Below are positions 1-64,000 of a stretch of DNA of 64,000 nt, in pieces. Source of the DNA: Salinibacterium sp. PAMC 21357 (GTDB lineage Bacteria > Actinomycetota > Actinomycetes > Actinomycetales > Microbacteriaceae); the NCBI RefSeq assembly GCF_000247645.1, contig NZ_AHWA01000006.1:248001-312000 (forward strand), written 5' to 3'. Below the pieces are notes generated by a model, which did not search any database, was not told the DNA's origin, and saw nothing but the letters and a program-made list of their open reading frames with translations. A program made the translations under genes and the position numbers. Numbering within the stretch: the stretch's first letter is position 1; each line of letters opens with the position of its first letter.

Positions 1-1283
1 CGATGACGGCAACCCCCATTCCCCGAACTCTTGAAATGGCGGTGACGGGCATCCGCGAAATGTCGACACTGGCCACCCCGCCAGAAGACCGGCACCCCAT
101 CCTCAGCTTCGTTGGCCCTTACTCGGAGCGCCAAGTTTCGGCAGCAATTCGCCGGGAATTGCTTCGCGAAGGGCAAATCTTCTACGTACACAACCGGGTT
201 AGTTCCATCAACCGGGTGGCAGCGAAGCTTGCCGAGCTGGTTCCGGATGCTCGAATCGCTGTTGCGCACGGCCAACTACCCGAAGCCGTACTCGAGCAAG
301 TGATGGTCGACTTCTGGGAGCGAAAATTTGATGTGCTCGTCTCGACCACGATCATTGAAACCGGGCTCGACATTGCTAACGCCAACACTCTGATCATCGA
401 CCGTGCCGACAAGTATGGGCTCAGTCAGCTTCATCAGCTGCGTGGCCGCGTCGGTCGTGGTCGCGAACGGGCCTACGCCTACTTCCTCTATGACGAAGAA
501 AAGCCGCTCAGCGAAACGGCTCACGAACGCCTCGACACCATAGCTGCCAACAACGAGCTGGGTGCTGGAATGCAGATCGCGCTCAAAGACCTAGAGATTC
601 GTGGTGCCGGAAATTTGCTCGGTGGCGAACAGTCGGGACATATCGCTGGCGTCGGATTCGACCTCTATTTGCGGATGATCGGCGAAGCAGTCTCAACATT
701 CCGCGGCGACGTAGCCGAAGGGCAAACCGAGCTGCGTCTTGAGCTGCCGATTGATGCCAACATTCCCGAAGACTATGTCGAAAGCGAACGACTGCGGCTC
801 GAGGCATACCAAAAGCTCTCGACGGCCAGCGCGCCCGCGGCATCCGCCGACAGCATTGATCGCGTGCTCGAAGAACTCACCGACCGCTACGGCGAGCCGC
901 CCGAGCAGGTTCAACACCTTATTGCCGTCTCACGGCTTCGCCGCATGGCGCAGAAGATTGGTTTGAGCGAAGTCGTCGTCATGGGCGACAAGCTGCGGGT
1001 GGCCCCCGCCGACTTGCTCGACTCGAAACAGGTTCGGCTGCAGCGCATGTATCCGGGATCGAAATATCACTCAGCGGCGGCCGCAGCGATTATTCCGCTG
1101 CCAACGGGGGCAAGCGACGGCCGACTCGTCGAGTGGACCAACGACCTCCTGATCTCCGTGTTTGGAGCAAAAGACACCGTGACCGAACTTGCCGAACTGG
1201 CTGAAGCCGAGAAAGTTGCCGCAGCCGAGGCTGCGACGGTAGCGCCCGCAGCGGCGAAGGCGGCGGGCACGAAGAAGGCTTAG
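1..1283 (+). CDS. mfd: Transcription-repair coupling factor Mfd, C-terminal part (5' end outside window)
   Basis: This is the C-terminal 427 or so residues of Mfd, the ATP-dependent translocase that displaces RNA polymerase stalled at DNA lesions and recruits UvrA. The visible part opens inside the helicase core with the TATPIPRT motif III. It continues with the ETGLDIANANT and QLRGRVGRGR motifs (about residues 118-155), which are typical of RecG/Mfd translocases. The TRCF C-terminal domain follows (about residues 250-370), then an Ala/Glu-rich tail. The reading frame is open at the left edge, so the gene starts upstream. Its stop overlaps the 3' end of the convergent CPBP protease gene by 4 bp. 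Confidence 0.95.
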   Translation, partial: MTATPIPRTLEMAVTGIREMSTLATPPEDRHPILSFVGPYSERQVSAAIRRELLREGQIFYVHNRVSSINRVAAKLAELVPDARIAVAHGQLPEAVLEQVMVDFWERKFDVLVSTTIIETGLDIANANTLIIDRADKYGLSQLHQLRGRVGRGRERAYAYFLYDEEKPLSETAHERLDTIAANNELGAGMQIALKDLEIRGAGNLLGGEQSGHIAGVGFDLYLRMIGEAVSTFRGDVAEGQTELRLELPIDANIPEDYVESERLRLEAYQKLSTASAPAASADSIDRVLEELTDRYGEPPEQVQHLIAVSRLRRMAQKIGLSEVVVMGDKLRVAPADLLDSKQVRLQRMYPGSKYHSAAAAAIIPLPTGASDGRLVEWTNDLLISVFGAKDTVTELAELAEAEKVAAAEAATVAPAAAKAAGTKKA

Positions 1284-2257
1284 CTCTCGGGCACCGTTAC
1301 CTCGGGAACAACGGGGGTGCGTTTGGGCGGAAACGCGAGTGGATTGAGCCGCCCGTCGATGCGGTGCACGTGACCAATCGCCATCGGGATGACGACGAGC
1401 GACCGCAGGTCGAGCACGGCATGCGCGATGATGGCGACCAGGATGCTGCCGCTCAGCACGTAGAGCGCCATGAAGATCATCCCGATCACCGTCGTCACGA
1501 CAATTCCCGCAACGCCCTGATACGAATGCATAAGCCCGAAGAGCAGCAAACTGCCCACGACAGCAACAATGGCGTTGCCGGTGGTAGCAAAAAGCAGTGC
1601 GGGCAAGGCGAGTCTGAACAGCAGTTCTTCGACAACACCGGCGTTGATCGAAAGTAGCCCGCCGAGAACCAACTCTTGACGGTTACGGGGCAGGATGGCC
1701 TGAATATCGCCGACGGCAATGATCTCGTCGCCCTCTTTACGCACCGCGATGACGCCGGCAATCGTGAGACCCACAATCCCGATGATGATGCCGACAATGA
1801 TGCCGACCGTTACCGAAGGTCGCGCAGCGAGTACAGACAGCAGCCAGGACACCCACGACCAGCCCTGCACCTCGGTGAGCAGGTCAGGGGCAAACTGCCC
1901 GCTGGCGAGCAGGGTGACCAATGACATTCCGCCGAAGAGGGTGAACGAAATGATGAGCCACCGGCGCAACATGAGTTGGCGACGTTTTGTGGTGCGAAAC
2001 CGCTTGAAGCGTCGGTACTCCCGCTGATCCCGACGGAAGGTGCGCAGCGCGAGTGCAGTCAGCACCCCGACGAGGGTGAGCCACAAAAGCGCGAGCATGA
2101 CGGGATTGGTGGGGTCGAGCATCCACCAATCGTGCCATGCGTTCGCTGGGAAGCTCGGGAACCCATACCGGGCTCGTTGACCAGCGGCGCCGCGCAAGAA
2201 CTCTAACCCCACCAGTGTGGACGCTTTGGGTAATGCGCGTTCTAGCAGCGGCCCCAC
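1280..2257 (-). CDS. CPBP family intramembrane metalloprotease
   Basis: A multi-pass membrane protein of the CPBP (Abi/CAAX protease-like) family. The three family motifs are visible: VEELLFR (EExxxR), GLMHSYQ and IAHAVLD, each in a hydrophobic segment. I see about six to seven membrane spans. The substrate is unknown; relatives process prenylated or membrane peptides. The ATG at 2257 would overlap the upstream nuclease gene by 16 bp and adds a non-hydrophobic leader. An ATG at 2122 (MLDPTNPVM) is an equally good start just before the first span. Confidence 0.8.
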   Translation of the reverse strand: MGPLLERALPKASTLVGLEFLRGAAGQRARYGFPSFPANAWHDWWMLDPTNPVMLALLWLTLVGVLTALALRTFRRDQREYRRFKRFRTTKRRQLMLRRWLIISFTLFGGMSLVTLLASGQFAPDLLTEVQGWSWVSWLLSVLAARPSVTVGIIVGIIIGIVGLTIAGVIAVRKEGDEIIAVGDIQAILPRNRQELVLGGLLSINAGVVEELLFRLALPALLFATTGNAIVAVVGSLLLFGLMHSYQGVAGIVVTTVIGMIFMALYVLSGSILVAIIAHAVLDLRSLVVIPMAIGHVHRIDGRLNPLAFPPKRTPVVPEVTVPES

Positions 2258-2886
2258 ATGCCGAGTTTGGCCGTGGCAGCGTCATCTTCGGCGCTACGCA
2301 GCTCAGTCCAATAGCGGTCGTTGAGGCCAACTTTGAGCGCTTCGGCAGCACCGAGTTCGATCATGGCGAGGTTCACAAAAGTTCCATCGTCGAGGTGCAC
2401 ATAAAGCAGTGAACGACCGTAGTGATCTTCTGGTTCGCGATCCTCAGAGGCCCACACGTGGGTGCCTTCGGGCAGAAAGTCTCGCAACAGTTCCCGAGCC
2501 TCTTCGCCGTAGCATTCGCCGGCATCGGGGCGCTGGGTGCTATCGAGTTCTGGAGTATCAATTCCGATCAATCGCACCTTCAGTTCGGTGCTTCCATCGT
2601 CGAGATAAAGCGTGTCTCCGTCGTGCACATAGTTGACGGTCGCCCCGAAAGCGTCAGCCGGGATGCCCGCAGCGCCAGCACCCGCAGTCGAGGCTGGCTC
2701 CTCGCTGCCACTTTCTGCCGCCACAGTCGAGTCTGCCGGTGTCGCTGGGGCACTCGATGAATCACTACTCGCCGACTCAAAGCCGGGTAACGAGGCTCCT
2801 GCGTACACGGCGACGGCGACAGCGCCAACGACCGCAACAGTAATGGCGGTGCCGAGAATGCGGGGGCGTCTGTTCTGGTCGACCAC
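2242..2886 (-). CDS. Membrane-anchored or secreted thermonuclease (SNase-like) domain protein
   Basis: A staphylococcal-nuclease-fold protein of 214 residues, predicted to act outside the membrane. A GTG start is followed by a basic N-terminus and one hydrophobic segment (about residues 11-30), then a Ser/Ala/Pro-rich linker. The SNase domain covers about residues 85-214 with HDGDTLYL, VRLIGIDTPE and GRSLLYV, which carry the Asp, Arg and Glu residues expected at the active site. Its 3' end overlaps the possible long N-terminus of the CPBP gene. It probably degrades extracellular nucleic acid. Confidence 0.85.
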   Translation of the reverse strand: MVDQNRRPRILGTAITVAVVGAVAVAVYAGASLPGFESASSDSSSAPATPADSTVAAESGSEEPASTAGAGAAGIPADAFGATVNYVHDGDTLYLDDGSTELKVRLIGIDTPELDSTQRPDAGECYGEEARELLRDFLPEGTHVWASEDREPEDHYGRSLLYVHLDDGTFVNLAMIELGAAEALKVGLNDRYWTELRSAEDDAATAKLGMWGRC

Positions 2887-2907
2887 CCGACAATCTTTGC
2901 ATGACGC

Positions 2908-3699
2908 TTAGTTAGTCAACGTTTCTGGGCGAATGGCATTGGCGATTGTCGCACCGAGTTGTCGCCCCCATGCCGAATGGATGGTTCGCCACGTGTGCAC
3001 CTCTGGAATGAAACTGCCGAACGCATCCAATCGAGGAAATGGCGAATAACTCACAGTGGGGTGAGCCGCCGCAAGCTCAATGGTCGTCTGGTTGAGGCGA
3101 AGAATCTGCAGCGCCAAAATTCGTTTCACAAACGTGGGCATGCTCCTAAACCGATACATCGGCGGAACAGCGGCGAAAACTATCGCACAATCTGGGCGCG
3201 GGCCCTGGCGAACGAGCTCCACGATGCGTTCGAGGCTAGCCGACCACTCGTTGACAGTGGTTCCCGTCAGCACGTCAGGGGGGCCGACGATGACGACAAT
3301 CGCGTCCACGTCAAGGGAAGTTTTAGTGAGTTGCGTCGCGGCGCGAGTGACGGTGAGTTCTGGGCCCGTCATGGTCGTCCACGAGCATCCGATGCTGTGC
3401 TCTCGGGCGGTATAGCGGGCGCTTTGCGACACAACGCCGAGCCCATGGTTGAGCACTCCGTAGCCGGATGCTGCAGAGTCTCCGAGAAAAAGGAGTCGTG
3501 CGGGGGTGGGCCCGGCAACTTCACCATCGGCGACGCCGGTCGGAAAGAGAGCGTTCGCGACATCGAGGCGATAGGCCACCATGTTTACTCTCAGGAGCGG
3601 GCGAAAGGCGCGGACGACAGTGCCGGTGAGACGACGTCGAAATCGAGTGCCGAGGTGGAGGGCTGTGGCAGTTAATGGACGCGTGTTCGTCTCTGTCAC
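2908..3699 (-). CDS. SGNH/GDSL-type hydrolase family protein
   Basis: A predicted esterase or lipase-like hydrolase of 263 residues. The nucleophile block LLFLGDSAASGYG lies at about residues 69-81. A conserved Asn/Gly block (VIVGPPDVLTG) and a C-terminal region with a candidate His (EVHTWRTIHSAW) follow, as in SGNH hydrolases. I see no clear signal peptide, although residues 27-52 are moderately hydrophobic. It starts with GTG and has a 93-bp intergenic gap to the divergent mazG. The substrate cannot be inferred. Confidence 0.78.
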   Translation of the reverse strand: MTETNTRPLTATALHLGTRFRRRLTGTVVRAFRPLLRVNMVAYRLDVANALFPTGVADGEVAGPTPARLLFLGDSAASGYGVLNHGLGVVSQSARYTAREHSIGCSWTTMTGPELTVTRAATQLTKTSLDVDAIVVIVGPPDVLTGTTVNEWSASLERIVELVRQGPRPDCAIVFAAVPPMYRFRSMPTFVKRILALQILRLNQTTIELAAAHPTVSYSPFPRLDAFGSFIPEVHTWRTIHSAWGRQLGATIANAIRPETLTN

Positions 3700-3798
3700 A
3701 AGCTACATAGTGGACGACGGTGAGCCAGACTTCAGGCTAGACATACCCAAACTTCATTCGTGATCTTCACTTAGTTTTGGTAGTGGGAGGATGGGGAT

Positions 3799-4512
3799 AT
3801 GACCGAGCCTGCTGCGCCCCATCCTGAACTCGACAAATTGATCGACACTCTCGAGCGGCTGCGTGCGCCGGGTGGTTGTGCGTGGGATCGTGACCAAACC
3901 CACGAGTCGCTGGTGCAACACCTCGTCGAAGAGACGTACGAACTCATCGAGGCGATCGAAGCGGGTGAACCGGCAGACATGGTCGAAGAGTTGGGCGATG
4001 TGCTCTATCAGGTGCTCTTTCACTCCGACATTGCTGCCGAAGCTGGCCGGTTCACTCTCGAAGATGTTGCCGCAAATATGACAGCCAAAATGATTGGCCG
4101 TCACCCTCACGTGTTTGGGGACGCGACGGCGGAGACGGCGGATGACGTCATTGCGGTGTGGGATGACCTCAAGAAAACTGAGAAGCCGCATCGCACCAGC
4201 GTGGTTGACGGTATTCCCCAGGGGATGCCAGCGCTGGCGCTCGCCGACAAACTATTGGGGCGTGCGCACAAAATTGGGCTTCTTGATGCCACAGTGCCCG
4301 GCGCGATCAATGTCACTCAGGAAGACGAACTCGGTCCGTTGTTGCTGGCCATTGTGGCGTCTGCCAAAGCGAATGGCCTCGACTCCGAGCGGGCATTGCG
4401 CACCGCGCTGCGCAGCTTGACCGCCGAAATACAGGCGCACGAAGCACAGTCAGCCGCAACTGAAGAGTCAGTTGCCGCCGAGACAATGGGCTCAGAGACC
4501 AACGGCAACTAG
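3799..4512 (+). CDS. mazG: Nucleoside triphosphate pyrophosphohydrolase MazG
   Basis: MazG hydrolyses (d)NTPs to NMP and pyrophosphate and cleans the nucleotide pool. The all-alpha fold signature is clear: GGCAWDRDQTH near residue 23, then EETYEL and ELGDVLYQV, which provide the EExxE/ExxD metal-binding acidic residues, then GRHPHVFGD. A second, weaker MazG-like half follows. The length of 237 residues fits actinobacterial MazG. A GGGAGG ribosome-binding site lies about 8 bp before the ATG. The position between mfd and eno matches the order seen in mycobacteria. Confidence 0.93.
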   Translation: MTEPAAPHPELDKLIDTLERLRAPGGCAWDRDQTHESLVQHLVEETYELIEAIEAGEPADMVEELGDVLYQVLFHSDIAAEAGRFTLEDVAANMTAKMIGRHPHVFGDATAETADDVIAVWDDLKKTEKPHRTSVVDGIPQGMPALALADKLLGRAHKIGLLDATVPGAINVTQEDELGPLLLAIVASAKANGLDSERALRTALRSLTAEIQAHEAQSAATEESVAAETMGSETNGN

Positions 4513-4533
4513 CGGCCGTGGGGAGAAATGGGT

Positions 4534-4566
4534 GGTGCCCTCTCTAACCCGAATAGAGAGGGCACC
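4534..4566. terminator. Terminator-like perfect hairpin downstream of mazG
   Basis: A 12-bp perfect stem (4534-4545 with 4555-4566, GGTGCCCTCTCT) and a 9-nt loop start 22 bp after the mazG stop. No T-tract follows, so it is either a weak terminator or the first hairpin of the structured stretch that continues to 4740. Confidence 0.6.
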
Positions 4567-4740
4567 GGCGTAATGTCAGTAGATGAGACATGTGATCGCA
4601 CGTCGATCATCTAGTAGAAGACATCACGCGTTTAAGGATCGGTGGGATTACCCGGCCGACCGATCCAGCGTAGGAGAAGCCCCTGGTGAGGGGGATTCAC
4701 GTTGAGTTGGTGCCATTAACAGGGTTAAGGCACAAGGAGA
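4567..4740. ncRNA. Candidate structured RNA or regulatory leader, family not recognised
   Basis: This 174-bp non-coding stretch holds four further hairpins in a row. The first is TGATCG/CGATCA at 4593-4609. The second is GGATCGGT/ACCGATCC at 4636-4666, with an inner GGG/CCC. The third is CCCC/GGGG at 4680-4694. The fourth is TGCC-TTAAC/GTTAA-GGCA at 4711-4732. Together with the 4534-4566 stem, that makes five hairpins in about 200 bp without an open reading frame. I do not recognise tmRNA, RNase P, SRP RNA or a known riboswitch motif. The strand is unknown. It could be a small RNA or a leader of the TetR gene. Confidence 0.35.
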
Positions 4741-4779
4741 AATCATAACCCTTGCTGACGCCATTAGCAAACAACCGTT

Positions 4780-4793
4780 ATGTTAATCAACAT
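4780..4793. promoter_or_regulatory. Inverted repeat over the TetR start, possible autoregulatory operator
   Basis: The sequence ATGTT-AATC-AACAT forms a 5-bp inverted repeat with a 4-bp spacer. It lies exactly on the candidate start codons of the TetR gene. TetR regulators often repress themselves through palindromes at their own promoter, so this is an inferred operator. Confidence 0.3.
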
Positions 4794-5391
4794 GGCTCGC
4801 ACACCTGACCCGACCCGCAAGCCGGCACTGATCCAACAGGCACTCTATTTTCTTGTTGATAAGCCGCTGTCTAGTCTCACTTTTCGCTCTCTAGCGAAAG
4901 CGCTCGACGTGAGCACTTTCACGCTCGTTTACCATTTCGGCACCCGTGCAGAACTGATCCGGGAGATTGTTCATGCCAACGCGCGTGGTGTTAGCCCCGA
5001 AGCAGCTGCCGCCATGCCCGCCGGTACTTTAGAAGAGTACTTTTCGAGCCTGTATCTTTCTTGGCAATGGGCACAATCGCCCGAGAATCTTCATCGGGTT
5101 CGCCTCGAGTTTGAAGCGGGTTTGCTCGAAGCTGTGGCGCGCGATCAACTAACCGTGACTCGCAACTTTTTTGAGCAGTGGATCATTCTGGGAACAGCGG
5201 CGCTCGTTTCGCTCGGCGTCGAACAAAAACAAGCCGAAATCGAATCCCGACTCCTCATCAACACCTTCCACGGTGTGCAATTCGATCTCGTTCTTAACCA
5301 GAACCTCGAAGTATCAACAGCCGTCTTCGAAACTGCGGTACGGCACCATCGCAGTCGAATCGAGGCTCTCGTCGGCGACGCAGCGCACTAA
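4780..5391 (+). CDS. TetR/AcrR family transcriptional regulator
   Basis: A one-component repressor of 203 residues with an N-terminal helix-turn-helix (about residues 20-65; SLAKALDVSTFTLVYHFGTRAELI). The ligand domain has no diagnostic motif. ATG at 4780 and ATG at 4792 (MARTPD) are both possible starts. Neither has a good ribosome-binding site, and an inverted repeat covers both. It is followed by hisS on the same strand, which is unlikely to be its target. The target and effector are unknown. Confidence 0.85.
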   Translation: MLINMARTPDPTRKPALIQQALYFLVDKPLSSLTFRSLAKALDVSTFTLVYHFGTRAELIREIVHANARGVSPEAAAAMPAGTLEEYFSSLYLSWQWAQSPENLHRVRLEFEAGLLEAVARDQLTVTRNFFEQWIILGTAALVSLGVEQKQAEIESRLLINTFHGVQFDLVLNQNLEVSTAVFETAVRHHRSRIEALVGDAAH

Positions 5392-5476
5392 GCGCACCTG
5401 GCAGTATCCGTGACGAAGCGCCCCGAAGTTCCATTGCGTGCCAGAGACGCCGGTTGCGTGCGAGAGAATAGGAATT

Positions 5477-6769
5477 ATGGCGTCAACTGTTAATCCTCCC
5501 CGCGGAATGCGCGACTTTCTTCCGACTGACAAGGCTCGGCGCGAACGCGTGCTCGGCGTGATTCGCGACAGCTACCGGGCTCATGGTTTCGATGAGATCG
5601 AAACCCCCGTAATGGAAGACAGTGCACGCCTGCATGCCGGTTTGGGCGGCGACAACGAGAAGCTCGCGTTCGCTGTCATGAAGCGGGGGCTCACTACAGA
5701 GAAGCTGCAGGCTGCATCCGAAGTTCTTGATCTCGCCGATTTGGGATTGCGGTTCGACCTCACCGTTCCTCTGGCGCGGTTTTATGCCACCCACCGCGCG
5801 GAGCTTCCCAAGGTTTTTCGGGCGATTCAGATGGCGCCTGTGTGGCGCGCCGAGCGTCCGCAGAAGGGACGCTACCGCCAGTTCGTCCAGTGCGACATCG
5901 ACATCATTGGCGAGGCCGGTGCCAGCGCAGAGATCGAATTGATCACCGCTACCGCCGCCACGCTTGACGCTCTTGGCATTGAGGGCTGCACAATTCGGGT
6001 GAACGACCGGCGCCTTCTTACGAGTGCGCTGACGGTGCTCGGGTTTCCGGCCAAAGAACACGAATCGGTGCTCATTACCGTCGACAAGCTCGACAAGCTC
6101 GGGGCCGACGGCGTGATTGCCGAACTCCGCGAGCGTGCCTTCCCCGATGCTCCCGTTGCTGCGCTCGCCCAATTTCTACAACGCCCCCAGGCTGAGTCAA
6201 AGTCCGAGTTCACGGCGGACACCATTCGCGCCGCACTTCCCGCTGGTGTCAATGACGACGTAGTTGCTGAACTGGCAGCCATTGGTCAGGCAGTTGAAGC
6301 CGGTCGCGGCACTTCTGGCGCGCTCATCGAGTTCGACCCGTGGTTGGTGCGCGGAATGGGGTACTACACCGGAGCAATTTTTGAGGTCGCTCACCCCGCT
6401 CTCGGCTATTCCTTGGGTGGCGGCGGCCGTTACGACGGCATGATTGGGCGTTTCCTGGGCAGCGATGTGCCCGCTGTCGGTTTCTCTCTTGGCTTTGAGC
6501 GACTCGTTGATCTTGTTCAGGTGGATGACGCAGCGAATGACGATCAACTAGCTCTCGTCTATGACGCTGATGTTGACCCGTCTCAACTCGTGCGTTTGCA
6601 AGCGGAGCTCATCCGGTCGGGCAAGCGAGTGCGCCTAGAGCTGCGTCCCCGCAAATTGCCCCAGTTGCTTGATCAGTTGGCTCAGAGCGGCTTCACGAGT
6701 TTTGCGACAGTCCGTGCAGATTCGACCAGTGTTGCTAGCCTAGATTTCAAGCCGCTCAGCGGAGAGTAG
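5477..6769 (+). CDS. hisS: Histidine--tRNA ligase
   Basis: Class II histidyl-tRNA synthetase, which charges tRNA-His. Visible motifs are the N-terminal PRGMRDFLP and FDLTVPLARF, motif 2 (VWRAERPQKGRYRQFVQCD), GMGYYTGAIFEV, and motif 3 (LGGGGRYDGMIGRF). A C-terminal anticodon-binding domain is also present. The start at 5477 is chosen over an upstream in-frame ATG (5438) because AGGA precedes it and the known N-terminus begins just before PPRGMRD. The length of 430 residues is normal. A CPBP protease gene follows after 26 bp, probably in the same transcript. Confidence 0.96.
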   Translation: MASTVNPPRGMRDFLPTDKARRERVLGVIRDSYRAHGFDEIETPVMEDSARLHAGLGGDNEKLAFAVMKRGLTTEKLQAASEVLDLADLGLRFDLTVPLARFYATHRAELPKVFRAIQMAPVWRAERPQKGRYRQFVQCDIDIIGEAGASAEIELITATAATLDALGIEGCTIRVNDRRLLTSALTVLGFPAKEHESVLITVDKLDKLGADGVIAELRERAFPDAPVAALAQFLQRPQAESKSEFTADTIRAALPAGVNDDVVAELAAIGQAVEAGRGTSGALIEFDPWLVRGMGYYTGAIFEVAHPALGYSLGGGGRYDGMIGRFLGSDVPAVGFSLGFERLVDLVQVDDAANDDQLALVYDADVDPSQLVRLQAELIRSGKRVRLELRPRKLPQLLDQLAQSGFTSFATVRADSTSVASLDFKPLSGE

Positions 6770-6795
6770 CTCGGCAGCGAATCCTCCGTGCGACG

Positions 6796-7572
6796 ATGCA
6801 TCCGGATGGGCGCTCGCGTCGTCGGGCGCTGGGTCTTGGCTCGGTTCGCCCTCTCGGGCGATTTTTTCGCTATTTAGCCTTGGCGCTTGTGGTGCCGCCG
6901 GCGCTCATCCTCGCGGCTCTGGTCGTTGGCGCTGCCTTCGGTGTCTACCCGGCCGACTTCATTAACTTTTCGGGCTTTCAGGAGACGCTGGATGCTCAGC
7001 TCGCCGCTCTCGACCAAGACCCGCTGCCGGTACCGATCGCGGTTCTTGTTGCAGCGCAGTTCGTGAATGTGCTCATTGGCTCCATCATCAACGTGATTCC
7101 GGCGTTGGGCGAAGAGCTGGGATGGCGTGGCTGGCTGCTGCCTAAACTTCTGCCGCTGGGGGTTGTGCCCGCAATTCTGATCTCGGGTGTCATCTGGGGG
7201 CTCTGGCATGCGCCCCTCATTTTGCTCGGCTATAACTATGGCGACGCGCCAGGGTGGCTCGCGCTCGCGGCGATGGTGGGGATGACGATTGTGATCGGCG
7301 GGGTGTTTGCGTGGCTGCGCATCCGGTCGGAGTCGGTGTGGCCGGCGGCTCTCGCCCACGGCGCGTTCAATGCGGCGGCCGGGTTTTCGCTTGTGTTTGT
7401 TATGGCTGGCGAAATATTTAGTCCTCTTGAGGCAACGATTCTGGGCTGGACCGGTTGGTTGGTTCCTCTCGTGCTCGTCGTCATCTTGGTGGCTACGGGC
7501 CAGTTTCGCGCCCCGGCACCGCGAGACTCCGAGTTAGCTGCGGAGTCGGCATCGCTCGCTGGCTCGGAGTAG
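6796..7572 (+). CDS. CPBP family intramembrane metalloprotease (type II CAAX-like)
   Basis: A 258-residue membrane protein with the CPBP motifs EELGWRGWLLP (EExxxR), GLWHAPLI and ALAHGAFNA in successive hydrophobic segments. About six to seven spans are visible. It is a second family member, distinct from the one at 1280-2257, with a more canonical EExxxR motif. It lies 26 bp behind hisS, before a 60-bp gap to eno. The substrate is unknown. The start ATG at 6796 has no strong ribosome-binding site, so a nearby GTG is possible. Confidence 0.85.
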   Translation: MHPDGRSRRRALGLGSVRPLGRFFRYLALALVVPPALILAALVVGAAFGVYPADFINFSGFQETLDAQLAALDQDPLPVPIAVLVAAQFVNVLIGSIINVIPALGEELGWRGWLLPKLLPLGVVPAILISGVIWGLWHAPLILLGYNYGDAPGWLALAAMVGMTIVIGGVFAWLRIRSESVWPAALAHGAFNAAAGFSLVFVMAGEIFSPLEATILGWTGWLVPLVLVVILVATGQFRAPAPRDSELAAESASLAGSE

Positions 7573-7620
7573 GCTTTCCCTCGGACATCCACCACTAATA
7601 GTCCAAACAATCTTTCTTAA

Positions 7621-8913
<1,293 letters not shown>

Positions 8914-8943
8914 CACTCACTAGCGTCGTCTAGCATCGAACGC

Positions 8944-9450
8944 ATGGCTAGGCGAGTACGAGCACAAAAGGTAGCGGTGTCGCTGCCCGAAGAGAGCGCG
9001 CCCGAACATTGGTTGCGCACGATCCGCTTTTCGGGCTTCACCGTGCTCATGCTTGGTTTGCTCATACTCGCCGTCATCGTTCTTGCGCCCAACCTGCGCA
9101 TTCTGATTGACCAACAGCAGACCATCGCCCAGTTGCAGTCAGAGGTAGATGAGGCCCAAGAGTCGGTCGACAGCCTCAATGAGAATGTCGCTCGTTGGGA
9201 CGATCGTGCCTACATCGAGTCTCAAGCTCGCGACCGCCTGTACTACGTGTACCCGGGCGAAGTGAGCTACTTGGTGACCGGCGAGGCTGCCGATGTCACG
9301 ACCAACGATGGCGTGCCGGTGAGCACGAGCATCCAGACCACCAAAATTGATTGGGTGCAGACTCTCGTGTCGTCCATCTACACTGCTGGACTCACCGAAA
9401 ATGTGCCCGATGAGTTGATCGCCCCCGTAATTGAAGGACCAACGCAATGA
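8944..9450 (+). CDS. divIC: Septum formation initiator FtsB/DivIC
   Basis: A small bitopic division protein that forms part of the FtsB/FtsL/FtsQ subcomplex at the septum. A basic N-terminus leads to one membrane span (about residues 35-56), then a coiled-coil of about 35 residues with QQQTIAQLQSEVDEAQ. The AYIESQARDRLYYVYPGE block typical of actinobacterial DivIC follows. A -10-like TAGCAT (8931-8936) lies 7 nt before the ATG, so this gene may be leaderless. Its stop overlaps the DUF501 start (ATGA). Confidence 0.9.
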   Translation: MARRVRAQKVAVSLPEESAPEHWLRTIRFSGFTVLMLGLLILAVIVLAPNLRILIDQQQTIAQLQSEVDEAQESVDSLNENVARWDDRAYIESQARDRLYYVYPGEVSYLVTGEAADVTTNDGVPVSTSIQTTKIDWVQTLVSSIYTAGLTENVPDELIAPVIEGPTQ

Positions 9451-9989
9451 CCACCCCACCGTTTGACGCTGTCAGCGATGAAGATGTGCGCATTGTGTCG
9501 CTTCAACTTGGTCGCCCCGCTCGTGACGTAATCGGCATCGCTGCGCGCTGTGTTTGTGGCGCGCCCACTGTCGTTTCAACCAAGCCACGCTTGAGCGATG
9601 GAACGCCGTTTCCCACTATCTATTACCTGTGCCACCCGGCGGCTACGGCATCCGTGTCGACGCTCGAGGCAGAGGGCCACATGCCTGAGCTGGCCGCAAT
9701 GCTTGAGGGCGACATCGCTGAGCAGTATCAGGCCGCGCATGACGCTTACATCGCTGATCGGGATGGCATCGAGGTTGTTCCTGAACTCGCGGGTGTTTCT
9801 GCCGGTGGCATGCCCACTCGCGTGAAGTGCTTGCACGCGCTCGTTGGCCACACGTTGGCCGCTGGCCCTGGGGTAAACCCGATCGGCGACATTGCTCTTG
9901 AACGTGCCTCGTGGAACCCCAACGTGTGTCAGTGCCCTGATTATTCGGATGCCGCTGCCGACGAGGTTCCTGGGGAGACTTCTCGATGA
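9447..9989 (+). CDS. DUF501 domain-containing protein
   Basis: A conserved actinobacterial protein of unknown function, always found near eno and divIC. Recognisable features are the RPARDVIGIAARCVCGAP block, then PTIYYLCHP and VKCLHALVGHTLA. Conserved Cys and His residues suggest a metal site; this is inference. ATGA overlaps at both ends (9447-9450 and 9986-9989) show translational coupling with divIC and the subtilisin-like protease. Confidence 0.88.
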   Translation: MTTPPFDAVSDEDVRIVSLQLGRPARDVIGIAARCVCGAPTVVSTKPRLSDGTPFPTIYYLCHPAATASVSTLEAEGHMPELAAMLEGDIAEQYQAAHDAYIADRDGIEVVPELAGVSAGGMPTRVKCLHALVGHTLAAGPGVNPIGDIALERASWNPNVCQCPDYSDAAADEVPGETSR

Positions 9990-11239
9990 AGCGGTGGGCA
10001 GTTGGCGCAGTACTGATGGCGAGCGTTGCTTCGCTATTAGTGGCGACGCCTGCCCATGCGGATGCGGTGCGCGATCAGCAGTACTGGCTTCAGGAGTACG
10101 GCATTGAGGCAGCGTGGACGACTACTAAGGGCGCCGGAGTCACCATTGCGGTAATCGATACCGGCGTTGATGGCACCGTGCCTGAACTTGTCGGCGCTGT
10201 CACCGGCGGCACCGACTTTTCTGGCAAGGGAGCACCAAACGGGCAGCAGCCTGTGGGATCGGACAATCCGGCTCACGGCACGCTCGTGGCGTCGCTAGCT
10301 GCTGGGCGTGGCACAGGCCCCGACGCTGGGGTGCTCGGTGCAGCCCCCGAGGCCAACATCATGGCCATCTCGATAGGTTTCACCGGCGGTCCCATTAGTT
10401 CCGATGATCAGATTGCTAAAGCAGTTCGCTACGCGGTTGATCAGGGGGCGGATGTCATTAACCTGTCGCTCACTCGCGAAACTTTGGATTGGCCCCTCAG
10501 CTGGGATAGCGCTTTCCTCTACGCCATGCAGAACGATGTTGTGGTTGTAGCAGCTGCGGGCAACCGTGGCAGCGGAACCACTTCGGTGGGTGCGCCAGCG
10601 ACAATGCCCGGCGTTCTGACAGTTGCGGGTGTCGACGTGAATGGGTCGGCCAGTTTCAACGCTTCAACTCAGGGAATCACTATTGGTGTTTCGGCGCCCA
10701 GTGAGGACCTCGTCGGCGTCGCCCCCGGTGGCTCGCACGTGCTCTGGAACGGAACCAGTGGTGCAACCCCGATTGTGGCCGGCATTGTGGCGCTCGTGCG
10801 TGCCGCGCATCCAGAACTTGATGCTGCCAACGTGATCAACCGCATTGTGAAGACTGCGCACGACACCGGTTCACCTGGTGCCGACGCGATTTACGGTTTC
10901 GGGCTTGTGGATGCCGAGGCTGCCGTTGTGGACCGCGTGCCACTAGTGACCAGCAACCCGATGGGCAGTCTTGCCGATTGGATCACGATCTATCGTCGCG
11001 CAGAGTCGACCCCGGCACCGCTGCCAACCACTAGCTCGTCTCCCTCACCGGCGCCTGCTCCGGTAGCGCAACCGGATGCTGCTGGCCCAGCGAGCCCGCT
11101 CGGAACGCTGCTGCCGACAGTGAGCATGTTGCGCAATGTGGGCGTACCACTTGCTGTTTATGGCATATTTTTGCTTATTTTCGCCGGTTGGGGGCTTGTA
11201 GTTTGGCGTCGGTTTAGGAGTATGCGCGAGACAGAGTAA
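9986..11239 (+). CDS. Membrane-anchored S8 family (subtilisin/mycosin-like) serine protease
   Basis: A secreted, membrane-tethered protease of 417 residues. A Sec signal peptide (about residues 1-26, ending AHADA) is followed by the S8 domain with the catalytic triad: Asp in VIDTGVDG (about 58), His in AHGTLVASLA (about 94), Ser in GTSGATPIVAGI (about 254). A Pro/Ser-rich linker and one C-terminal membrane span with a basic tail complete a mycosin-like architecture. No type VII secretion genes are nearby. It is coupled to DUF501 by an ATGA overlap. Confidence 0.9.
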   Translation: MKRWAVGAVLMASVASLLVATPAHADAVRDQQYWLQEYGIEAAWTTTKGAGVTIAVIDTGVDGTVPELVGAVTGGTDFSGKGAPNGQQPVGSDNPAHGTLVASLAAGRGTGPDAGVLGAAPEANIMAISIGFTGGPISSDDQIAKAVRYAVDQGADVINLSLTRETLDWPLSWDSAFLYAMQNDVVVVAAAGNRGSGTTSVGAPATMPGVLTVAGVDVNGSASFNASTQGITIGVSAPSEDLVGVAPGGSHVLWNGTSGATPIVAGIVALVRAAHPELDAANVINRIVKTAHDTGSPGADAIYGFGLVDAEAAVVDRVPLVTSNPMGSLADWITIYRRAESTPAPLPTTSSSPSPAPAPVAQPDAAGPASPLGTLLPTVSMLRNVGVPLAVYGIFLLIFAGWGLVVWRRFRSMRETE

Positions 11240-11279
11240 GTTTGGTGGCGAACTTGCCCCTTTTAGGAGACTCTTACTC

Positions 11280-12596
11280 GTGCCAAAAATCTTGATTGTC
11301 GGCGGCGGTTACGCCGGTTTTTACACTGCCCGTAAGCTCGAAAAGTGGCTGCGTCGCGGCGAAGCAGAGGTCACCATGGTTGACCCTCTTCCCTACATGA
11401 CATACCAGCCGTTCCTGCCGGAGGTTGCTGCAGGAACTATTGAGCCTCGCCACGCTGTGGTCCCTCACCGTCGCCACCTGAAGACCACCAAGGTCATCAC
11501 GGCGAAGGTCACGGGAGTGAACCACGCGACGAAGACCGCCACGATTCAGCCTGAAGTGGGCGACTCGTGGGAGATGGACTACGACCTCGTGGTTGTCACC
11601 GCTGGTGCTGTGTCGCGCACGTTCCCGATTCCGGGCGTTGCTGACGAGGCCATCGGCATGAAGACGATCGAAGAGGCTGTCGCCGTTCGCGACCGTCTCC
11701 TCACCAACTTCGACAAGGCAGCTACGTTGCCTGCTGGCCCCGAGCGCGACCGTCTCCTGACGTTCGTTGTTGTTGGTGGCGGCTTTGCCGGTATTGAAGC
11801 GTTCGGTGAAATGCGCAGCCTGGCGTCATCACTGCTGCCGCTCTACCCGAGCTTGAACTTCGAAGACACCCACTTCCACCTCATCGAGGCAATGGGCCGC
11901 ATCATGCCCGAAGTTTCGTTGAAAACGAGCCTGTGGGTTATCAAGAACCTCGCCGAGCGTGGTGCCCAAATTCACCTCGACACCCAGCTGAAGTCTGCTG
12001 TGGGTGGCGTTGTTGAGTTGTCGACCGGCGAAAGCTTCGAGTCAGACACCATCGTGTGGACTGCTGGCGTTATGGCCAACCCGGTTGTGCGCAGCACCGA
12101 CCTTCCGATCGAAGAGCGCGGCCGCATCCGCGTGCAGGCTGACCTTCGTGTCATCAACGACGACGGTGTTGTCGAGGGTGCTTGGGGCGCTGGCGACGTC
12201 TGTGCTGTTCCTGACCTCACCGGTGGTGGCGTTGGCGGCTTCTGTGTACCCAACGCCCAGCACGCTGTTCGCCAGGCCAAAACTATGGCCAAGAACATCG
12301 TTGCCGACCTTCGTGGCGAAGGCACCAAGGACTACTTCCACAAGAACGCCGGTGCGGTTGCCGGCCTTGGTCTTTACCACGGCGTCTTCCAGTCCGGCAA
12401 GATCGCGATCAAGGGCCTCCCGGCCTGGTTCATGCACCGTGGCTACCACGGTATGGCAATGCCGATGTTCGAGCGCAAGGCTCGAGTATTCAGCAACTGG
12501 ATCACGAGCTTCTTCTGGGGCCGCGACACCATCTCCATCGAGGCACGCGTAGAACCACGCCGCGCCTTCGAAGAGTTCGCATCACGCCCCAAGTAG
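11280..12596 (+). CDS. ndh: Type II NADH:quinone oxidoreductase (NDH-2)
   Basis: A monotopic membrane flavoprotein that transfers electrons from NADH to quinone without pumping protons. The FAD motif ILIVGGGYAGFYTARKLE is at the N-terminus. A second dinucleotide motif, FVVVGGGFAGIEAFGE, lies at about residue 163, and GAGDVCAVPDL is the second FAD contact. The length of 438 residues is usual. It starts with GTG after AGGAG. The last 16 codons and the following tRNA are repeated at 17342-17503, marking the left edge of an island. Confidence 0.93.
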   Translation: MPKILIVGGGYAGFYTARKLEKWLRRGEAEVTMVDPLPYMTYQPFLPEVAAGTIEPRHAVVPHRRHLKTTKVITAKVTGVNHATKTATIQPEVGDSWEMDYDLVVVTAGAVSRTFPIPGVADEAIGMKTIEEAVAVRDRLLTNFDKAATLPAGPERDRLLTFVVVGGGFAGIEAFGEMRSLASSLLPLYPSLNFEDTHFHLIEAMGRIMPEVSLKTSLWVIKNLAERGAQIHLDTQLKSAVGGVVELSTGESFESDTIVWTAGVMANPVVRSTDLPIEERGRIRVQADLRVINDDGVVEGAWGAGDVCAVPDLTGGGVGGFCVPNAQHAVRQAKTMAKNIVADLRGEGTKDYFHKNAGAVAGLGLYHGVFQSGKIAIKGLPAWFMHRGYHGMAMPMFERKARVFSNWITSFFWGRDTISIEARVEPRRAFEEFASRPK

Positions 12597-12705
12597 TGTG
12601 ATCGCATGCTCCACGCAGAAGCGTGGGGCGTGCCCCGATAGCCCAATTGGCAGAGGCAGATGACTTAAAATCATCACAGTCAGGGTTCGAGTCCCTGTCG
12701 GGGCA
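12543..12705 (+). repeat. Left copy of the ndh-tail/tRNA direct repeat
   Basis: This 163-bp segment covers the last 48 or so coding bases of ndh, a short spacer with a CCACGC/GCGTGG hairpin (12611-12626), and the entire tRNA gene. It recurs in the same orientation at 17342-17503. By eye I count about a dozen differences. The first 48 bases are identical; changes concentrate in the spacer and the tRNA arms. This copy has the intact ndh and the well-paired tRNA, so it is taken as the native one. Confidence 0.9.
12632..12705 (+). tRNA. tRNA with anticodon UAA (Leu by anticodon), short variable arm
   Basis: A full cloverleaf can be drawn. The acceptor is GCCCCGA/TCGGGGC, the D arm is GCC/GGC around AATTGG, and the anticodon stem is GATGA/TCATC with loop CTTAAAA, giving anticodon TAA. 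The T stem is CAGGG/CCCTG with TTCGAGT. No CCA is encoded. The anticodon would read UUA (Leu), but the variable region is only about 5 nt (ACAGT). Ordinary bacterial tRNA-Leu has a long extra arm. The gene is certain; the charging identity is not. Confidence 0.88.
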
Positions 12706-12830
12706 CTGTTTTTAAGATGGGCTAAATTCTCATAACCTACAGAAATATTTGACGATTTCAATCCCCGCCGAGCCGTTCCGTGCCCGCGCTTTGGTCGCGC
12801 TTGAAGCAGCTCTATCGTTACTTAGAGCGT

Positions 12831-13080
12831 TCACCAAGGTGTCCAAGTCATCCGTCGATTAGGGACATGCGCTTTCGCGCGGCAGGCGGCCACATCGAAC
12901 CATCCGTCGCCGTAATTGGACTGCTTTATGTGGTGGGTTTCCGTTCCCGAGGTGCAGTCCTTCCTCAGCCTTACATCCCGCACACAGGGCGATGTCGAGC
13001 ACGAGAAAACCCGAGAATGGGACAACTCGGAACGAGTAGCTCTTCGAGGTGCCGACGACGATCCTGCTCTTGACCAGCAT
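12831..13080 (-). pseudogene. Decayed small gene with HNH-like residues, frameshifted
   Basis: The region reads leftward in two frames with coding-like codon use. The first part (from ATG 13080) contains a CxxC pair in ALCAGCKAEEGL. Near 12940 the coding pattern passes to another frame with THHIKQSNYGDGW and AACRAKAHV, ending at 12831. The CxxC, HHI and C...H order recalls a small HNH nuclease. The final CxxCH element is altered and one indel separates the halves. I read it as a dead gene; the family assignment is tentative. Confidence 0.3.
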
Positions 13081-13089
13081 CGCATTCTC

Positions 13090-13332
13090 TCAGACGCTGA
13101 TTCGTCGGCGCAGAACGTCCACGATGCGAACACTTAGAGGGATTGCTCGCCTCAGTGGAGGCTGGTGTAAGACAAGTTCCTGTTCCGAACGCTTCGCGAC
13201 CAGTTCTCCGTTCTCGTCGGTCGAGCAAAACAGGTCGGAGACGAAGGCGCGCTTAGGCAAATGCTGACGCCCCAAGGTCGACACACTAGCGTGCTGTGCG
13301 CGGGTGTGGTCGAATGAAGCATGAATGCTCAA
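13090..13332 (-). CDS. Small hypothetical ORF divergent from the DUF4062 gene
   Basis: An 80-codon leftward ORF with GC-rich third positions (for example over RAFVSDLFCSTDENGELVAK), suggesting it is or was coding. It ends 9 bp before the HNH-like fragment and may be its upstream neighbour or its former N-terminal part. Its start overlaps the start of the DUF4062 gene by 12 bp on the opposite strand. I do not recognise a family. With the fragment above it accounts for most of the 615-bp gap 12706-13320; the rest is AT-rich sequence after the tRNA. Confidence 0.3.
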   Translation of the reverse strand: MSIHASFDHTRAQHASVSTLGRQHLPKRAFVSDLFCSTDENGELVAKRSEQELVLHQPPLRRAIPLSVRIVDVLRRRISV

Positions 13333-14472
13333 CTTCCGCTGCTCTTCGATCGCCAGTCAAGCAATTCGGCCCCAGATACTCTCGCGCTCCAATCGTGGGG
13401 TGCGGCACAACGAGTGTTCGTCAGCAGTTTGATCAGTTCGATGCCCGAGGAACGTGCTGCAGCTCGTGAGGCAATCCAAGCCGTAGGTGCTTTGCCGGTG
13501 ATGTTCGAGCACGAACTTGGTGCCCAGGACATTACTGCCGAAGCGGCCTACTTAGACGGCGTGAGGCAATCCGGTATCTACGTCGGCGTTTTCGGCCCGC
13601 GTTACGGCGTGCGAACCCCGACAGGCAGATCGGCGACCCACGACGAGCTCAAGGAGGCGGAGCGGCTTGGCTTGCGGCTCTGCCTGTTTACGGTGGGTTA
13701 TGGAACACCATCGATGGACGGAGATCAGCGCGACCTTGTCGACGGTCTTCGAAATCTCTATACGACCAGTGCCTTTAGCGACGCTTCAGGCCTGAAGGAG
13801 AAGCTGCACCGCAGACTTAGCGACCTCGCAGCTGAAGAATTATTGCCATGGGTGCGCATCGGCAGGGTGCTGATTCGCGCTTCGAACGTCACCGAGGCGG
13901 CGGGCACCTACGGGATCACCGCCATTGTGTACGACCGAACTATCCTCGCGGAGCTCAAACGCATGGGCGAGGAAAGGTCTCAGGTCCCCTACGCAAATCA
14001 CCTCGAAGCAGGTGACGCGCAAATCGAACAAGTGGCGACGTCCGTGACCAATTCCGCCTTTACAGAAGTGACTATTAAACTCCAACTCCGAAAGCCCCAG
14101 CAATCTGGTCTGGGGCGTATGGCAATCAACGGCATCAAGCCCGATGAGATCATCGTTGCTTCACTCTCAGACGGGCTATTCGGAACTTCCCACCTGCCAA
14201 GAGGGACCCTCGGGATGGTGCGCCCAGCTAATCCCCTGGAAGAGCTATCGAGCGCTGGGGTACCGGATCGCGCACTTCGCTCAATCGGCAGACTCCTTTT
14301 CGGGGAGTTCTTGATGCGCGGTGAGCACGCCACAACGATCGAGCGCTTTGACCTTGGACCGGTACAGGAAGGGGTGCGGCGACTGGTGGCAACCTGGACC
14401 CCGCCGCGCCGACACTCTAATGCGCCCGATTTATCACCAGTTACGCTTGACGGGAGCGTTCGGCTGGGTTAG
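13321..14472 (+). CDS. DUF4062 domain-containing protein
   Basis: A 383-residue protein with an N-terminal DUF4062 domain (about residues 30-125): RVFVSSLISSMPEERAAARE, then SGIYVGVFGPRYG and SATHDELKEAERLG. DUF4062 is a TIR-like Rossmann fold often joined to effector or NTPase modules in bacterial conflict proteins. The C-terminal 250 residues match nothing I know and contain no Walker motifs, so it is not a STAND NTPase. No clear ribosome-binding site precedes the ATG. A 223-bp gap separates it from the downstream pair, which may be a separate transcript. Confidence 0.75.
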   Translation: MNAQLPLLFDRQSSNSAPDTLALQSWGAAQRVFVSSLISSMPEERAAAREAIQAVGALPVMFEHELGAQDITAEAAYLDGVRQSGIYVGVFGPRYGVRTPTGRSATHDELKEAERLGLRLCLFTVGYGTPSMDGDQRDLVDGLRNLYTTSAFSDASGLKEKLHRRLSDLAAEELLPWVRIGRVLIRASNVTEAAGTYGITAIVYDRTILAELKRMGEERSQVPYANHLEAGDAQIEQVATSVTNSAFTEVTIKLQLRKPQQSGLGRMAINGIKPDEIIVASLSDGLFGTSHLPRGTLGMVRPANPLEELSSAGVPDRALRSIGRLLFGEFLMRGEHATTIERFDLGPVQEGVRRLVATWTPPRRHSNAPDLSPVTLDGSVRLG

Positions 14473-14695
14473 TTGAGCCCGTACTTGGCCTCGACCGCGG
14501 TGCCGGACGCAGCAACAGCGCCCACTTCTTTCAGCTATGACCGTTCTTGTATACGACGTCAAAAATGAGTTCCTCACGAAGTATGTAATCCGGCGCAGAG
14601 GCGGCCAACTGTCGAGTCAGCACCCGAGATTTGCGGCTCCGCCCAGACGAAGTTGCCAATTAGACTGAGAGAACTTCAATGGAGATAGGAAACTA

Positions 14696-15943
14696 ATGGC
14701 ACGCAAGCGCGGGTTCTTTGCGGAGATACAGCACCAGAATCAGGTAGCGGCTAGACAAGCGGAGCAGCGACAGCGAGCCGCTGCCGCAGCGCAGCGTCGG
14801 GTGGTAGCCGCTCAGCGCGCCGAACAACTCCTTATCGCTGCATCGATTAAGGCATCCGAAGCAGATCGCAAGCGTATGGAGCGGGAAGTTGCCGCGGCCC
14901 ATGTCGCTTCTATGCTGGCGCAGGTCGAGGAGCAGAACACGGAGCTAGCAGCGATATACGATGAACTCGACACGTTGCTTCAGTCGACTCTTAGCGTCGA
15001 TGACTACGTTGAGTTAGCTTCCCTGAAGCGGGATTTCGAACAACCGAAATTCGAGCATTCCGACCTTGAAGCACCCGTACCACGGCCCATTGCAATTGTG
15101 CCGTCTCAGGAGCCAACCCCTCAACCTCCGGCAAAAGCAACCGGCCTCTTCGGGCGGAAGAAGAAGACTGAAGACGCCCAAGCACTCGCTGATGCGGAGT
15201 TCCAGACAGCTCACGCCCGCTGGAGGAGTGAGATGGAGACGCTTCCGGGTCGGCAAGCCAAACTAGACGCCGACTACCAGAAATTGGAGGCGAGCAGGGT
15301 CGCCCAATTAGAGAAGGAGCGTGAGCGTTACGTCCAAGAGTCGGCCGAACAAGAGTCCGAAGTCGCCGAGCACAACGCCTCGGTGGACAAGTTCATTGCG
15401 GACCTTGGCTATGGAGCAGAAGGAGCCGTGCAGGAATACGTCGGAATCGTCCTCGCTAATTCGCTATATCCAGAGCATTTCGAAGTTGAACACGAGGCAG
15501 ATTTCGAGCCGAGCACTGCAGAACTAAAAGTGCGAGCGCTCGTGCCGGGCCCCGGTAAAATTCCAGCAATAAAATCTTTCAAGTACACAAAGGCGACCGA
15601 CCAAATATCGACAGTTGCCCTGGCCCAGAAGGATGCCAAGGGGCGGTACGCGAACGTCGTGAACCAGATCGCTCTTCGCACTCTTCACGAAATATTTGAG
15701 GCGGACCGACGCGGGATCATCCAGTCCATTTCACTCGAGGTGGGAACGGAAACAATCAGCCCGGCAACGGGCAAGTCCGTCTACATTCCATTCGTTTTGG
15801 TGGGAGCATCTCGGGATTCGTTTATGACAATCGATCTTGGCAACGTGGTTCCGGCTGCGACATTAGGCCATCTCGGAGCGTCCGTCTCGAAGAGCCCCTT
15901 TGATCTAACTCCGGTCGCAACCACGGGCATCCGACGATCGTGA
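14696..15943 (+). CDS. Coiled-coil protein of unknown function, coupled to the DUF4041/GIY-YIG gene
   Basis: A 415-residue soluble protein. Residues 10-95 are an Ala/Arg/Gln/Glu-rich coiled coil. A Pro-rich linker follows (about 127-146), then a basic GRKKK patch and a second coil (about 165-230). A globular C-terminal domain (about 235-405) contains VRALVPGPGKIPAIK and ISPATGKSVYIPFVLV. I do not recognise a catalytic motif. It starts with ATG after GGAGA, and its stop overlaps the next GTG start (GTGA), so the two proteins are probably made in fixed ratio and act together. Confidence 0.7.
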   Translation: MARKRGFFAEIQHQNQVAARQAEQRQRAAAAAQRRVVAAQRAEQLLIAASIKASEADRKRMEREVAAAHVASMLAQVEEQNTELAAIYDELDTLLQSTLSVDDYVELASLKRDFEQPKFEHSDLEAPVPRPIAIVPSQEPTPQPPAKATGLFGRKKKTEDAQALADAEFQTAHARWRSEMETLPGRQAKLDADYQKLEASRVAQLEKERERYVQESAEQESEVAEHNASVDKFIADLGYGAEGAVQEYVGIVLANSLYPEHFEVEHEADFEPSTAELKVRALVPGPGKIPAIKSFKYTKATDQISTVALAQKDAKGRYANVVNQIALRTLHEIFEADRRGIIQSISLEVGTETISPATGKSVYIPFVLVGASRDSFMTIDLGNVVPAATLGHLGASVSKSPFDLTPVATTGIRRS

Positions 15944-17259
15944 CGGTCAGGTTCAATCCACCGCCTGGATGGCCTCAGCCTCCGTCGGCTTGGCGCCCAC
16001 CCGCCGGTTGGTCCCCAGATCCGACATGGCCGGAGGCCCCAGCTGGTTGGCAGCTGTGGCTTGACGATGAATCAAGCGAGATAGCGCCGGCTGGCGAGAT
16101 CGAGACGCCTGCTCCGAATCTCGAGGTTCGAGACACTACGGATGATCGCGCGAGGCGCCTTGTTTTCCTGGAAGCCGAGAATGCGGCTCTTCGAAGCCGC
16201 CTCGACGCCTCCTCGCCCGCGGAACATATCGACCTCGACGATCAGCGCGTGCTTCAGGACGTTGGTATCTACCGCTACCACCATCCTCTTGAATCAGCCG
16301 TGCTCTATTTGGATGACCTAACTGCGATCGAGGCGTCCATCGCTGAGACCGTGAAGTCAGGTCGAGCCATCGTGAAGTCCAACATGTTCACGTTCGACGG
16401 TTCGCTCGCCAAGGGGCGCAAAATGGCAGACGACTTGGGAAAGCTAATGCTTCGCGCCTACAACAGTGAGGCGGATAACAGTATTCGCACCCTGAAGCTC
16501 GGAAATGTGGTCACCGCCAAACGCCGGATCGAGGCGTCCCGGACGGCCATTGCACGCCTAGGCGGAATGATGGATATGAAGATAAGTGATGAGTTTCACG
16601 AACTTCGCATCCGTGAAGTAGAACTCACCGCTGACTGGCTAATGAAGAAGCAAGAAGAGCGCGAGCTGCAGCGGGAGCAACGCGCCGAGCTGCGCGAGCA
16701 ACGTCGAGTTGAACAAGAACTTTCGGCCGAGCGGGAGCGCCTCGATAAGGAACGCACACATCTTGTGAACGCGCTGAATGTGATTCACGCAGGCGGGCGG
16801 GCCGACCCAAGCCTTGAGAGCAAACTGGCAGCGATTGACGACGCCATCGCGCAGAACGATTATCGAATCGCCAATATTCGTGCTGGCTACGTCTATGTGA
16901 TCTCGAATCGCGGCGCGTTCGGCGCGAACGTCGTCAAAATCGGGCTCACTCGTCGGTTAGATCCCATCGACCGTGTGAATGAGCTTGGGGGCGCCTCCGT
17001 GCCATTTCGTTTCGATGTGCACACCTTGTTCTTTTCGGAAGATGCAGTATCGCTTGAAAGCGAGTTGCATAAACATTTCGCTGAGCGAGCGTTGAACCGC
17101 GCCAACTCTCGAAAGGAGTTCTTTTTCGCCACTCCGGCAGAGGTCCGCGAGGTGCTTCGGGACAAGGTCGGAAGCCTTCTCGAATTCAACGAGCAGGCTG
17201 ATGCTGCGGAGTACCTTCAATCAGTGGGGCTCTGGCCAGAGGCTTTCTCGAAAGCGTAG
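15940..17259 (+). CDS. DUF4041 and T5orf172 (GIY-YIG nuclease-like) domain protein with PPxGW repeats
   Basis: A 439-residue protein with three parts. The N-terminal 40 residues carry repeated Pro-Gly-Trp motifs (PPPGWP, PPAGWSPDP, APAGWQLW), as in actinobacterial DUF2510-like regions. A DUF4041 domain with a long helix follows (about 100-310). A T5orf172 GIY-YIG-type domain closes the protein (about 316-400) with YVYVISN, VVKIGLTRR, LESELHKHF and NRANSRKEFFF, which supply the Tyr, Arg, Glu and Asn expected of the nuclease fold. It starts with GTG inside the upstream stop. DUF4041-T5orf172 proteins occur in phages and defence islands. Confidence 0.82.
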   Translation: MTVRFNPPPGWPQPPSAWRPPAGWSPDPTWPEAPAGWQLWLDDESSEIAPAGEIETPAPNLEVRDTTDDRARRLVFLEAENAALRSRLDASSPAEHIDLDDQRVLQDVGIYRYHHPLESAVLYLDDLTAIEASIAETVKSGRAIVKSNMFTFDGSLAKGRKMADDLGKLMLRAYNSEADNSIRTLKLGNVVTAKRRIEASRTAIARLGGMMDMKISDEFHELRIREVELTADWLMKKQEERELQREQRAELREQRRVEQELSAERERLDKERTHLVNALNVIHAGGRADPSLESKLAAIDDAIAQNDYRIANIRAGYVYVISNRGAFGANVVKIGLTRRLDPIDRVNELGGASVPFRFDVHTLFFSEDAVSLESELHKHFAERALNRANSRKEFFFATPAEVREVLRDKVGSLLEFNEQADAAEYLQSVGLWPEAFSKA

Positions 17260-17341
17260 AAAGGGTTCCGGCGGCCCTCGTCTAAATTTCTTTCTACTCG
17301 GAAAACTTGGCGTTCGCGGCCGGGCCCGACCCACTTTCGAA

Positions 17342-17503
17342 GCACGCGTAGAACCACGCCGCGCCTTCGAAGAGTTCGCATCACGCCCCTAAGTAGTGTG
17401 ATCGCATGCTCCACGCATTGCGTCGGGCGTGCCCCGATTAACCAATTGGCAGATGCAGATGACTTAAAATCATCACAGTCGGGCTCGAGTCCCGGTCGGG
17501 GCA
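17342..17503 (+). repeat. Right copy of the ndh-tail/tRNA direct repeat
   Basis: This matches 12543-12705 in the same orientation. The ndh tail still encodes the last Ndh residues (ARVEPRRAFEEFASRP) and then stops, because one inserted T creates TAA. The spacer hairpin and the tRNA have several substitutions and deletions. It marks the right boundary of the island. Keeping 48 identical coding bases without a functional ndh suggests fairly recent duplication or import from a close relative. Confidence 0.88.
17431..17503 (+). pseudogene. Degenerate copy of the UAA-anticodon tRNA
   Basis: The acceptor stem and the anticodon arm (GATGA CTTAAAA TCATC) are unchanged from the tRNA at 12632. The D arm has lost pairing (GCCC became AACC and GAGGC became GATGC). 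The T arm has a 1-bp deletion, and its loop reads CTCGAGT in place of TTCGAGT. It is probably not a working tRNA. Confidence 0.75.
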
Positions 17504-17506
17504 ATA

Positions 17507-17634
17507 TTAGTCGGGAAGGCTTTCCGCGAGCAGGTTCTGGATGCGCGCCTTGATGTCATCGCCGATCGGGCGGACGTCATTGATTCCTTTGCCCTTCGGG
17601 GCAACGAGTTCCCGGTCCAGGTTGCCCGTGTTAT
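17507..17634 (-). pseudogene. Fragment of an arsenate reductase gene (C-terminus only)
   Basis: Read leftward, the fragment encodes about 38 residues ending LLAESLPD. It closely follows the C-terminus of the intact arsC at 18616 (ELV-P-GKG, VRPI-DDIKARIQ-LLAE-LP). Similarity ends at about 17634, exactly where the stop of the neighbouring leftward gene lies. The DNA is only moderately similar to the intact arsC, so it is a remnant of a second allele, not a recent copy. Confidence 0.7.
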
Positions 17635-18427
17635 CTAGGACAGCCGTTTTGCGTGGCGCTCGAATCCTTCTACGGCGGTTTTGAGAGCGTGGACTGCAAC
17701 GGTAAGAGCCACTGTTGTCAATCCCCAACTAGAAGTCATGAAATATGTGTGCTTGGGGAGACCGGCTACCAGCCGACGCTCTAAGAGCATTAGCGAGGTC
17801 GCCTTGTTGCCATGAGCCATTCCGCTGCACAATCGCCACGTAGTCAACAGAGTCATTGTTGTCACATCACAATTTTGTGATTTGTCCGCAGCTATCAGCA
17901 TGTCGGTCGTCGTTATGGGGGCTAGGTCCAACTTGCGCTGGCGGTTTGCGGGTCGAAGGTCACGCAGCTCGGTGAGTCGCGAAAATAGACGCTCCGTCAC
18001 CGCCGTGTGTTCCATGCCGAAAGCGAGGGCAAGCTGACTGGCATCCTGGTGCGACCACCAGATGAGGCGCAGGGCCTGAATGATTCGTTTGTCACTCTTA
18101 TTTGGCGCGAGGAGCCAAATCGCCGTGGATGCTGTTTCAATCGCAGTCCGCATCAGGGTGTATCCAGAGGAAGTCGGTAAACCGTGGCTCTGACAGTGCC
18201 TCGAAAAAGTCTCTAAATGATCAATTGAAATAGGCGAGCTGATGGTGGATCTGGTTTGAGAGCGGGTCATAAGCTGTGTTCGCATCTTCCCGCGCGAGCA
18301 CACCACCGGGGACTGCTGTTATTGCGTCGAGTCTCTGTTGAAGGCCCACTAGAACTCCGAATAGCTTTTCCGCGCGGGCGAGATCTCTCAACTCATCGGC
18401 ATCGTTCTCGAAACTCTCTTGAGGCAT
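17635..18427 (-). pseudogene. Frameshifted hypothetical protein with an R-x6-H (HEPN-like) motif
   Basis: Two overlapping leftward frames read as one protein. The first (18427 to about 18225) starts MPQESFENDADELRDLARAE and ends NQIHHQLAYFN. The second continues IDHLETFSRHCQSHGLP and ends at 17635. One indel near 18222 joins them. The second half has IRLIWWSHQDASQ-type helices and a WRLCSGMAHG block, an R-x6-H arrangement reminiscent of HEPN or DUF5677-like proteins. Third-position GC is lower than in the neighbours, suggesting transfer. Function is unknown and the gene is probably dead. Confidence 0.5.
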
Positions 18428-18615
18428 CTGCTATTAGTAGCATCCGAACGCGGACAAGGCGCAGCATTCTGGCGCCGTTGTGCTCTCGGGTCGGATCGAC
18501 AAGATGTGCGGGCATAAATCCTCCGGGATGAAAGGGCAATATTTCACTCGCACCAAGCACCGGGTCCGCGACTACGAAAAGGGTTCTGATGGTGCCTTGC
18601 CTTTGTGCAGCGCAC

Positions 18616-19056
18616 CTAGGCGGGAAGAATTTCCGCCAGCAGGCTCTGGATGCGCGCCTTGATGTCATCGCGAATCGGGCGCACCTCTTCGAGACCTTTG
18701 CCGCGGGGGTCTACGAGCTCCCAGTCCTCGTAGCGTTTGCCGGGGAAGATGGGGCAGACGTCGCCGCAGCCCATCGTGATGACAACATCCGAGGCTTGCA
18801 CCTGGTCAGTTGTCATCAGCTGGGGGACTGCCTGCGAGATGTCGATGCCTTCTTCGGCCATGGCCAAGATCGCGGTGGGATTGATTTCGTTGCCGGGCTC
18901 AGAGCCGCCCGAACGCACCTCGACCGCGCCATTCGAGAGCGCTGTCATGTAGCCGGCTGCCATTTGTGAGCGGCCAGCGTTGTGGATGCACACGAAGAGA
19001 ACGACAGGCTTGCGGGCGCCGGGAGTGGGAGCAGAGGGGGCAGTTGCGGTGGTCAT
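18616..19056 (-). CDS. arsC: Arsenate reductase, low-molecular-weight phosphatase family
   Basis: Reduces arsenate to arsenite, the form that is exported. The LMW-PTP P-loop C-x5-R is in VLFVCIHNAGRSQM (Cys about 23). The further redox cysteines are in TMGCGDVCPIFPG, as in thioredoxin- or mycothiol-linked ArsC. The C-terminal DDIKARI helix is typical. The length of 146 residues is normal. It lies downstream of the ArsR-ArsC fusion gene on the same strand with a 63-bp gap, probably in one transcript. Confidence 0.88.
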   Translation of the reverse strand: MTTATAPSAPTPGARKPVVLFVCIHNAGRSQMAAGYMTALSNGAVEVRSGGSEPGNEINPTAILAMAEEGIDISQAVPQLMTTDQVQASDVVITMGCGDVCPIFPGKRYEDWELVDPRGKGLEEVRPIRDDIKARIQSLLAEILPA

Positions 19057-19119
19057 GGCTAAAGCATAGATGAATATCTATGTATTGCGCGAGGGGTGAG
19101 CGGGCAGGGCGCGATTAGT

Positions 19120-20085
19120 TCACGCAGCGTTCACCGGAGGCAGCGAGCGAAGCAGCTCGCGCACCCGACGATCGATGTCATCGCGCACGGCACGCACGCC
19201 ATCCATCGCCAGATCGGCAGGGTCGGGAAGCTCCCAGTCGAGGTAGCGGCGGCCAGGATAAATGGGGCAGGCGTCGCCGCAACCCATCGTGATCACGACA
19301 TCCGCACCGCGCACGACCTCATCGGTGAGCGGCTTTGGGTATTCGCCATCGACGGAAACGCCGATCTCGTCCAGAGCCGCCACAATCTTGGGATTGATGG
19401 TTTCGGTCGGCTGCGACCCGGCAGTCAGCACACGCACGCGGTCTCCGGCAAGAGAGCGCAAAATAGCGGAGGCCAATTGCGAGCGACCCGCATTCTGCAC
19501 ACACACGAACAGCACGCTCGTGGGGGAGCCGGATGCCGCGGCCTCCGTCCCTGCTGCGGCATCCGCATCGGCAAGGGAACCCAGTCGATCAGCCGCGAAG
19601 CGTGAGGTGTGCGACGACAAATGGCGATCGCGCGGCGAGCCTTGACGCAAGAGTTCGTAGCTGCTCGACACGTATTCGGCGATGGTTTCGCGCGAGAAGA
19701 CACCGGCAAACCGTAGGGCGAGGTCGTCGGCAATTCGGGCGAGCACAGCGGGGTCCACCGTCGCTGCGGTCGCGCCGCTGGGGGAGCGCTGCACAAAATC
19801 AAAGACGTCACTCAGGCGAGACTGCACGAGCGAATACCAGACGTGGCGACCCTCTTGAACGCTTTGCACGATGCCGTCATTGGCCATGATGCGAACGTGG
19901 TGGCTCACGGTGGGCTGCGTAAGACCGAGGCGCGCGGCAAGGTCGGTGACTCCACGACGACCATCCGGGGCGTCCATCAGCAGGCGCAAAATTTGTACTC
20001 GTGTTGGGTCGGCGATCGCCCGCATGCTCTGGGCGATCCGTTCGGCGATTGCGCGCTCGGTGCTGGGGGATCCGGTCGCTGGCAT
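19120..20085 (-). CDS. ArsR-type repressor fused to an LMW-phosphatase arsenate reductase
   Basis: A fusion of regulator and enzyme. The N-terminal winged helix (about residues 10-85 from this start) has IADPTRVQILRLL and LGLTQPTVSHHVRIM. A helical region follows (about 110-165; FAGVFSRETIAEYV). The C-terminal LMW-PTP/ArsC domain has SVLFVCVQNAGRSQLAS and ITMGCGDACPIYPGRRY. The start at 20085 (MPATGSP) is preferred over an upstream ATG (20118). TAGACT lies 7 nt upstream of it, and an inverted repeat TAGAC-AGCA-GTCTA covers that site, which suits a leaderless autoregulated gene. Confidence 0.85.
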   Translation of the reverse strand: MPATGSPSTERAIAERIAQSMRAIADPTRVQILRLLMDAPDGRRGVTDLAARLGLTQPTVSHHVRIMANDGIVQSVQEGRHVWYSLVQSRLSDVFDFVQRSPSGATAATVDPAVLARIADDLALRFAGVFSRETIAEYVSSSYELLRQGSPRDRHLSSHTSRFAADRLGSLADADAAAGTEAAASGSPTSVLFVCVQNAGRSQLASAILRSLAGDRVRVLTAGSQPTETINPKIVAALDEIGVSVDGEYPKPLTDEVVRGADVVITMGCGDACPIYPGRRYLDWELPDPADLAMDGVRAVRDDIDRRVRELLRSLPPVNAA

Positions 20086-20131
20086 AGACAGCAGTCTAAG
20101 GGCCAAGGGGCAATTCATAGACAGTTATCAA
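20085..20131. promoter_or_regulatory. Divergent ars promoter with candidate ArsR operators
   Basis: The perfect inverted repeat TAGAC-AGCA-GTCTA (20085-20098) overlaps the -10 box and start codon of the leftward arsR-arsC. A related site, TAGACAGTTATCAA (20118-20131), lies in the rightward promoter. There, TAGACA, a 16-bp spacer and TATGAT (20140-20145) precede the aquaporin ATG by 6 nt. The arrangement would let one repressor control both directions. Binding is inferred. Confidence 0.5.
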
Positions 20132-20151
20132 TGTTTCGGTATGATCGCCGA

Positions 20152-20838
20152 ATGACCGCGCCCCGCAGCCTTACCCTTGCCCGCCGCCTGACCGCAGAAT
20201 TCGTGGGCAGTGCTGGTCTTGCCGCCGTGGTGATCGGCTCCGGCATTGCAGCGCAGCAGCTATCTCCCAGCGATGTCGGCCTTCAGCTTCTTGAGAATGC
20301 CCTAGCCACTGCGTTCGGCCTTGGCGTGCTCATCCTCGTCTTCATGACCGTCAGCGGGGCTCACTTCAACCCGGTCGTCTCGATCGTCGACTCGCTCAGC
20401 GGGCTTCGCTCGTGGCGTGACACCGCCTTCTACATTCCTGTTCAGATCTTCGGATGCATCGTCGGCGCGATCTTCGCCAACCTCATGTTCGGGCAGGCTG
20501 CCGTCACGGTCAGCACCACTGTGCGCCTCACTCCGGGCCACTTCCTCAGCGAAGTCGTGGCTACCGCTGGACTCATCGTCGTGATCTTCGCCCTCGTGCG
20601 CACTGGGCGCGCCACCCTCGCCCCTATCGCCGTCGGGGCGTACATCGGTGGCGCCTATTTCTTCACGAGCTCAACAAGCTTCGCTAATCCCGCCATCACC
20701 GTCGGCCGGATGTTCAGCGACACCTTTGCGGGAATCGCCCCAACCTCAGCTCCCGGCTTCATCGCGGCGCAACTCATTGGTGCTGCCATCGGGTATTTGC
20801 TGGTGCGGTTCATCTTCCCTGAGCGTCGCGTGGCATAG
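20152..20838 (+). CDS. MIP/aquaporin family channel of the ars cluster
   Basis: A six-span channel of 228 residues with both NPA-type half-helix motifs: HFNPVV after span 2 and FANPAIT after span 5. Divergent placement from arsR-arsC suggests it releases arsenite by facilitated diffusion, as described for AqpS-type channels in other bacteria. No arsB or acr3 pump is in the window. The start at 20152 is chosen because TATGAT lies 6 nt upstream (leaderless); an ATG at 20131 is in frame too. Confidence 0.82.
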   Translation: MTAPRSLTLARRLTAEFVGSAGLAAVVIGSGIAAQQLSPSDVGLQLLENALATAFGLGVLILVFMTVSGAHFNPVVSIVDSLSGLRSWRDTAFYIPVQIFGCIVGAIFANLMFGQAAVTVSTTVRLTPGHFLSEVVATAGLIVVIFALVRTGRATLAPIAVGAYIGGAYFFTSSTSFANPAITVGRMFSDTFAGIAPTSAPGFIAAQLIGAAIGYLLVRFIFPERRVA

Positions 20839-20902
20839 TCAGCGCGGCGGGAGTAACCTCAGGGCAAAGCCAGTATCAGGGTTTCTCCAAGGAGGAAACA
20901 TC

Positions 20903-21148
20903 ATGGTTGAGTTAACCGCTCTAAATCTCGTCATAGTGCTGGGCATTATCGCCTTTTACATCGTCACAGTTTGGGCGATTGTTGTCACCGTGCGAGATCC
21001 CACAACTTTTCCGTGGATGACCGCGCTGTGGATCGCCGCCCTCATCCTGTTCCCGGGCATCGGTTTGCTTGCCTGGCTGCTCTGGCGCGTCATGCGTAAG
21101 AACGCTGGCCTTCCGGGTTTCACGCGAGAGAGCCACCGCAAACACTAG
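20903..21148 (+). CDS. Small two-span membrane protein, PLDc_N-like
   Basis: An 81-residue protein with two hydrophobic spans (about 7-29 and 40-62) separated by VRDPTTFPWMTALWI. The second span ends GIGLLAWLLWRVMRK, resembling the N-terminal domain of cardiolipin synthases (PLDc_N) found as a stand-alone protein in actinobacteria. A strong AAGGAGG site lies 8 bp before the ATG. It overlaps the convergent monooxygenase gene by 4 bp. Function is unknown. Confidence 0.75.
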   Translation: MVELTALNLVIVLGIIAFYIVTVWAIVVTVRDPTTFPWMTALWIAALILFPGIGLLAWLLWRVMRKNAGLPGFTRESHRKH

Positions 21149-21447
21149 GAACGCAACGGCGACCCGACTACCTCGAAACGGTTGCCGCCCATCTCTCCGC
21201 TCAGCAACGGCATCGCTTCCTTGATGGCGGTCTGAACACTTGCGAGTTGTAGCGACAGCTGGTGGGCTTCCGCCGAAACCCAGAGCTCAGAAACAAACAC
21301 GGTGTCGGGATGCTCGTCACTGACGCCAACCTCATAGCTGAGACATCCGGCCCCATCGAGGTCGGTGCTGCGACGGGTGAGAATGGCCACAACCTCATCG
21401 CGGTGGCCGGGCTTCACTCCAAGGGTGCCTACGTTTGCGAAAGTCAT
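21145..21447 (-). CDS. Antibiotic biosynthesis monooxygenase (ABM) domain protein
   Basis: A single ABM ferredoxin-like domain of about 100 residues with GTLGVKPGHRDEVVAILTRR, then CLSYEVGVSDEHPDTVFVSELW and LPL-type C-terminus. Such proteins act as small heme- or cofactor-free oxygenases, or bind reactive quinones. The start at 21447 (MTFANVG) is chosen because GGAG precedes it and the domain begins there; longer upstream frames lack domain content. Confidence 0.78.
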   Translation of the reverse strand: MTFANVGTLGVKPGHRDEVVAILTRRSTDLDGAGCLSYEVGVSDEHPDTVFVSELWVSAEAHQLSLQLASVQTAIKEAMPLLSGEMGGNRFEVVGSPLRS

Positions 21448-21613
21448 TGCTCCACTTAAGAGCACCCTGCGGCGCAGGTCAAGCGGTGGGTAGCAGCGAG
21501 GCTCGTTGTGCTTGTCTCCGCGTTCTGGGAAAGTTGAGCAACCAAGGCGCTGAAGCCGCACCCGGGCTCACCAGCGTTGACAATGCTCACCGCCGTGCAC
21601 CCGAAGGAACTTT

Positions 21614-22840
21614 GTGAAGCTGCTCAGCACCCCCGCAAGCCTGTGGCACGATCCCGAGCACTACTGGCAGCAACTCAGCGAAGCCACCGCAGCCCTCGAT
21701 ACGCCCTACGGTGTGTTGTCGCTCGACGCGCTCTCGCACAACGCTGCCGACATGGTGCGCCGCGCCTCCGGGGTGCCGATTCGGGTGGCCAGTAAATCAA
21801 TTCGTGTGCGCGCCGTAATGGATGCCGTACTCGCCCTCGATGACTACCGCGGTGTTCTCGCCTACACGCTCACTGAGGCGCTCTGGCTCGCCGACACCAT
21901 TGACGATGTGGTGGTCGGCTATCCCTCGGTGGATCGCGCTGCAATCGCCGCGCTCGGAACCAGCCCGGCGCTCGCCGAACGTGTGACGATCATGATCGAT
22001 TCGGTCGAGCACCTCGACTTTGTCGATTCGGTGCTTTCGCCCCAGCATCGCGAGACGATCCGCGTCTGCATCGATGTGGATGCCTCGTGGCATTCACCTG
22101 TTCTTGGGCACGTTGGGGCGCACCGGTCGCCAGTACACTCGGCAGCGCAAGCGCGAACACTGGCGAGCACGGTTGTCGATCGTGATGGTTTCACTCTGGT
22201 GGGCGTCATGGCTTATGAAGCGCAGATAGCGGGGGTGGGCAATCGTCCGCCGGGCAAGCCGCTGTACGGGCGTGTGCTCGATGCCGTGCAGCGCTCTTCT
22301 GCCGCGGAACTGCGCGAACGCCGCGGCGAAATCGTGGCCTCGGTGCGCGAGATCGCCGAGCTCGAGTTTGTCAACGGCGGAGGCACCGGATCGCTCGAGT
22401 CCACCGCCGACGATCCCGCAGTCACAGAAATCGCGGCGGGCAGTGGACTGTTTGGCCCGCACCTTTTCGACCAGTACAGCCATTTCACTCCGGCTCCGGC
22501 TGCCGCGTTCGCGCTCTCGGTCGATCGCAAATTTTCTCCCCAGATCGCCACCGTCCATGGCGGCGGGTGGATTGCCTCCGGTGATCCCAGTGCCGATCGG
22601 ATGCCCCAGCCAACGTGGCCAACAGACCTCAAGTATTTGCCGCGTGAGGGCGCCGGTGAAGTGCAGTCACCGCTCACGGGCCCTGGCGCTGAAGCGCTGA
22701 ACGTCGGAGACCGTGTCTGGTTCAGGCACACCAAAGCGGGCGAGCTGTCGGAGCATCTCAACGAGTTTGCTGTGGTCGAAAACGGTCGCATCATTGAGAC
22801 AGTGCCGACGTATCGTGGCGAAGGCAAGGCGTTTTTGTGA
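21614..22840 (+). CDS. PLP-dependent amino acid deaminase/aldolase (DSD1/alanine-racemase-like fold)
   Basis: A 408-residue fold type III PLP enzyme. The PLP lysine is in VASKSIRVRAVMDA, and YGVLSLDALSHNAADM opens the barrel. The C-terminal region has FSLG-like metal-site residues typical of D-threonine aldolase or D-serine dehydratase relatives. It starts with GTG after AAGGA. The stop overlaps the lactone oxidase start (GTGA), so the two are co-translated. The substrate is not clear; a D-amino or hydroxy-amino acid is likely. Confidence 0.8.
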   Translation: MKLLSTPASLWHDPEHYWQQLSEATAALDTPYGVLSLDALSHNAADMVRRASGVPIRVASKSIRVRAVMDAVLALDDYRGVLAYTLTEALWLADTIDDVVVGYPSVDRAAIAALGTSPALAERVTIMIDSVEHLDFVDSVLSPQHRETIRVCIDVDASWHSPVLGHVGAHRSPVHSAAQARTLASTVVDRDGFTLVGVMAYEAQIAGVGNRPPGKPLYGRVLDAVQRSSAAELRERRGEIVASVREIAELEFVNGGGTGSLESTADDPAVTEIAAGSGLFGPHLFDQYSHFTPAPAAAFALSVDRKFSPQIATVHGGGWIASGDPSADRMPQPTWPTDLKYLPREGAGEVQSPLTGPGAEALNVGDRVWFRHTKAGELSEHLNEFAVVENGRIIETVPTYRGEGKAFL

Positions 22841-24228
22841 GCGCACCCGAGTGGATGCCGGAACGGATGCCGCAGCAGCAGTCACAGCCAGAGTCGCCCG
22901 CTTCGCCGACCGCCCCAACGGCGATCCGCCCCGGCACACAGTGGCGAAACTGGGGTCGTTCAGAACGGGCACGTCCCGAGTTTCTGGCGCAGCCAACCCG
23001 CGTCGCCGAGGTTGTGGAGACCATCAATTTCGCGCGCGACCATGGCCTCACTGTCAAGGCGTGGGGTGCTGGCCACAGCTTCACCTCCATCGCGGCGACC
23101 GATGGCGTGCACCTCGATGTTGGAGCCCTCGAGGGTGTGATCGCGGTCGACGGCACCCACGTCACGCTCGGGGCCGGAACCAACCTGCACCAATTGCCCG
23201 CCCTGCTCGAACCGCTCGGACTCGCCCTGACCAACATGGGTGATATCGACCGCCAAACGATCGCCGGCGCAATCTCTACCGGAACCCACGGCACCGGCGC
23301 CCGGTTCGGTGGCATTGCCGCTCAAGTGCGCGGCGTCACCCTCGTCACTGCTGCGGGTGAGGTGCTGCGCATCAACGCGATCGAGAACGCCGAACTGCTC
23401 CCAGCAGCAGCCCTTGGGCTTGGCGCTCTCGGCGTCCTCGTCGACGTCACGATCGAATGCGTGCCGAACTTTCTGCTGCACGCGGTGGAGCGACCAGAAC
23501 CGGCTGACACCGTCCTGAACGAGTGGCTGCAGCGCAGCGCCGAAACCGATCACTTCGAGTTCTACGTGTGGCCGCACACCACGACGGCCCTCACCAAGAG
23601 CAACACGCGTCTGCCTGGCGATGCGCCGCGGCATCCGCTCACGAAGTTTTCGCGGTGGTTCGATGACGAGTTCATGGCCAACGGGGTTTATCGCGCCATC
23701 TGCGCCGCGGGCAAGGCCGCGCCCGCGATCATCCCACCCATTAACCGTCTTGCGGTGAAGCTCTCGGGCAATCGCGAATTCACCGATGTGTCGAGCAGCG
23801 TCTTCGTCACCGATCGCACCGTGCGCTTTCGCGAAATGGAATACGCCCTGCCCATCGACGCCGTTCCGGATGCCGTACGCGCCATCCAAAAATTGATTGC
23901 TGACAGGCGCTGGAAAGTTTCATTCCCGATCGAGGTGCGCTCGGCGGCTGCGGACTCTCTGCTGCTCTCAACCGCGTCAGGGCGGGCCACCGGATACGTC
24001 GCAGTGCACCGGTATTGGCGCGAAGACCCGAGTGAATATTTCCGCGAGGTTGAAGCGATCATGATGGCCCACGATGGTCGACCTCACTGGGGAAAACTGC
24101 ATAATCGGCATGCCGATTCGCTTGCGGCGGCGTATCCGGGTTTCAATGAGTTCCTGGCGATACGTGACCGGCTCGATCCCGGTCGGGTATTTGCAAACGA
24201 GTATTTGCGTCAGGTTTTAGGGCAGTAA
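22837..24228 (+). CDS. FAD-dependent D-arabinono-1,4-lactone / L-gulonolactone-type oxidase
   Basis: A VAO-family flavoprotein of 463 residues. The FAD domain has VKAWGAGHSFTSIAATDG, DIDRQTIAGAISTGTHGTG and GLGALGVLVDVTI. The C-terminal ALO domain ends with RPHWGKLH and FLAIRDRLDPGRVFANEYL, the signature of aldonolactone oxidases. The first 30 residues are Gln/Pro-rich and may not be conserved, so the true start may be slightly downstream. It is coupled to the PLP enzyme by GTGA. Confidence 0.87.
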   Translation: MSAPEWMPERMPQQQSQPESPASPTAPTAIRPGTQWRNWGRSERARPEFLAQPTRVAEVVETINFARDHGLTVKAWGAGHSFTSIAATDGVHLDVGALEGVIAVDGTHVTLGAGTNLHQLPALLEPLGLALTNMGDIDRQTIAGAISTGTHGTGARFGGIAAQVRGVTLVTAAGEVLRINAIENAELLPAAALGLGALGVLVDVTIECVPNFLLHAVERPEPADTVLNEWLQRSAETDHFEFYVWPHTTTALTKSNTRLPGDAPRHPLTKFSRWFDDEFMANGVYRAICAAGKAAPAIIPPINRLAVKLSGNREFTDVSSSVFVTDRTVRFREMEYALPIDAVPDAVRAIQKLIADRRWKVSFPIEVRSAAADSLLLSTASGRATGYVAVHRYWREDPSEYFREVEAIMMAHDGRPHWGKLHNRHADSLAAAYPGFNEFLAIRDRLDPGRVFANEYLRQVLGQ

Positions 24229-24240
24229 TGAGAGGGCGCG

Positions 24241-25398
24241 ATTATCAAAGCCATTGTGTGTGGAGCAGGAATTGCGGGGCTCACGGTCGCCGGCCAGTTG
24301 GCGACACAGGGCTGGGAGGTGACTCTCCTCGAGGCTGCGCCTGAACGTCGCACGCAGGGCTACATGATTGATTTCTTTGGCCCCGGTTATGACGCGGCAG
24401 AAAAAATCGGCATCATCGAGCGGTTGCGGGAACTGCACTACCCGATCAGCGAGGCACGATTCGTGCGGCCAAATGGGCGCAGTCAATCGATCGACTACGG
24501 AATTGTGGCGGCGAATGAGGGCGGCAAACTCATGAGCTTGATGCGTCAAGATCTTGAGCAGGTACTCTTCGACGCCATGCCCGCCAGCGTTGATGCTCGC
24601 TTCGGCAGCGCTGTCGTGTCAGTTGAAGATCGCACAGACTACGTGACGGCGGTGCTGGCCGACGGATCTCGGATCTCGGGCGACATTGTGGTGGCGGCTG
24701 ACGGCATCCATTCGGTTGTTCGTCATAATCTCTTTGGCGATTCGGCGGCGTTCGACCGGCAGCTGGGCATGCACACGTGCGCTTATACCTTCGACTCTCC
24801 GCGGCTGCACAAAAAATTGGGTGACGCCTTGGTGTCGAGCGATGAACTGGATCGCATGGTTGGTCTCTACGGTCTGCGCAACGGCAAGGTGGCTCTGTTC
24901 GCCGCGCACCGGGTTGCCGATACGGTTCTGCCTGCCGACCCGCAGCAGGCCATTCTCGACGCGTACCAAGGTATGGGCGACGATATCGATGAGGCTATCG
25001 AGAAGTGCCCCGACGCTGCTCACGTGTACTACGACCAGGTAGCCCAGGTGGAGTTGCCGGTGTGGAGTCGCGGCCGCGTTGTCTTTGCTGGCGATGCCTG
25101 CCAAGCGGTCTCGCTGCTTGCCGGGCAGGGGGCTTCGCTGGCGATTGCTGGGGGAGTGCTACTCGTCGAGAAGATCACGAGCGGTGTTGAACTCAGCGCT
25201 GCTTTCGCTGAGTATGAAGAAGAATGGATGCCGGTCGTTCTAGAGAAGCAGGCGGCCGGCCGTCGTGCCGCTAGCGGCTTTCTGCCGCACACCCCGTTGC
25301 AGCTGTGGGCGCGTCGCGCATCGCTCGCGCTGTTACGTTCTCGATTCTTCGGAAAGTTCGTCACGTCGAGGATCACCGGCACAAAACCGAGCAAATAA
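24241..25398 (+). CDS. FAD-dependent monooxygenase/oxidoreductase, possible ATT start
   Basis: A PHBH-type flavoprotein. The Rossmann FAD motif VCGAGIAGLTVAGQL is at the very N-terminus. VVAADGIHSVVR (DG motif) and VVFAGDACQAVSLLAGQGASLA (second FAD motif) follow. The first usual start codon in frame is GTG at 24256, but it lies inside the first beta-strand. The frame extends to ATT 24241 (IIKAIVCGAG), preceded by GAGAGGG, with an in-frame TGA just upstream. An ATT start restores the strand. The substrate is unknown. Confidence 0.8.
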   Translation: MIKAIVCGAGIAGLTVAGQLATQGWEVTLLEAAPERRTQGYMIDFFGPGYDAAEKIGIIERLRELHYPISEARFVRPNGRSQSIDYGIVAANEGGKLMSLMRQDLEQVLFDAMPASVDARFGSAVVSVEDRTDYVTAVLADGSRISGDIVVAADGIHSVVRHNLFGDSAAFDRQLGMHTCAYTFDSPRLHKKLGDALVSSDELDRMVGLYGLRNGKVALFAAHRVADTVLPADPQQAILDAYQGMGDDIDEAIEKCPDAAHVYYDQVAQVELPVWSRGRVVFAGDACQAVSLLAGQGASLAIAGGVLLVEKITSGVELSAAFAEYEEEWMPVVLEKQAAGRRAASGFLPHTPLQLWARRASLALLRSRFFGKFVTSRITGTKPSK

Positions 25399-25477
25399 CC
25401 GTTTTGCCCGTGATTGGGGGCCAGCTGACTCCTTTTTTCTCGGTACAGGCACAGCGGGGGCGCTCTATAGTTGAACC

Positions 25478-26044
25478 ATGGAATTCCTGATCGTACTTGG
25501 CGTCATTGTCCTGCTTGTCGTCATCGTGGGTATCTACCTCTGGTCGACGTATAACGCGTTGGTGACTCTCAACGTTCGCGTTGATGAGGCGTGGAGCGAC
25601 ATCACGGTGCAGCTCAAGCGTCGTGCCGACCTGCTGCCTAACCTCATCGAGGCGGTCAAGGGTTATGCCGCTCACGAGAAGGGCGTTTTTGAAGCCGTAA
25701 CGAAGGCTCGTGCCGAGACCCTGAACGCTCAAGGTCCGGTGGATGCTGCTGAGGCTGAGAACCACATGCAGTCTGCCCTCAAGAGCATCTTTGCTGTTGC
25801 CGAGGCGTACCCGCAGCTGCAGGCCAGCCAAAACTTCCTCCAGCTTCAGGGTGAACTGGTTGACACTGAAGACAAGATTCAGGCCAGCCGTCGCTTCTAC
25901 AACGGTGGTGTGCGCGAGCTCAACACCAAGATCAAGATCTTCCCGAACACCTTGTTCGCTCGCAACCTTGGCTTCCACGAGCGCGACTTCTTCGAGGTCG
26001 CGGATGCTGCCTCCATTGCTGAGCCTCCCCGCGTTCAGTTCTAA
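25478..26044 (+). CDS. LemA family protein
   Basis: A 188-residue membrane-anchored protein with an N-terminal span (about 3-22) and a helical LemA domain: YNALVTLNVRVDEAWSDI, VQLKRRADLLPNLIEAVKGY, then LQGELVDTEDKIQASRRFYN and NTFPNTLFA-like sequence. TATAGT (25466-25471) ends 6 nt before the ATG, consistent with a leaderless transcript. It sits 37 bp before htpX, a pairing common in bacteria that suggests membrane proteostasis or envelope stress. Confidence 0.9.
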   Translation: MEFLIVLGVIVLLVVIVGIYLWSTYNALVTLNVRVDEAWSDITVQLKRRADLLPNLIEAVKGYAAHEKGVFEAVTKARAETLNAQGPVDAAEAENHMQSALKSIFAVAEAYPQLQASQNFLQLQGELVDTEDKIQASRRFYNGGVRELNTKIKIFPNTLFARNLGFHERDFFEVADAASIAEPPRVQF

Positions 26045-26081
26045 TTCGGTTCTCACAACCTTGCGTGACCAGGAAGTTTAG

Positions 26082-26966
26082 ATGTATCGCGCCATAGCGA
26101 AAAACAAGCGCAACACCGTTCTGATCATCATCCTGTTCGTCATCCTTATTGGGTTTCTTGGCTTTGCGTTGAGCTTCCTGATGGGTGGCGATCCCTTGAC
26201 AGTCACGATCGGCACGATCATTGGTGCCGGTGCTTTCACGCTGATTCAGTACTACGCGGCGTCAAAGCAAGCGTTGGCGATGAGCGGTGCGGTGGAGATT
26301 CAGAAAGCCGACAACCCCCGTTTGTATCGCATTGTCGAAAACCTGTCGATCACGACGGGTACGCCGATGCCGAAGGTTTACATCGTCAACGACCCGGCGC
26401 CGAACGCGTTCGCCACTGGGCGCGACCCGGAGCACGCTGCGGTTGCCGCAACAACGGGCATCCTCGATCTGCTTGACGATTCTGAGCTTGAGGGTGTGAT
26501 GGCCCATGAGATGGGTCACGTGCAGAACTACGACATTCGGGTTTCGATGATCGTCTTCGGCCTCGTTGTCGCTGTTGGTTTCATCTCAGACATTGCGTTG
26601 CGCTTCACCCTCTTTGGTGGTCGCGGTAATAACAACAACTCGAACCCGATCATGATTGTCGTCGGTTTGGCGGCTCTCGTGATTTCGCCTCTCGTCGCCG
26701 CGGCGGTGCAGGCGTCCATTTCGCGTCAGCGTGAATATCTTGCGGATGCCACCGGTGCGTTGACGACGCGGCACCCGGATGCTCTGGCGAGTGCTTTGCA
26801 GAAGCTGTCGGATTACAGCCGTCCGATGCAAAAGCAGAACTCGACGATGGCCCACATGTGGATTTCAGATCCGACGAAGCCGGGCATCATGGATCGTCTC
26901 TTCAGCACGCACCCGCCGCTCGCTGAGCGCGTTGCGCGTCTCAGCAAGATCGGCGGCGGCTTCTAG
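26082..26966 (+). CDS. htpX: Zinc metalloprotease HtpX (M48 family)
   Basis: A membrane protease of 294 residues. Two spans (about 12-33 and 38-58) are followed by the zinc site HEMGH (about 142-146) in GVMAHEMGHVQNYDI, two further spans, and the third ligand in QREYLADATGALTTRHPDAL. The C-terminus has DRLFSTHPPLAERVARL. It degrades damaged membrane proteins. It lies directly behind lemA. Confidence 0.93.
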   Translation: MYRAIAKNKRNTVLIIILFVILIGFLGFALSFLMGGDPLTVTIGTIIGAGAFTLIQYYAASKQALAMSGAVEIQKADNPRLYRIVENLSITTGTPMPKVYIVNDPAPNAFATGRDPEHAAVAATTGILDLLDDSELEGVMAHEMGHVQNYDIRVSMIVFGLVVAVGFISDIALRFTLFGGRGNNNNSNPIMIVVGLAALVISPLVAAAVQASISRQREYLADATGALTTRHPDALASALQKLSDYSRPMQKQNSTMAHMWISDPTKPGIMDRLFSTHPPLAERVARLSKIGGGF

Positions 26967-27017
26967 CCGACGGAGCTGATTCTGGCTGCCGCAGTCGCGG
27001 CGTTCAGATGGTGCTAG

Positions 27018-28250
27018 CTAGCGCTGCAGCTCTGCCTCGATAGCGGGGGAGAGGGTGCCGCGGCCGGTCACGGCAATCTCGCCCATGCCTTGCCAGTGTG
27101 CGATCTCGCGCAGGGTCGGCACGATGCGTTCGGCGAGGGCTCCCGTGCCGCCGGGCAGAGCGTCGAGCCCAGCCTCGTGCCACGCCGATTGCACGCGCAG
27201 CACACCCGCGTGCCGATCGGTCTTGAGATCGATGCGACCGACGAGGGCATCATCCACGAGCACGGGCAGCGAGTAGTAGCCGAACTGACGTTTCGGTTCC
27301 GGCGTGTAAATCTCGATGCGGTAGTGGAAGCCAAACATGCGCTCGGCACGCTTGCGGTCCCACACCACGGGGTCGAAGGGCGAGAGCAGTGCTACGTGGT
27401 CAATGCGGCGGGGGATGCGAGCCTCCCGGTGTAGCCAAGCGGGCTGGTCCCAGCCGCGTACGGTCACGGGAACGAGCTCGCCGGCATCCACGAGTTCGTC
27501 GATGGCCGGGCGCACGTCGACGTTCTTCAGACGGAAATAGTCGGCGAAGTCGTATGCCGTGCCGATTCCCAGCGCCCGTGCCGACTCAGCAATCAAGGCT
27601 CGATGCGCGTCGGCGCGGCTCACCTCGCGCTCGCGCAGCTCGGTCGGAACCACGTGCTCGGTGAGCGCGTAAGTGCGTTCAAAGCGGGTGCGGCCAGCGG
27701 TGACCACGTCGCCCCAGCGGAACAGCATCTCAAGGCCCTGCTTCACGTCAGACCAGCCCCACCAGGGGCCGGTGCGGCGATTGGCGTCGTGTTCGATCTC
27801 GCGGGCGGTGACGGGACCGGTGGTGGCAAGTTCTTCACGCAGCCACTGCAGCATGGGCTGGTTGTCGCGCACCCATTCGTAGCGCCCGGCATCGCGTTCG
27901 CGCAGCGAGTCCATTTTCCAGCGCCACAGCGGCCACGATTCGAGCGGAATGAGCGCGGCCTCGTGGGTCCAGTATTCGACGTAGCGGCCGGGGCTGCGCG
28001 GCGTTGGCTTACGGAACGTCAGCGCATCGAGCGCTGCTTTGTCATAGTGCCCCAGACGGGCGAACACGGGCTGATAATGGCTGCGCTCGAACACATTCAC
28101 CGAGTCGAGTTGCAGCAGCCGGATGCGGTCAAACAGCAGGTTGAGTTGGCGCGTTGCCGCAGGGCTGGCCGCACTCGCGGTGCCGCGCCCGAAGCCCTGG
28201 GCGGCGAGCAGCACTCGGCGCGCTTGCGCTGCAGAGAGGGAATCGGCCAC
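27018..28250 (-). CDS. Winged-helix DNA glycosylase-like protein, YcaQ/AlkX family
   Basis: A 410-residue protein of the HTH_42 (DUF1006/YcaQ) family. Members include glycosylases that unhook interstrand crosslinks (E. coli YcaQ, Streptomyces AlkX). Diagnostic blocks are RIRLLQLDSVNVFERSHY near residue 42, YVEYWTHEAALIPL, WKMDSLRERDAGRYEWV, and the C-terminal LLSPFDPVVWDRKRAERMFGF with IEIYTPEPKRQFGYYSLPVL. The length is normal. It is transcribed away from the ABC importer operon. Confidence 0.85.
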   Translation of the reverse strand: MADSLSAAQARRVLLAAQGFGRGTASAASPAATRQLNLLFDRIRLLQLDSVNVFERSHYQPVFARLGHYDKAALDALTFRKPTPRSPGRYVEYWTHEAALIPLESWPLWRWKMDSLRERDAGRYEWVRDNQPMLQWLREELATTGPVTAREIEHDANRRTGPWWGWSDVKQGLEMLFRWGDVVTAGRTRFERTYALTEHVVPTELREREVSRADAHRALIAESARALGIGTAYDFADYFRLKNVDVRPAIDELVDAGELVPVTVRGWDQPAWLHREARIPRRIDHVALLSPFDPVVWDRKRAERMFGFHYRIEIYTPEPKRQFGYYSLPVLVDDALVGRIDLKTDRHAGVLRVQSAWHEAGLDALPGGTGALAERIVPTLREIAHWQGMGEIAVTGRGTLSPAIEAELQR

Positions 28251-28454
28251 GGCTCGACTCTACCGAGCGACGGCGACATTCACTGCGGACAGACTGAGGG
28301 AAACTCGAGACCCACTGTGTTTGTGTCGTTCATCGTTCGTTTACCCGGATTACAGGAGCCGACGCATCCTGCTGCGTACCGTCAACTCCAGATCGTTTCG
28401 GTACCCTCTGCCCGCTCACAGCGCGGGCGGCCGTGACGGTCGTTGGAGGAAGTC

Positions 28455-29567
28455 TTGTTCACTAAGCGCACTCTCGCCGCAGTTGCCCTCGTTGCAGCTT
28501 CGGCGATCTCACTCAGTGGTTGCAGCACCACCGAGGCAGCAGCGGGCGATGTTGACGCATCGACCGCAACCACCGTTGAAGATTTCGGTGGAATGGACGC
28601 TCTTATCGCAGCCGCGCAGGCTGAGGGCGAGCTCAACGTCATCGCCTTGCCCGACAACTGGGCAAACTATGGCGAAATCAAGGCTCTCTTCGAAGAGAAG
28701 TACGACATCGTCGTCAACTCGGCTGATCCCGATGTTTCCAGCGCCGAAGAAATCGCCGCTGCTGACAACCTCAAGGGCCAAGACACCGCGCCCGACGTCT
28801 TCGACCTCGGTACCGCTGTTGCCCTTGACAGCCTCGACTACTTCGCTCCCTACATGGTCGCCAACTGGGATGAGATTCCCGAGGACAACAAGGAAGCGAC
28901 CGGCCTCTGGGTCAACGACTACACCGGCAGCATGTCGATTGGGTATGACTCCAACTCGGTTCCCGAGCCCACGAGCCTCGACGACCTGCTCAAGGCCGAC
29001 TACCGCGGTGCTGTTGCCATCAACGGTGACCCGACGCAGGCTGGCGCAGCCTTCGCTGCTGTAGGACTCGCCTCGGTTCAGAGTGGCGGAACGCTCGACG
29101 ACTTCACTGCCGGAATCGAATTCTTCGAGAAGCTCAATGACGCGGGTAACTTCATCCCCGTCAACGTCACCGAGGCAACCATCGCCGCCGGCGAGACCAA
29201 GGTCGCTTTCGACTGGAGCTACACGAACCTCGCGGTTGCCCAGAAGGTTGATGGCTGGAAGGTCACGACGCTACCCGGCGCGGTCTACACGAGCTTCTAC
29301 AACCAGGCCATCAGCGTGGATGCTCCGCACCCGGCGGCTGCTCGTCTCTGGCAGGAATTCCTCTACAGCCCCGAAGCGCAGAACCTCTTCATCGTCGGTG
29401 GCGCTTACCCGGTCACGATTCAGGCGCTGCAGGATGCCGGAACCGTCGACACCGCAGCGCTCGATGCTCTCGGCACTCTCGAGGGCGAACTCGTGACGCC
29501 GACCGCAGAACAGGCCGAGAAGAACGCCGGAGTCTTGGCTGAGAAGTGGACTGCGGCGATCAGCTAA
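28455..29567 (+). CDS. ABC transporter substrate-binding lipoprotein
   Basis: A periplasmic-binding-type protein of 371 residues with a lipoprotein signal ending in ISLSGC (lipobox). The mature region begins GGMDALIAAAQAEGELNVI and contains WVNDYTGSMSIGYDSN and YKFTYNQ-like binding-cleft segments of the group that includes iron(III), polyamine and phosphonate binders. A TTG start at 28455 is chosen because GGAGGA lies 6 bp upstream. It is the first gene of a four-gene importer. The ligand cannot be decided by eye. Confidence 0.85.
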   Translation: MFTKRTLAAVALVAASAISLSGCSTTEAAAGDVDASTATTVEDFGGMDALIAAAQAEGELNVIALPDNWANYGEIKALFEEKYDIVVNSADPDVSSAEEIAAADNLKGQDTAPDVFDLGTAVALDSLDYFAPYMVANWDEIPEDNKEATGLWVNDYTGSMSIGYDSNSVPEPTSLDDLLKADYRGAVAINGDPTQAGAAFAAVGLASVQSGGTLDDFTAGIEFFEKLNDAGNFIPVNVTEATIAAGETKVAFDWSYTNLAVAQKVDGWKVTTLPGAVYTSFYNQAISVDAPHPAAARLWQEFLYSPEAQNLFIVGGAYPVTIQALQDAGTVDTAALDALGTLEGELVTPTAEQAEKNAGVLAEKWTAAIS

Positions 29568-29602
29568 CGCTGACTCCCTCGCGCACTCATAGCTAATACA
29601 TC

Positions 29603-30547
29603 GTGTCGCTAGCCACCGCGCCAGCGCCCGCTCAGGATGGTGTCGAGCTCACCGCTCGGCACCATCCTCGCGTGGCCCCGGTCAAGAAGCCGTCGAATCG
29701 GCGTCGTCGCCTCGCCTATGCGGGGCTCACGCCGTTTGCGGCCTACGTTCTGATCTTCCTGGCCTTGCCCACGGTGCTCGCCGTGGTGACGGGCTTCTTC
29801 TCCGACGACGGTTCGCTGACGTTTGGGAACATCACGGGGCTCTTCACCCCGACCATCCTCGCGACCTTCGGTAGTTCGTTCTGGCTCTCGGGCGTCACCG
29901 CCGTGATCGGTGCCGTGGTTGGCGCCCTCATTTGTTACGCGATGCTCGGCACCAAGGTCGGCGGTCTGCTGCGCACGATCATCGAATCGGCCGCCAGCGT
30001 ACTCGCCCAGTTCGGTGGCGTGATGCTCGCTTTCGCGTTCATTGCGACGATCGGCGTGCAGGGGCTCGTGACCGTCATCCTGCGCGACACCTTCGGCGTC
30101 GACATTTTTGCGGATGGTGTGTGGCTCTATCAAGTGCCCGGCCTTATCCTTCCCTACGTCTACTTTCAGGTTCCCCTCATGGTGATCACCTTCTTGCCGG
30201 CCCTCACGGCGCTGCGCCCACAATGGGCAGAAGCCAGTGCCACGCTCGGCGGCACCCGCTTCGCGTACTGGCGCTACATCGCCGCTCCCGTACTCGCCCC
30301 GGCCTTCCTCGGTTCGCTACTGTTGCTCTTCGCCAACGCCTTCTCGTCGTTCGCCACCGCCGCTGCGCTCATCAGCCAGGGCTCGCAGATCGTGCCCCTC
30401 CAGATCCGTGCCGCGCTCGTGAGTGAAACTGTGCTCGGCCGCGAAAACATGGCGGGCGCACTCGCGCTCGGGATGATCGTGGTCATGGTCGTCGTTATGT
30501 GGGCATACTCGGTGCTGCAGTCCCGCACCTCGCGGTGGCAAAAGTGA
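29603..30547 (+). CDS. ABC transporter permease (first subunit)
   Basis: A 314-residue inner-membrane permease with a basic N-terminal tail and six predicted spans. The cytoplasmic EAA loop is readable in QWAEASATLGGTRFAYWRYI. It starts with GTG 35 bp after the binding-protein gene. The stop overlaps the GTG start of the second permease (GTGA). The two permeases form the channel of the same importer as 28455-29567. Confidence 0.87.
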   Translation: MSLATAPAPAQDGVELTARHHPRVAPVKKPSNRRRRLAYAGLTPFAAYVLIFLALPTVLAVVTGFFSDDGSLTFGNITGLFTPTILATFGSSFWLSGVTAVIGAVVGALICYAMLGTKVGGLLRTIIESAASVLAQFGGVMLAFAFIATIGVQGLVTVILRDTFGVDIFADGVWLYQVPGLILPYVYFQVPLMVITFLPALTALRPQWAEASATLGGTRFAYWRYIAAPVLAPAFLGSLLLLFANAFSSFATAAALISQGSQIVPLQIRAALVSETVLGRENMAGALALGMIVVMVVVMWAYSVLQSRTSRWQK

Positions 30548-31440
30548 CCGCCGACGTCGCCGCGCCGCTGAGCCCGGTTGAGCCAGCCCCCGCACCCGCA
30601 TCGCCGAGCCCGCGCGCAAAACCCGCGAACCAGGCCGTGCGCATCGGGGCCGAACCAAGCACTCTCGCTCGCCGCCTCATCCTCGGCATCATCGGGGCGA
30701 TCTTCCTGATCCCGGTGATCGCGATGATCGAGTTCACTTTCCGCGACGGCCTCGCCGGCAGCTATACGACCAGCCACTGGACGGGCCTCTTCGGCGAAGA
30801 TAGTGCCCGCACCTACCGGGGTCTCTACCAAGCGATCGAGAACTCACTCGTGCTCGCCGCCGTCACCGTGGGCATCGTGCTCGTGCTGTTGTTGCCCACG
30901 ATGGTGCTCGTGCATCTGCAGTTTCCGCGCCTCAAGCGCACGCTCGAGTTCATCTGCATCATCCCGATTACGGTGCCCGCCATCGTGCTCGTGGTCGGTC
31001 TCGCCCCGGTCTACTCGGTGGTCGTGAAGGTGCTCGGCGGCTCCACTTGGACTCTCGCCTTCGCCTACGGCATCACCGTGCTGCCGTATGCCTATCGCGC
31101 CATCCAGGGCAACCTCGACGCGATCCCGGTGAAGACCCTCAGCGAAGCGGCGAGCACTCTCGGCGCCGGCTGGCTCACCGTGCTGTGGACAATCTTGCTG
31201 CCGAACCTGCGCCGCGGAGTGCTCGCGGCATCCTTCATCTCGATTGCCGTCGTGCTTGGCGAGTTCACCATCGCGAGCCTGCTCAACCGCCGCAACCTGC
31301 AAACCGCGCTGCTTCAGGTCTCGCAATCCGACCCGTGGGTTGCCGTGATCTTCGCGCTCGCCGCCCTCGCTCTCGCTTTCGTCTTGCTGCTGATCATCGG
31401 CCGCCTCGGCGCAGCTTCGCCCTCTAGGAGAAAATCATGA
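30544..31440 (+). CDS. ABC transporter permease (second subunit)
   Basis: A 298-residue permease. A Pro/Ala-rich N-terminal tail (about residues 5-25) is followed by six predicted spans. The EAA loop is KTLSEAASTLGAGWLTVLWTI. The start is set at GTG 30544, inside the stop of the first permease; an ATG at 30499 would overlap it by 49 bp. The stop overlaps the ATPase start (ATGA). Confidence 0.86.
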   Translation: MTADVAAPLSPVEPAPAPASPSPRAKPANQAVRIGAEPSTLARRLILGIIGAIFLIPVIAMIEFTFRDGLAGSYTTSHWTGLFGEDSARTYRGLYQAIENSLVLAAVTVGIVLVLLLPTMVLVHLQFPRLKRTLEFICIIPITVPAIVLVVGLAPVYSVVVKVLGGSTWTLAFAYGITVLPYAYRAIQGNLDAIPVKTLSEAASTLGAGWLTVLWTILLPNLRRGVLAASFISIAVVLGEFTIASLLNRRNLQTALLQVSQSDPWVAVIFALAALALAFVLLLIIGRLGAASPSRRKS

Positions 31441-32540
31441 CCGCCACGTTTAGCCTGACCGGCCCGACGCCGACTGCAGACTCCGCCAGCACCGCGCCGC
31501 CCACGGGCGCGACCGTACAGCTCAGCGCTGTCGTCAAGGCCTTCGCCGGGCACACCGCCCTCAACAGCATCGACCTCGACGTCGCCCCCGGCGAACTCGT
31601 GGCCCTGCTCGGCCCCTCGGGCTGCGGCAAGACCACCGCGCTCCGCACGATCTCGGGGCTCGAGAGCATCGACAGCGGCCGCATCCTGATCGACGGTGTG
31701 GATGTCGCCGACACTCCCACGAACAAGCGCGACATCGGAATGGTCTTTCAGGCCTACTCGCTGTTCCCGCACATGACGGTGCTCGAGAACGTGGAGTTCG
31801 GGCTCAAGATGCGCAAGGTCGCCGCCGCTCGTCGTCGCGAACGCGCCCTCGAAACCTTGGAGATGGTCGGCCTCACGAAGCACAGCGAACGCTTCGCCCA
31901 CCAACTCTCGGGCGGCCAGCAGCAGCGTGTGGCTCTTGCCCGCGCCCTCGTTACGCGCCCGCGCGTGCTGCTCCTCGATGAGCCGCTCAGCGCCCTCGAC
32001 GCCAAGGTGCGCGTGCAACTGCGCGAAGAGATCCGTCGCCTGCAAACCGAGCTCGGCATTACGACCGTCTTCGTCACCCACGATCAAGAAGAAGCGCTCG
32101 CGGTTGCCGATCGTGTCGCCGTCATGCGCGACGGACGTATCGAACAAATCGGTACGCCCGAAGAGCTGTACGCCACCCCCGCCAACGCCTTCGTCGCCGA
32201 CTTCGTGGGCCTCAGCAACCGGATGACCGCCGAGCTGATCGACGGTCAAGTGCACCTCCACGGCTGCACTCTCAACCTCCTCGGCGACCCGATGCCCGAT
32301 GGCCCCGTTGTGGCGCTCGTTCGCCCGGAGGACATCGCCCTCTCCACCGAGGGCATCGCCGGCACCGTCATTTCGTCGAGCTTCTTGGGCTCCCTGCGCC
32401 GCACGCGCGTGCGGCTCGACGACGGCACGGTCGTTGCTATCCAGCATGAAGTGGAACGGCATCCGCAACCGGGTGAGGCGGTGAGCGTGCGGTTGAAGGG
32501 AGCGCCCGTCAGCGCGTTGCCGCCCAAGCTCACGAAGTAG
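31437..32540 (+). CDS. ABC transporter ATP-binding protein (PotA/FbpC type)
   Basis: The importer's ATPase, 367 residues. Walker A is LLGPSGCGKTT, the Q-loop is in GMVFQAYSLFP, the signature is LSGGQQQRVALARAL, Walker B is RVLLLDEPLSALD, and the switch His is in FVTHDQEEAL. A C-terminal TOBE-like domain has VALVRPEDIAL and VISSSFLGSLRRTRVRL. This architecture is shared by polyamine, iron(III), thiamine and phosphonate importers. It is translationally coupled to the second permease. Confidence 0.92.
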   Translation: MTATFSLTGPTPTADSASTAPPTGATVQLSAVVKAFAGHTALNSIDLDVAPGELVALLGPSGCGKTTALRTISGLESIDSGRILIDGVDVADTPTNKRDIGMVFQAYSLFPHMTVLENVEFGLKMRKVAAARRRERALETLEMVGLTKHSERFAHQLSGGQQQRVALARALVTRPRVLLLDEPLSALDAKVRVQLREEIRRLQTELGITTVFVTHDQEEALAVADRVAVMRDGRIEQIGTPEELYATPANAFVADFVGLSNRMTAELIDGQVHLHGCTLNLLGDPMPDGPVVALVRPEDIALSTEGIAGTVISSSFLGSLRRTRVRLDDGTVVAIQHEVERHPQPGEAVSVRLKGAPVSALPPKLTK

Positions 32541-32602
32541 CTCTGAGCGAGTGCGCTACAGCGCGCAGCAAGAGCGTCCCCAACCACAACTAAGATGGGC
32601 AC

Positions 32603-33769
32603 GTGCTATTCGGACGACGGACTAAACCAACCAGTCAGGTACAGTCCCGCGCCGCCACCGCAGAGACAGCGGGGGTGCCGGCGGGGCTCTCCATTGCGGC
32701 TGCATTCTCGTGGCGGATGCTTGTTGTTTTAGGGCTCATCGCCGTACTTATCTATCTGATAATCACGTTCAAGTACATCGTGATTCCGTTCCTCGTTGCG
32801 ATTCTTATCGGCGCGCTTCTCGTGCCGGTTGTGCAGTTTCTTGAACGACACCGGTGGCCCAAGTGGCTGGCCGTCACAGTCACCCTGGTTGGCTTCTTTG
32901 CTGTTGTCTCGGGACTTGTGGTTGTCGTCGTGGGTCAGGTTCGCTTGGGGCTGCCTTCGTTGCAGCAGCAGTCGGTTGAGGCATTCCAAGCCTTCCGAAG
33001 CTATCTCAGCGACTCAGCTCTGCAGTTGAGTGACCAAGACATTGACGGCTATCTCGCGCAGCTGACCGACGTGATTCAGCGTGACAGTGAAGCGCTCGTG
33101 TCGGGTGTTCTCTCGGTGGGTTCCACCGCCGGCCACGTATTGACGGGTGCACTGCTCACGGTCTTTGCGACGATCTTTGTTCTGATCGATGGCAAACGTA
33201 TTTGGCAGTGGGCCGTGCGCCTATTCCCGCGCAAGGCACGCGCCGCCGTTGACGGCTCTGGTCACGCTGGTTGGATTACGTTGACCACATTCGTCAAGGT
33301 GCAGATATTTGTTGCCGCAGTGGATGCCGTCGGTATCGGTGCCGGTGCCTGGATCCTCGGTTTGTTCTATGGCGGTTTCCCGCTCGTCATCCCGATCGCT
33401 GTCGCCGTCTTCTTGGGTTCCTTTATCCCCGTTGTTGGTGCGCTGATCACCGGAACCCTAGCGATCTTCATTGCTCTCGTGTTCTTGGGCCCGATCCCGG
33501 CAGTGATCATGCTCGGTATTGTGTTGCTGGTGCAGCAGCTTGAGGGGCACATTCTTCAGCCGCTCATCATGGGCACGGCGGTGAAGGTTCACCCCCTCGC
33601 GGTGGTCTTTGCTGTTGCTGCTGGGTCCTTTGTCGCCGGCATTCCTGGTGCACTTTTCGCCGTTCCCCTCGTCGCCGTCGTGAACGTTATGACAAAGTAC
33701 ATCGCCAGTGGCGACTGGCGCACTAACCCTCGTCCAACGCGGAATGATGTTCTCGGTAATGGTAAATAA
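32603..33769 (+). CDS. AI-2E family transporter (TqsA/PerM-like)
   Basis: A 388-residue membrane protein with about eight spans. The family blocks YIVIPFLVAILIGALLVPVV near the N-terminus and the C-terminal GGFPLVIPIAVAVFLGSFIP and VQQLEGHILQPLIMG are clear. Members export autoinducer-2 or other small solutes, or ions. It starts with GTG; TAAGAT (32591-32596) lies 6 nt upstream, so it may be leaderless. It shortly precedes the threonine ammonia-lyase gene. Confidence 0.87.
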   Translation: MLFGRRTKPTSQVQSRAATAETAGVPAGLSIAAAFSWRMLVVLGLIAVLIYLIITFKYIVIPFLVAILIGALLVPVVQFLERHRWPKWLAVTVTLVGFFAVVSGLVVVVVGQVRLGLPSLQQQSVEAFQAFRSYLSDSALQLSDQDIDGYLAQLTDVIQRDSEALVSGVLSVGSTAGHVLTGALLTVFATIFVLIDGKRIWQWAVRLFPRKARAAVDGSGHAGWITLTTFVKVQIFVAAVDAVGIGAGAWILGLFYGGFPLVIPIAVAVFLGSFIPVVGALITGTLAIFIALVFLGPIPAVIMLGIVLLVQQLEGHILQPLIMGTAVKVHPLAVVFAVAAGSFVAGIPGALFAVPLVAVVNVMTKYIASGDWRTNPRPTRNDVLGNGK

Positions 33770-33773
33770 CGGC

Positions 33774-34996
33774 ATGCCCGGCCCCACACTCGCTGACTAT
33801 CGCACAGCGCGCGAACGGGTCTCAGAAGTTATCGATGTCACACCGATGCAAACGTCGCGTTTTCTTGCCGAAATTCTGGGGTCGCCCGTCTTCTTGAAAT
33901 GCGAAAACCTTCAACGCACGGGGTCGTTCAAAATCCGCGGAGCCTACAACCGGCTCGCGGGATTGACCGCTGAGGAGAAGGCGCGCGGAGTCGTCGCAGC
34001 GTCGGCCGGAAACCACGCTCAGGGCGTCGCATTCGCCGCACGTGAGCTCGGCATCAAGTCCACCATCTTCATGCCCGTAGGCGTGCCGCTGCCCAAGCTG
34101 CAAGCCACTCGTGACTATGGAGCCGAAGTCATTCTGCGCGGTCACACCGTCGATGAACCTTTGCGCGCTGCCGCACGGTTTGCCGAGGAGACCGGTGCCG
34201 TACTGATTCATCCGTTCGACCATTTTGATGTCGTCGCTGGCCAAGGCACTCTGGCGTTAGAAGTCTTCGATCAGGTGCCCCAGGTCGACACGGTCATCGT
34301 GCCGATCGGCGGCGGTGGCCTCATCTCGGGTGTTGCGGGTGCCATAAAGCAACGCGCCCGTGAAGAAGGTCGCAACGTTCGAGTGATTGGAGTGCAAGCC
34401 GCAAACGCTGCTGCCTACCCGGTCTCCCTCGAGAAGGGCGAAATCGTCGCAATCAAGACGACGCCCACTATCGCCGACGGTATTGCCGTGAGCAAGCCCG
34501 GCGAAATTAACTTTCCCATGGTGCGCGATCTGGTGGATGAAGTCATCACCGTCAGCGACGACCAGACCGCCTACGCTCTACTCGTTCTACTTGAACCGCC
34601 AAGCTCGTGGTGGAGCCCGCTGGTGCTGTCGGCGTCGCGGCTATCCTCGCGGGCAAGATTGCACCAAGCGGCAACACTGTGGTGCTGCTGAGCGGTGGCA
34701 ACATCGACCCGATGATGATGGAACGCATCATCAGTCACGGGCTGTCGGCATCCGAACGTTATTTGCGTTTGCGTATTCCGTTGCCTGACCGCCCCGGCCA
34801 GCTTGCGCGCATTTCTGGCATCGTTGCCGAAGCGAGCGCCAACGTGGTCGAGGTGCTGCACAGCCGGCACAACAACAAAGTGCAGTTCAGCCAGGTTCAG
34901 CTCGAACTGCACATTGAAACTCGTGGCCCCGAGCACGCGGAGTCTGTGCTCGCGCGGCTCAGGGACGAAGGCTTTGACCCTCAGGTCGACTTTTAG
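33774..34996 (+). pseudogene. ilvA: Threonine ammonia-lyase (biosynthetic/catabolic type) with a single-base frameshift
   Basis: A PLP enzyme converting threonine to 2-oxobutanoate. The PLP lysine is in GSFKIRGAYNRL, followed by AASAGNHAQGVAFAA and the glycine loop VPIGGGGLISGVAGA. The first frame runs past 34590 with foreign sequence. From about 34600 the second frame supplies LVVEPAGAVGVAAILAGK and an ACT domain (RIPLPDRPGQLARISGI) to 34996. One base missing near 34597 (GAACCGCC where GAACGCGCC would restore the frame) explains it. It is either a true mutation or a sequence error. Starts at 33759 and 33774 are both possible. Confidence 0.85.
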
Positions 34997-35022
34997 TCGA
35001 AGGGGTTACCGCCGAGACGGGT

Positions 35023-35514
35023 TTAGCCGGAGTAGGTCGCGATCTTCAGGATTTTTACGGTGATCTCTTTGCCGTTGGGGGCCGTGTACTTTTTGGACTG
35101 CCCCACCTTGAGCCCGTTGATTGCGAGGCCGAGCGGGCTTTTCTCGCTGTAAACATCGAGGTCGCTATCTTCGGCGACGATCTCGCGGCTTCCCAACAGG
35201 AAGACGCTCTCTTCGCCCATGATTTCGGCGGTTACAAGAATTCCGGGTTCAACAAGGCCGTCGTCGTCGGTAACATCACCGACGACAGCGTGCCGTAGCA
35301 GTTGCGTGAGAACGCGGATGCGGGCTTCGATTTTGCCCTGCTCTTCTTTGGCAGCGTGGTAGCCGCCGTTCTCTTTGAGGTCGCCTTCTTCGCGGGCGGC
35401 TTCAATCTTTTTAGCGATTTCGTATCGTGCTTCGCCGGTGAGTTGTTCCAGTTCGGCGGTGCGACGATCGAACGCCTCCTGGGTCAACCATGTGACGTTG
35501 TTTTCTGCAGCCAC
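35023..35514 (-). CDS. greA: Transcription elongation factor GreA
   Basis: GreA binds the RNA polymerase secondary channel and stimulates cleavage of backtracked RNA. The N-terminal coiled coil has the tip acidic residues in KIEAAREEGDLKENGGYHAA, followed by the C-terminal FKBP-like domain with GSREI and SPLGLAINGLKVG. The length of 163 residues is normal. It sits behind the DUF4307 gene, separated by a terminator hairpin. Confidence 0.94.
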   Translation of the reverse strand: MAAENNVTWLTQEAFDRRTAELEQLTGEARYEIAKKIEAAREEGDLKENGGYHAAKEEQGKIEARIRVLTQLLRHAVVGDVTDDDGLVEPGILVTAEIMGEESVFLLGSREIVAEDSDLDVYSEKSPLGLAINGLKVGQSKKYTAPNGKEITVKILKIATYSG

Positions 35515-35537
35515 TGTGTGTCTCCCTATGCAAAAGA

Positions 35538-35563
35538 GAAACCGGCCGCAAACGACCGGTTTC
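35538..35563 (-). terminator. Rho-independent terminator of the DUF4307 gene
   Basis: An 8-bp perfect stem GAAACCGG/CCGGTTTC (35538-35545 with 35556-35563) is followed on the minus strand by TCTTTTG. It separates the DUF4307 gene from greA. Confidence 0.7.
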
Positions 35564-35581
35564 GAGATGATTTGCTACAGC

Positions 35582-36001
35582 CTAGGTGAGCCAGCACCGG
35601 TAGATCAAGCCTGACACTGCTTGCTCCGTTGTGCGAATAGTTTCGCTGAGCTCGCGGTTGCGCAAATCGCTGGCGGGAACATCAACAACTTTCCAGCCGA
35701 TGATCGCGAAAGTGGAGTTGAGGGCTTGAACCGCGCATCGAGCATCCGTATTTTCTGGCACATTAAATTGCCAATGTACGGTCACGGAGGAGTCGTCGAT
35801 TATTTCGTAGCCGGTGTCTTTTGCTTCGAACTGTGCCGGCGCTTCGAGAAGGCCACCCCAGACAAGCCAGGCGGTGAAGACCGCGACGAACCCGATCGCC
35901 ACGGTGACGACGATGACCCGGTTGTTGCGTTTAGCCTTCGGGCTGCGGCCATAACGGGCGTCGAGATCGGTGCCAGTGGCGTTACTGGATGCTGCGGGCA
36001 C
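35582..36001 (-). CDS. DUF4307 domain-containing membrane protein
   Basis: A 139-residue protein with the DUF4307 layout: an N-terminal DLDARYGR motif, one membrane span (about 28-50), then an exported domain with SVTVHWQFNVPENTDARCAVQAL. It starts with GTG after GAAGGAG. Family members in actinobacteria lie beside greA and mycothiol genes. Function is unknown. Confidence 0.83.
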   Translation of the reverse strand: MPAASSNATGTDLDARYGRSPKAKRNNRVIVVTVAIGFVAVFTAWLVWGGLLEAPAQFEAKDTGYEIIDDSSVTVHWQFNVPENTDARCAVQALNSTFAIIGWKVVDVPASDLRNRELSETIRTTEQAVSGLIYRCWLT

Positions 36002-36058
36002 TCGGTACTCCTTCGGGCGACGGTATTCTTGTCACTGCAAGGTTATTCGCAAACTCGC

Positions 36059-36469
36059 ATGATGGAATCATCGAGTGAACATTCCAGAGGACAACTGTTG
36101 ATTTCTTTCACTTCGCTCGCCATTAGCGCGATTCTCTGGACCGCGACGCCGAGCCCAGAACCTAGCGTCTATCCCGAGTACAACGGTGACGTCAACCTGG
36201 TCACGCCCGGCGTTATCGGCTTTCTGGCTACGCTTTTCATTGCTGTGGCGACGTTGCTCATCATTACGGATATGAATCGCCGCGTTCGTCGTGTTCGGTA
36301 CCGCGAGCTCGCTCAAGAGACAATTCGCAGCGAGCAGGCTGCTGGCGCTATCGATGACGCAACAACCGACCCGAGCGACGACAGCACCACCGGCACCGCC
36401 ACTGAGACAGAGTCGACCGGCGGCACCGACACAGACCCCGACGTTCCGCCTACACAACGGGCGGATTAG
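36059..36469 (+). CDS. Hypothetical membrane protein with Thr/Asp-rich tail
   Basis: A 136-residue protein divergent from the DUF4307 gene. Two hydrophobic segments (about 12-27 and 50-70) flank a short Pro-rich loop with PSPEPSVYPEY. A basic DMNRRVRRVRYRELAQE stretch and an acidic, Thr-rich low-complexity C-terminus follow. ATG 36059 and ATG 36062 are equivalent starts. I do not recognise a family. Its 3' end overlaps the hemolysin III gene by 20 bp on the opposite strand. Confidence 0.6.
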   Translation: MMESSSEHSRGQLLISFTSLAISAILWTATPSPEPSVYPEYNGDVNLVTPGVIGFLATLFIAVATLLIITDMNRRVRRVRYRELAQETIRSEQAAGAIDDATTDPSDDSTTGTATETESTGGTDTDPDVPPTQRAD

Positions 36470-37199
36470 TCGCCACGAGGAAGATGCCGACCCAGTGGCA
36501 GAGGAACGCCAGTAGCGTCAGCGTGTGAAAGATCTCGTGGAATCCGAAGACTCCGGGGATTGGGTTAGGTCGCTTGAGGCCGTAGATCACAGCGCCGACG
36601 GTGTAGAACAACCCGCCAACCATGATGAGCGTCATCATGATCCAGTTGGCTTGGAAGAAGTCGACGATGAACATCATCGCGCCCCAGCCGAGCAGGATGT
36701 ACAGCGGCACGTAGAGCCAGCGCGGCGCGCCAACCCAGAAAATTCTAAAGCCGATGCCCAGGGCGGCGCCGGTCCAGACGATCCAGAGCAGAAGGGTGGC
36801 CTTTTCGGGCGGCAGTGCCAGAACGGTGATTGGCGTGTACGAGCCGGCGATCAGCAAAAAAATGTTGGAGTGGTCGAAGCGCTTCAACAGCATCCGCGTT
36901 TTTTCGCTCCAGTTGAAGCGGTGGTAAAGCGCTGAGATGCCGAACAGCATGAGCGACGACGCAAAAAACACGGCCGAACTAATTTTGGCAGCCGCACCAT
37001 CGGCCATCACGAGCAGCACAATGCCGAGCACAATCGCCACAGGGAATGTGCCGGCGTGAATCCAGCCGCGCCAGGTGGGCTTCTGGTCAGCGGGGTCGCT
37101 CGTCATCACATCATCGACAAAAGGAAGCTCGGGAAGTCGGGATGCGTCTTCCTTTTCAACGGCCTCTGCTGCGGCGATGTCGGCGGCGTCTTGGTTCAT
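36450..37199 (-). CDS. Hemolysin III family (PAQR/YqfA-like) membrane protein
   Basis: A seven-span membrane protein of 249 residues. Family motifs are ALYHRFNWSEKTRMLLKRFDHSNIFLLIAGSYTP (SxxxH and H-D-H-S blocks) and GVFGFHEIFHTLTLLAFLCHW, which carries the C-terminal metal-binding His residues. It has an acidic N-terminal tail. Members are channels or hydrolase-like receptors of uncertain role. It is divergent from uppS. Confidence 0.86.
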   Translation of the reverse strand: MNQDAADIAAAEAVEKEDASRLPELPFVDDVMTSDPADQKPTWRGWIHAGTFPVAIVLGIVLLVMADGAAAKISSAVFFASSLMLFGISALYHRFNWSEKTRMLLKRFDHSNIFLLIAGSYTPITVLALPPEKATLLLWIVWTGAALGIGFRIFWVGAPRWLYVPLYILLGWGAMMFIVDFFQANWIMMTLIMVGGLFYTVGAVIYGLKRPNPIPGVFGFHEIFHTLTLLAFLCHWVGIFLVATNPPVV

Positions 37200-37262
37200 G
37201 CCTTCAGCTTACGCCCGGCTCGGATTCACTTGCTGCGTGCCGCAGTGGTCTAACGTAGTCCC

Positions 37263-38048
37263 GTGAGTCAGCGACAGTTTCCATACGGTCGCGGTTTTCT
37301 TTACGGTCTCTACCAGAAGAAACTGCGGCGTCAATTAGAGGGCCAGCAGTTGCCGCGCCACGTTGCCATGATCATTGATGGCAACCGGCGTTGGGCGAAG
37401 TTGAAGGACCTCGATACTGTTGCGCACGGTCATCGTGCTGGCGCCGCCAAATATCGAGAGTTTCTGGTGTGGTGCGACGATCTCGATATTTCGGTCGCAA
37501 CGCTGTACCTTCTTTCGACAGACAACCTCACTGGTCGTTCTCCCGAAGAGCTCGGTGAATTGTTCACCATCATTGGTGATCTCGCCGAAGATCTTTCTCA
37601 CTTTCGCGACTGGCGCGTTCAACACGTGGGGTCGGATGCCGGGCTGCCCGAAACTCTCAAAGCTCAGCTCGCTGGTGCGCGGGATCGCACCGCCAACAAC
37701 ACCGGACTTCATGTCAATCTGGCGATCGGCTACGGCGGGCGTCACGAAATCGCTGAAGCAATGCGCAACATCGTTCGCAACCACAGCGACGAGGGGCACA
37801 GTCTCGACGCGCTTGCTGAACTTTTGACTCCCGAACTTATTAGCGAGCACCTCTACACGAAGGGTCAGCCTGACCCAGATCTGGTCATCCGCACGTCGGG
37901 TGAGCAGCGCATTAGTGACTTCATGTTGTGGCAGACCGCTCACAGTGAGCTGTACTTCGTTGAGGCTCTCGGCCCCGATCTTCGCGAGGTGGACTTCTTG
38001 CGGGCACTGCGAGACTTTGCGCGCCGCCACCGCCGTTTCGGCGTCTAA
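37263..38048 (+). CDS. uppS: Isoprenyl transferase (cis-prenyl diphosphate synthase)
   Basis: Makes long-chain cis-polyprenyl diphosphate, the lipid carrier for peptidoglycan. The catalytic Asp and diphosphate-binding residues are in AMIIDGNRRWAK-like sequence at about residues 35-46. VATLYLLSTDNL, AIGYGGRHEIAEAMR and the C-terminal DLVIRTSGEQRISDFMLWQ follow. The length of 261 residues is typical. It starts with GTG, and TAACGT (37251-37256) lies 6 nt upstream, a leaderless pattern. Confidence 0.93.
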   Translation: MSQRQFPYGRGFLYGLYQKKLRRQLEGQQLPRHVAMIIDGNRRWAKLKDLDTVAHGHRAGAAKYREFLVWCDDLDISVATLYLLSTDNLTGRSPEELGELFTIIGDLAEDLSHFRDWRVQHVGSDAGLPETLKAQLAGARDRTANNTGLHVNLAIGYGGRHEIAEAMRNIVRNHSDEGHSLDALAELLTPELISEHLYTKGQPDPDLVIRTSGEQRISDFMLWQTAHSELYFVEALGPDLREVDFLRALRDFARRHRRFGV

Positions 38049-38223
38049 CTGCGCACGATGAATTTTGTCCCCAGTTTGTGACGCAATGGTGTCTCTTGGC
38101 GTGTCGTTGCGCCGAGAATGCGCGACAGGTTTAGCGTTCCAATATCAGGTATGGCGCCTGATCGAGACGGCCACGTAAGTTCGTTTTCGTAAAGTACTGG
38201 CCGTCTTCGCAGACTGGATCCGA

Positions 38224-39615
38224 GTGCTCGCGCACTCGGGGATGGAGTGCACGTTGGCCGACCTAGCAACCCCCAAGTCCACGATCGCCACGTCGAAGGC
38301 GGGAGGGCGGGCCCAACGACAAGCCGAGCGCACGTACGTGCTCGATACTTCCGTTTTGCTCTCCGATCCGAGTTCGATCAGACGGTTCGCCGAACACAAC
38401 GTTGTTCTGCCCGTTGTCGTGATCACCGAACTCGAAGCCAAACGAAACGACCCCGAGATTGGGTACTTCGCCAGGCAAGCGCTGCGCAGTCTTGATGAGA
38501 TGCGCATCAAGCATGAGCGACTCGATTTTCCGATTTCGGTCGGCGATGACGGTGGCACGTTACGCGTAGAACTCAACCACTCCAACATGTCTGTGCTTCC
38601 TTCTGGTTTGCAGCTCGGCGACAACGATTCCCGAATCCTTGCCGTTGCGCTGAACCTCGCCAACGAGGGGCTGGATGTCACGGTCGTCTCGAAAGATCTT
38701 CCCTTGCGAGTCAAGGCGGCATCCATCGGTCTCGCGGCCGAGGAGTATCGTGCCGAGCTTGCGGTTGATTCTGGATGGACGGGGCAGGCAGAGATTGAGT
38801 TGAGTGGCGAGCAAGTCGCGGAGCTGTATGACAAAGAAGAGCTGCACTCGCGCACGGTCGGAGATTTGCCTATCAACACGGGGCTTATCGTTCATTCGGA
38901 GCGGGGATCGGCGCTGGCTCGGGTCACGGCCAGAGGCAAAATGTCGCTCGTCCGCGGCGATCGCGACATTTTCGGTCTCCATGGCCGCAGTGCCGAACAG
39001 CGACTGGCGATCGAGATGCTGCTCGATCAAGAGTTGGGCATCGTTTCGCTTGGTGGGCGTGCAGGCACCGGCAAGTCGGCTCTGGCACTGTGTGCTGGGC
39101 TAGAGGCCGTGCTCGAGAAGCAACAGCACCGCAAGATCATGGTGTTCCGACCGCTCTATGCGGTTGGTGGCCAAGAGCTTGGGTATTTGCCGGGGGATGC
39201 TTCCGAAAAGATGAACCCGTGGGCTCAGGCAGTCTTCGACACTTTGGGTTCCGTCGTTTCAGAGAATGTGCTTGAGGAAGTCCTTGAGCGAGGTCTGCTC
39301 GAGGTGCTTCCGTTGACGCACATCCGCGGTCGCTCGTTGCACGATGCTTTCGTGATCGTGGATGAAGCTCAGTCTCTAGAACGCAATGTTCTGTTGACGG
39401 TGCTCAGCCGTATCGGTCAGAACTCTCGGGTGGTGCTTACCCACGATGTGGCGCAGCGCGACAACCTGCGCGTTGGTCGTCACGACGGTGTCGCTTCAGT
39501 GATCGAAACCCTGAAAGGCCATTCGCTTTTCGGTCACATCACGTTGACTCGCTCTGAGCGTTCAGCGATTGCCGCCCTCGTTACCGAGCTCTTGGAAGGC
39601 AACGAGCTCGCCTGA
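38224..39615 (+). CDS. PhoH family protein with N-terminal PIN domain (PhoH2)
   Basis: A 463-residue fusion of a PIN-type RNase domain (about 38-165; [32 protein letters not shown]) and a PhoH ATPase/helicase domain. Walker [14 protein letters not shown] is at about 276 and Walker [13 protein letters not shown] at about 375. Such PhoH2 proteins unwind and cut RNA. The start is uncertain: GTG 38224, ATG 38242 and TTG 38254 are in frame and none has a convincing ribosome-binding site. Confidence 0.9.
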
Positions 39616-39688
39616 CAATTCCCTTTCGATGTCTGAGCGCGCCGCGCAAGGGTTAGCACGGCGCGCTTAGGCAACGTAAGGTTTTCTC

Positions 39689-40456
39689 GTGGGCTCGTTC
39701 TGGTGGTTTCTCGCGGTTCCCTTAGGGATCGCAGCGGTGTGGGCGATTCTTGCTCCCCGAAATCAGTGGCGGAGCCTTTTCTCCTCTTCGGTGGCGAATG
39801 CCCACAGTTCAGAGCCCGGCGGTGCCGCGTTCGCCTACCGTCAAGTGATTGCCGCGATTGCCCTCGGCGGCGCACTATTGATGATCGTGCTCACCATGGT
39901 GTGGGGTGCTGCGCGCGAGCCGGTCGCGCCCCCAGAGACCAGTGGCATCGAGCAGACGTGGGGCGCTCCCCAGCCGCTCTTGGTCTACCGCACGTTCCAG
40001 CTGAGCACTGCCGGTGATGCGACCCTCGTCAACGTGCCGATCGATAGCTATTTGCCGGTGAATGACGAAGAACGAGCGCCACTCTATTTGCTCGACCTTG
40101 AACCTTTTTCTCGGCTGGGAACGACAAACATTCCCGGTTATATCGGCAGCCAGCCGAGCGAGACTGACTCCACGATCAGCCGGGCGGATGTTGTCGTGAA
40201 GGTGCGCGGGCCGCTGCTGTGCGTGCCGCGTCGTGTTGTGGCGATTGAGACACCGGAACGCGTTCAGATTGCGGTCCTTTATGGCCTGCCAACGCCGAGC
40301 GATGGTTCAGTGCCCGACAACATTGCGGGCTGCCCTCTTGACGAAGATCTCACTGCCTCGGTGCTCATCCCGATCAATTTGAGTGACCCCATAGGAAAAC
40401 GCACCGTCGAAACTCTCGACGGTGCGCCCCTAATGATGGTGAATCCCGGCAGCTAG
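39689..40456 (+). CDS. Hypothetical membrane protein, divergence unclear
   Basis: A 255-residue protein with an N-terminal span (about 3-22) and a second span (about 50-70), followed by an exported domain of about 180 residues with [21 protein letters not shown] and [22 protein letters not shown]. No family is recognised. It starts with GTG after TAAGG. It ends 4 bp inside the convergent fumC gene. Confidence 0.65.
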
Positions 40457-41850
40457 CCCGGCGTTGTCATCGACAGAACGTCGAGGGCGGCATCCAGCTG
40501 TTCGATGGTGACTTCGCCACGCTCAACGAAGCCGAGGTCGATGACGGCTTCGCGCACCGTGATCGATTGCGCTACGGCGTGCTTAGCAATCTTGGACGCC
40601 GCTTCGTAACCGATGATCTTGTTGAGCGGTGTCACGATCGACGGCGACGATTCTGCGAGAGCGAGGGCGCGCTCGAGGTTAGCTTCGAGACCGTCGACGG
40701 TCTTGTCGGCAAGAGCTCGCAGCGAGTTCGACAGCAGGCGGCTCGACTCGAGCAGCGACGTGCCCATGACGGGAATCGCCACGTTGAGTTCGAAGGCTCC
40801 GGATGCTCCACCCCAGGCGATCGTCGCATCGTTGCCGATGACGCGGGCACAGACCATGAGAACGGCTTCGGGGATGACGGGGTTGACCTTGCCGGGCATG
40901 ATCGATGATCCTGGCTGCAGGTCGGGGATCTGCAGTTCGCCAAGACCTGTGTTAGGGCCCGAGCCCATCCAGCGCAGGTCGTTGCAAATCTTGGTGACTG
41001 AAACGGCGATAACGCGTAGGGCGCCGGATGCTTCGACGAGTGAGTCGCGGGCGCCCTGAGCTTCGAAGTGATCTTCGGCTTCGGTGATGGGCAGACCTGA
41101 GTTCTCGGCCAGAATCTCAATCACGCGCTGGGGGAAGCCCAGAGGAGTGTTGATTCCGGTGCCGACAGCGGTGCCACCGAGGGGAACTTCTGCGACGCGC
41201 GGGATGGTGGACTGCACTCGAGCGATACCGAGACGGATCTGGCGTGCGTAACCCGCAAATTCTTGACCGAGGGTGACGGGAGTGGCATCCATGAGGTGGG
41301 TGCGGCCAGCCTTGACGGCGCCCTTCCAGAGTTCTGCCTTGACGTCTAACGCTGCGGCGAGGTGCTCAAGCGAGGGGATGAGGTCACCGATCAGCGCACC
41401 GGTCACAGCGAGGTGCACCGAGGTGGGAAACACGTCGTTCGACGACTGTGACGCATTCACGTGGTCGTTGGGGTGAACGGGGCTGCCGAGGGAATCACTC
41501 GCGAGGCGGGCAAGCACTTCGTTCATGTTCATGTTCGAGGAGGTGCCACTGCCGGTCTGGTAGGTGTCAACCGGGAATTGGTTGTGGTGCTGGCCATCAA
41601 TAATTTGGTCGGCAGCGCCAACGATGGCGTCGGCGATGGCTGCGTCAAGCTTGCCGAGCTCGCTATTGGTGATCGCTGCTGCGCGCTTGACTCGGGCGAG
41701 AGCTACGATCTGGGCGGGCTCAAGGCCTGTGCCCGAGATGGGAAAGTTCTCCACTGCGCGCTGCGTTTGAGCGCCGTAGAGGGCATCCTTGGGCACGCGT
41801 ACTTCGCCCATGGTGTCGTGTTCAATGCGGTATTCGGTGGAACTCGTCAC
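40453..41850 (-). CDS. fumC: Class II fumarate hydratase
   Basis: A TCA-cycle enzyme interconverting fumarate and malate. The signature [11 protein letters not shown] (about residue 315), [14 protein letters not shown] and the N-terminal [23 protein letters not shown] are all present. The length of 465 residues is normal. It is followed upstream by a carbonic anhydrase gene on the same strand, with a 55-bp gap. Confidence 0.96.
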
Positions 41851-41905
41851 AGCGTTGTAATCCTTTGTTTGCGAGCGAATTGGGGTGAGAACGTGGTGGA
41901 GGGCG

Positions 41906-42547
41906 CTAGACCGTGCCGACGACGACGTCGGGCACAGCTCTACCTTCGAGCAAGCGGTAATTCGCGCCCACTACGGCAAGCGTACCCGCGGCAATTGCGT
42001 CGCTGATGAGCTCAGACGAACTCACCAATTCGGCGATGGTTTCGCGCAAGTGTTCGCGTCCAACATCGGTGGAGCTAATGGACTGGATGTCGACGGCTCC
42101 GGTCTCGCTGCCCGCAACGCGGCGCACGGCGGGCACGATCTTCGAGATGAGCGACTGGATGTGCGGGGGGAGCGCGGGGGCATCGGCCGCTTGGGATTCG
42201 ATGGCTGCGGCGACCGCGCCACATTCGTCATGGCCGAGAACGAGAATGAGGGGAACATTGAGTACACCAACGGCGTATTCAAGGGAGCCGATTACGGAGT
42301 CAGAGATAATCTGGCCGGCGTTGCGCACCACAAAGAGATCACCGAGGCCTTTGTCGAAAATGATTTCGGCAGCGAGTCGCGAATCGCTGCAGCCGAAGAG
42401 CGCAGCGTGAGGTGCTTGAGCCATGGCAAGTTCGGTGCGCCGCTCAACGTCTTGGCGCGGGTGGTTGGGCTCGCCAGCGACGAATCGCTCGTTGCCGCGT
42501 GCCATCTCATTCCAGACCTGTGCGGGTGTTCTGGTGGGATTCGTCAT
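41906..42547 (-). CDS. Beta-class carbonic anhydrase
   Basis: Interconverts CO2 and bicarbonate. The zinc ligands are in [11 protein letters not shown] (Cys-x-Asp-x-Arg) and [12 protein letters not shown] (His-x2-Cys). The N-terminal [22 protein letters not shown] is typical. The length of 213 residues is usual. Its start overlaps the end of the DUF4245 gene (ATGA at 42544-42547), so the two are co-translated. Confidence 0.93.
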
Positions 42548-43197
42548 TGCGCCTCTGCCTTTGCCTCGGCCGCGATTGCCGCTGCCAATAGGTCGAACTG
42601 GTCATTTGCGGCTGTGCCGTGTAACACCACGGTGCTGCCGGCAATCGTCGCCGACATTGAGTATGCGTAATTTCCGGTGTCTGAGGAAGAGCGACGGTCA
42701 AAAATTGTCCAGTCGAGTCCGTCGATCGTTGTCGTGTCGTTGGCTAGAGCGCCATCGGTGGCGAGCGAGAGCCACGTGTCATTTGCGTCGATTCCCTGCT
42801 CCAAGGCGATGAACTGTGCCGAGCTGGAGGATGAGGCCGGGGTAACGAAGCCGATGTACCAGGTTTGCACCGAAGAGCTGGTGCCCAGCCGGGCCGAATT
42901 CGCGTACCAGTCCGCGGGCAGGGTGGGGGCAATCAGCGGCTCGCTTGCACCGGTTTGAGCATCAGCGGCAATTGTTTGGTAGTCAGCGGTGACCGCGGTT
43001 TCATCGCCGGGGCGAACGACCACCAAGACAAGAAACAGAACAATGCCGAGAGAAGCGACCGTGGCAATAACAAGATTAAACAGGGTCTGATTCGCGCGAT
43101 GCTTGCGAGAGTTTTCTGCCTTGCGCGCGAAAGTTTCTTCGGGAGTTTCGGGCCGCCCCAACTCGGCGACGATGCGTGGCTCGGTGCTCTTGGCCAT
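42544..43197 (-). CDS. DUF4245 domain-containing membrane protein
   Basis: A 217-residue actinobacterial protein. A cytoplasmic N-terminus with AELGRPETPEETFARKAE is followed by one span (about 42-62) and an exported DUF4245 domain with LPADWYANSARL and VQTWYIGFVTP. Function is unknown. In actinobacteria this family regularly lies between xseB and fumarase/GlpX genes, as here. It overlaps the xseB gene end by 1 bp. Confidence 0.85.
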   Translation of the reverse strand: MAKSTEPRIVAELGRPETPEETFARKAENSRKHRANQTLFNLVIATVASLGIVLFLVLVVVRPGDETAVTADYQTIAADAQTGASEPLIAPTLPADWYANSARLGTSSSVQTWYIGFVTPASSSSSAQFIALEQGIDANDTWLSLATDGALANDTTTIDGLDWTIFDRRSSSDTGNYAYSMSATIAGSTVVLHGTAANDQFDLLAAAIAAEAKAEAQ

Positions 43198-43463
43198 TAC
43201 TGGTCAGCGCTCGCGTCGCCCGCGTTGTCATCATCGTCAGACGCCGATGCTGGCGCAGCACTTCGAGCAGCATCGAGGCGAGCCCGTGCACCGATCAGCC
43301 ACTCCTCGCAGCGCTGGGCTAGCGTCTCACCGCGCTCCCACAGAGCAAGCGACTGCTCGAGCGTCGCGGAGCCCTGCTCTAGTTCATTGACAACGGAAAT
43401 GAGTTCGTCCCGAGCCTGTTCATAACTGAGGTCACTGACGGGGGTCTCGTTGGGGGTAGCCAC
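43197..43463 (-). CDS. xseB: Exodeoxyribonuclease VII small subunit
   Basis: An 88-residue helical subunit. The signature [20 protein letters not shown], then [22 protein letters not shown], is unmistakable. It binds XseA to form the single-strand-specific exonuclease VII. An acidic tail follows. It lies 19 bp downstream of xseA in the same operon. Confidence 0.94.
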
Positions 43464-43482
43464 GATGTAATTCTACTGTTCT

Positions 43483-44703
43483 CTAGGTGTCTGTCGGCTG
43501 GCCGGAGACAGTGGTGGAAATCTTGCCGTCGGCAACGGTGAGCAGGAGCTCAGTGCCGTCGGGGGCATCGGCGGTCGACCGCACAGCACTGCCATCAGGC
43601 AACTGAGCGATCGCATAGCCACGCTGAAGGGTGCGTTGCGGAGACAGGGCGCGCAACTGGCCAGTGAGCTCGGTCACACCAGCATGCGCTTTCTCGATCG
43701 CCCGTTCCACAAGCTCATTGCTGCGCGAAACGTAGCGCGACAGTTCATCGGCGTGCGCATCGACAAGTGACACCGGGTTCGCCAGCACCGGTCTGGTGCG
43801 CAACGATTCCAACCGGTCACCCTCATAGGTGAGCCGCTGAGTGACGCGCAGGCGCATCCCTGATCGCGCCTGCTGCACGCGGCTCAGCTCTTCAGCAACA
43901 TCCGGAACAACCCGCTTAGCGGCATCAGTGGGAGTGGATGCTCGCAAGTCGGCAACCTCATCGAGCAACGGTCGGTCGTTCTCATGCCCAATCGCCGAGA
44001 CCAGAGGAGTCACGCACTCAGCGGCAGTGCGCACGAGCGACTCATCGCTAAACACGAGCAGGTTCTGAAAATCTCCGCCACCTCGGGCAACGATGATGAC
44101 ATCGACCTCGGGGTCGGCATCCAACGCTCGAATCGCTTTCGTCACTTCGCCAACGGCGCGCTCGCCCTGAACCGCAGCATGCACGGTACGAAACTTCACG
44201 GCAGGCCACCGCAACTGGGCGTTACGCAGCACATCTTTCTCGGCGTCGCTGTCTTTGCCGGTTACGAGACCGATGCAATTGGGCAAGAAGGGGAGCGGCT
44301 TCTTGCCTTCGAAGAGGCCCTCAGCGCGCAGTTTTTGGCGCAGCAGTTCAAGCTTCTCGAGAAGATCGCCGAGGCCAACGTGGCGCATCTCCAACACCTG
44401 CATGGTGAGTGTTCCGCCCTTGACCCAATAGTTGGGTTTGACGAGCGCAACGACCCGGTCGCCCTGCTTGAGATCGGTGGGAAGCTTGGTGCGAACCGAC
44501 GACCAGACGGTGAAGGAAATTGTGGCATCCACTTCAAGGTCTTTGAGCTTGCCGTAAATGTTGCCGCCCGAACCGCCCCACTGGGTGATCTCGCCTTCAA
44601 CCCACGCGGTGCCGAGTCGTTCAATCCAGCCGCGAACCTTTTGCGACAGCACTGATACTGGCCACGGAGTATCAACGGTGGGCGGGCCCTCTGTGAACGT
44701 CAC
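43483..44703 (-). CDS. xseA: Exodeoxyribonuclease VII large subunit
   Basis: The catalytic subunit, 406 residues. An N-terminal OB fold (VEGEITQWGGSGGNIYGKLKD) leads to the nuclease core with LVTGKDSDAEKDVL and VIIVARGGGDFQNLLVFSDE, followed by coiled coil and the C-terminal SPQRTLQRGYAIAQ. It is divergent from ispH with a 96-bp gap. Confidence 0.94.
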   Translation of the reverse strand: MTFTEGPPTVDTPWPVSVLSQKVRGWIERLGTAWVEGEITQWGGSGGNIYGKLKDLEVDATISFTVWSSVRTKLPTDLKQGDRVVALVKPNYWVKGGTLTMQVLEMRHVGLGDLLEKLELLRQKLRAEGLFEGKKPLPFLPNCIGLVTGKDSDAEKDVLRNAQLRWPAVKFRTVHAAVQGERAVGEVTKAIRALDADPEVDVIIVARGGGDFQNLLVFSDESLVRTAAECVTPLVSAIGHENDRPLLDEVADLRASTPTDAAKRVVPDVAEELSRVQQARSGMRLRVTQRLTYEGDRLESLRTRPVLANPVSLVDAHADELSRYVSRSNELVERAIEKAHAGVTELTGQLRALSPQRTLQRGYAIAQLPDGSAVRSTADAPDGTELLLTVADGKISTTVSGQPTDT

Positions 44704-44799
44704 CTAGCCTCCTCAAGCTTGTGATTACAGGGTAGAGGATGCCGCTGATACCGCAGTGCGCTCGGCGTTTGTGCAGCGGTGTTCGGTAGAATGAATTAG

Positions 44800-45885
44800 G
44801 TGAGCACCATTTCTAACGGAAGCGCCCAAGCGCTAGCAATGCCGGCGATGCCTGCACGCCGCGAACAGCTGAAAGATCTGCCCGTTGCTGGCGGCAAACG
44901 TGTGCTGTTGGCTGCTCCTCGTGGGTACTGTGCAGGAGTAGATCGAGCTGTCATTGCTGTCGAGAAAGCGCTCGCCAACTACGGCGCCCCTATCTACGTA
45001 CGCAAGCAGATTGTGCACAACATCCACGTTGTGACAACCCTTGAGGCTCAAGGCGCAATTTTTGTGGATGAAGTAGAAGAAGTTCCCGAAGGTTCAACCG
45101 TGGTGTTCTCCGCCCACGGCGTCTCGCCAGCAGTCGTCAAGGGTGCTGCCGACCGTGAACTGCACGCCATCGATGCAACCTGCCCGCTCGTCACCAAGGT
45201 GCACCGCGAAGCCACCCGTTTCGCCCGCGACAACTACCAAATCTTGCTCATCGGCCACCACGGTCACGAAGAAGTTGAAGGCACGATGGGCCACGCTCCC
45301 GAGCGCACCATCCTCGTGAACAGTCCCGCCGATGTTCCCCACATTGTGGTCGAGAACACCGACAACCTCGTGTGGCTTTCGCAAACCACGCTGAGCGTCG
45401 ACGAAACCATGGAGACCGTTCGCCTGCTGCGCGAACGCTTTCCCACCCTGCAAGACCCGCCGAGCGACGACATTTGTTACGCCACTCAAAACCGTCAAGT
45501 GGCCATCAAGAAGGTTGCCGAAGAGGCAGAACTCGTAATCGTGGTCGGCAGCGCAAACAGCTCAAATACGGTGCGACTGGTGGATGTCGCCCTCGAGTAC
45601 GGCGCCAAGGCCGCCTACCGCGTTGACTACGCCAGCGAAATCAAACAGGAGTGGCTCGACGGCATCTCGACCGTCGGTGTCACCAGCGGAGCATCCGTTC
45701 CTGAAGTACTTGTTCAAGAAGTTCTCGCCGACCTTGCTGACGCAGGCTACGGCGATGTGTCCAGCGTGGTGACCGCCGAGGAAGATCTCATGTTCTCGCT
45801 ACCCAAAGAACTGCGCACCGATGCTGCAGGCAACCCCGACGAGCGTGGCCTAGGCGGGCGCAATCGCAAACTTGATTGGCAATAA
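44800..45885 (+). CDS. ispH: 4-hydroxy-3-methylbut-2-enyl diphosphate reductase
   Basis: The last enzyme of the MEP isoprenoid pathway, an iron-sulfur protein making IPP and DMAPP. Cluster cysteines are in [12 protein letters not shown] (Cys about 44), [11 protein letters not shown] and [11 protein letters not shown]. The [11 protein letters not shown] substrate loop is present. The length of 361 residues is typical. It starts with GTG; TAGAAT (44787-44792) lies 7 nt upstream, a leaderless pattern. The DUF6264 gene follows after 3 bp. Confidence 0.96.
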
Positions 45886-45888
45886 CGG

Positions 45889-46443
45889 ATGACTGACCCG
45901 AGACCCCGCCCCCAATACGGCGAATACGCTCCACTACCCGCCGACGTTCCCGAGGGTGAAAGCTCTAACGTTATTGAGCAACCCAGTTCGCCAGCGGGCG
46001 CGCAGTACCCTGCCCCGCAGACCGCCCAGCTAACGAATGCGTCAGTGGCTGGCCCGACCACCACGGCCGAGCGCCCCCGTCGTCGGTGGGATGTCATGAT
46101 CACCTCGATGTTGCTCTTTATCGGCGTTTTCGACATCTTCGCCTACTTCTCCACCTTCGCAAATCTCGGACCATTCCTGGCCGAAGGGCTCGCGACTCAG
46201 GGCCTCGAAGGCTTTGCTTCCGAAGACTCAGCGACCCAAGCGGGCAGCATCCTCAACATTGTTCGCATCAGCATTCTGGTGATCGCCATCATCATGGCGC
46301 TGCGGCAAGTGCAACGCAATCGAATTGCATTCTGGATTCCGCTCGCAGGCGCAGCGCTTTCAGGCATCGTCGTTGTCAGCGTGCTCACCGCAGTGCTCAT
46401 CGGCGATCCAGCATTTCTGGAGTACGCAAACAATCAGCGCTAG
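45889..46443 (+). CDS. DUF6264 family membrane protein
   Basis: A 184-residue membrane protein. A Pro-rich cytoplasmic N-terminus (about 1-65) is followed by four predicted spans, with MLLFIGVFDIFAYFSTF first. I recall DUF6264 as a Microbacteriaceae-centred family of unknown function. It is 3 bp behind ispH and ends at a strong terminator. Confidence 0.75.
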   Translation: MTDPRPRPQYGEYAPLPADVPEGESSNVIEQPSSPAGAQYPAPQTAQLTNASVAGPTTTAERPRRRWDVMITSMLLFIGVFDIFAYFSTFANLGPFLAEGLATQGLEGFASEDSATQAGSILNIVRISILVIAIIMALRQVQRNRIAFWIPLAGAALSGIVVVSVLTAVLIGDPAFLEYANNQR

Positions 46444-46517
46444 TGCTCGCAGCGCGAGGCTGAGCTTGGCAGCGCATGGCTTCGCACGCTAGTGCCCTGT
46501 TCGGTACCCTGTTAACG

Positions 46518-46553
46518 CACGACGGGGCCAGCCCGAAGGCTGACCCCGTCGTG
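46518..46553. terminator. Bidirectional terminator between DUF6264 and fba
   Basis: A long near-perfect stem (46518-46533 with 46538-46553, one mismatch): CACGACGGGG, then CAGCC/GGCTG with a CGAA tetraloop. It serves the convergent genes ending at 46443 and 46563. Confidence 0.8.
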
Positions 46554-46562
46554 TAAAACGAG

Positions 46563-47588
<1,026 letters not shown>

Positions 47589-47598
47589 TGTTGTCTCT

Positions 47599-47698
47599 CC
47601 TCGTACGGTACCGATTACCGCTCTGGCACGGCTCGCCTCGATTCTAGCGACCCCTCCTTGGCGGCGCGAACTGTTTCACTTCCTACTGTCGTACGAGG
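47599..47698. promoter_or_regulatory. Inverted half-sites in the fba/glpX intergenic region
   Basis: CCTCGTACG (47599-47607) and CGTACGAGG (47690-47698) are exact inverted copies 82 bp apart. They flank the likely fba promoter region. They could be operator half-sites or a fortuitous match. Confidence 0.25.
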
Positions 47699-47811
47699 TA
47701 ACCAATAGGGTGCGACCAGAATCTAGTTCCGTTCACTCCGGTAGACTGGGCTAGCGCTGTCCACCACCGGCGCGTCCCCAGTCGACCACTTTCAACGAAG
47801 GATGCCTCTAG

Positions 47812-48801
47812 GTGAATACAGAAACCGGCACGCTATTCCTCCACCCCGACCGCAACCTCGCTCTTGAGCTTGTGCGGGCCACCGAGGCCGCTGCGATTCG
47901 CGCGGTCCCCTTCATCGGTAAGGGAGACAAGCTCGGTGCCGATGGCGCCGCGGTTGATGCCATGCGCAAGTTTTTGGGCACTGTCGACTTCGATGGCCTT
48001 GTTGTTATCGGTGAGGGCGAAAAAGACAACGCCCCCATGCTCTTCAACGGTGAGTTCGTCGGCACCGGTCGCGGCCCGGCCTGCGACATCGCTGTCGACC
48101 CGATCGATGGCACCTCGCTGACTGCTGCCGGGCGACAGAACGCGATCTCGATGATCGCGGTTTCTGACCGTGGCACGATGCTCGACGCCTCCACCGTTTT
48201 CTACATGGACAAGATCGTCACGGGTGCTGAAGGTGTTGGCGTCGTCGACATCCATAAGCCCATTGGTGAAAACATCCGTGCGCTCGCTAAGGCTAAGGGC
48301 AAGCTCCCTGAAGATATCGTGGTGGCGGTTCTCGACCGTCCGCGTCACGCGCAACTAATTGAGGACATTCGTGAAGCTGGTGCGGGTACGCGCCTCATGC
48401 TCGACGGCGATGTTGCTGGCGGAATCAACGCTGCTCTCTATGGCACTCGCATTGATATGTGTGTCGGCGTCGGCGGCAGCCCTGAGGGTGTTGCGACGGC
48501 CTGTGCCATCAAGGCGCTCGGCGGCGAAATTCAGACGATCCTGTACCCGCAGACTGACGACGAACGTCAGCGCGGAATGGATGCCGGGCTCAAGTTTGAT
48601 CACGTCTACACCGCGGATGAGATGGTCGCCAGCGACAACACGTTCTTCGTCGCGACCGGTGTGACCGATGGTGGACTGGTGAAGGGTGTGCGGCGCTATG
48701 GACCCATCATCCGCACAGAGTCGATTGTGTTGCGCTCGCACTCGGGCACGATCCGCCGTATTTCAGCCGATCACCTCGCAGAGAAGTGGCTCGACCACTA
48801 G
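47812..48801 (+). CDS. glpX: Class II fructose-1,6-bisphosphatase GlpX
   Basis: The gluconeogenic phosphatase of actinobacteria, 329 residues. Metal-binding and catalytic blocks are VVIGEGEKDNAPMLFNGE, VDPIDGTSLTAAGRQNAI and LDGDVAGGINAAL. It starts with GTG. It is divergent from fba and convergent with rmuC. Confidence 0.96.
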   Translation: MNTETGTLFLHPDRNLALELVRATEAAAIRAVPFIGKGDKLGADGAAVDAMRKFLGTVDFDGLVVIGEGEKDNAPMLFNGEFVGTGRGPACDIAVDPIDGTSLTAAGRQNAISMIAVSDRGTMLDASTVFYMDKIVTGAEGVGVVDIHKPIGENIRALAKAKGKLPEDIVVAVLDRPRHAQLIEDIREAGAGTRLMLDGDVAGGINAALYGTRIDMCVGVGGSPEGVATACAIKALGGEIQTILYPQTDDERQRGMDAGLKFDHVYTADEMVASDNTFFVATGVTDGGLVKGVRRYGPIIRTESIVLRSHSGTIRRISADHLAEKWLDH

Positions 48802-48804
48802 CCG

Positions 48805-50111
48805 CTAGTCGTTGTCGTCGGGCACATCGAGCTCCATCTCGGCAGCGGTGATGTGTTTCGGTGTGCCTTCAACAGTGTTGGTGGCACCGATTACTTTTGA
48901 TTCGTCAAGAGCGTTGAGCTTGCGGGCGGTGACAAGCACGCGGGTTTCGAGCGAGTTCGCGAACTGGTTGTAGCTGTTAACGGTGCCGTCGATCGAGCGG
49001 CGCAACTTGTCAGCGTGCTCGGCGAGCGTTGCGAGGCGTTGGTAGAGCTCCTTACTCAGGTCGAACAGTGTTTTGGCTTGGTCGGTCAGCACGTCCTGTT
49101 GCCACGAGAATGCGACCGTTTTCAGTACAGACCAGAGGGTGACGGGAGAGGCGAGCGCGACTCGTTTGTTGAAGGCGTAATCCATGATTGACGGGTCAGC
49201 TTCCATCGCTGACGACACGAGCGATTCACTCGGGATGAATGCAATCACGAGTTCGGGGGAGGCATCGAGCCCCGCCCAGTACGCCTTGCTGGCGAGGGTA
49301 TCGATGTGGCCGCGCATCACCTTCACATGCTGCTTGATGAGAGCTTCGCGCCGAGCGCCTTCTTCTCCGGTGGCGGTGACCGAAATCTGGCTCGCCTCGA
49401 GGAATGCGGTGAAGGGCACCTTGGCGTCGACAGCGATGTTCTTGCCGCCGGGAAGGTGAACGACCATGTCGGGGCGGCCGGCACCGGCATCCGAGGTAAT
49501 GCTTGATTGCACATCAAAATCAACACGCTCGATAAGGCCAGCGGCCTGCACAACGTTGCGCAACTGAGTTTCTCCCCACACACCACGGGTGGAGTTGTTG
49601 CGCAGGGCAGATGCCAGTGATTCGGCCGTGCTGCGCAAGCGCTCTTCGGATTCCGTGGCCGACTTCAGCTGCTGACTCAGCTCACCGTGTTGAAGGCTGC
49701 GCTGCGATTCGAGCTCGGTGACTTTGTTCTGCATCGTGCGCAGCGTCTCTTGCACCGGGGTGAGGGCCTGCAGCACTTTCGATTCGCGGCGTTCTCGTTC
49801 GGCGAGTGCCAACGCTTCATCCCGCTGACGGTCAATGGTTTCGCGGTACTGATTCTGCAGCGCGCTACCTGCTCGCCGAGCGCTCCGGCGCGGGCGGTGG
49901 TGGATGCCAGCTCTGCAGAAAGCCGTGACTGTTGCTCCCGCTCGACAGCCGTGACCTGCGCAATCGCTGCCTGGTGGCGTGCCTCCAGCACTTCGGGGTC
50001 GACCCGACCGGTCGGAGCGGTCGCGCGCAGTCGGGCGATGAGCACACCAATGACAACGCCAAGAATGGCGCCGATAAGAAGGCCGACAATGAGGGTGACG
50101 AGAGGATCCAT
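48805..50111 (-). pseudogene. rmuC: DNA recombination protein RmuC with a single-base frameshift
   Basis: RmuC limits recombination between inverted repeats. The N-terminal part (from ATG 50111) has one span (about 5-27) and a coiled coil in one frame. After ALGEQVA the sense passes to another frame, giving QNQYRETIDRQRDEALALAE and the RmuC domain (GVWGETQLRNVVQAAGL, VDAKVPFTAFLEA, VIAFIPSESLVSSA) to 48805. One missing G near 49863 restores the frame. It may be a real mutation or a sequence error; the domain itself is intact. Confidence 0.85.
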
Positions 50112-50227
50112 CCCGTCAGTGTGTCAGCCGGCGGGGACATTTCGAGGAGCACCGCGGGGCACCCTGCGGAGAGTGACGCCGGGCGCAATGGGGAAGGGCG
50201 ACGGCCAGCCGGCTCTAGGCTGGGTTA

Positions 50228-51148
50228 ATGGCCAGCGATTCCGTGCATCCGCTCGATGTGAGCACCGACGACTTGCGGTACCTGATCGCTGTCGCCCGCG
50301 CCGGCCGAATGGTGTCAGCAGCGACACTGCTCGGCGTCGACCACACCACCGTGCGCCGCCGTATTGACCGGCTCGAAGCCGCCCTCGGAGTACGCCTTCT
50401 CGACCGTGGCGCTGACGGCTGGGAGCTCACCGCCATCGGCCGCGAAGTCGCCACCCGTGCTGCTGGCCTCGAAAATATCGTCGAGAACGTGGTCGGAGCG
50501 ACTAGCGGCGGCGCCGACGAAGTGCGCGGCACCGTGCGAATCGTCGCGCCCGATGGATTCGGGGCCACCTTTGTTACTGCAGCGCTCGCCGCAGTGCAGG
50601 CGGAGCATCCGGCCATCACGGTCGAACTGGTCACCTCCACCCGTCCGCTGAGTTTGCGTGGCGCCGGCTTCGACCTGGCAATCACGATCGGCTCGGCGGC
50701 GACCTCACGTCTCGCTTCCGAGCCACTCGCGGCCTACGCGCTCCGCTTGTATGCCTCGCCTGACTATGTGGCAACGCATCCGCCGATCCATTCGGTTGCC
50801 GATCTCGACACCCATCCGCTCGTCTTCTACGTGGATGCGCTGCTCACGGTTCGCGAACTCGACCTGGCCCCGGTGCTCGGCGGCATGCGCGTCGGTTTTG
50901 GTTCGACGAGTGTGTTTGCGCAGCTCGAGGCCACCCGTCGCGGAGCCGGCATCGGGCTGCTGCACGCGTTCATGGCTGAGCCTGAGTTGGGCCTTGTCGC
51001 GGTGCTGCCCGACGAGGTGAGTTTTCGCTTGGAGTTCGCCCTGTCGGTGCGCAAAGAGGCTGCGGATGTCGAGGCTGTTCAATTAGTGCGGGCGGCTTTG
51101 CATCGTGAAGTTGCACGGCGCGCGTCGGAGTTGCTGCCGCTCGAATAG
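50228..51148 (+). CDS. LysR family transcriptional regulator
   Basis: A 306-residue regulator with an N-terminal winged HTH (about 10-70; LRYLIAVARAGRMVSAATLL and HTTVRRRIDRLEAALGV) and a periplasmic-binding-like effector domain. TAGGCT lies 6 nt before the ATG, suggesting a leaderless mRNA. It lies 109 bp upstream of mmsA in the same direction and is a likely regulator of it, although LysR genes more often diverge from their targets. Confidence 0.88.
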   Translation: MASDSVHPLDVSTDDLRYLIAVARAGRMVSAATLLGVDHTTVRRRIDRLEAALGVRLLDRGADGWELTAIGREVATRAAGLENIVENVVGATSGGADEVRGTVRIVAPDGFGATFVTAALAAVQAEHPAITVELVTSTRPLSLRGAGFDLAITIGSAATSRLASEPLAAYALRLYASPDYVATHPPIHSVADLDTHPLVFYVDALLTVRELDLAPVLGGMRVGFGSTSVFAQLEATRRGAGIGLLHAFMAEPELGLVAVLPDEVSFRLEFALSVRKEAADVEAVQLVRAALHREVARRASELLPLE

Positions 51149-51257
51149 CCCTGCACGGTGTCGTGTGCGTTTTCGCAGATTGTCCGTGCATGAATAGGTC
51201 TTGATTGCAGATCGCTTCGGCAGCAGACTGGGCACACCTCCGATCGAAAGTAGGCCC

Positions 51258-52754
51258 ATGTACTCCACGATTCCGCACTGGATCAACGGCTCCGCTACCG
51301 AGGGCGACTCGCCCAACCGTGGCGATGTCTTCAACCCCGCAACCGGCGCTGTCGCTCGCACTGTACCTCTCGCATCCGTTGCTGATGTCAACACTGGTGT
51401 TGCCGCAGCTAAGGCTGCCTTCCCCGCCTGGGGCAACACGTCGATCGCCAAGCGCACTGCGGTCATGTTTGCTTTCCGCGAGCTGTTCAACGCTCGCAAG
51501 GATGAGCTTGCCGCGATCATCACGGCTGAGCACGGCAAGGTGCTGTCGGATGCTGCTGGCGAGATCGCTCGTGGCCTCGAAGTTCTCGACTACGCCTGTG
51601 GCATCGCCCAGCTCAGCAAGGGCGAGTACAGCGAAAACGTGTCGACGGGTGTTGACGTCTATTCGTTGCAGCAGCCCCTCGGCGTTACCGCGATCATTAG
51701 CCCGTTCAACTTCCCGGCCATGGTGCCGATGTGGTTCTTCCCGATGGCTGTCGCCGCGGGTAACACTGTTGTGTTGAAGCCCAGCGAGAAAGACCCATCG
51801 TCGTCGCTCTGGATGGCTGAACTCTTCACCGAAGCCGGCCTTCCGGATGGCGTCTTCAACGTTGTGCACGGTGACAAGGTTGCCGTCGACACTCTGCTCG
51901 AGCATCCCGATGTTGCCAGCATTTCCTTTGTTGGCTCCACCCCGATTGCTAAGTACATCTACGAAACTGCTGCTCACCATGGCAAGCGCGTTCAGGCTCT
52001 TGGTGGAGCCAAGAACCACATGCTGGTGCTTCCCGATGCTGACCTCGATCTCGTTGCTGACTCTGCCGTCAACGCCGGTTTCGGTTCTGCCGGCGAGCGT
52101 TGCATGGCGATCTCCGTCATCGTTGCTGTTGAGCCCGTCACCGACGAGCTCATCGCCAAGATCAGCGAGCGGATGGCCGGCCTCACTGTTGGCGACGGAA
52201 CCCGCAATTGCGACATGGGCCCGCTCATCACGAAGCAGCACCGCGACAAGGTCGAGAGCTACATCGGCCTCGCTGAGACCGACGGCGCAACGATCGCGGT
52301 TGACGGACGCGGCATCGAGATTGATGGTGATGCGAACGGTTTCTGGCTTGGCCCGACGCTGATCGACAATGTTTCGACCGACTCAGATGTCTACAAAGAC
52401 GAGATCTTCGGACCAGTGCTCAGCGTGATTCGCGTCGCGAGCTACGAAGAGGGCCTCGCGCTCATCAACTCCTCGCAGTACGGAAACGGCACCGCCATCT
52501 TCACCAATGACGGGGGAGCGGCTCGTCGCTTCCAGCGTGAAGTTGAGGTCGGCATGGTCGGCATCAACGTGCCGATCCCCGTTCCGGTTGCTTACTTCTC
52601 GTTCGGCGGTTGGAAGAACTCGGCATTCGGTGACACGAAGGCGTATGGCCCCGACGCCATCCGTTTCTTCACGCGTCAGAAGGCTGTCACCAGCCGCTGG
52701 CTCGACCCCAGCCACGGTGGAATCAACCTCGGCTTCCCGCAGAACAACGGCTAA
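51258..52754 (+). CDS. mmsA: CoA-acylating methylmalonate-semialdehyde dehydrogenase
   Basis: An aldehyde dehydrogenase superfamily member of valine and myo-inositol catabolism that makes propionyl- or acetyl-CoA. The catalytic Cys is in GSAGERCMAISVIV (about residue 283). YSTIPHWINGSAT at the N-terminus, PFNFPAMVPMWFFPMAVAAGN and the C-terminal FFTRQKAVTSRW are MmsA signatures. The start at 51258 is preferred to a longer upstream frame because it matches the family N-terminus. Confidence 0.93.
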   Translation: MYSTIPHWINGSATEGDSPNRGDVFNPATGAVARTVPLASVADVNTGVAAAKAAFPAWGNTSIAKRTAVMFAFRELFNARKDELAAIITAEHGKVLSDAAGEIARGLEVLDYACGIAQLSKGEYSENVSTGVDVYSLQQPLGVTAIISPFNFPAMVPMWFFPMAVAAGNTVVLKPSEKDPSSSLWMAELFTEAGLPDGVFNVVHGDKVAVDTLLEHPDVASISFVGSTPIAKYIYETAAHHGKRVQALGGAKNHMLVLPDADLDLVADSAVNAGFGSAGERCMAISVIVAVEPVTDELIAKISERMAGLTVGDGTRNCDMGPLITKQHRDKVESYIGLAETDGATIAVDGRGIEIDGDANGFWLGPTLIDNVSTDSDVYKDEIFGPVLSVIRVASYEEGLALINSSQYGNGTAIFTNDGGAARRFQREVEVGMVGINVPIPVPVAYFSFGGWKNSAFGDTKAYGPDAIRFFTRQKAVTSRWLDPSHGGINLGFPQNNG

Positions 52755-52827
52755 CAACTAGCCTGCTTTACCCTCGCGATGGCGGTCCCGTTCCTCGGGG
52801 CCGCCATCGCCGGTAGGATTGACTCCC

Positions 52828-53904
52828 GTGGCTCTCACTATTGCAATCGTTGGACTCCCGAATGTCGGCAAGTCCACCCTCTTTAACGCTCTGACCAAGA
52901 ATTCGGTGCTCGCCGCGAACTATCCGTTCGCGACCATCGAACCCAACGTGGGCATCGTTAACCTGCCCGACCCGCGCCTCAAGGTGCTGGCCGGCATCTT
53001 CAGCAGTGAGCGCATTCTGCCTGCTCCCGTCTCCTTTGTTGATATCGCCGGCATTGTGCAGGGCGCCAGCGAGGGCGAAGGCCTGGGCAACAAGTTCTTG
53101 GCGAACATCCGCGAGGCTGACGCCATCGCTCAGGTCGTGCGCGGCTTTAGCGACCCGGATGTTATTCACGTCGACGGCAAGGTTGATGCGGCATCCGACA
53201 TGGAGACCATCAACACCGAGCTGATCCTCGCCGACCTGCAGACGCTCGAAAAGGCTGTTGCTCGGTATGAGAAGGAACTCAAGACCAAGCGCGTTGAGCC
53301 CGCCGTTCTCGAGGCCGCGCTCGCGGCGCAGGCGTTCCTCAATGAGGGCAAGCCGTTGTCGGCAGCGACGAAGATTGAGCTCGAACTGATCAGCGAACTG
53401 GGGCTGCTCACGTCCAAGCCGTTCATTTACGTTTTCAACGTGGATGAAGCGGTGCTGGGTAGCACCGACAAGCTTGCCGAATTGGCAGCCTTGGTTGCCC
53501 CCGCGAAGGCCATCTTCCTCGACGCAAAGTTGGAGGCCGAACTCATCGACCTCGACGACGAGGATGCCGCCGAGCTTCTCGCGAGCACCGGTCAAGAAGA
53601 GAGCGGTCTCGACCAGCTCGCCCGCATCGGCTTCGACACTCTCGGTCTGCAGACGTACCTCACGGCTGGTCCGAAAGAGACTCGCGCCTGGACGATCCCG
53701 AAGGGTGCCAAGGCTCCTCAGGCTGCCGGCGTTATTCACACTGACTTCGAAAAGGGTTTTATCAAGGCTGAGGTCATCGGCTTCGACGACCTCGTCGAGA
53801 CCGGCTCCATCGCGGAGGCTCGCTCCAAGGGCAAGGCTCGCGTTGAGGGCAAGGAATACGTCATGCAGGATGGCGACGTCGTGGAGTTCCGCTTCAACAA
53901 CTAA
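52828..53904 (+). CDS. ychF: Redox-regulated ATPase YchF
   Basis: An Obg-related P-loop protein that binds ATP and ribosomes. G1 is IVGLPNVGKSTLFNAL, G3 lies in VDIAGIVQGASEGEGLGN, and the G4-equivalent is FIYVFNVDE. The C-terminal TGS-like domain has TRAWTIPKGAKAPQAAGVIH and EGKEYVMQDGDVVEFRFN. A GTG start at 52828 gives the usual N-terminus; TAGGAT lies 8 nt upstream. Confidence 0.96.
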   Translation: MALTIAIVGLPNVGKSTLFNALTKNSVLAANYPFATIEPNVGIVNLPDPRLKVLAGIFSSERILPAPVSFVDIAGIVQGASEGEGLGNKFLANIREADAIAQVVRGFSDPDVIHVDGKVDAASDMETINTELILADLQTLEKAVARYEKELKTKRVEPAVLEAALAAQAFLNEGKPLSAATKIELELISELGLLTSKPFIYVFNVDEAVLGSTDKLAELAALVAPAKAIFLDAKLEAELIDLDDEDAAELLASTGQEESGLDQLARIGFDTLGLQTYLTAGPKETRAWTIPKGAKAPQAAGVIHTDFEKGFIKAEVIGFDDLVETGSIAEARSKGKARVEGKEYVMQDGDVVEFRFNN

Positions 53905-53909
53905 GGGCT

Positions 53910-53961
53910 TTCTGATCCGGGCGTAGTGTGTTCGTCTTCCGGCACACCGGGCTGATCAGAA
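53910..53961. terminator. Terminator-like hairpin between ychF and the amidotransferase gene
   Basis: The outer stem TTCTGATC/GATCAGAA (53910-53917 with 53954-53961) encloses a second GTGTG/CACAC pairing. It lies between two convergent genes and could act in both directions. Confidence 0.6.
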
Positions 53962-53988
53962 CCTTCGTGAGAAGAACACCTAGCGCGC

Positions 53989-54936
53989 TCAGACCTTCAG
54001 CGTGTTGATGGTTTTGGTGATGCGCTCACCGTCTTTTTCGAGAAAGACGATCTCGCCGAACTTGAGCTGCGACCAGTCGTCACCCTCGGTTAAGGGCTCG
54101 GAGGCGAAGATGACACCGGTCGCGTCATCCTCGCTGCACTCTTCAAAGTCGTAGGTCGTTGCGTCGTCGTCGAAGTTGCGCCCCATCAACAGGTGCATCG
54201 GTTCGAGGAGCATCGAGAGCGCGAAGTCATCGCTGTCGGGGGCTGACTTTCGCAGCTCCTTCCAGTCGCCAGCGGGGTTGGTCTCACCGTGGTGGCCGAG
54301 GCCGACGTTGATACCGATGATGCGGCCGTCCGCCACGAGGGCCATCTTCAGCTTGGTCAGAGCGCCGAGGTCGAGCTTCTTCATCGCTTGGGCGATCAGC
54401 TCGATGAGCTTCTCGATCGCTCGTTGGACGTCCTCGTTGCTGTCACCCTCGAGCAGCGAGAGGAGTAGCACGTAGATGAACTCGGTGTCCGTGTTCCCGC
54501 GCATCTGTGTGAGATACCGATCCTCGCAGTGCTGCAGCAGCTCGCGCTGCAGAAGCTGCCAGTTGGGCAGGTAGCCGTTTTGGGCGACGATCCACGGGGT
54601 CTCCTCGAAGGAGAATGGGTGGCAGTTCTCGTCGACCATCACAACCTTCGAGTCGTACGCCGCGGCTCGCACATGCGCCAACATCGTGCTGGCCTGGAGG
54701 CTGGGGATCATCCGGGTGGCGTTGTCGTCGTAAAAGGCCGCCATGGGGCGGCGGTAGATGAAGGGCTCTTCGGGCTTCAATAGGTGCTCGCCCCAGATCC
54801 CGAATCCCCATCCGGCCAACTGCAGCTCGGGGTGTCGTTCGGGGTCGAGTGCCTGGTTGATCAGGCTGTTCTCTGGCTTGAGTAGCAGGTTCTCCAGTGG
54901 TGTCTCAGGACCGAGGTAGGCGAGCACGCGGCACAT
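53989..54936 (-). CDS. Class II glutamine amidotransferase (YafJ/EgtC-like)
   Basis: An Ntn-type amidotransferase of 315 residues. The catalytic Cys is residue 2 (MCRVLAYLG), followed by AGWGFGIW, MLAHVRAAA and CHPFSFEETPWIVAQNGYL. No ergothioneine genes are nearby, so it is a stand-alone hydrolase of unknown acceptor. Function is inferred from the fold only. Confidence 0.85.
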   Translation of the reverse strand: MCRVLAYLGPETPLENLLLKPENSLINQALDPERHPELQLAGWGFGIWGEHLLKPEEPFIYRRPMAAFYDDNATRMIPSLQASTMLAHVRAAAYDSKVVMVDENCHPFSFEETPWIVAQNGYLPNWQLLQRELLQHCEDRYLTQMRGNTDTEFIYVLLLSLLEGDSNEDVQRAIEKLIELIAQAMKKLDLGALTKLKMALVADGRIIGINVGLGHHGETNPAGDWKELRKSAPDSDDFALSMLLEPMHLLMGRNFDDDATTYDFEECSEDDATGVIFASEPLTEGDDWSQLKFGEIVFLEKDGERITKTINTLKV

Positions 54937-55135
54937 AAGTCTCCTTCGTTGGGCTCCGGCAATCCTATCGTCGTTGCACGGAGCCGGTGCTGGTCGCGGT
55001 GGCGATTCCGCGCCGGTGGAGGTTGCGCTGAGATCGCCTTTTCGGTGCGCTCAGAAGAGGAGGGGCGGATGGACTTCAATGTGCCGCTCGCTCCGGTTCT
55101 TTACCGGGCTAATGTTATTTTTTTCGCACATCTCA

Positions 55136-55191
55136 TGGATGTTGTCTTTATTTAACGTTTCGCCGATGGTAGATTTATGGAACATCATCCA
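55136..55191. promoter_or_regulatory. Candidate HipB operator region
   Basis: The AT-rich 290-bp gap before hipB contains TGGATGTT (55136-55143) and its inverted counterpart AACATCATCCA (55181-55191), with a 3-nt insertion in the second arm. HipB-type antitoxins bind such palindromes near their promoter. This is the only structure I see in the gap 54937-55227. Confidence 0.3.
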
Positions 55192-55227
55192 AATGTACGA
55201 AATATGTGACACAACGAGGAGGCGCCC

Positions 55228-55785
55228 ATGAAGATCAGTAAGCCCGCGGATCTTGCCCGCCTCGTCAAGAGACGTCGTCAAGCTCAGGGGCACACCCAGC
55301 AGACCGTGGCCGATGCCGCCGGAATCACGAGGCAGTCTCTTGCGCGTATCGAGCGAGGGCACGGTGGTGTCTCGTTCGACACTCTCATCCTCATTCTTGA
55401 CCACCTCGGCATTCGCCTCGACGGAACACCGGTCGAGGAAGCTGGCTCCGGCGCTCGACCAGCCAACGACGGCATCGACTTCACCGAGAACGCGATCGAT
55501 GCCTTCACCCAAGATAACGACGCCACCGCTTTCACTCGGGCAGCGCTTCGCCAGCTTCAGCCATCGCCCGAAGCGGTAACAGCATTGGCGAGAGACTCCC
55601 TTGTGAAAACTCTCGCCACCGCCAACTTGACCGCTCCACTGCAGAAATCACTCGGCCACATCAGTGACGAAGCGAGTCGTGCTTTGCTGCGCTCAACGAT
55701 CGAAGCTGGTCGCCCGGCAAGTCACGCGACCCGCGACAAGCCTGCCGCGGCGCTCCCCGAGATCGACTACCGCGGCGAACGATGA
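55228..55785 (+). CDS. hipB: HipB-type antitoxin with extended C-terminus
   Basis: A 185-residue DNA-binding protein. An XRE-type HTH covers about residues 8-62 (LVKRRRQAQGHTQQTVADAAG, then ITRQSLARIERG). A helical C-terminal extension of about 115 residues follows, much longer than the 88-residue HipB of E. coli. GAGGAGG precedes the ATG. The stop overlaps the hipA start (ATGA), the usual arrangement of a toxin-antitoxin pair. It should neutralise HipA and repress the operon. Confidence 0.85.
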   Translation: MKISKPADLARLVKRRRQAQGHTQQTVADAAGITRQSLARIERGHGGVSFDTLILILDHLGIRLDGTPVEEAGSGARPANDGIDFTENAIDAFTQDNDATAFTRAALRQLQPSPEAVTALARDSLVKTLATANLTAPLQKSLGHISDEASRALLRSTIEAGRPASHATRDKPAAALPEIDYRGER

Positions 55786-57080
55786 GCAACTCACTGGACG
55801 TCTATCTCTACGACGAGCACGTCGCGACGATCACACGACAGGGAGACAACCTCACTCTGAGGTATCTGCCCGGCTACATCGCCAGCGATCAGCCGGTTCC
55901 GATCTCTGTTCAACTTCCGGTGGTGGCCGGCGCCGCGTCGGGTACCACCACCCGGCGATTCCTCGAGAACCTGCTTCCCGACCGCCCAGACGTCCGCACA
56001 AAGTGGGCACGGGATGCGAAGCTCTCCAGCGACAGCGCGTTCGACCTCCTCGCGGTCTACGGCGCCGATGTGGCCGGGGCGCTGGAGTTCTACCCGACCG
56101 GCACCGCGCGGCGCACCGGCTCTGATCTGATTCCGATTACTGACGAAGCGATTGCTGCACGCATCCGTCAGATCCGGGCAGATGACTCAGACTGGCTCCA
56201 GCAGCGAAGCGTCGAAGAGGGGTTCTCCCTCGGCGGAGCACAAGGCAAGTTCGCACTCGCGCACCGCGATGGTCAGTGGTACGAGCCCACCGGACAGCAC
56301 CCCTCCACGCACATATTCAAGCCGGGCGTGCACGCCCTTCCCGGATCAGACGTGACTGAACACATCACTCTGCAGGTAGCTCGCCAGTACGGTCTGACCG
56401 TGGCAACTGCGGAGGTCGGAGTGTTTGAGAGTGAACATGTTCTCATCGTGGAACGTTTCGACCGACTCCAGGAAGGCGACCGGTACCGCCGCATCCATCA
56501 AGAGGACCTCGCCCAAGCCACAGGCACCTCCTTCTTGAACAAGTACGAACGGGATGGCGGCCCCAGCTACCGAGACCTCTTCACCCTCTTCGACCGCGAG
56601 CTGGCTTCTGGAGATGCACGGGCTGCCAAACGGCGCTTCGCTGAATGCCTCGTATTCTCCTGGATGATCGGTCACAACGATGGGCACACCAAGAACTACT
56701 CCCTCAGCCACCTGCCGGGCGCCACGGTTCTGTCACCGTTTTACGACCTCAACTCGTCGCTCCCCTTTGAGCTTCCTTCGACGGTTCGTGCAGGCGACTA
56801 CCGGGCGTTCGACGAGGTCAAGCTCGCATTCAGCATCAACAACGCGGCCACTATCGGCAGCATCGGGCCCGACAGCCTTGGTGTGCTCGAACGTGATGCC
56901 CAACTCGACACCGGTCATCTCGCAGATTTTGCCGTCGTTGTCGCAGCAACTCTCCAAGGTGTCGTCGCCGACGTTATCGAGGCGCTTCCCGCTGAACTCC
57001 AGCAGATTGACGCTGTTATTCTCTATCCGTTCGCGACGTACTCGCAGACGCTTCGAGTGAGAGACCTGTTCCTCGCTTGA
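55782..57080 (+). CDS. hipA: HipA-type serine/threonine kinase toxin
   Basis: A 432-residue HipA. Its E. coli relative inactivates GltX by phosphorylation and causes persistence. Residues map closely on the known toxin: the autophosphorylated Ser in FSLGGAQGKFAL (about 149), the ATP Lys in HIFKPG (about 180), the catalytic Asp in GHNDGHTKNYSL (about 300), and the metal Asp in LSPFYDLNSS (about 322). The N-subdomain 1 has VYLYDEHVATI. All active residues are kept, so the toxin looks functional. Confidence 0.93.
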   Translation: MSNSLDVYLYDEHVATITRQGDNLTLRYLPGYIASDQPVPISVQLPVVAGAASGTTTRRFLENLLPDRPDVRTKWARDAKLSSDSAFDLLAVYGADVAGALEFYPTGTARRTGSDLIPITDEAIAARIRQIRADDSDWLQQRSVEEGFSLGGAQGKFALAHRDGQWYEPTGQHPSTHIFKPGVHALPGSDVTEHITLQVARQYGLTVATAEVGVFESEHVLIVERFDRLQEGDRYRRIHQEDLAQATGTSFLNKYERDGGPSYRDLFTLFDRELASGDARAAKRRFAECLVFSWMIGHNDGHTKNYSLSHLPGATVLSPFYDLNSSLPFELPSTVRAGDYRAFDEVKLAFSINNAATIGSIGPDSLGVLERDAQLDTGHLADFAVVVAATLQGVVADVIEALPAELQQIDAVILYPFATYSQTLRVRDLFLA

Positions 57081-57241
57081 CCAAAGGGCTAGTCCGCGCC
57101 AAAACTTCATGGAGTCGCCCGAACGACTCGCCAGCCGCTACCGGTGACGATCTCGATCGACGGGTTCGGATCAGTCTCCAAAAACGCCGCTAGGCTTTTC
57201 ACGCAGCACGGCCCGCCGAACACTTCGATCGAAGGAACCTC

Positions 57242-57916
57242 ATGCCCGTCATCACCGTCATCGGAGCAGGCCCCGGACTCGGCGCGGCAGTCGCCCGCAG
57301 GTTCGGACGCGAAGGCTTCGCCGTCGCCCTCATCTCGCGGGATCAGTCGAAGCTCGATGCGCTCGCCGCTGAGCTCGAAGCGGATGGCGTGACTGCCCGC
57401 GGTTTTGCCGCCGACGTGCGCGAGCCCGCTCACCTGGAGGCCGCTCTCACCAATGCCGCGACAGAGCTCGGGCCGATCACCGCCGTGCAATACAGCCCGC
57501 TTCCCTCGCGCGATTACCTGAAGCCGGTGCTCGACCTGACTCCCGAACTGGCACTCGAAGCGCTGCAGTTCTCAGCGCTCGGGCTCATCCACACCGTGCG
57601 TGCAGTGCTGCCCGCGATGCGTGAGACTGGCCACGGCAGCATCATCCTGATCAACGGCGGCACCTCGGTGAAGTCGCGCGCCGGCTTCGCCGGAACGTCA
57701 CTCGCGTTCCCCGCCGAGAGTGCCTACGGCGAGATGCTGTACGAAGCGCTCGAAGGGGAGGGGATCCGCATCCGTCAGCTCGTCATCCCGGGCGGCATTC
57801 CCAAGCTTCAGCTGCCCAATGGCATCGACGACGTTGCTTCTCGCATCTGGGACATTCATGCCGCAGCAGGCGAATTCCGCACGATGCTCATCCCGCTCGA
57901 AGACGGCCGCGAGTAG
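57242..57916 (+). CDS. Short-chain dehydrogenase/reductase family protein
   Basis: A 224-residue SDR-fold protein. The N-terminal nucleotide motif is VIGAGPGLGAAVARRFG (GxGxGLG). The usual YxxxK reads as SAYGEMLYEAL, lacking the Lys, and the NAG motif is replaced. It may be a non-classical or inactive SDR. It ends 11 bp before the convergent nitroreductase gene. Confidence 0.8.
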   Translation: MPVITVIGAGPGLGAAVARRFGREGFAVALISRDQSKLDALAAELEADGVTARGFAADVREPAHLEAALTNAATELGPITAVQYSPLPSRDYLKPVLDLTPELALEALQFSALGLIHTVRAVLPAMRETGHGSIILINGGTSVKSRAGFAGTSLAFPAESAYGEMLYEALEGEGIRIRQLVIPGGIPKLQLPNGIDDVASRIWDIHAAAGEFRTMLIPLEDGRE

Positions 57917-57927
57917 CGCGCTGGACG

Positions 57928-58506
57928 TTAGGCGTTGACGAGCACCGATTCGGCAGCGGCGCGTCGTGCACGGGGTGCGGTTTCGCGCTCGCGGATGGCA
58001 TCCGTCATTTCGGCGGGGTCGCCCAGTGCGCCAACGGCCATGACCGTGGTGGGCGTGAAGCGGCCGTCGATCTCGAGGGCTGCGGCCGCGGCATCCGGGG
58101 CGAATCCTGACATTTGGTGGCTGAAAAGTCCGTGGCTTTGCGCCTGGATGGTGAAGTAGGCAACGGCCTGGCCGGTGTCGTACGCGGCGGTCGGCTGCGC
58201 TTTGCCTTCGGCGTTGTGGTGTTCCGTGAGGAAGACGAGGAGCGCTGACGCGGATCCGGCCCACGACTGGTTGAAGCCGCTGAGGGTGGAAACGATGGCG
58301 TCGTGCTGAGCGGTGCCACGACGGGCGACGACTACACGCCAAGGCTGGCTGTTGTAAGCCGAGGGCGCCCAGCGAGCAGCTTCGAGAGCGTTCTGCAGCG
58401 CCACCTCATCAAGAGGTGCGGTGGCGTCGAAGTGGCGGGGGCTCCACCGCTCGGCGAGCACATCAAGGATGGGGGAGTCGGTAGCGGCGAGACGATCGCG
58501 AAGCAT
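57928..58506 (-). CDS. Nitroreductase family protein
   Basis: An FMN-dependent NAD(P)H oxidoreductase of 192 residues. The family blocks RWSPRHFDATAPLDE, EAARWAPSAYNSQPWRVVVA and QMSGFAPDAAAAAL are present. The start at 58506 (MLRDRLAATDS) is chosen over an upstream codon because the domain begins there and the extra residues are not family-like. The upstream 271 bp to the next gene hold an AT-rich patch but no gene I can support. Confidence 0.87.
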   Translation of the reverse strand: MLRDRLAATDSPILDVLAERWSPRHFDATAPLDEVALQNALEAARWAPSAYNSQPWRVVVARRGTAQHDAIVSTLSGFNQSWAGSASALLVFLTEHHNAEGKAQPTAAYDTGQAVAYFTIQAQSHGLFSHQMSGFAPDAAAAALEIDGRFTPTTVMAVGALGDPAEMTDAIRERETAPRARRAAAESVLVNA

Positions 58507-58777
58507 GGTCACAGGGTGAGCCTTTCGGTTGCTGAGGACAAGAGATTTCACAGCCTCACACTGCAACGTGAGCCCCGCTGGAGGTATTCCGCTACGTCCC
58601 TTCTGGTTTTTCTCGGCATGAGCTGCTTAGTGGGTTTTTCGTGGTGAGTTCATCGTCGGCGAGCAGCGTCGATACACTCCAGACCACGCGGGAGACGTGC
58701 GAAAGTGAATAACACTAACTTTTTCGATATATATTGCTTGGGCAACGAAAATTACGGTCGCCGTACGAGAGGCCCTC

Positions 58778-59395
58778 ATGACCAACGATGAACCCATCGC
58801 CCCACATTCTGAGGAAACTCTTTTGACGCAGGAGCGAAGTGCTCGGCGTTTTCGGGCGGCCGCGATGTGGGTGTCAATCGTGTCTCTGGCGCTTTGTGGC
58901 TTCCTCACGCTGGTCTACCGCGGGGTGTCCACGTTCAACCCTGTGCCAATTTTCGTCCTCGGAATCGCGGCAGGAATTGTCGGCATCGTCTTAGCCGTAG
59001 TCTCCCGGCGGTCCGTTGACGGTCGCCGGCGGCGGTTCGCGGTCGGTGCATTCTTGTCGTCCGGCGTCGCGCTCGTGGTCAACGGTGTACTAATAGGGAT
59101 CGTCGTCGTCGGGGTGATCGCCGTATCCAGCCTGAACTCGGTCGAACTGCGTGGACAAGGACCAGAGGGTCTCACAGCGACATTTGAGGATGGCGTGGGG
59201 GCGAATACGAATGTGGAGTGGGAGGCGGACGGTCGGGCGCGATTCGACACGAAAAAGTCCTTCACGGAGATCACGTTGAATGCGCCGGTCGGCAGCGAAA
59301 AGAAAACGGTGAGCTGTCAGATCGTGTGGAACGACGAGCTCGTCGTTGAAGAGACCTCCGACACCGGAACGGTGACGTGCCGCTATCCGAACTGA
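58778..59395 (+). CDS. Hypothetical membrane protein with exported C-terminal domain
   Basis: A 205-residue protein with three predicted spans (about 28-46, 55-72 and 88-112; the middle part resembles DUF4190-like small membrane proteins) and an extracellular C-terminal domain of about 85 residues with LTATFEDGVGANTNVEW and KKTVSCQIVWNDE, similar in style to MmpS-type domains. The AT-rich sequence GATATATATTG about 50 bp upstream may hold its promoter. Function is unknown. Confidence 0.65.
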   Translation: MTNDEPIAPHSEETLLTQERSARRFRAAAMWVSIVSLALCGFLTLVYRGVSTFNPVPIFVLGIAAGIVGIVLAVVSRRSVDGRRRRFAVGAFLSSGVALVVNGVLIGIVVVGVIAVSSLNSVELRGQGPEGLTATFEDGVGANTNVEWEADGRARFDTKKSFTEITLNAPVGSEKKTVSCQIVWNDELVVEETSDTGTVTCRYPN

Positions 59396-59484
59396 GATAC
59401 AGGGCCGGATTAGAGACAGGTTGCGCTATCGGTAGACGTCACATGACACTCGCACTTGGCCTAATCGCCATGATGCTCTGAGGT

Positions 59485-59820
59485 TCACCGAATCAGGCGG
59501 CCAGACGCAGGCAAAATTGAAATCGAAGCTAAAAGGATATCCCTGTCGTCGCGTTCACGAACGCCGCCGGCTCCACGCCAAATGCGAGGAGCAACACGGG
59601 CGATGTCTTTGATATCGACCCTGACCCCGACTGCGAGATTGTCGATGCTTCGACCCTCGTCACCTAGCTCGAGACGTCGGCCTCTTTGGTGCGTGATGAA
59701 TACAGGTCGAACAGCGAAGTGTGGATTGATCTTCATGCAGGCCCGCTCCCGAGCGACAACGTAAATATTGTTGCGGCCGCGGAAGTCGCTAGGGGCCGCA
59801 GTTGAACCACCGGCAGGCAT
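59485..59820 (-). CDS. Doubtful ORF or gene remnant in the 59396-59965 gap
   Basis: A leftward frame of about 111 codons with a moderately coding-like stretch (PHFAVRPVFITHQRGRRLEL, VDIKDIARVAPRIW). It has no clear ribosome-binding site and no family I recognise. Codon bias is weaker than in neighbouring genes. It may be a decayed gene. Nothing else is visible in the 570-bp gap. Confidence 0.25.
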   Translation of the reverse strand: MPAGGSTAAPSDFRGRNNIYVVARERACMKINPHFAVRPVFITHQRGRRLELGDEGRSIDNLAVGVRVDIKDIARVAPRIWRGAGGVRERDDRDILLASISILPASGRLIR

Positions 59821-59965
59821 GGTTGCGCCCCGAGCCAGTCGATGACCTGTGCAGCCGCGTGTGATCGCGGCTGACGTCTGAATCGGAGGCGACGCGAAGT
59901 GCAGTACCCGCCGAGGAGTAGATTGGGTGCCGCCGCAGTTCGCGCGCATCAACCGAAAGCTTCCC

Positions 59966-60325
59966 ATGCCTGACGCTCTACCCCTGTGCCCGAACTGCTC
60001 AAGCGACCTCGCCTATGAGATGGGCTCGCTGCTGGTCTGCCCGATGTGTGCGCACGAATGGTCGCCGAGCGAAGCGGATGCCGCTGCCGAAGCCGAGCAG
60101 AACGCTTCAGTGATCAAGGATGCGTTCGGCACGCCCCTCGCCGATGGCGACACAGTGAGCATCGTCAAGGACCTCAAGGTCAAGGGCAGCCCCACGTCGA
60201 TCAAGGTCGGAACGAAGGTGCGCAACATCCGCCTCGTTGATGGTGTTGGCGACCACGACATCGACTGCAAGGTTGATGGTTTTGGCCAGATGCAGCTCAA
60301 GTCGAGCGTCGTCAAGAAGGTCTAA
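59966..60325 (+). CDS. PhnA/YjdM family zinc-ribbon protein
   Basis: A 119-residue protein. The N-terminal zinc ribbon has CPNCSSDLAYEMG and VCPMCAHEW (four Cys). A linker and the PhnA domain follow, with LADGDTVSIVKDLKVKGSP and VRNIRLVDGVGDHDIDCKVDG. Despite the name, members are not proven phosphonate enzymes. The ATG at 59966 is chosen over GTG 59927 because the zinc ribbon starts there. Confidence 0.88.
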   Translation: MPDALPLCPNCSSDLAYEMGSLLVCPMCAHEWSPSEADAAAEAEQNASVIKDAFGTPLADGDTVSIVKDLKVKGSPTSIKVGTKVRNIRLVDGVGDHDIDCKVDGFGQMQLKSSVVKKV

Positions 60326-60400
60326 GGAGGCCGCGGTTTCGCCACTAGCAGTCCGAGAACTCTCGGGCTCGCTCAAGGTCCGCAAGCGTAGGGTGACGGC

Positions 60401-60889
60401 ATGACCGAAAAGCAGCCGTACACCCTCATTTCTGAGCATGATGGTTACGAAGTGCGGCTCTATCCGGCGCACATTCTGGCCCAGGTCGATGCCGATGGTT
60501 CGTTCTTTGAGGCGGGCAATCAGGGCTTTCGTCCGCTCATCCGCTACATCAGTGCATCGAACATTTCGATGACGGCACCGGTTATTCAGGCTCCGGGCCA
60601 GACGAAGAAGTACACCGTGAGTTTCGTGATGCCGGCCGGAGCGACGAGCGTTCCTGCCCCTCGCGACGCCACTGTTCGCACCACCGACGTGCCCGAGCAG
60701 CGCGTGGCAGCGCGGCGCTTCAGCGGCGGTTCGAGCGAAGAGAAATACCAACAGAACGCGGATGCCCTGCTTGCCGCCCTCAAACGTGACTGCGTTGCCC
60801 CCTTGGGCGCGGTGTACTTCGCCCGCTTTGACCCTCCGTGGAAGCCAGGCTTCTTGAAGCACAACGAAGCCCTCGTCGTCGTTCGTTAG
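60401..60889 (+). CDS. SOUL family heme-binding protein
   Basis: A single SOUL domain of 162 residues: YTLISEHDGYEVRLYPAHI at the N-terminus, FRPLIRYISASNISMTAPV and VSFVMPAGA, ending with FDPPWKPGFLKHNEALV. SOUL proteins bind heme or hydrophobic ligands. TAGGGT lies 6 nt before the ATG, suggesting a leaderless start. It is 29 bp upstream of ppx. Confidence 0.88.
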   Translation: MTEKQPYTLISEHDGYEVRLYPAHILAQVDADGSFFEAGNQGFRPLIRYISASNISMTAPVIQAPGQTKKYTVSFVMPAGATSVPAPRDATVRTTDVPEQRVAARRFSGGSSEEKYQQNADALLAALKRDCVAPLGAVYFARFDPPWKPGFLKHNEALVVVR

Positions 60890-60918
60890 CCACACCCCAC
60901 AGCACCCAGGAGCACTCA

Positions 60919-61977
60919 ATGACCCGTGTCGCCGCCATCGATTGCGGAACCAACTCGATCCGCCTGCTCATCGCGGACCTCGACGGGCACGGCGGTCTGA
61001 CCGATGTCGTGCGCACGCTCGAAGTTGTGCGGCTGGGGGAGGGCGTCGACCGCACCGGTCGGTTCAGCCAGGCTGCGCTCGATCGCACCCTCGCTGCCGT
61101 GCGCGCCTACGCCGACCTATGCCGAGAGAACGGTGCCGAACGCATCCGCTTCGTGGCGACGTCTGCCACTCGGGATGCCGCCAACCGCGCCGAGTTCACC
61201 GACGCGGTGCACGCGATTTTGGGGGTTCCGGTCGAAGTGATTCCCGGAACTGAAGAGGCCGAGTTGTCGTTCCGCGGCGCACTCACGGCGCTCGTCGCAT
61301 CCGATCCTGCAGCGCCAGCCGACGGCTCAGGTTCCGCGGCACAAGCCGTCGACCTCGACGCCAGCACCGCGCTGCGCACGAGGTCTGCACCCAAGCACCT
61401 CGTCGTCGACCTCGGCGGCGGCTCAACCGAGCTCGTACTCGGCGGCAACATCCCCGAAGCGGCATATTCAATGGATGTCGGCTGCGTGCGCTTGGCCGAA
61501 CGCACCATTGTTAGCGACCCGCCATCCGATGCTGAGCTCGCCGCCATCCGTAGCGACGTCTCCGCAGCGCTCGACGTTGCTACTGCCACCGTCGATCTCT
61601 CGCAGGCAACCGAAGTAATCGGAGTCGCCGGCACCGTTACGACGATCACCGCGCACGCTCTCGGCCTCACGAGCTACGACCCGGTCGCGATCAGCGGAAG
61701 CCGTTTGCCCCTGGCCGAGGTTTTTCGTTCGTGCGAAGCCCTCACCCGACTGCCTCGCGCTGAACGCGCCGCCCTGCCCTATATGCACCCCGGCCGCGTC
61801 GACGTGATCGCCGCCGGTGCTGTCATCTGGGCCACCGTGCTGCACCGAGTGGCGGATGCTGCGGCCACAGCCGGTCACTCGTTCGAGTGGGTCACGACCA
61901 GCGAGCACGACATCCTCGACGGCGTTGCGCTCTCGCTGGGGAATAGCGCACACGATTCACCGGTTTTGCCGGTATGA
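60919..61977 (+). CDS. ppx: Ppx/GppA exopolyphosphatase family protein
   Basis: An ASKHA-fold phosphatase acting on polyphosphate or (p)ppGpp. The N-terminal VAAIDCGTNSIRLLIAD, RFVATSATRDAANRAEF, HLVVDLGGGSTELVLGG and VIGVAGTVTTITA are clear. The start at 60919 follows CAGGAG and matches family N-termini. An insertion of about 35 residues (near 135-170) interrupts the core before the GGGS motif. In mycobacteria this gene follows DUF501; here it has moved. It overlaps the next gene by ATGA. Confidence 0.92.
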   Translation: MTRVAAIDCGTNSIRLLIADLDGHGGLTDVVRTLEVVRLGEGVDRTGRFSQAALDRTLAAVRAYADLCRENGAERIRFVATSATRDAANRAEFTDAVHAILGVPVEVIPGTEEAELSFRGALTALVASDPAAPADGSGSAAQAVDLDASTALRTRSAPKHLVVDLGGGSTELVLGGNIPEAAYSMDVGCVRLAERTIVSDPPSDAELAAIRSDVSAALDVATATVDLSQATEVIGVAGTVTTITAHALGLTSYDPVAISGSRLPLAEVFRSCEALTRLPRAERAALPYMHPGRVDVIAAGAVIWATVLHRVADAAATAGHSFEWVTTSEHDILDGVALSLGNSAHDSPVLPV

Positions 61978-63011
61978 CAAAAATTGGGTTCCTCTCCTTC
62001 GGGCACTGGCAAGACGTTGAGGGGTCGCGCACGCGCACCGGGGCTGACGCGCTGCTGCAGGCAGTGGAGCTCGCCGTTGCCGCCGAGGAGATCGGCGTCG
62101 ACGGCGCTTACTTTCGTGTGCACCATTTCGCGCGCCAGCACGCATCGCCGTGGCCGTTGCTCTCCGCTGCCGCTGCCCGCACCAGCACAATTGAGCTCGG
62201 CACCGGTGTCATCGACATGCGCTACGAGCACCCTCTGGCGATGGCAGAACTCGCGGCGCAAGCAGATCTCATTGCCGCGGGGCGACTGCAGTTGGGTATT
62301 AGTCGAGGCTCACCCGAGACCGTGATCGATGGATGGCGCGCTTTCGGTTATGAACCGGCAGCGGGCGAGAGTGACGCCGACCTGGCTCGCTCCCACACTG
62401 ACAAGTTTCGTCGTGCGATCGCCGGCGAAGGGTTCGCCTCCGGCAACGCGCGGATGATTGGCACGAGCGCTCTGCAGCCAATCCAGCCGCAGGCGCCCGG
62501 GCTCAGCGAACGTATCTGGTGGGGCGCCGGCACCCGCGCCACCGCCATCTGGACCGCCGAGCAGGGCATGAACCTTATGAGCTCAACGCTCCTCATCGAA
62601 GACACGGGAGTTCCTTTCGATGAGCTGCAAGCGGAGCAGATTTCGATGTTCCGTGAGGCGTGGGCGAATGCCGGACACGACCGTGCACCACGCGTCTCCG
62701 TCAGCCGGAGCATCCTGCCCATCATTGATGACGAGACCGAGTACTACTTTGGCGTGCAAGGGCAAGTCGAGCAGCGCGATCAAGTAGGAATGCTCGACGG
62801 TTCGCGCTCCCGTTTCGGGCGTTCCTATATCGGGGCCCCCGACGTGATCGCCGCCGAACTCGCGCGCGATGCAGCGGTTCAGGCCGCCGACACTCTGCTG
62901 GTTACCGTGCCCAACCAACTCGGGGTCGAGTTCAACACCCGTATTCTGGAGGCGCTCGTGAAGCACGTGATGCCCGTGGTCGACGCCAAGATTGCGCCCT
63001 CGATCGCGTAG
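61974..63011 (+). CDS. LLM class flavin-dependent oxidoreductase
   Basis: A luciferase-like TIM barrel of 345 residues that uses FMN or F420. Family blocks are IGVDGAYFRVHHFARQHASP, IELGTGVIDMRYEHPLAMAE, DLIAAGRLQLGISRGSP and RIWWGAGTRATAIW. It is coupled to ppx by ATGA. The substrate is unknown. Confidence 0.87.
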   Translation: MTKIGFLSFGHWQDVEGSRTRTGADALLQAVELAVAAEEIGVDGAYFRVHHFARQHASPWPLLSAAAARTSTIELGTGVIDMRYEHPLAMAELAAQADLIAAGRLQLGISRGSPETVIDGWRAFGYEPAAGESDADLARSHTDKFRRAIAGEGFASGNARMIGTSALQPIQPQAPGLSERIWWGAGTRATAIWTAEQGMNLMSSTLLIEDTGVPFDELQAEQISMFREAWANAGHDRAPRVSVSRSILPIIDDETEYYFGVQGQVEQRDQVGMLDGSRSRFGRSYIGAPDVIAAELARDAAVQAADTLLVTVPNQLGVEFNTRILEALVKHVMPVVDAKIAPSIA

Positions 63012-63049
63012 ATCTGCCGTCGGACGTGAGTGAACTGTGAAGGTAAATT

Positions 63050-63232
63050 ATGCGTAAATACACATTTGTCAGCGTGCCCGTGAGCCGACGCCGAGAGGGT
63101 CTCTCGCTGCCCGAGGACTATCAGGAGATCATCCGCACTCACGCAGCGGACGGTTGGAAGTTCGTCCAGGCGATCTCGTTCGAACAACACGTCGATCCTC
63201 GCATCGACCTCGTCTTTACACGGAAAGACTAA
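63050..63232 (+). CDS. DUF4177 domain-containing small protein
   Basis: A 60-residue protein with the DUF4177 pattern: YTFVSVPVSRRREG at the start, then YQEIIRTHAADGWKFVQAI and the C-terminal DLVFTRK. It is often encoded next to membrane proteins. Function is unknown. It lies 5 bp before the DUF2165 gene. Confidence 0.8.
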   Translation: MRKYTFVSVPVSRRREGLSLPEDYQEIIRTHAADGWKFVQAISFEQHVDPRIDLVFTRKD

Positions 63233-63237
63233 ATTTC

Positions 63238-63753
63238 ATGAAGCACCCTCTTCGCCTTCTTCAAGCCCTTACCCTGTTCTTAGCAGGCACCTTCGGGCTG
63301 TTCGTTTTTGCGGGCAACCTGATGGACTATGACTCCAACTTTCAGTTCGTTCGCCACGTGCTCTCGATGGACACCACCTTCGAAGGCAACGCGCTCATGT
63401 GGCGGGCTATTGAAAGCCCAGTTATCCACCACATCGCCTACATCGGTATCATCATCGCTGAGGGTGTCTTTGCGACCCTCGGCCTCATTGGTGGGGTGAA
63501 GTTGTTCCGCCTCCGCGACGCATCCGTGGCTGCGTACGACAAGGCGAGAGTCTGGGGTTATGCCGCGTACGGCCTCGGGTTCCTCATCTGGTTCGTTGGT
63601 TTCATCATCGTCGGTTCCGAGTGGTTCGCCATGTGGCAGTCGTCAATCTGGAACGGCAAAGACACCGCGATGGGTATCAGCACGCTGTGGGCTGGCTTCG
63701 CTGTGCTCCTCGCTATGAACGAGCCCGCTCCGGCTGCCGAGAGCAGCAAGTAA
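63238..63753 (+). CDS. DUF2165 family membrane protein
   Basis: A 171-residue, four-span membrane protein. The family pattern includes FAGNLMDYDSNFQFVRHVLS after span 1 and GFIIVGSEWFAMWQSSIWNG before span 4. The start at 63238 is chosen because the first span begins there. Members are small predicted membrane proteins of unknown function. It ends at a strong terminator. Confidence 0.85.
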   Translation: MKHPLRLLQALTLFLAGTFGLFVFAGNLMDYDSNFQFVRHVLSMDTTFEGNALMWRAIESPVIHHIAYIGIIIAEGVFATLGLIGGVKLFRLRDASVAAYDKARVWGYAAYGLGFLIWFVGFIIVGSEWFAMWQSSIWNGKDTAMGISTLWAGFAVLLAMNEPAPAAESSK

Positions 63754-63768
63754 CCGTAACTAACTCTG

Positions 63769-63828
63769 GACCGTCCGGATGCCGGTCGCGCGAGTATTAC
63801 TCCTCGCACGACCAGCGTCGGGGCGGTC
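63769..63828 (+). terminator. Long terminator hairpin after the DUF2165 gene
   Basis: The outer stem GACCG/CGGTC and the inner stem GGTCGCGCGAG paired with CTCGCACGACC (one mismatch) span 63769-63828, followed by TTTGCTTATTT. Confidence 0.75.
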
Positions 63829-63861
63829 TTTGCTTATTTCCGCACTGCGCCGGGCGAAGGT

Positions 63862-64000
63862 CTAGGCGAGCTCCGAGTCGCCGGCGTCGAGATCAACCCG
63901 CGTCGTCTCGGGCCCGAGGAACGCACCCGCTGCAATCAGCACTCCGCCAAGCGCGAGCAGCGCGGCCACTGCACCCTGCTGGCCGAGCACGCTCTGCAGC
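63862..64000 (-). CDS. MFS transporter, C-terminal end (truncated by window edge)
   Basis: The leftward frame open at the right edge encodes a last membrane span (AVAALLALGGVLIAAGAFLG) followed directly by GPETTRVDLD and a short acidic tail, the usual C-terminus of sugar-type MFS transporters (GPET motif). Only 46 codons are visible. Confidence 0.7.
   Translation of the reverse strand, partial: LQSVLGQQGAVAALLALGGVLIAAGAFLGPETTRVDLDAGDSELA

Follow-up and report, generated by a model that had tools for sequence, protein, structure and literature searches.

The stretch of DNA analysed here (the window) comprises 64,000 nucleotides of the genome of Salinibacterium sp. PAMC 21357 (the host, G000). 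An island lies in it between intact ndh and arsC genes (Table 1); ndh matches that of the closest relative, G014, at 92.9% over its full length. The accessory genes that a sequence-only reading of the locus had placed between two direct repeats are present, as three cargo open reading frames. The SNIPE homologue contains the Pfam domains PF13250 (3.3e-19) and PF10544 (3e-14), and the same gene pair, mREase_IV-like gene and SNIPE homologue, is found in the genome G040 (44% and 55%). The three are probable anti-virus defence genes. In the 26 other genus genomes, DNA of this first insert has matches only in G010 (190 bp) and G016 (29 bp).

Table 1. Features of the ndh-arsC locus, with positions in the window
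Feature	Position	Strand	Evidence or remark
ndh (NADH dehydrogenase-like flavoprotein), intact, left flank	11280..12596	+	Pfam Pyr_redox_2 2.1e-38
Left repeat copy: ndh tail, spacer, intact tRNA-Leu(UAA)	12538..12706	+	
Intact tRNA-Leu(UAA), attL side of island	12632..12706	+	ARAGORN; Rfam 60.7 bits
Tyrosine integrase wreck, pieces with stop and frame change, directed at tRNA	12861-13263	-	tblastn
DUF4062-domain protein, 383 aa	13321..14472	+	PF13271 4.1e-19
mREase_IV-like protein, 415 aa, partner of SNIPE gene	14696..15943	+	PADLOC mREase_IV 1.9e-34
SNIPE / PD-Lambda-1 homologue (DUF4041 + T5orf172), 439 aa	15940..17259	+	PADLOC PD-Lambda-1 6.7e-95
Right repeat copy: decayed ndh tail, spacer	17337..17429	+	no ndh homology preceding
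Pseudo-tRNA-Leu(UAA), attR candidate	17430..17504	+	Rfam 30.3 bits
arsC 3' tail remnant, ~118 bp, diverged from host arsC	17507..17625	-	80% to 18617-18734
Second insert, ~1 kb, with ORF 17635-18306 (-), 223 aa	17626..18615	.	GC 54.7% vs window 60.6%
arsC (LMWPc arsenate reductase), intact, right flank	18616..19056	-	PF01451 1.1e-19

Repeats and remnants at the two ends

The direct repeat (12538-12705 versus 17337-17503, 92% identity over 168 bases) is real and consists, as had been described, of the ndh tail, the spacer and the complete tRNA, even though its ndh part measures 59 bases and not 48. ARAGORN finds a tRNA-Leu(taa) within each copy. Roughly every twelfth base differs between the copies, which rules out an assembly duplicate; the repeat is not an assembly echo. 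The left tRNA is 100% identical in six of the ten syntenic relatives, whereas the right one is degenerate (Table 1; Rfam gathering score 29) and is a pseudogene. At sites where the other nine relatives differ, the second ndh tail (ndh') shares the bases of the host and G014, which places its origin in a close relative or in the host itself. It appears less decayed than the pseudo-tRNA (tRNA') and the arsC remnant (arsC'), a difference that a single age would not predict. No homology past the repeat ends was found by Smith-Waterman alignment (shuffles equalled it in 0.54 and 0.52 of trials). The tRNA 3' end is repeated on both sides, but inside a 168-bp block rather than as a short att repeat. 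Only one repeat of the tRNA 3' end was found within the island, in the right pseudo-tRNA; a search for a hidden second one gave nothing convincing, the best ungapped 22-mer having 7 mismatches. Searching phages with the left block returned 39 records, and all 8 among the matches listed concerned the tRNA part of the query.

The arsC tail remnant starts 2 bp after the right repeat copy and forms a second, nested direct repeat (17508-17625 versus 18617-18734) around a further ~1 kb. The island, whose boundary the sequence-only reading had set at 17503, is thereby extended by about 1 kb and is composite. Matching columns of the arsC' tail number 92/118 with the host's own arsC, 96/118 with G011 and 88/118 with G014, two of the columns being spacer; the tail is foreign-looking. 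The best domain match of the second insert, DUF5677, is sub-threshold (E 0.22). In 27 genus genomes, none of the matches listed outside the host concerned this insert apart from its arsC-tail and tRNA parts. A plasmid search with the right part gave 2 records, in which the matches were short and fell on an arsC and on unannotated sequence that matches the tRNA part. The idea that the second insert arrived along with the genes on the arsC side is unsupported: 12 gene segments on the two sides, spanning ndh to a gene 7 kb past arsC, were compared, and every one is nearest to G014.

An integrase wreck beside the intact tRNA

Five integrases from related loci were used as tblastn queries. Those of L104, L208 and L235 matched the window with E values of 2.4e-9 to 2.8e-9 and that of L070 with a summed E of 1.1e-13, while the fifth, of L237, gave no match to the wreck. 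Profile pieces were found at 12862-13089 (1.5e-7) and 12834-13133 (0.014); further pieces at 12733-12858 (1.8) and 13093-13356 (2.3) are in order and not significant. A weak piece may extend the wreck to 12733. The wreck scores 50-51 bits, compared with 23.5 bits in the best of 50 shuffles. Pfam did not recognise an integrase in three wreck pieces, and a PF00589 search of the genome missed it too; together with the silent L237 query (one of five), this counts against the explanation favoured below.

The wreck adjoins the intact tRNA and agrees in end and strand with the integrases behind tRNA-Leu(UAA) in other loci. The earlier statement that no recombinase lies inside the island therefore holds for intact genes and fails for these tyrosine integrase fragments. 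A now-wrecked integrase probably inserted the island. The host genome has just two PF00589 matches, which look like XerC and XerD, and no PF00239 resolvase was found in it.

The tRNA-Leu(UAA) site in relatives and across the family

Ten same-genus relatives keep ndh, tRNA and arsC together and form the syntenic set. In eight of them the junction is single and empty, with a tRNA-arsC gap of 47-75 bp, and in two it carries different inserts (1.1 kb in G014, 2.5 kb in G005), which bears out the prediction of an island hotspot. In G005 the insert lies between the tRNA and a 29-bp repeat of its 3' end, a partial tRNA repeat only; its 2 bp from tRNA end to arsC stop codon is also the spacing of the host's middle block. 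An ancestral arrangement, in which all close relatives would carry both tRNA copies, had been put forward as the counter-case and is rejected, as a search of the 26 other genus genomes (E <= 0.001) showed no second copy at the locus.

For the wider survey, extended regions were taken for 20 of the 26 genus relatives, and 160 loci (20 + 80 + 60) were reduced to 144 by removing duplicates and loci without an ARAGORN tRNA-Leu(taa). The resulting counts are a lower bound, biased to near-ndh loci and to genomes with a query-like tRNA, and 14 of the 144 loci have less than 6 kb downstream. Seven of these 144 Microbacteriaceae loci have integrases of one subfamily at most 200 bp behind tRNA-Leu(UAA), and three more lie further off; three of the seven are open frames of 375-405 aa (PF00589 1.7e-18 or better). 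All tRNA 3' repeats found in the 144 loci (12/12) are downstream of the tRNA. Clear ones in other islands measure 23-40 bp, L202 having a weak one of 17 bp, and we agree with the earlier point that tRNA-site integration duplicates less than a complete tRNA together with an ndh tail. No integrase piece was found in the tRNA-3'-repeat islands of G005, Clavibacter L079 and L202. The island's site is the 3' end of the tRNA-Leu(UAA) gene between ndh and arsC, and the findings point to this 3' end as a hotspot used across the Microbacteriaceae, with its own integrase subfamily and with defence-like cargoes: the SNIPE operon, an AriA/Gabija/OLD-like ATPase and a putative restriction enzyme. In a literature search, no paper on the locus was among the matches listed.

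Origin of the island and comparison with known systems

We favour, as somewhat better than an even chance, a decayed composite integrative element at this family-wide hotspot, a relic resembling a cis-mobilizable element (CIME). The element would have entered as a circle with a tyrosine integrase, using the tRNA 3' end as att and carrying the SNIPE operon and the DUF4062 gene as cargo; the integrase would then have been lost, leaving the element fixed. As the wreck belongs to the matching subfamily and lies at the canonical place, ordinary integration at the tRNA can account for how the island arrived, and decay for the lack of an intact enzyme. A seemingly integrase-free oddity is hereby recast as a decayed case of an ordinary route. 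The 59-bp ndh tail is not accounted for by integrase chemistry, and we infer entry by a single crossover. The least certain part, a little short of even, is that imprecise excision had supplied the circle with the ndh tail and tRNA from a close relative's chromosome and that the crossover took place in this piece; it would leave one ndh-tail-tRNA block per side. The extra right copy may then have decayed while selection held the left one, and the arsC tail with its 1-kb insert would stem from another event, on the side of arsC. Should the long repeat prove to be a homology arm that was captured, it would illustrate a way for islands to spread even without an integrase. The favoured explanation has against it the lack of an att-sized repeat, the 168-bp block being longer than the clear repeats of other islands, and an arsC' tail that the same circle leaves unaccounted for. 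No intermediate state was seen in any relative.

The sequence-only reading had proposed homologous import or movement in trans. This is supported only in part, since with the wreck the usual route becomes an adequate candidate; homologous recombination is retained as the preferred guess for the ndh tail. That it acted alone, a donor segment adding the cargo and a second ndh-tRNA-arsC junction, with the integrase pieces as older passengers, we regard as unlikely. The middle block (17337-17625) does hold the ends of both neighbours in native order, arsC' is nearer to another species (G011) than to the closest relative, and a mobile-type recombinase was not found in the genome; yet the order cargo, block, cargo is not expected from one crossover of a circle with the whole block, no donor tract is seen in the flanking genes, and the wreck occupies the canonical end. 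That the island is a cassette bringing its own homology arms, a portable junction of ndh tail, tRNA and arsC tail by which host RecA would place defence genes here in any relative and so spread them in lieu of the lost integrase, seems highly improbable.

It is quite improbable that the 168-bp unit was first duplicated in tandem, by slippage or sister-chromosome recombination, and that the element integrated behind copy one. In its favour, both copies are of the G000/G014 type in their ndh part, but the element's own tRNA 3' repeat, expected before the second ndh tail, was found neither there nor elsewhere in the island, and tandem copies occur in 0/26 other genus genomes searched. A live element without its own integrase, which an incoming relative would mobilise in trans or in cis (a functional CIME or satellite), has the least chance of all. 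Islands with no integrase piece found and open-frame integrases both occur in the family, whereas here decay has affected both the right tRNA and its ndh tail, no helper was found in the genome, and the first insert is matched in other genus genomes only by the short stretches in G010 and G016. Nothing shows present mobility of the island.

CIMEs are described in PMC5704250 as decayed ICEs or IMEs that retain attL and attR. The island resembles them in its site-specific locus, lost integrase, kept cargo and more than one insert at one tRNA; the integrase is broken, and the attR candidate lies only inside the pseudo-tRNA. It differs in its right repeat, where a complete pseudo-tRNA with an upstream-gene tail stands in place of a short att. 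In tRNA-dependent lysogeny of actinobacteriophages, as outlined in PMC10865867, the phage supplies a working tRNA and crossover at a core of ~10 bp destroys the host copy. Both cases involve an actinobacterial element that has integrated at a tRNA gene, in a locus with two full-length tRNA copies. Here, however, the good tRNA is the one joined to the full, intact ndh, the far copy is dead and bears the ndh tail, and 168 bp are shared, so the island does not fit this model. The G005 island shares the hotspot, a single defence-like gene (an AAA ATPase, AriA/Gabija/OLD-like by PADLOC) and the lack of any integrase piece found, and differs by its ordinary 29-bp tRNA 3' repeat as boundary. The SNIPE homologue has the predicted DUF4041 and C-terminal GIY-YIG-type nuclease domain, here T5orf172, of the SNIPE / PD-Lambda-1 proteins treated in PMC13190303. 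One or two N-terminal transmembrane segments are predicted in 66% of the homologues according to that account; the N-terminus here is Trp/Pro-rich, with no hydrophobic segment seen by eye, and the gene immediately before it encodes the mREase_IV-like partner.

The locus and its repeat

The direct repeat that the sequence-only reading had described around the accessory genes is real: 12538-12705 and 17337-17503 are 92% identical. Each copy contains the terminal 59 bases of the ndh gene, then a spacer of 35 bp and a tRNA-Leu(UAA) of 75 nt. With the Rfam model the left tRNA reaches 60.7 bits and the right one 30.3, and a cloverleaf-like minimum was obtained for the left alone; the right tRNA is therefore a pseudogene. 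The ndh tail of the right copy carries one substitution and one inserted base.

This tRNA lies near ndh in all 27 genus genomes (inverted in G003). The ancestral arrangement named earlier as refuting an island, with both tRNA copies and the same genes between them in all close relatives, was not found: at E <= 0.001 the locus yielded no further tRNA copy in any of the 26 other genomes. arsC is also kept beyond the tRNA in 10 relatives, eight of them with a tRNA-arsC gap of just 47-75 bp. The gap of G014 measures 1.1 kb, with, in our reading, a putative helix-turn-helix gene and short ORFs; that of G005 measures 2.5 kb, with a single 641-aa ATPase (PF13175, 3.6e-17; AriA/GajA/Old-like in PADLOC). 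The locus is an insertion hotspot with empty sites in relatives, and the alignment proposed by the sequence-only reading thus yielded both empty single junctions (8/10) and different cargo (G014, G005).

The tRNA-Leu(UAA) of the window (12632-12706) and of 76 loci has 74-78 nt and a short variable region; the other tRNA-Leu genes read in the genome (CAA, TAG, GAG, CAG) have 83-85 nt. No other UAA tRNA was present among 41 anticodons read of 45 tRNA matches. Annotated tRNA-Leu genes of Gordonia phage Keelan (MN586014) and Mycobacterium phage Sunshine924 (MZ322004) match the window's at 81% and 76%.

Cargo and integrase wreck

The mREase_IV-like and PD-Lambda-1 genes form a pair with overlapping ends, also found in another family of the same order (G040, locus L179, 6997-9673). 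PD-Lambda-1, now named SNIPE, is described as a membrane-anchored nuclease cutting phage DNA during injection (PMC13190303) and is reported from 95 of 114 Clavibacter genomes (PMC11856565). The conserved pair suggests a two-gene SNIPE variant in actinobacteria, and homology points to a defence function of the cargo.

Features of the island and integrases at related loci
Feature	Position	Strand	Remark
DUF4062 protein	13321-14472		
mREase_IV-like protein	14696-15943		PADLOC
PD-Lambda-1 protein	15940-17259		PADLOC
Integrase matches	13263-12937 and 13146-12937/12940	minus	E 2e-9 to 3e-9
G019 integrase match	13089-12940 + 12947-12861	minus	summed E 1.1e-13
L104, L208, L237 integrases	<200 bp behind tRNA	minus	open frames 375-405 aa, Phage_integrase 1.7e-18 or better
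L084, L115, L116, L083 integrases	<200 bp behind tRNA	minus	broken or partial

The interval of 614 bp that separates the left tRNA from the DUF4062 gene is matched by four of five integrases of a subfamily found behind tRNA-Leu(UAA), in the orientation and at the end where these genes lie elsewhere. The runners-up within the 64 kb are no better than E 0.11; the best of 50 shuffles reached 23.5 bits versus 50-51. Collinear profile pieces are significant or nearly so at 1.5e-7 and 0.014, and not at 1.8 and 2.3. Judged by these matches, the window holds an integrase wreck, interrupted by a stop and a frame change. The earlier statement that no recombinase lies inside therefore stands for an intact gene, but not for fragments (13263-12861, minus). 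Against our reading count the fifth query, L237, which has no match in the 614 bp, and Pfam, which does not recognise the wreck (PF00589 search of the genome included). An integrase piece of this kind is also present in the Microcella island (E 1.5e-7); G005, L079 (Clavibacter), L202 and G014 gave nothing better than E 0.4. Both PF00589 matches in the genome, one adjoining a parA-like gene, look XerC/XerD-like, and PF00239 resolvase was not found there.

Probable attachment site in the family

Of 160 loci fetched, 144 were distinct with an ARAGORN tRNA-Leu(taa). The tRNA 3' end is repeated (<= 4 mismatches in 22) in 12, always downstream; four repeats span 2.5-5.0 kb (G005, Clavibacter sp. VKM Ac-2872, Microcella pacifica, weakly G189) and eight 80-185 bp. 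With the G019 integrase as query, a homologue was found <=12 kb downstream in 10/144 loci. Because homologues start <200 bp from the tRNA, in minus orientation, in seven of the 144, the tRNA-Leu(UAA) 3' end looks like an attachment site of this subfamily. In the fetched DNA, no tRNA repeat was found for these integrase loci save a weak 18-bp one in L083.

In L082, L197 and L220 the tRNA 3' end occurs a second time, 80 bp behind the gene and following hairpin-like stretches that resemble one another; the arrangement suggests a very small conserved element or a remnant. L061, L065, L066 and L074, relatives from the window's genus, have tRNA 3'-end repeats at 146-185 bp, some sharing partial intervening sequence. 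The 5.0-kb island of Microcella pacifica is bounded by a 40-bp tRNA repeat and contains a 946-aa ORF, in our reading a putative restriction-methylation enzyme; an ndh end lies past its right repeat in opposite orientation.

Nested arsC tail and origin

Behind the pseudo-tRNA follow an arsC 3' tail of ~118 bp, its stop codon starting after 2 bases, ~1 kb and the real arsC, a second, nested repeat. As this tail lies directly behind ndh tail and tRNA, block 17337-17625, which sits midway in the island, has both neighbours' ends in native order (ndh tail-tRNA-arsC tail). The G005 insert has the same 2-bp spacing, its right edge repeating 29 bp of the tRNA 3' end. The tail agrees with G011 arsC in 96/118 columns (two are spacer) versus 92/118 for the host's, and in our reading has the same lysine codon (PKG) as G011, G001, G005, G023 and G019, where G014, G012, G010, G013, G007, G025 and the host have arginine; on this evidence the tail was not newly copied from the local arsC.

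The island most likely arrived by integrase at the tRNA and then decayed. As noted earlier, the ndh tail exceeds usual tRNA-site duplication: other islands at this tRNA repeat 23-40 bp (weakly 17 bp in L202), located within the 3' half of the tRNA or immediately past it, and the tail is unexplained by integrase chemistry. A circle with captured ndh tail and tRNA would, entering by one crossover, leave one block on each side, an idea we hold tentatively, as somewhat short of probable. Its alternatives are pure homologous import and duplication first; no donor tract was found on the arsC side, 12/12 compared segments being closest to G014. Against our reading count the uneven decay across the block, the absence of a repeat as long from all other surveyed loci, and the arsC tail, which needs a separate event. 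Since the island has no further convincing tRNA 3' repeat, any remnant of the right attachment site has to lie in the pseudo-tRNA. Integrase arrival followed by decay would fit the concept of a cis-mobilizable element (CIME), a decayed ICE/IME keeping attL and attR, as described in PMC5704250.
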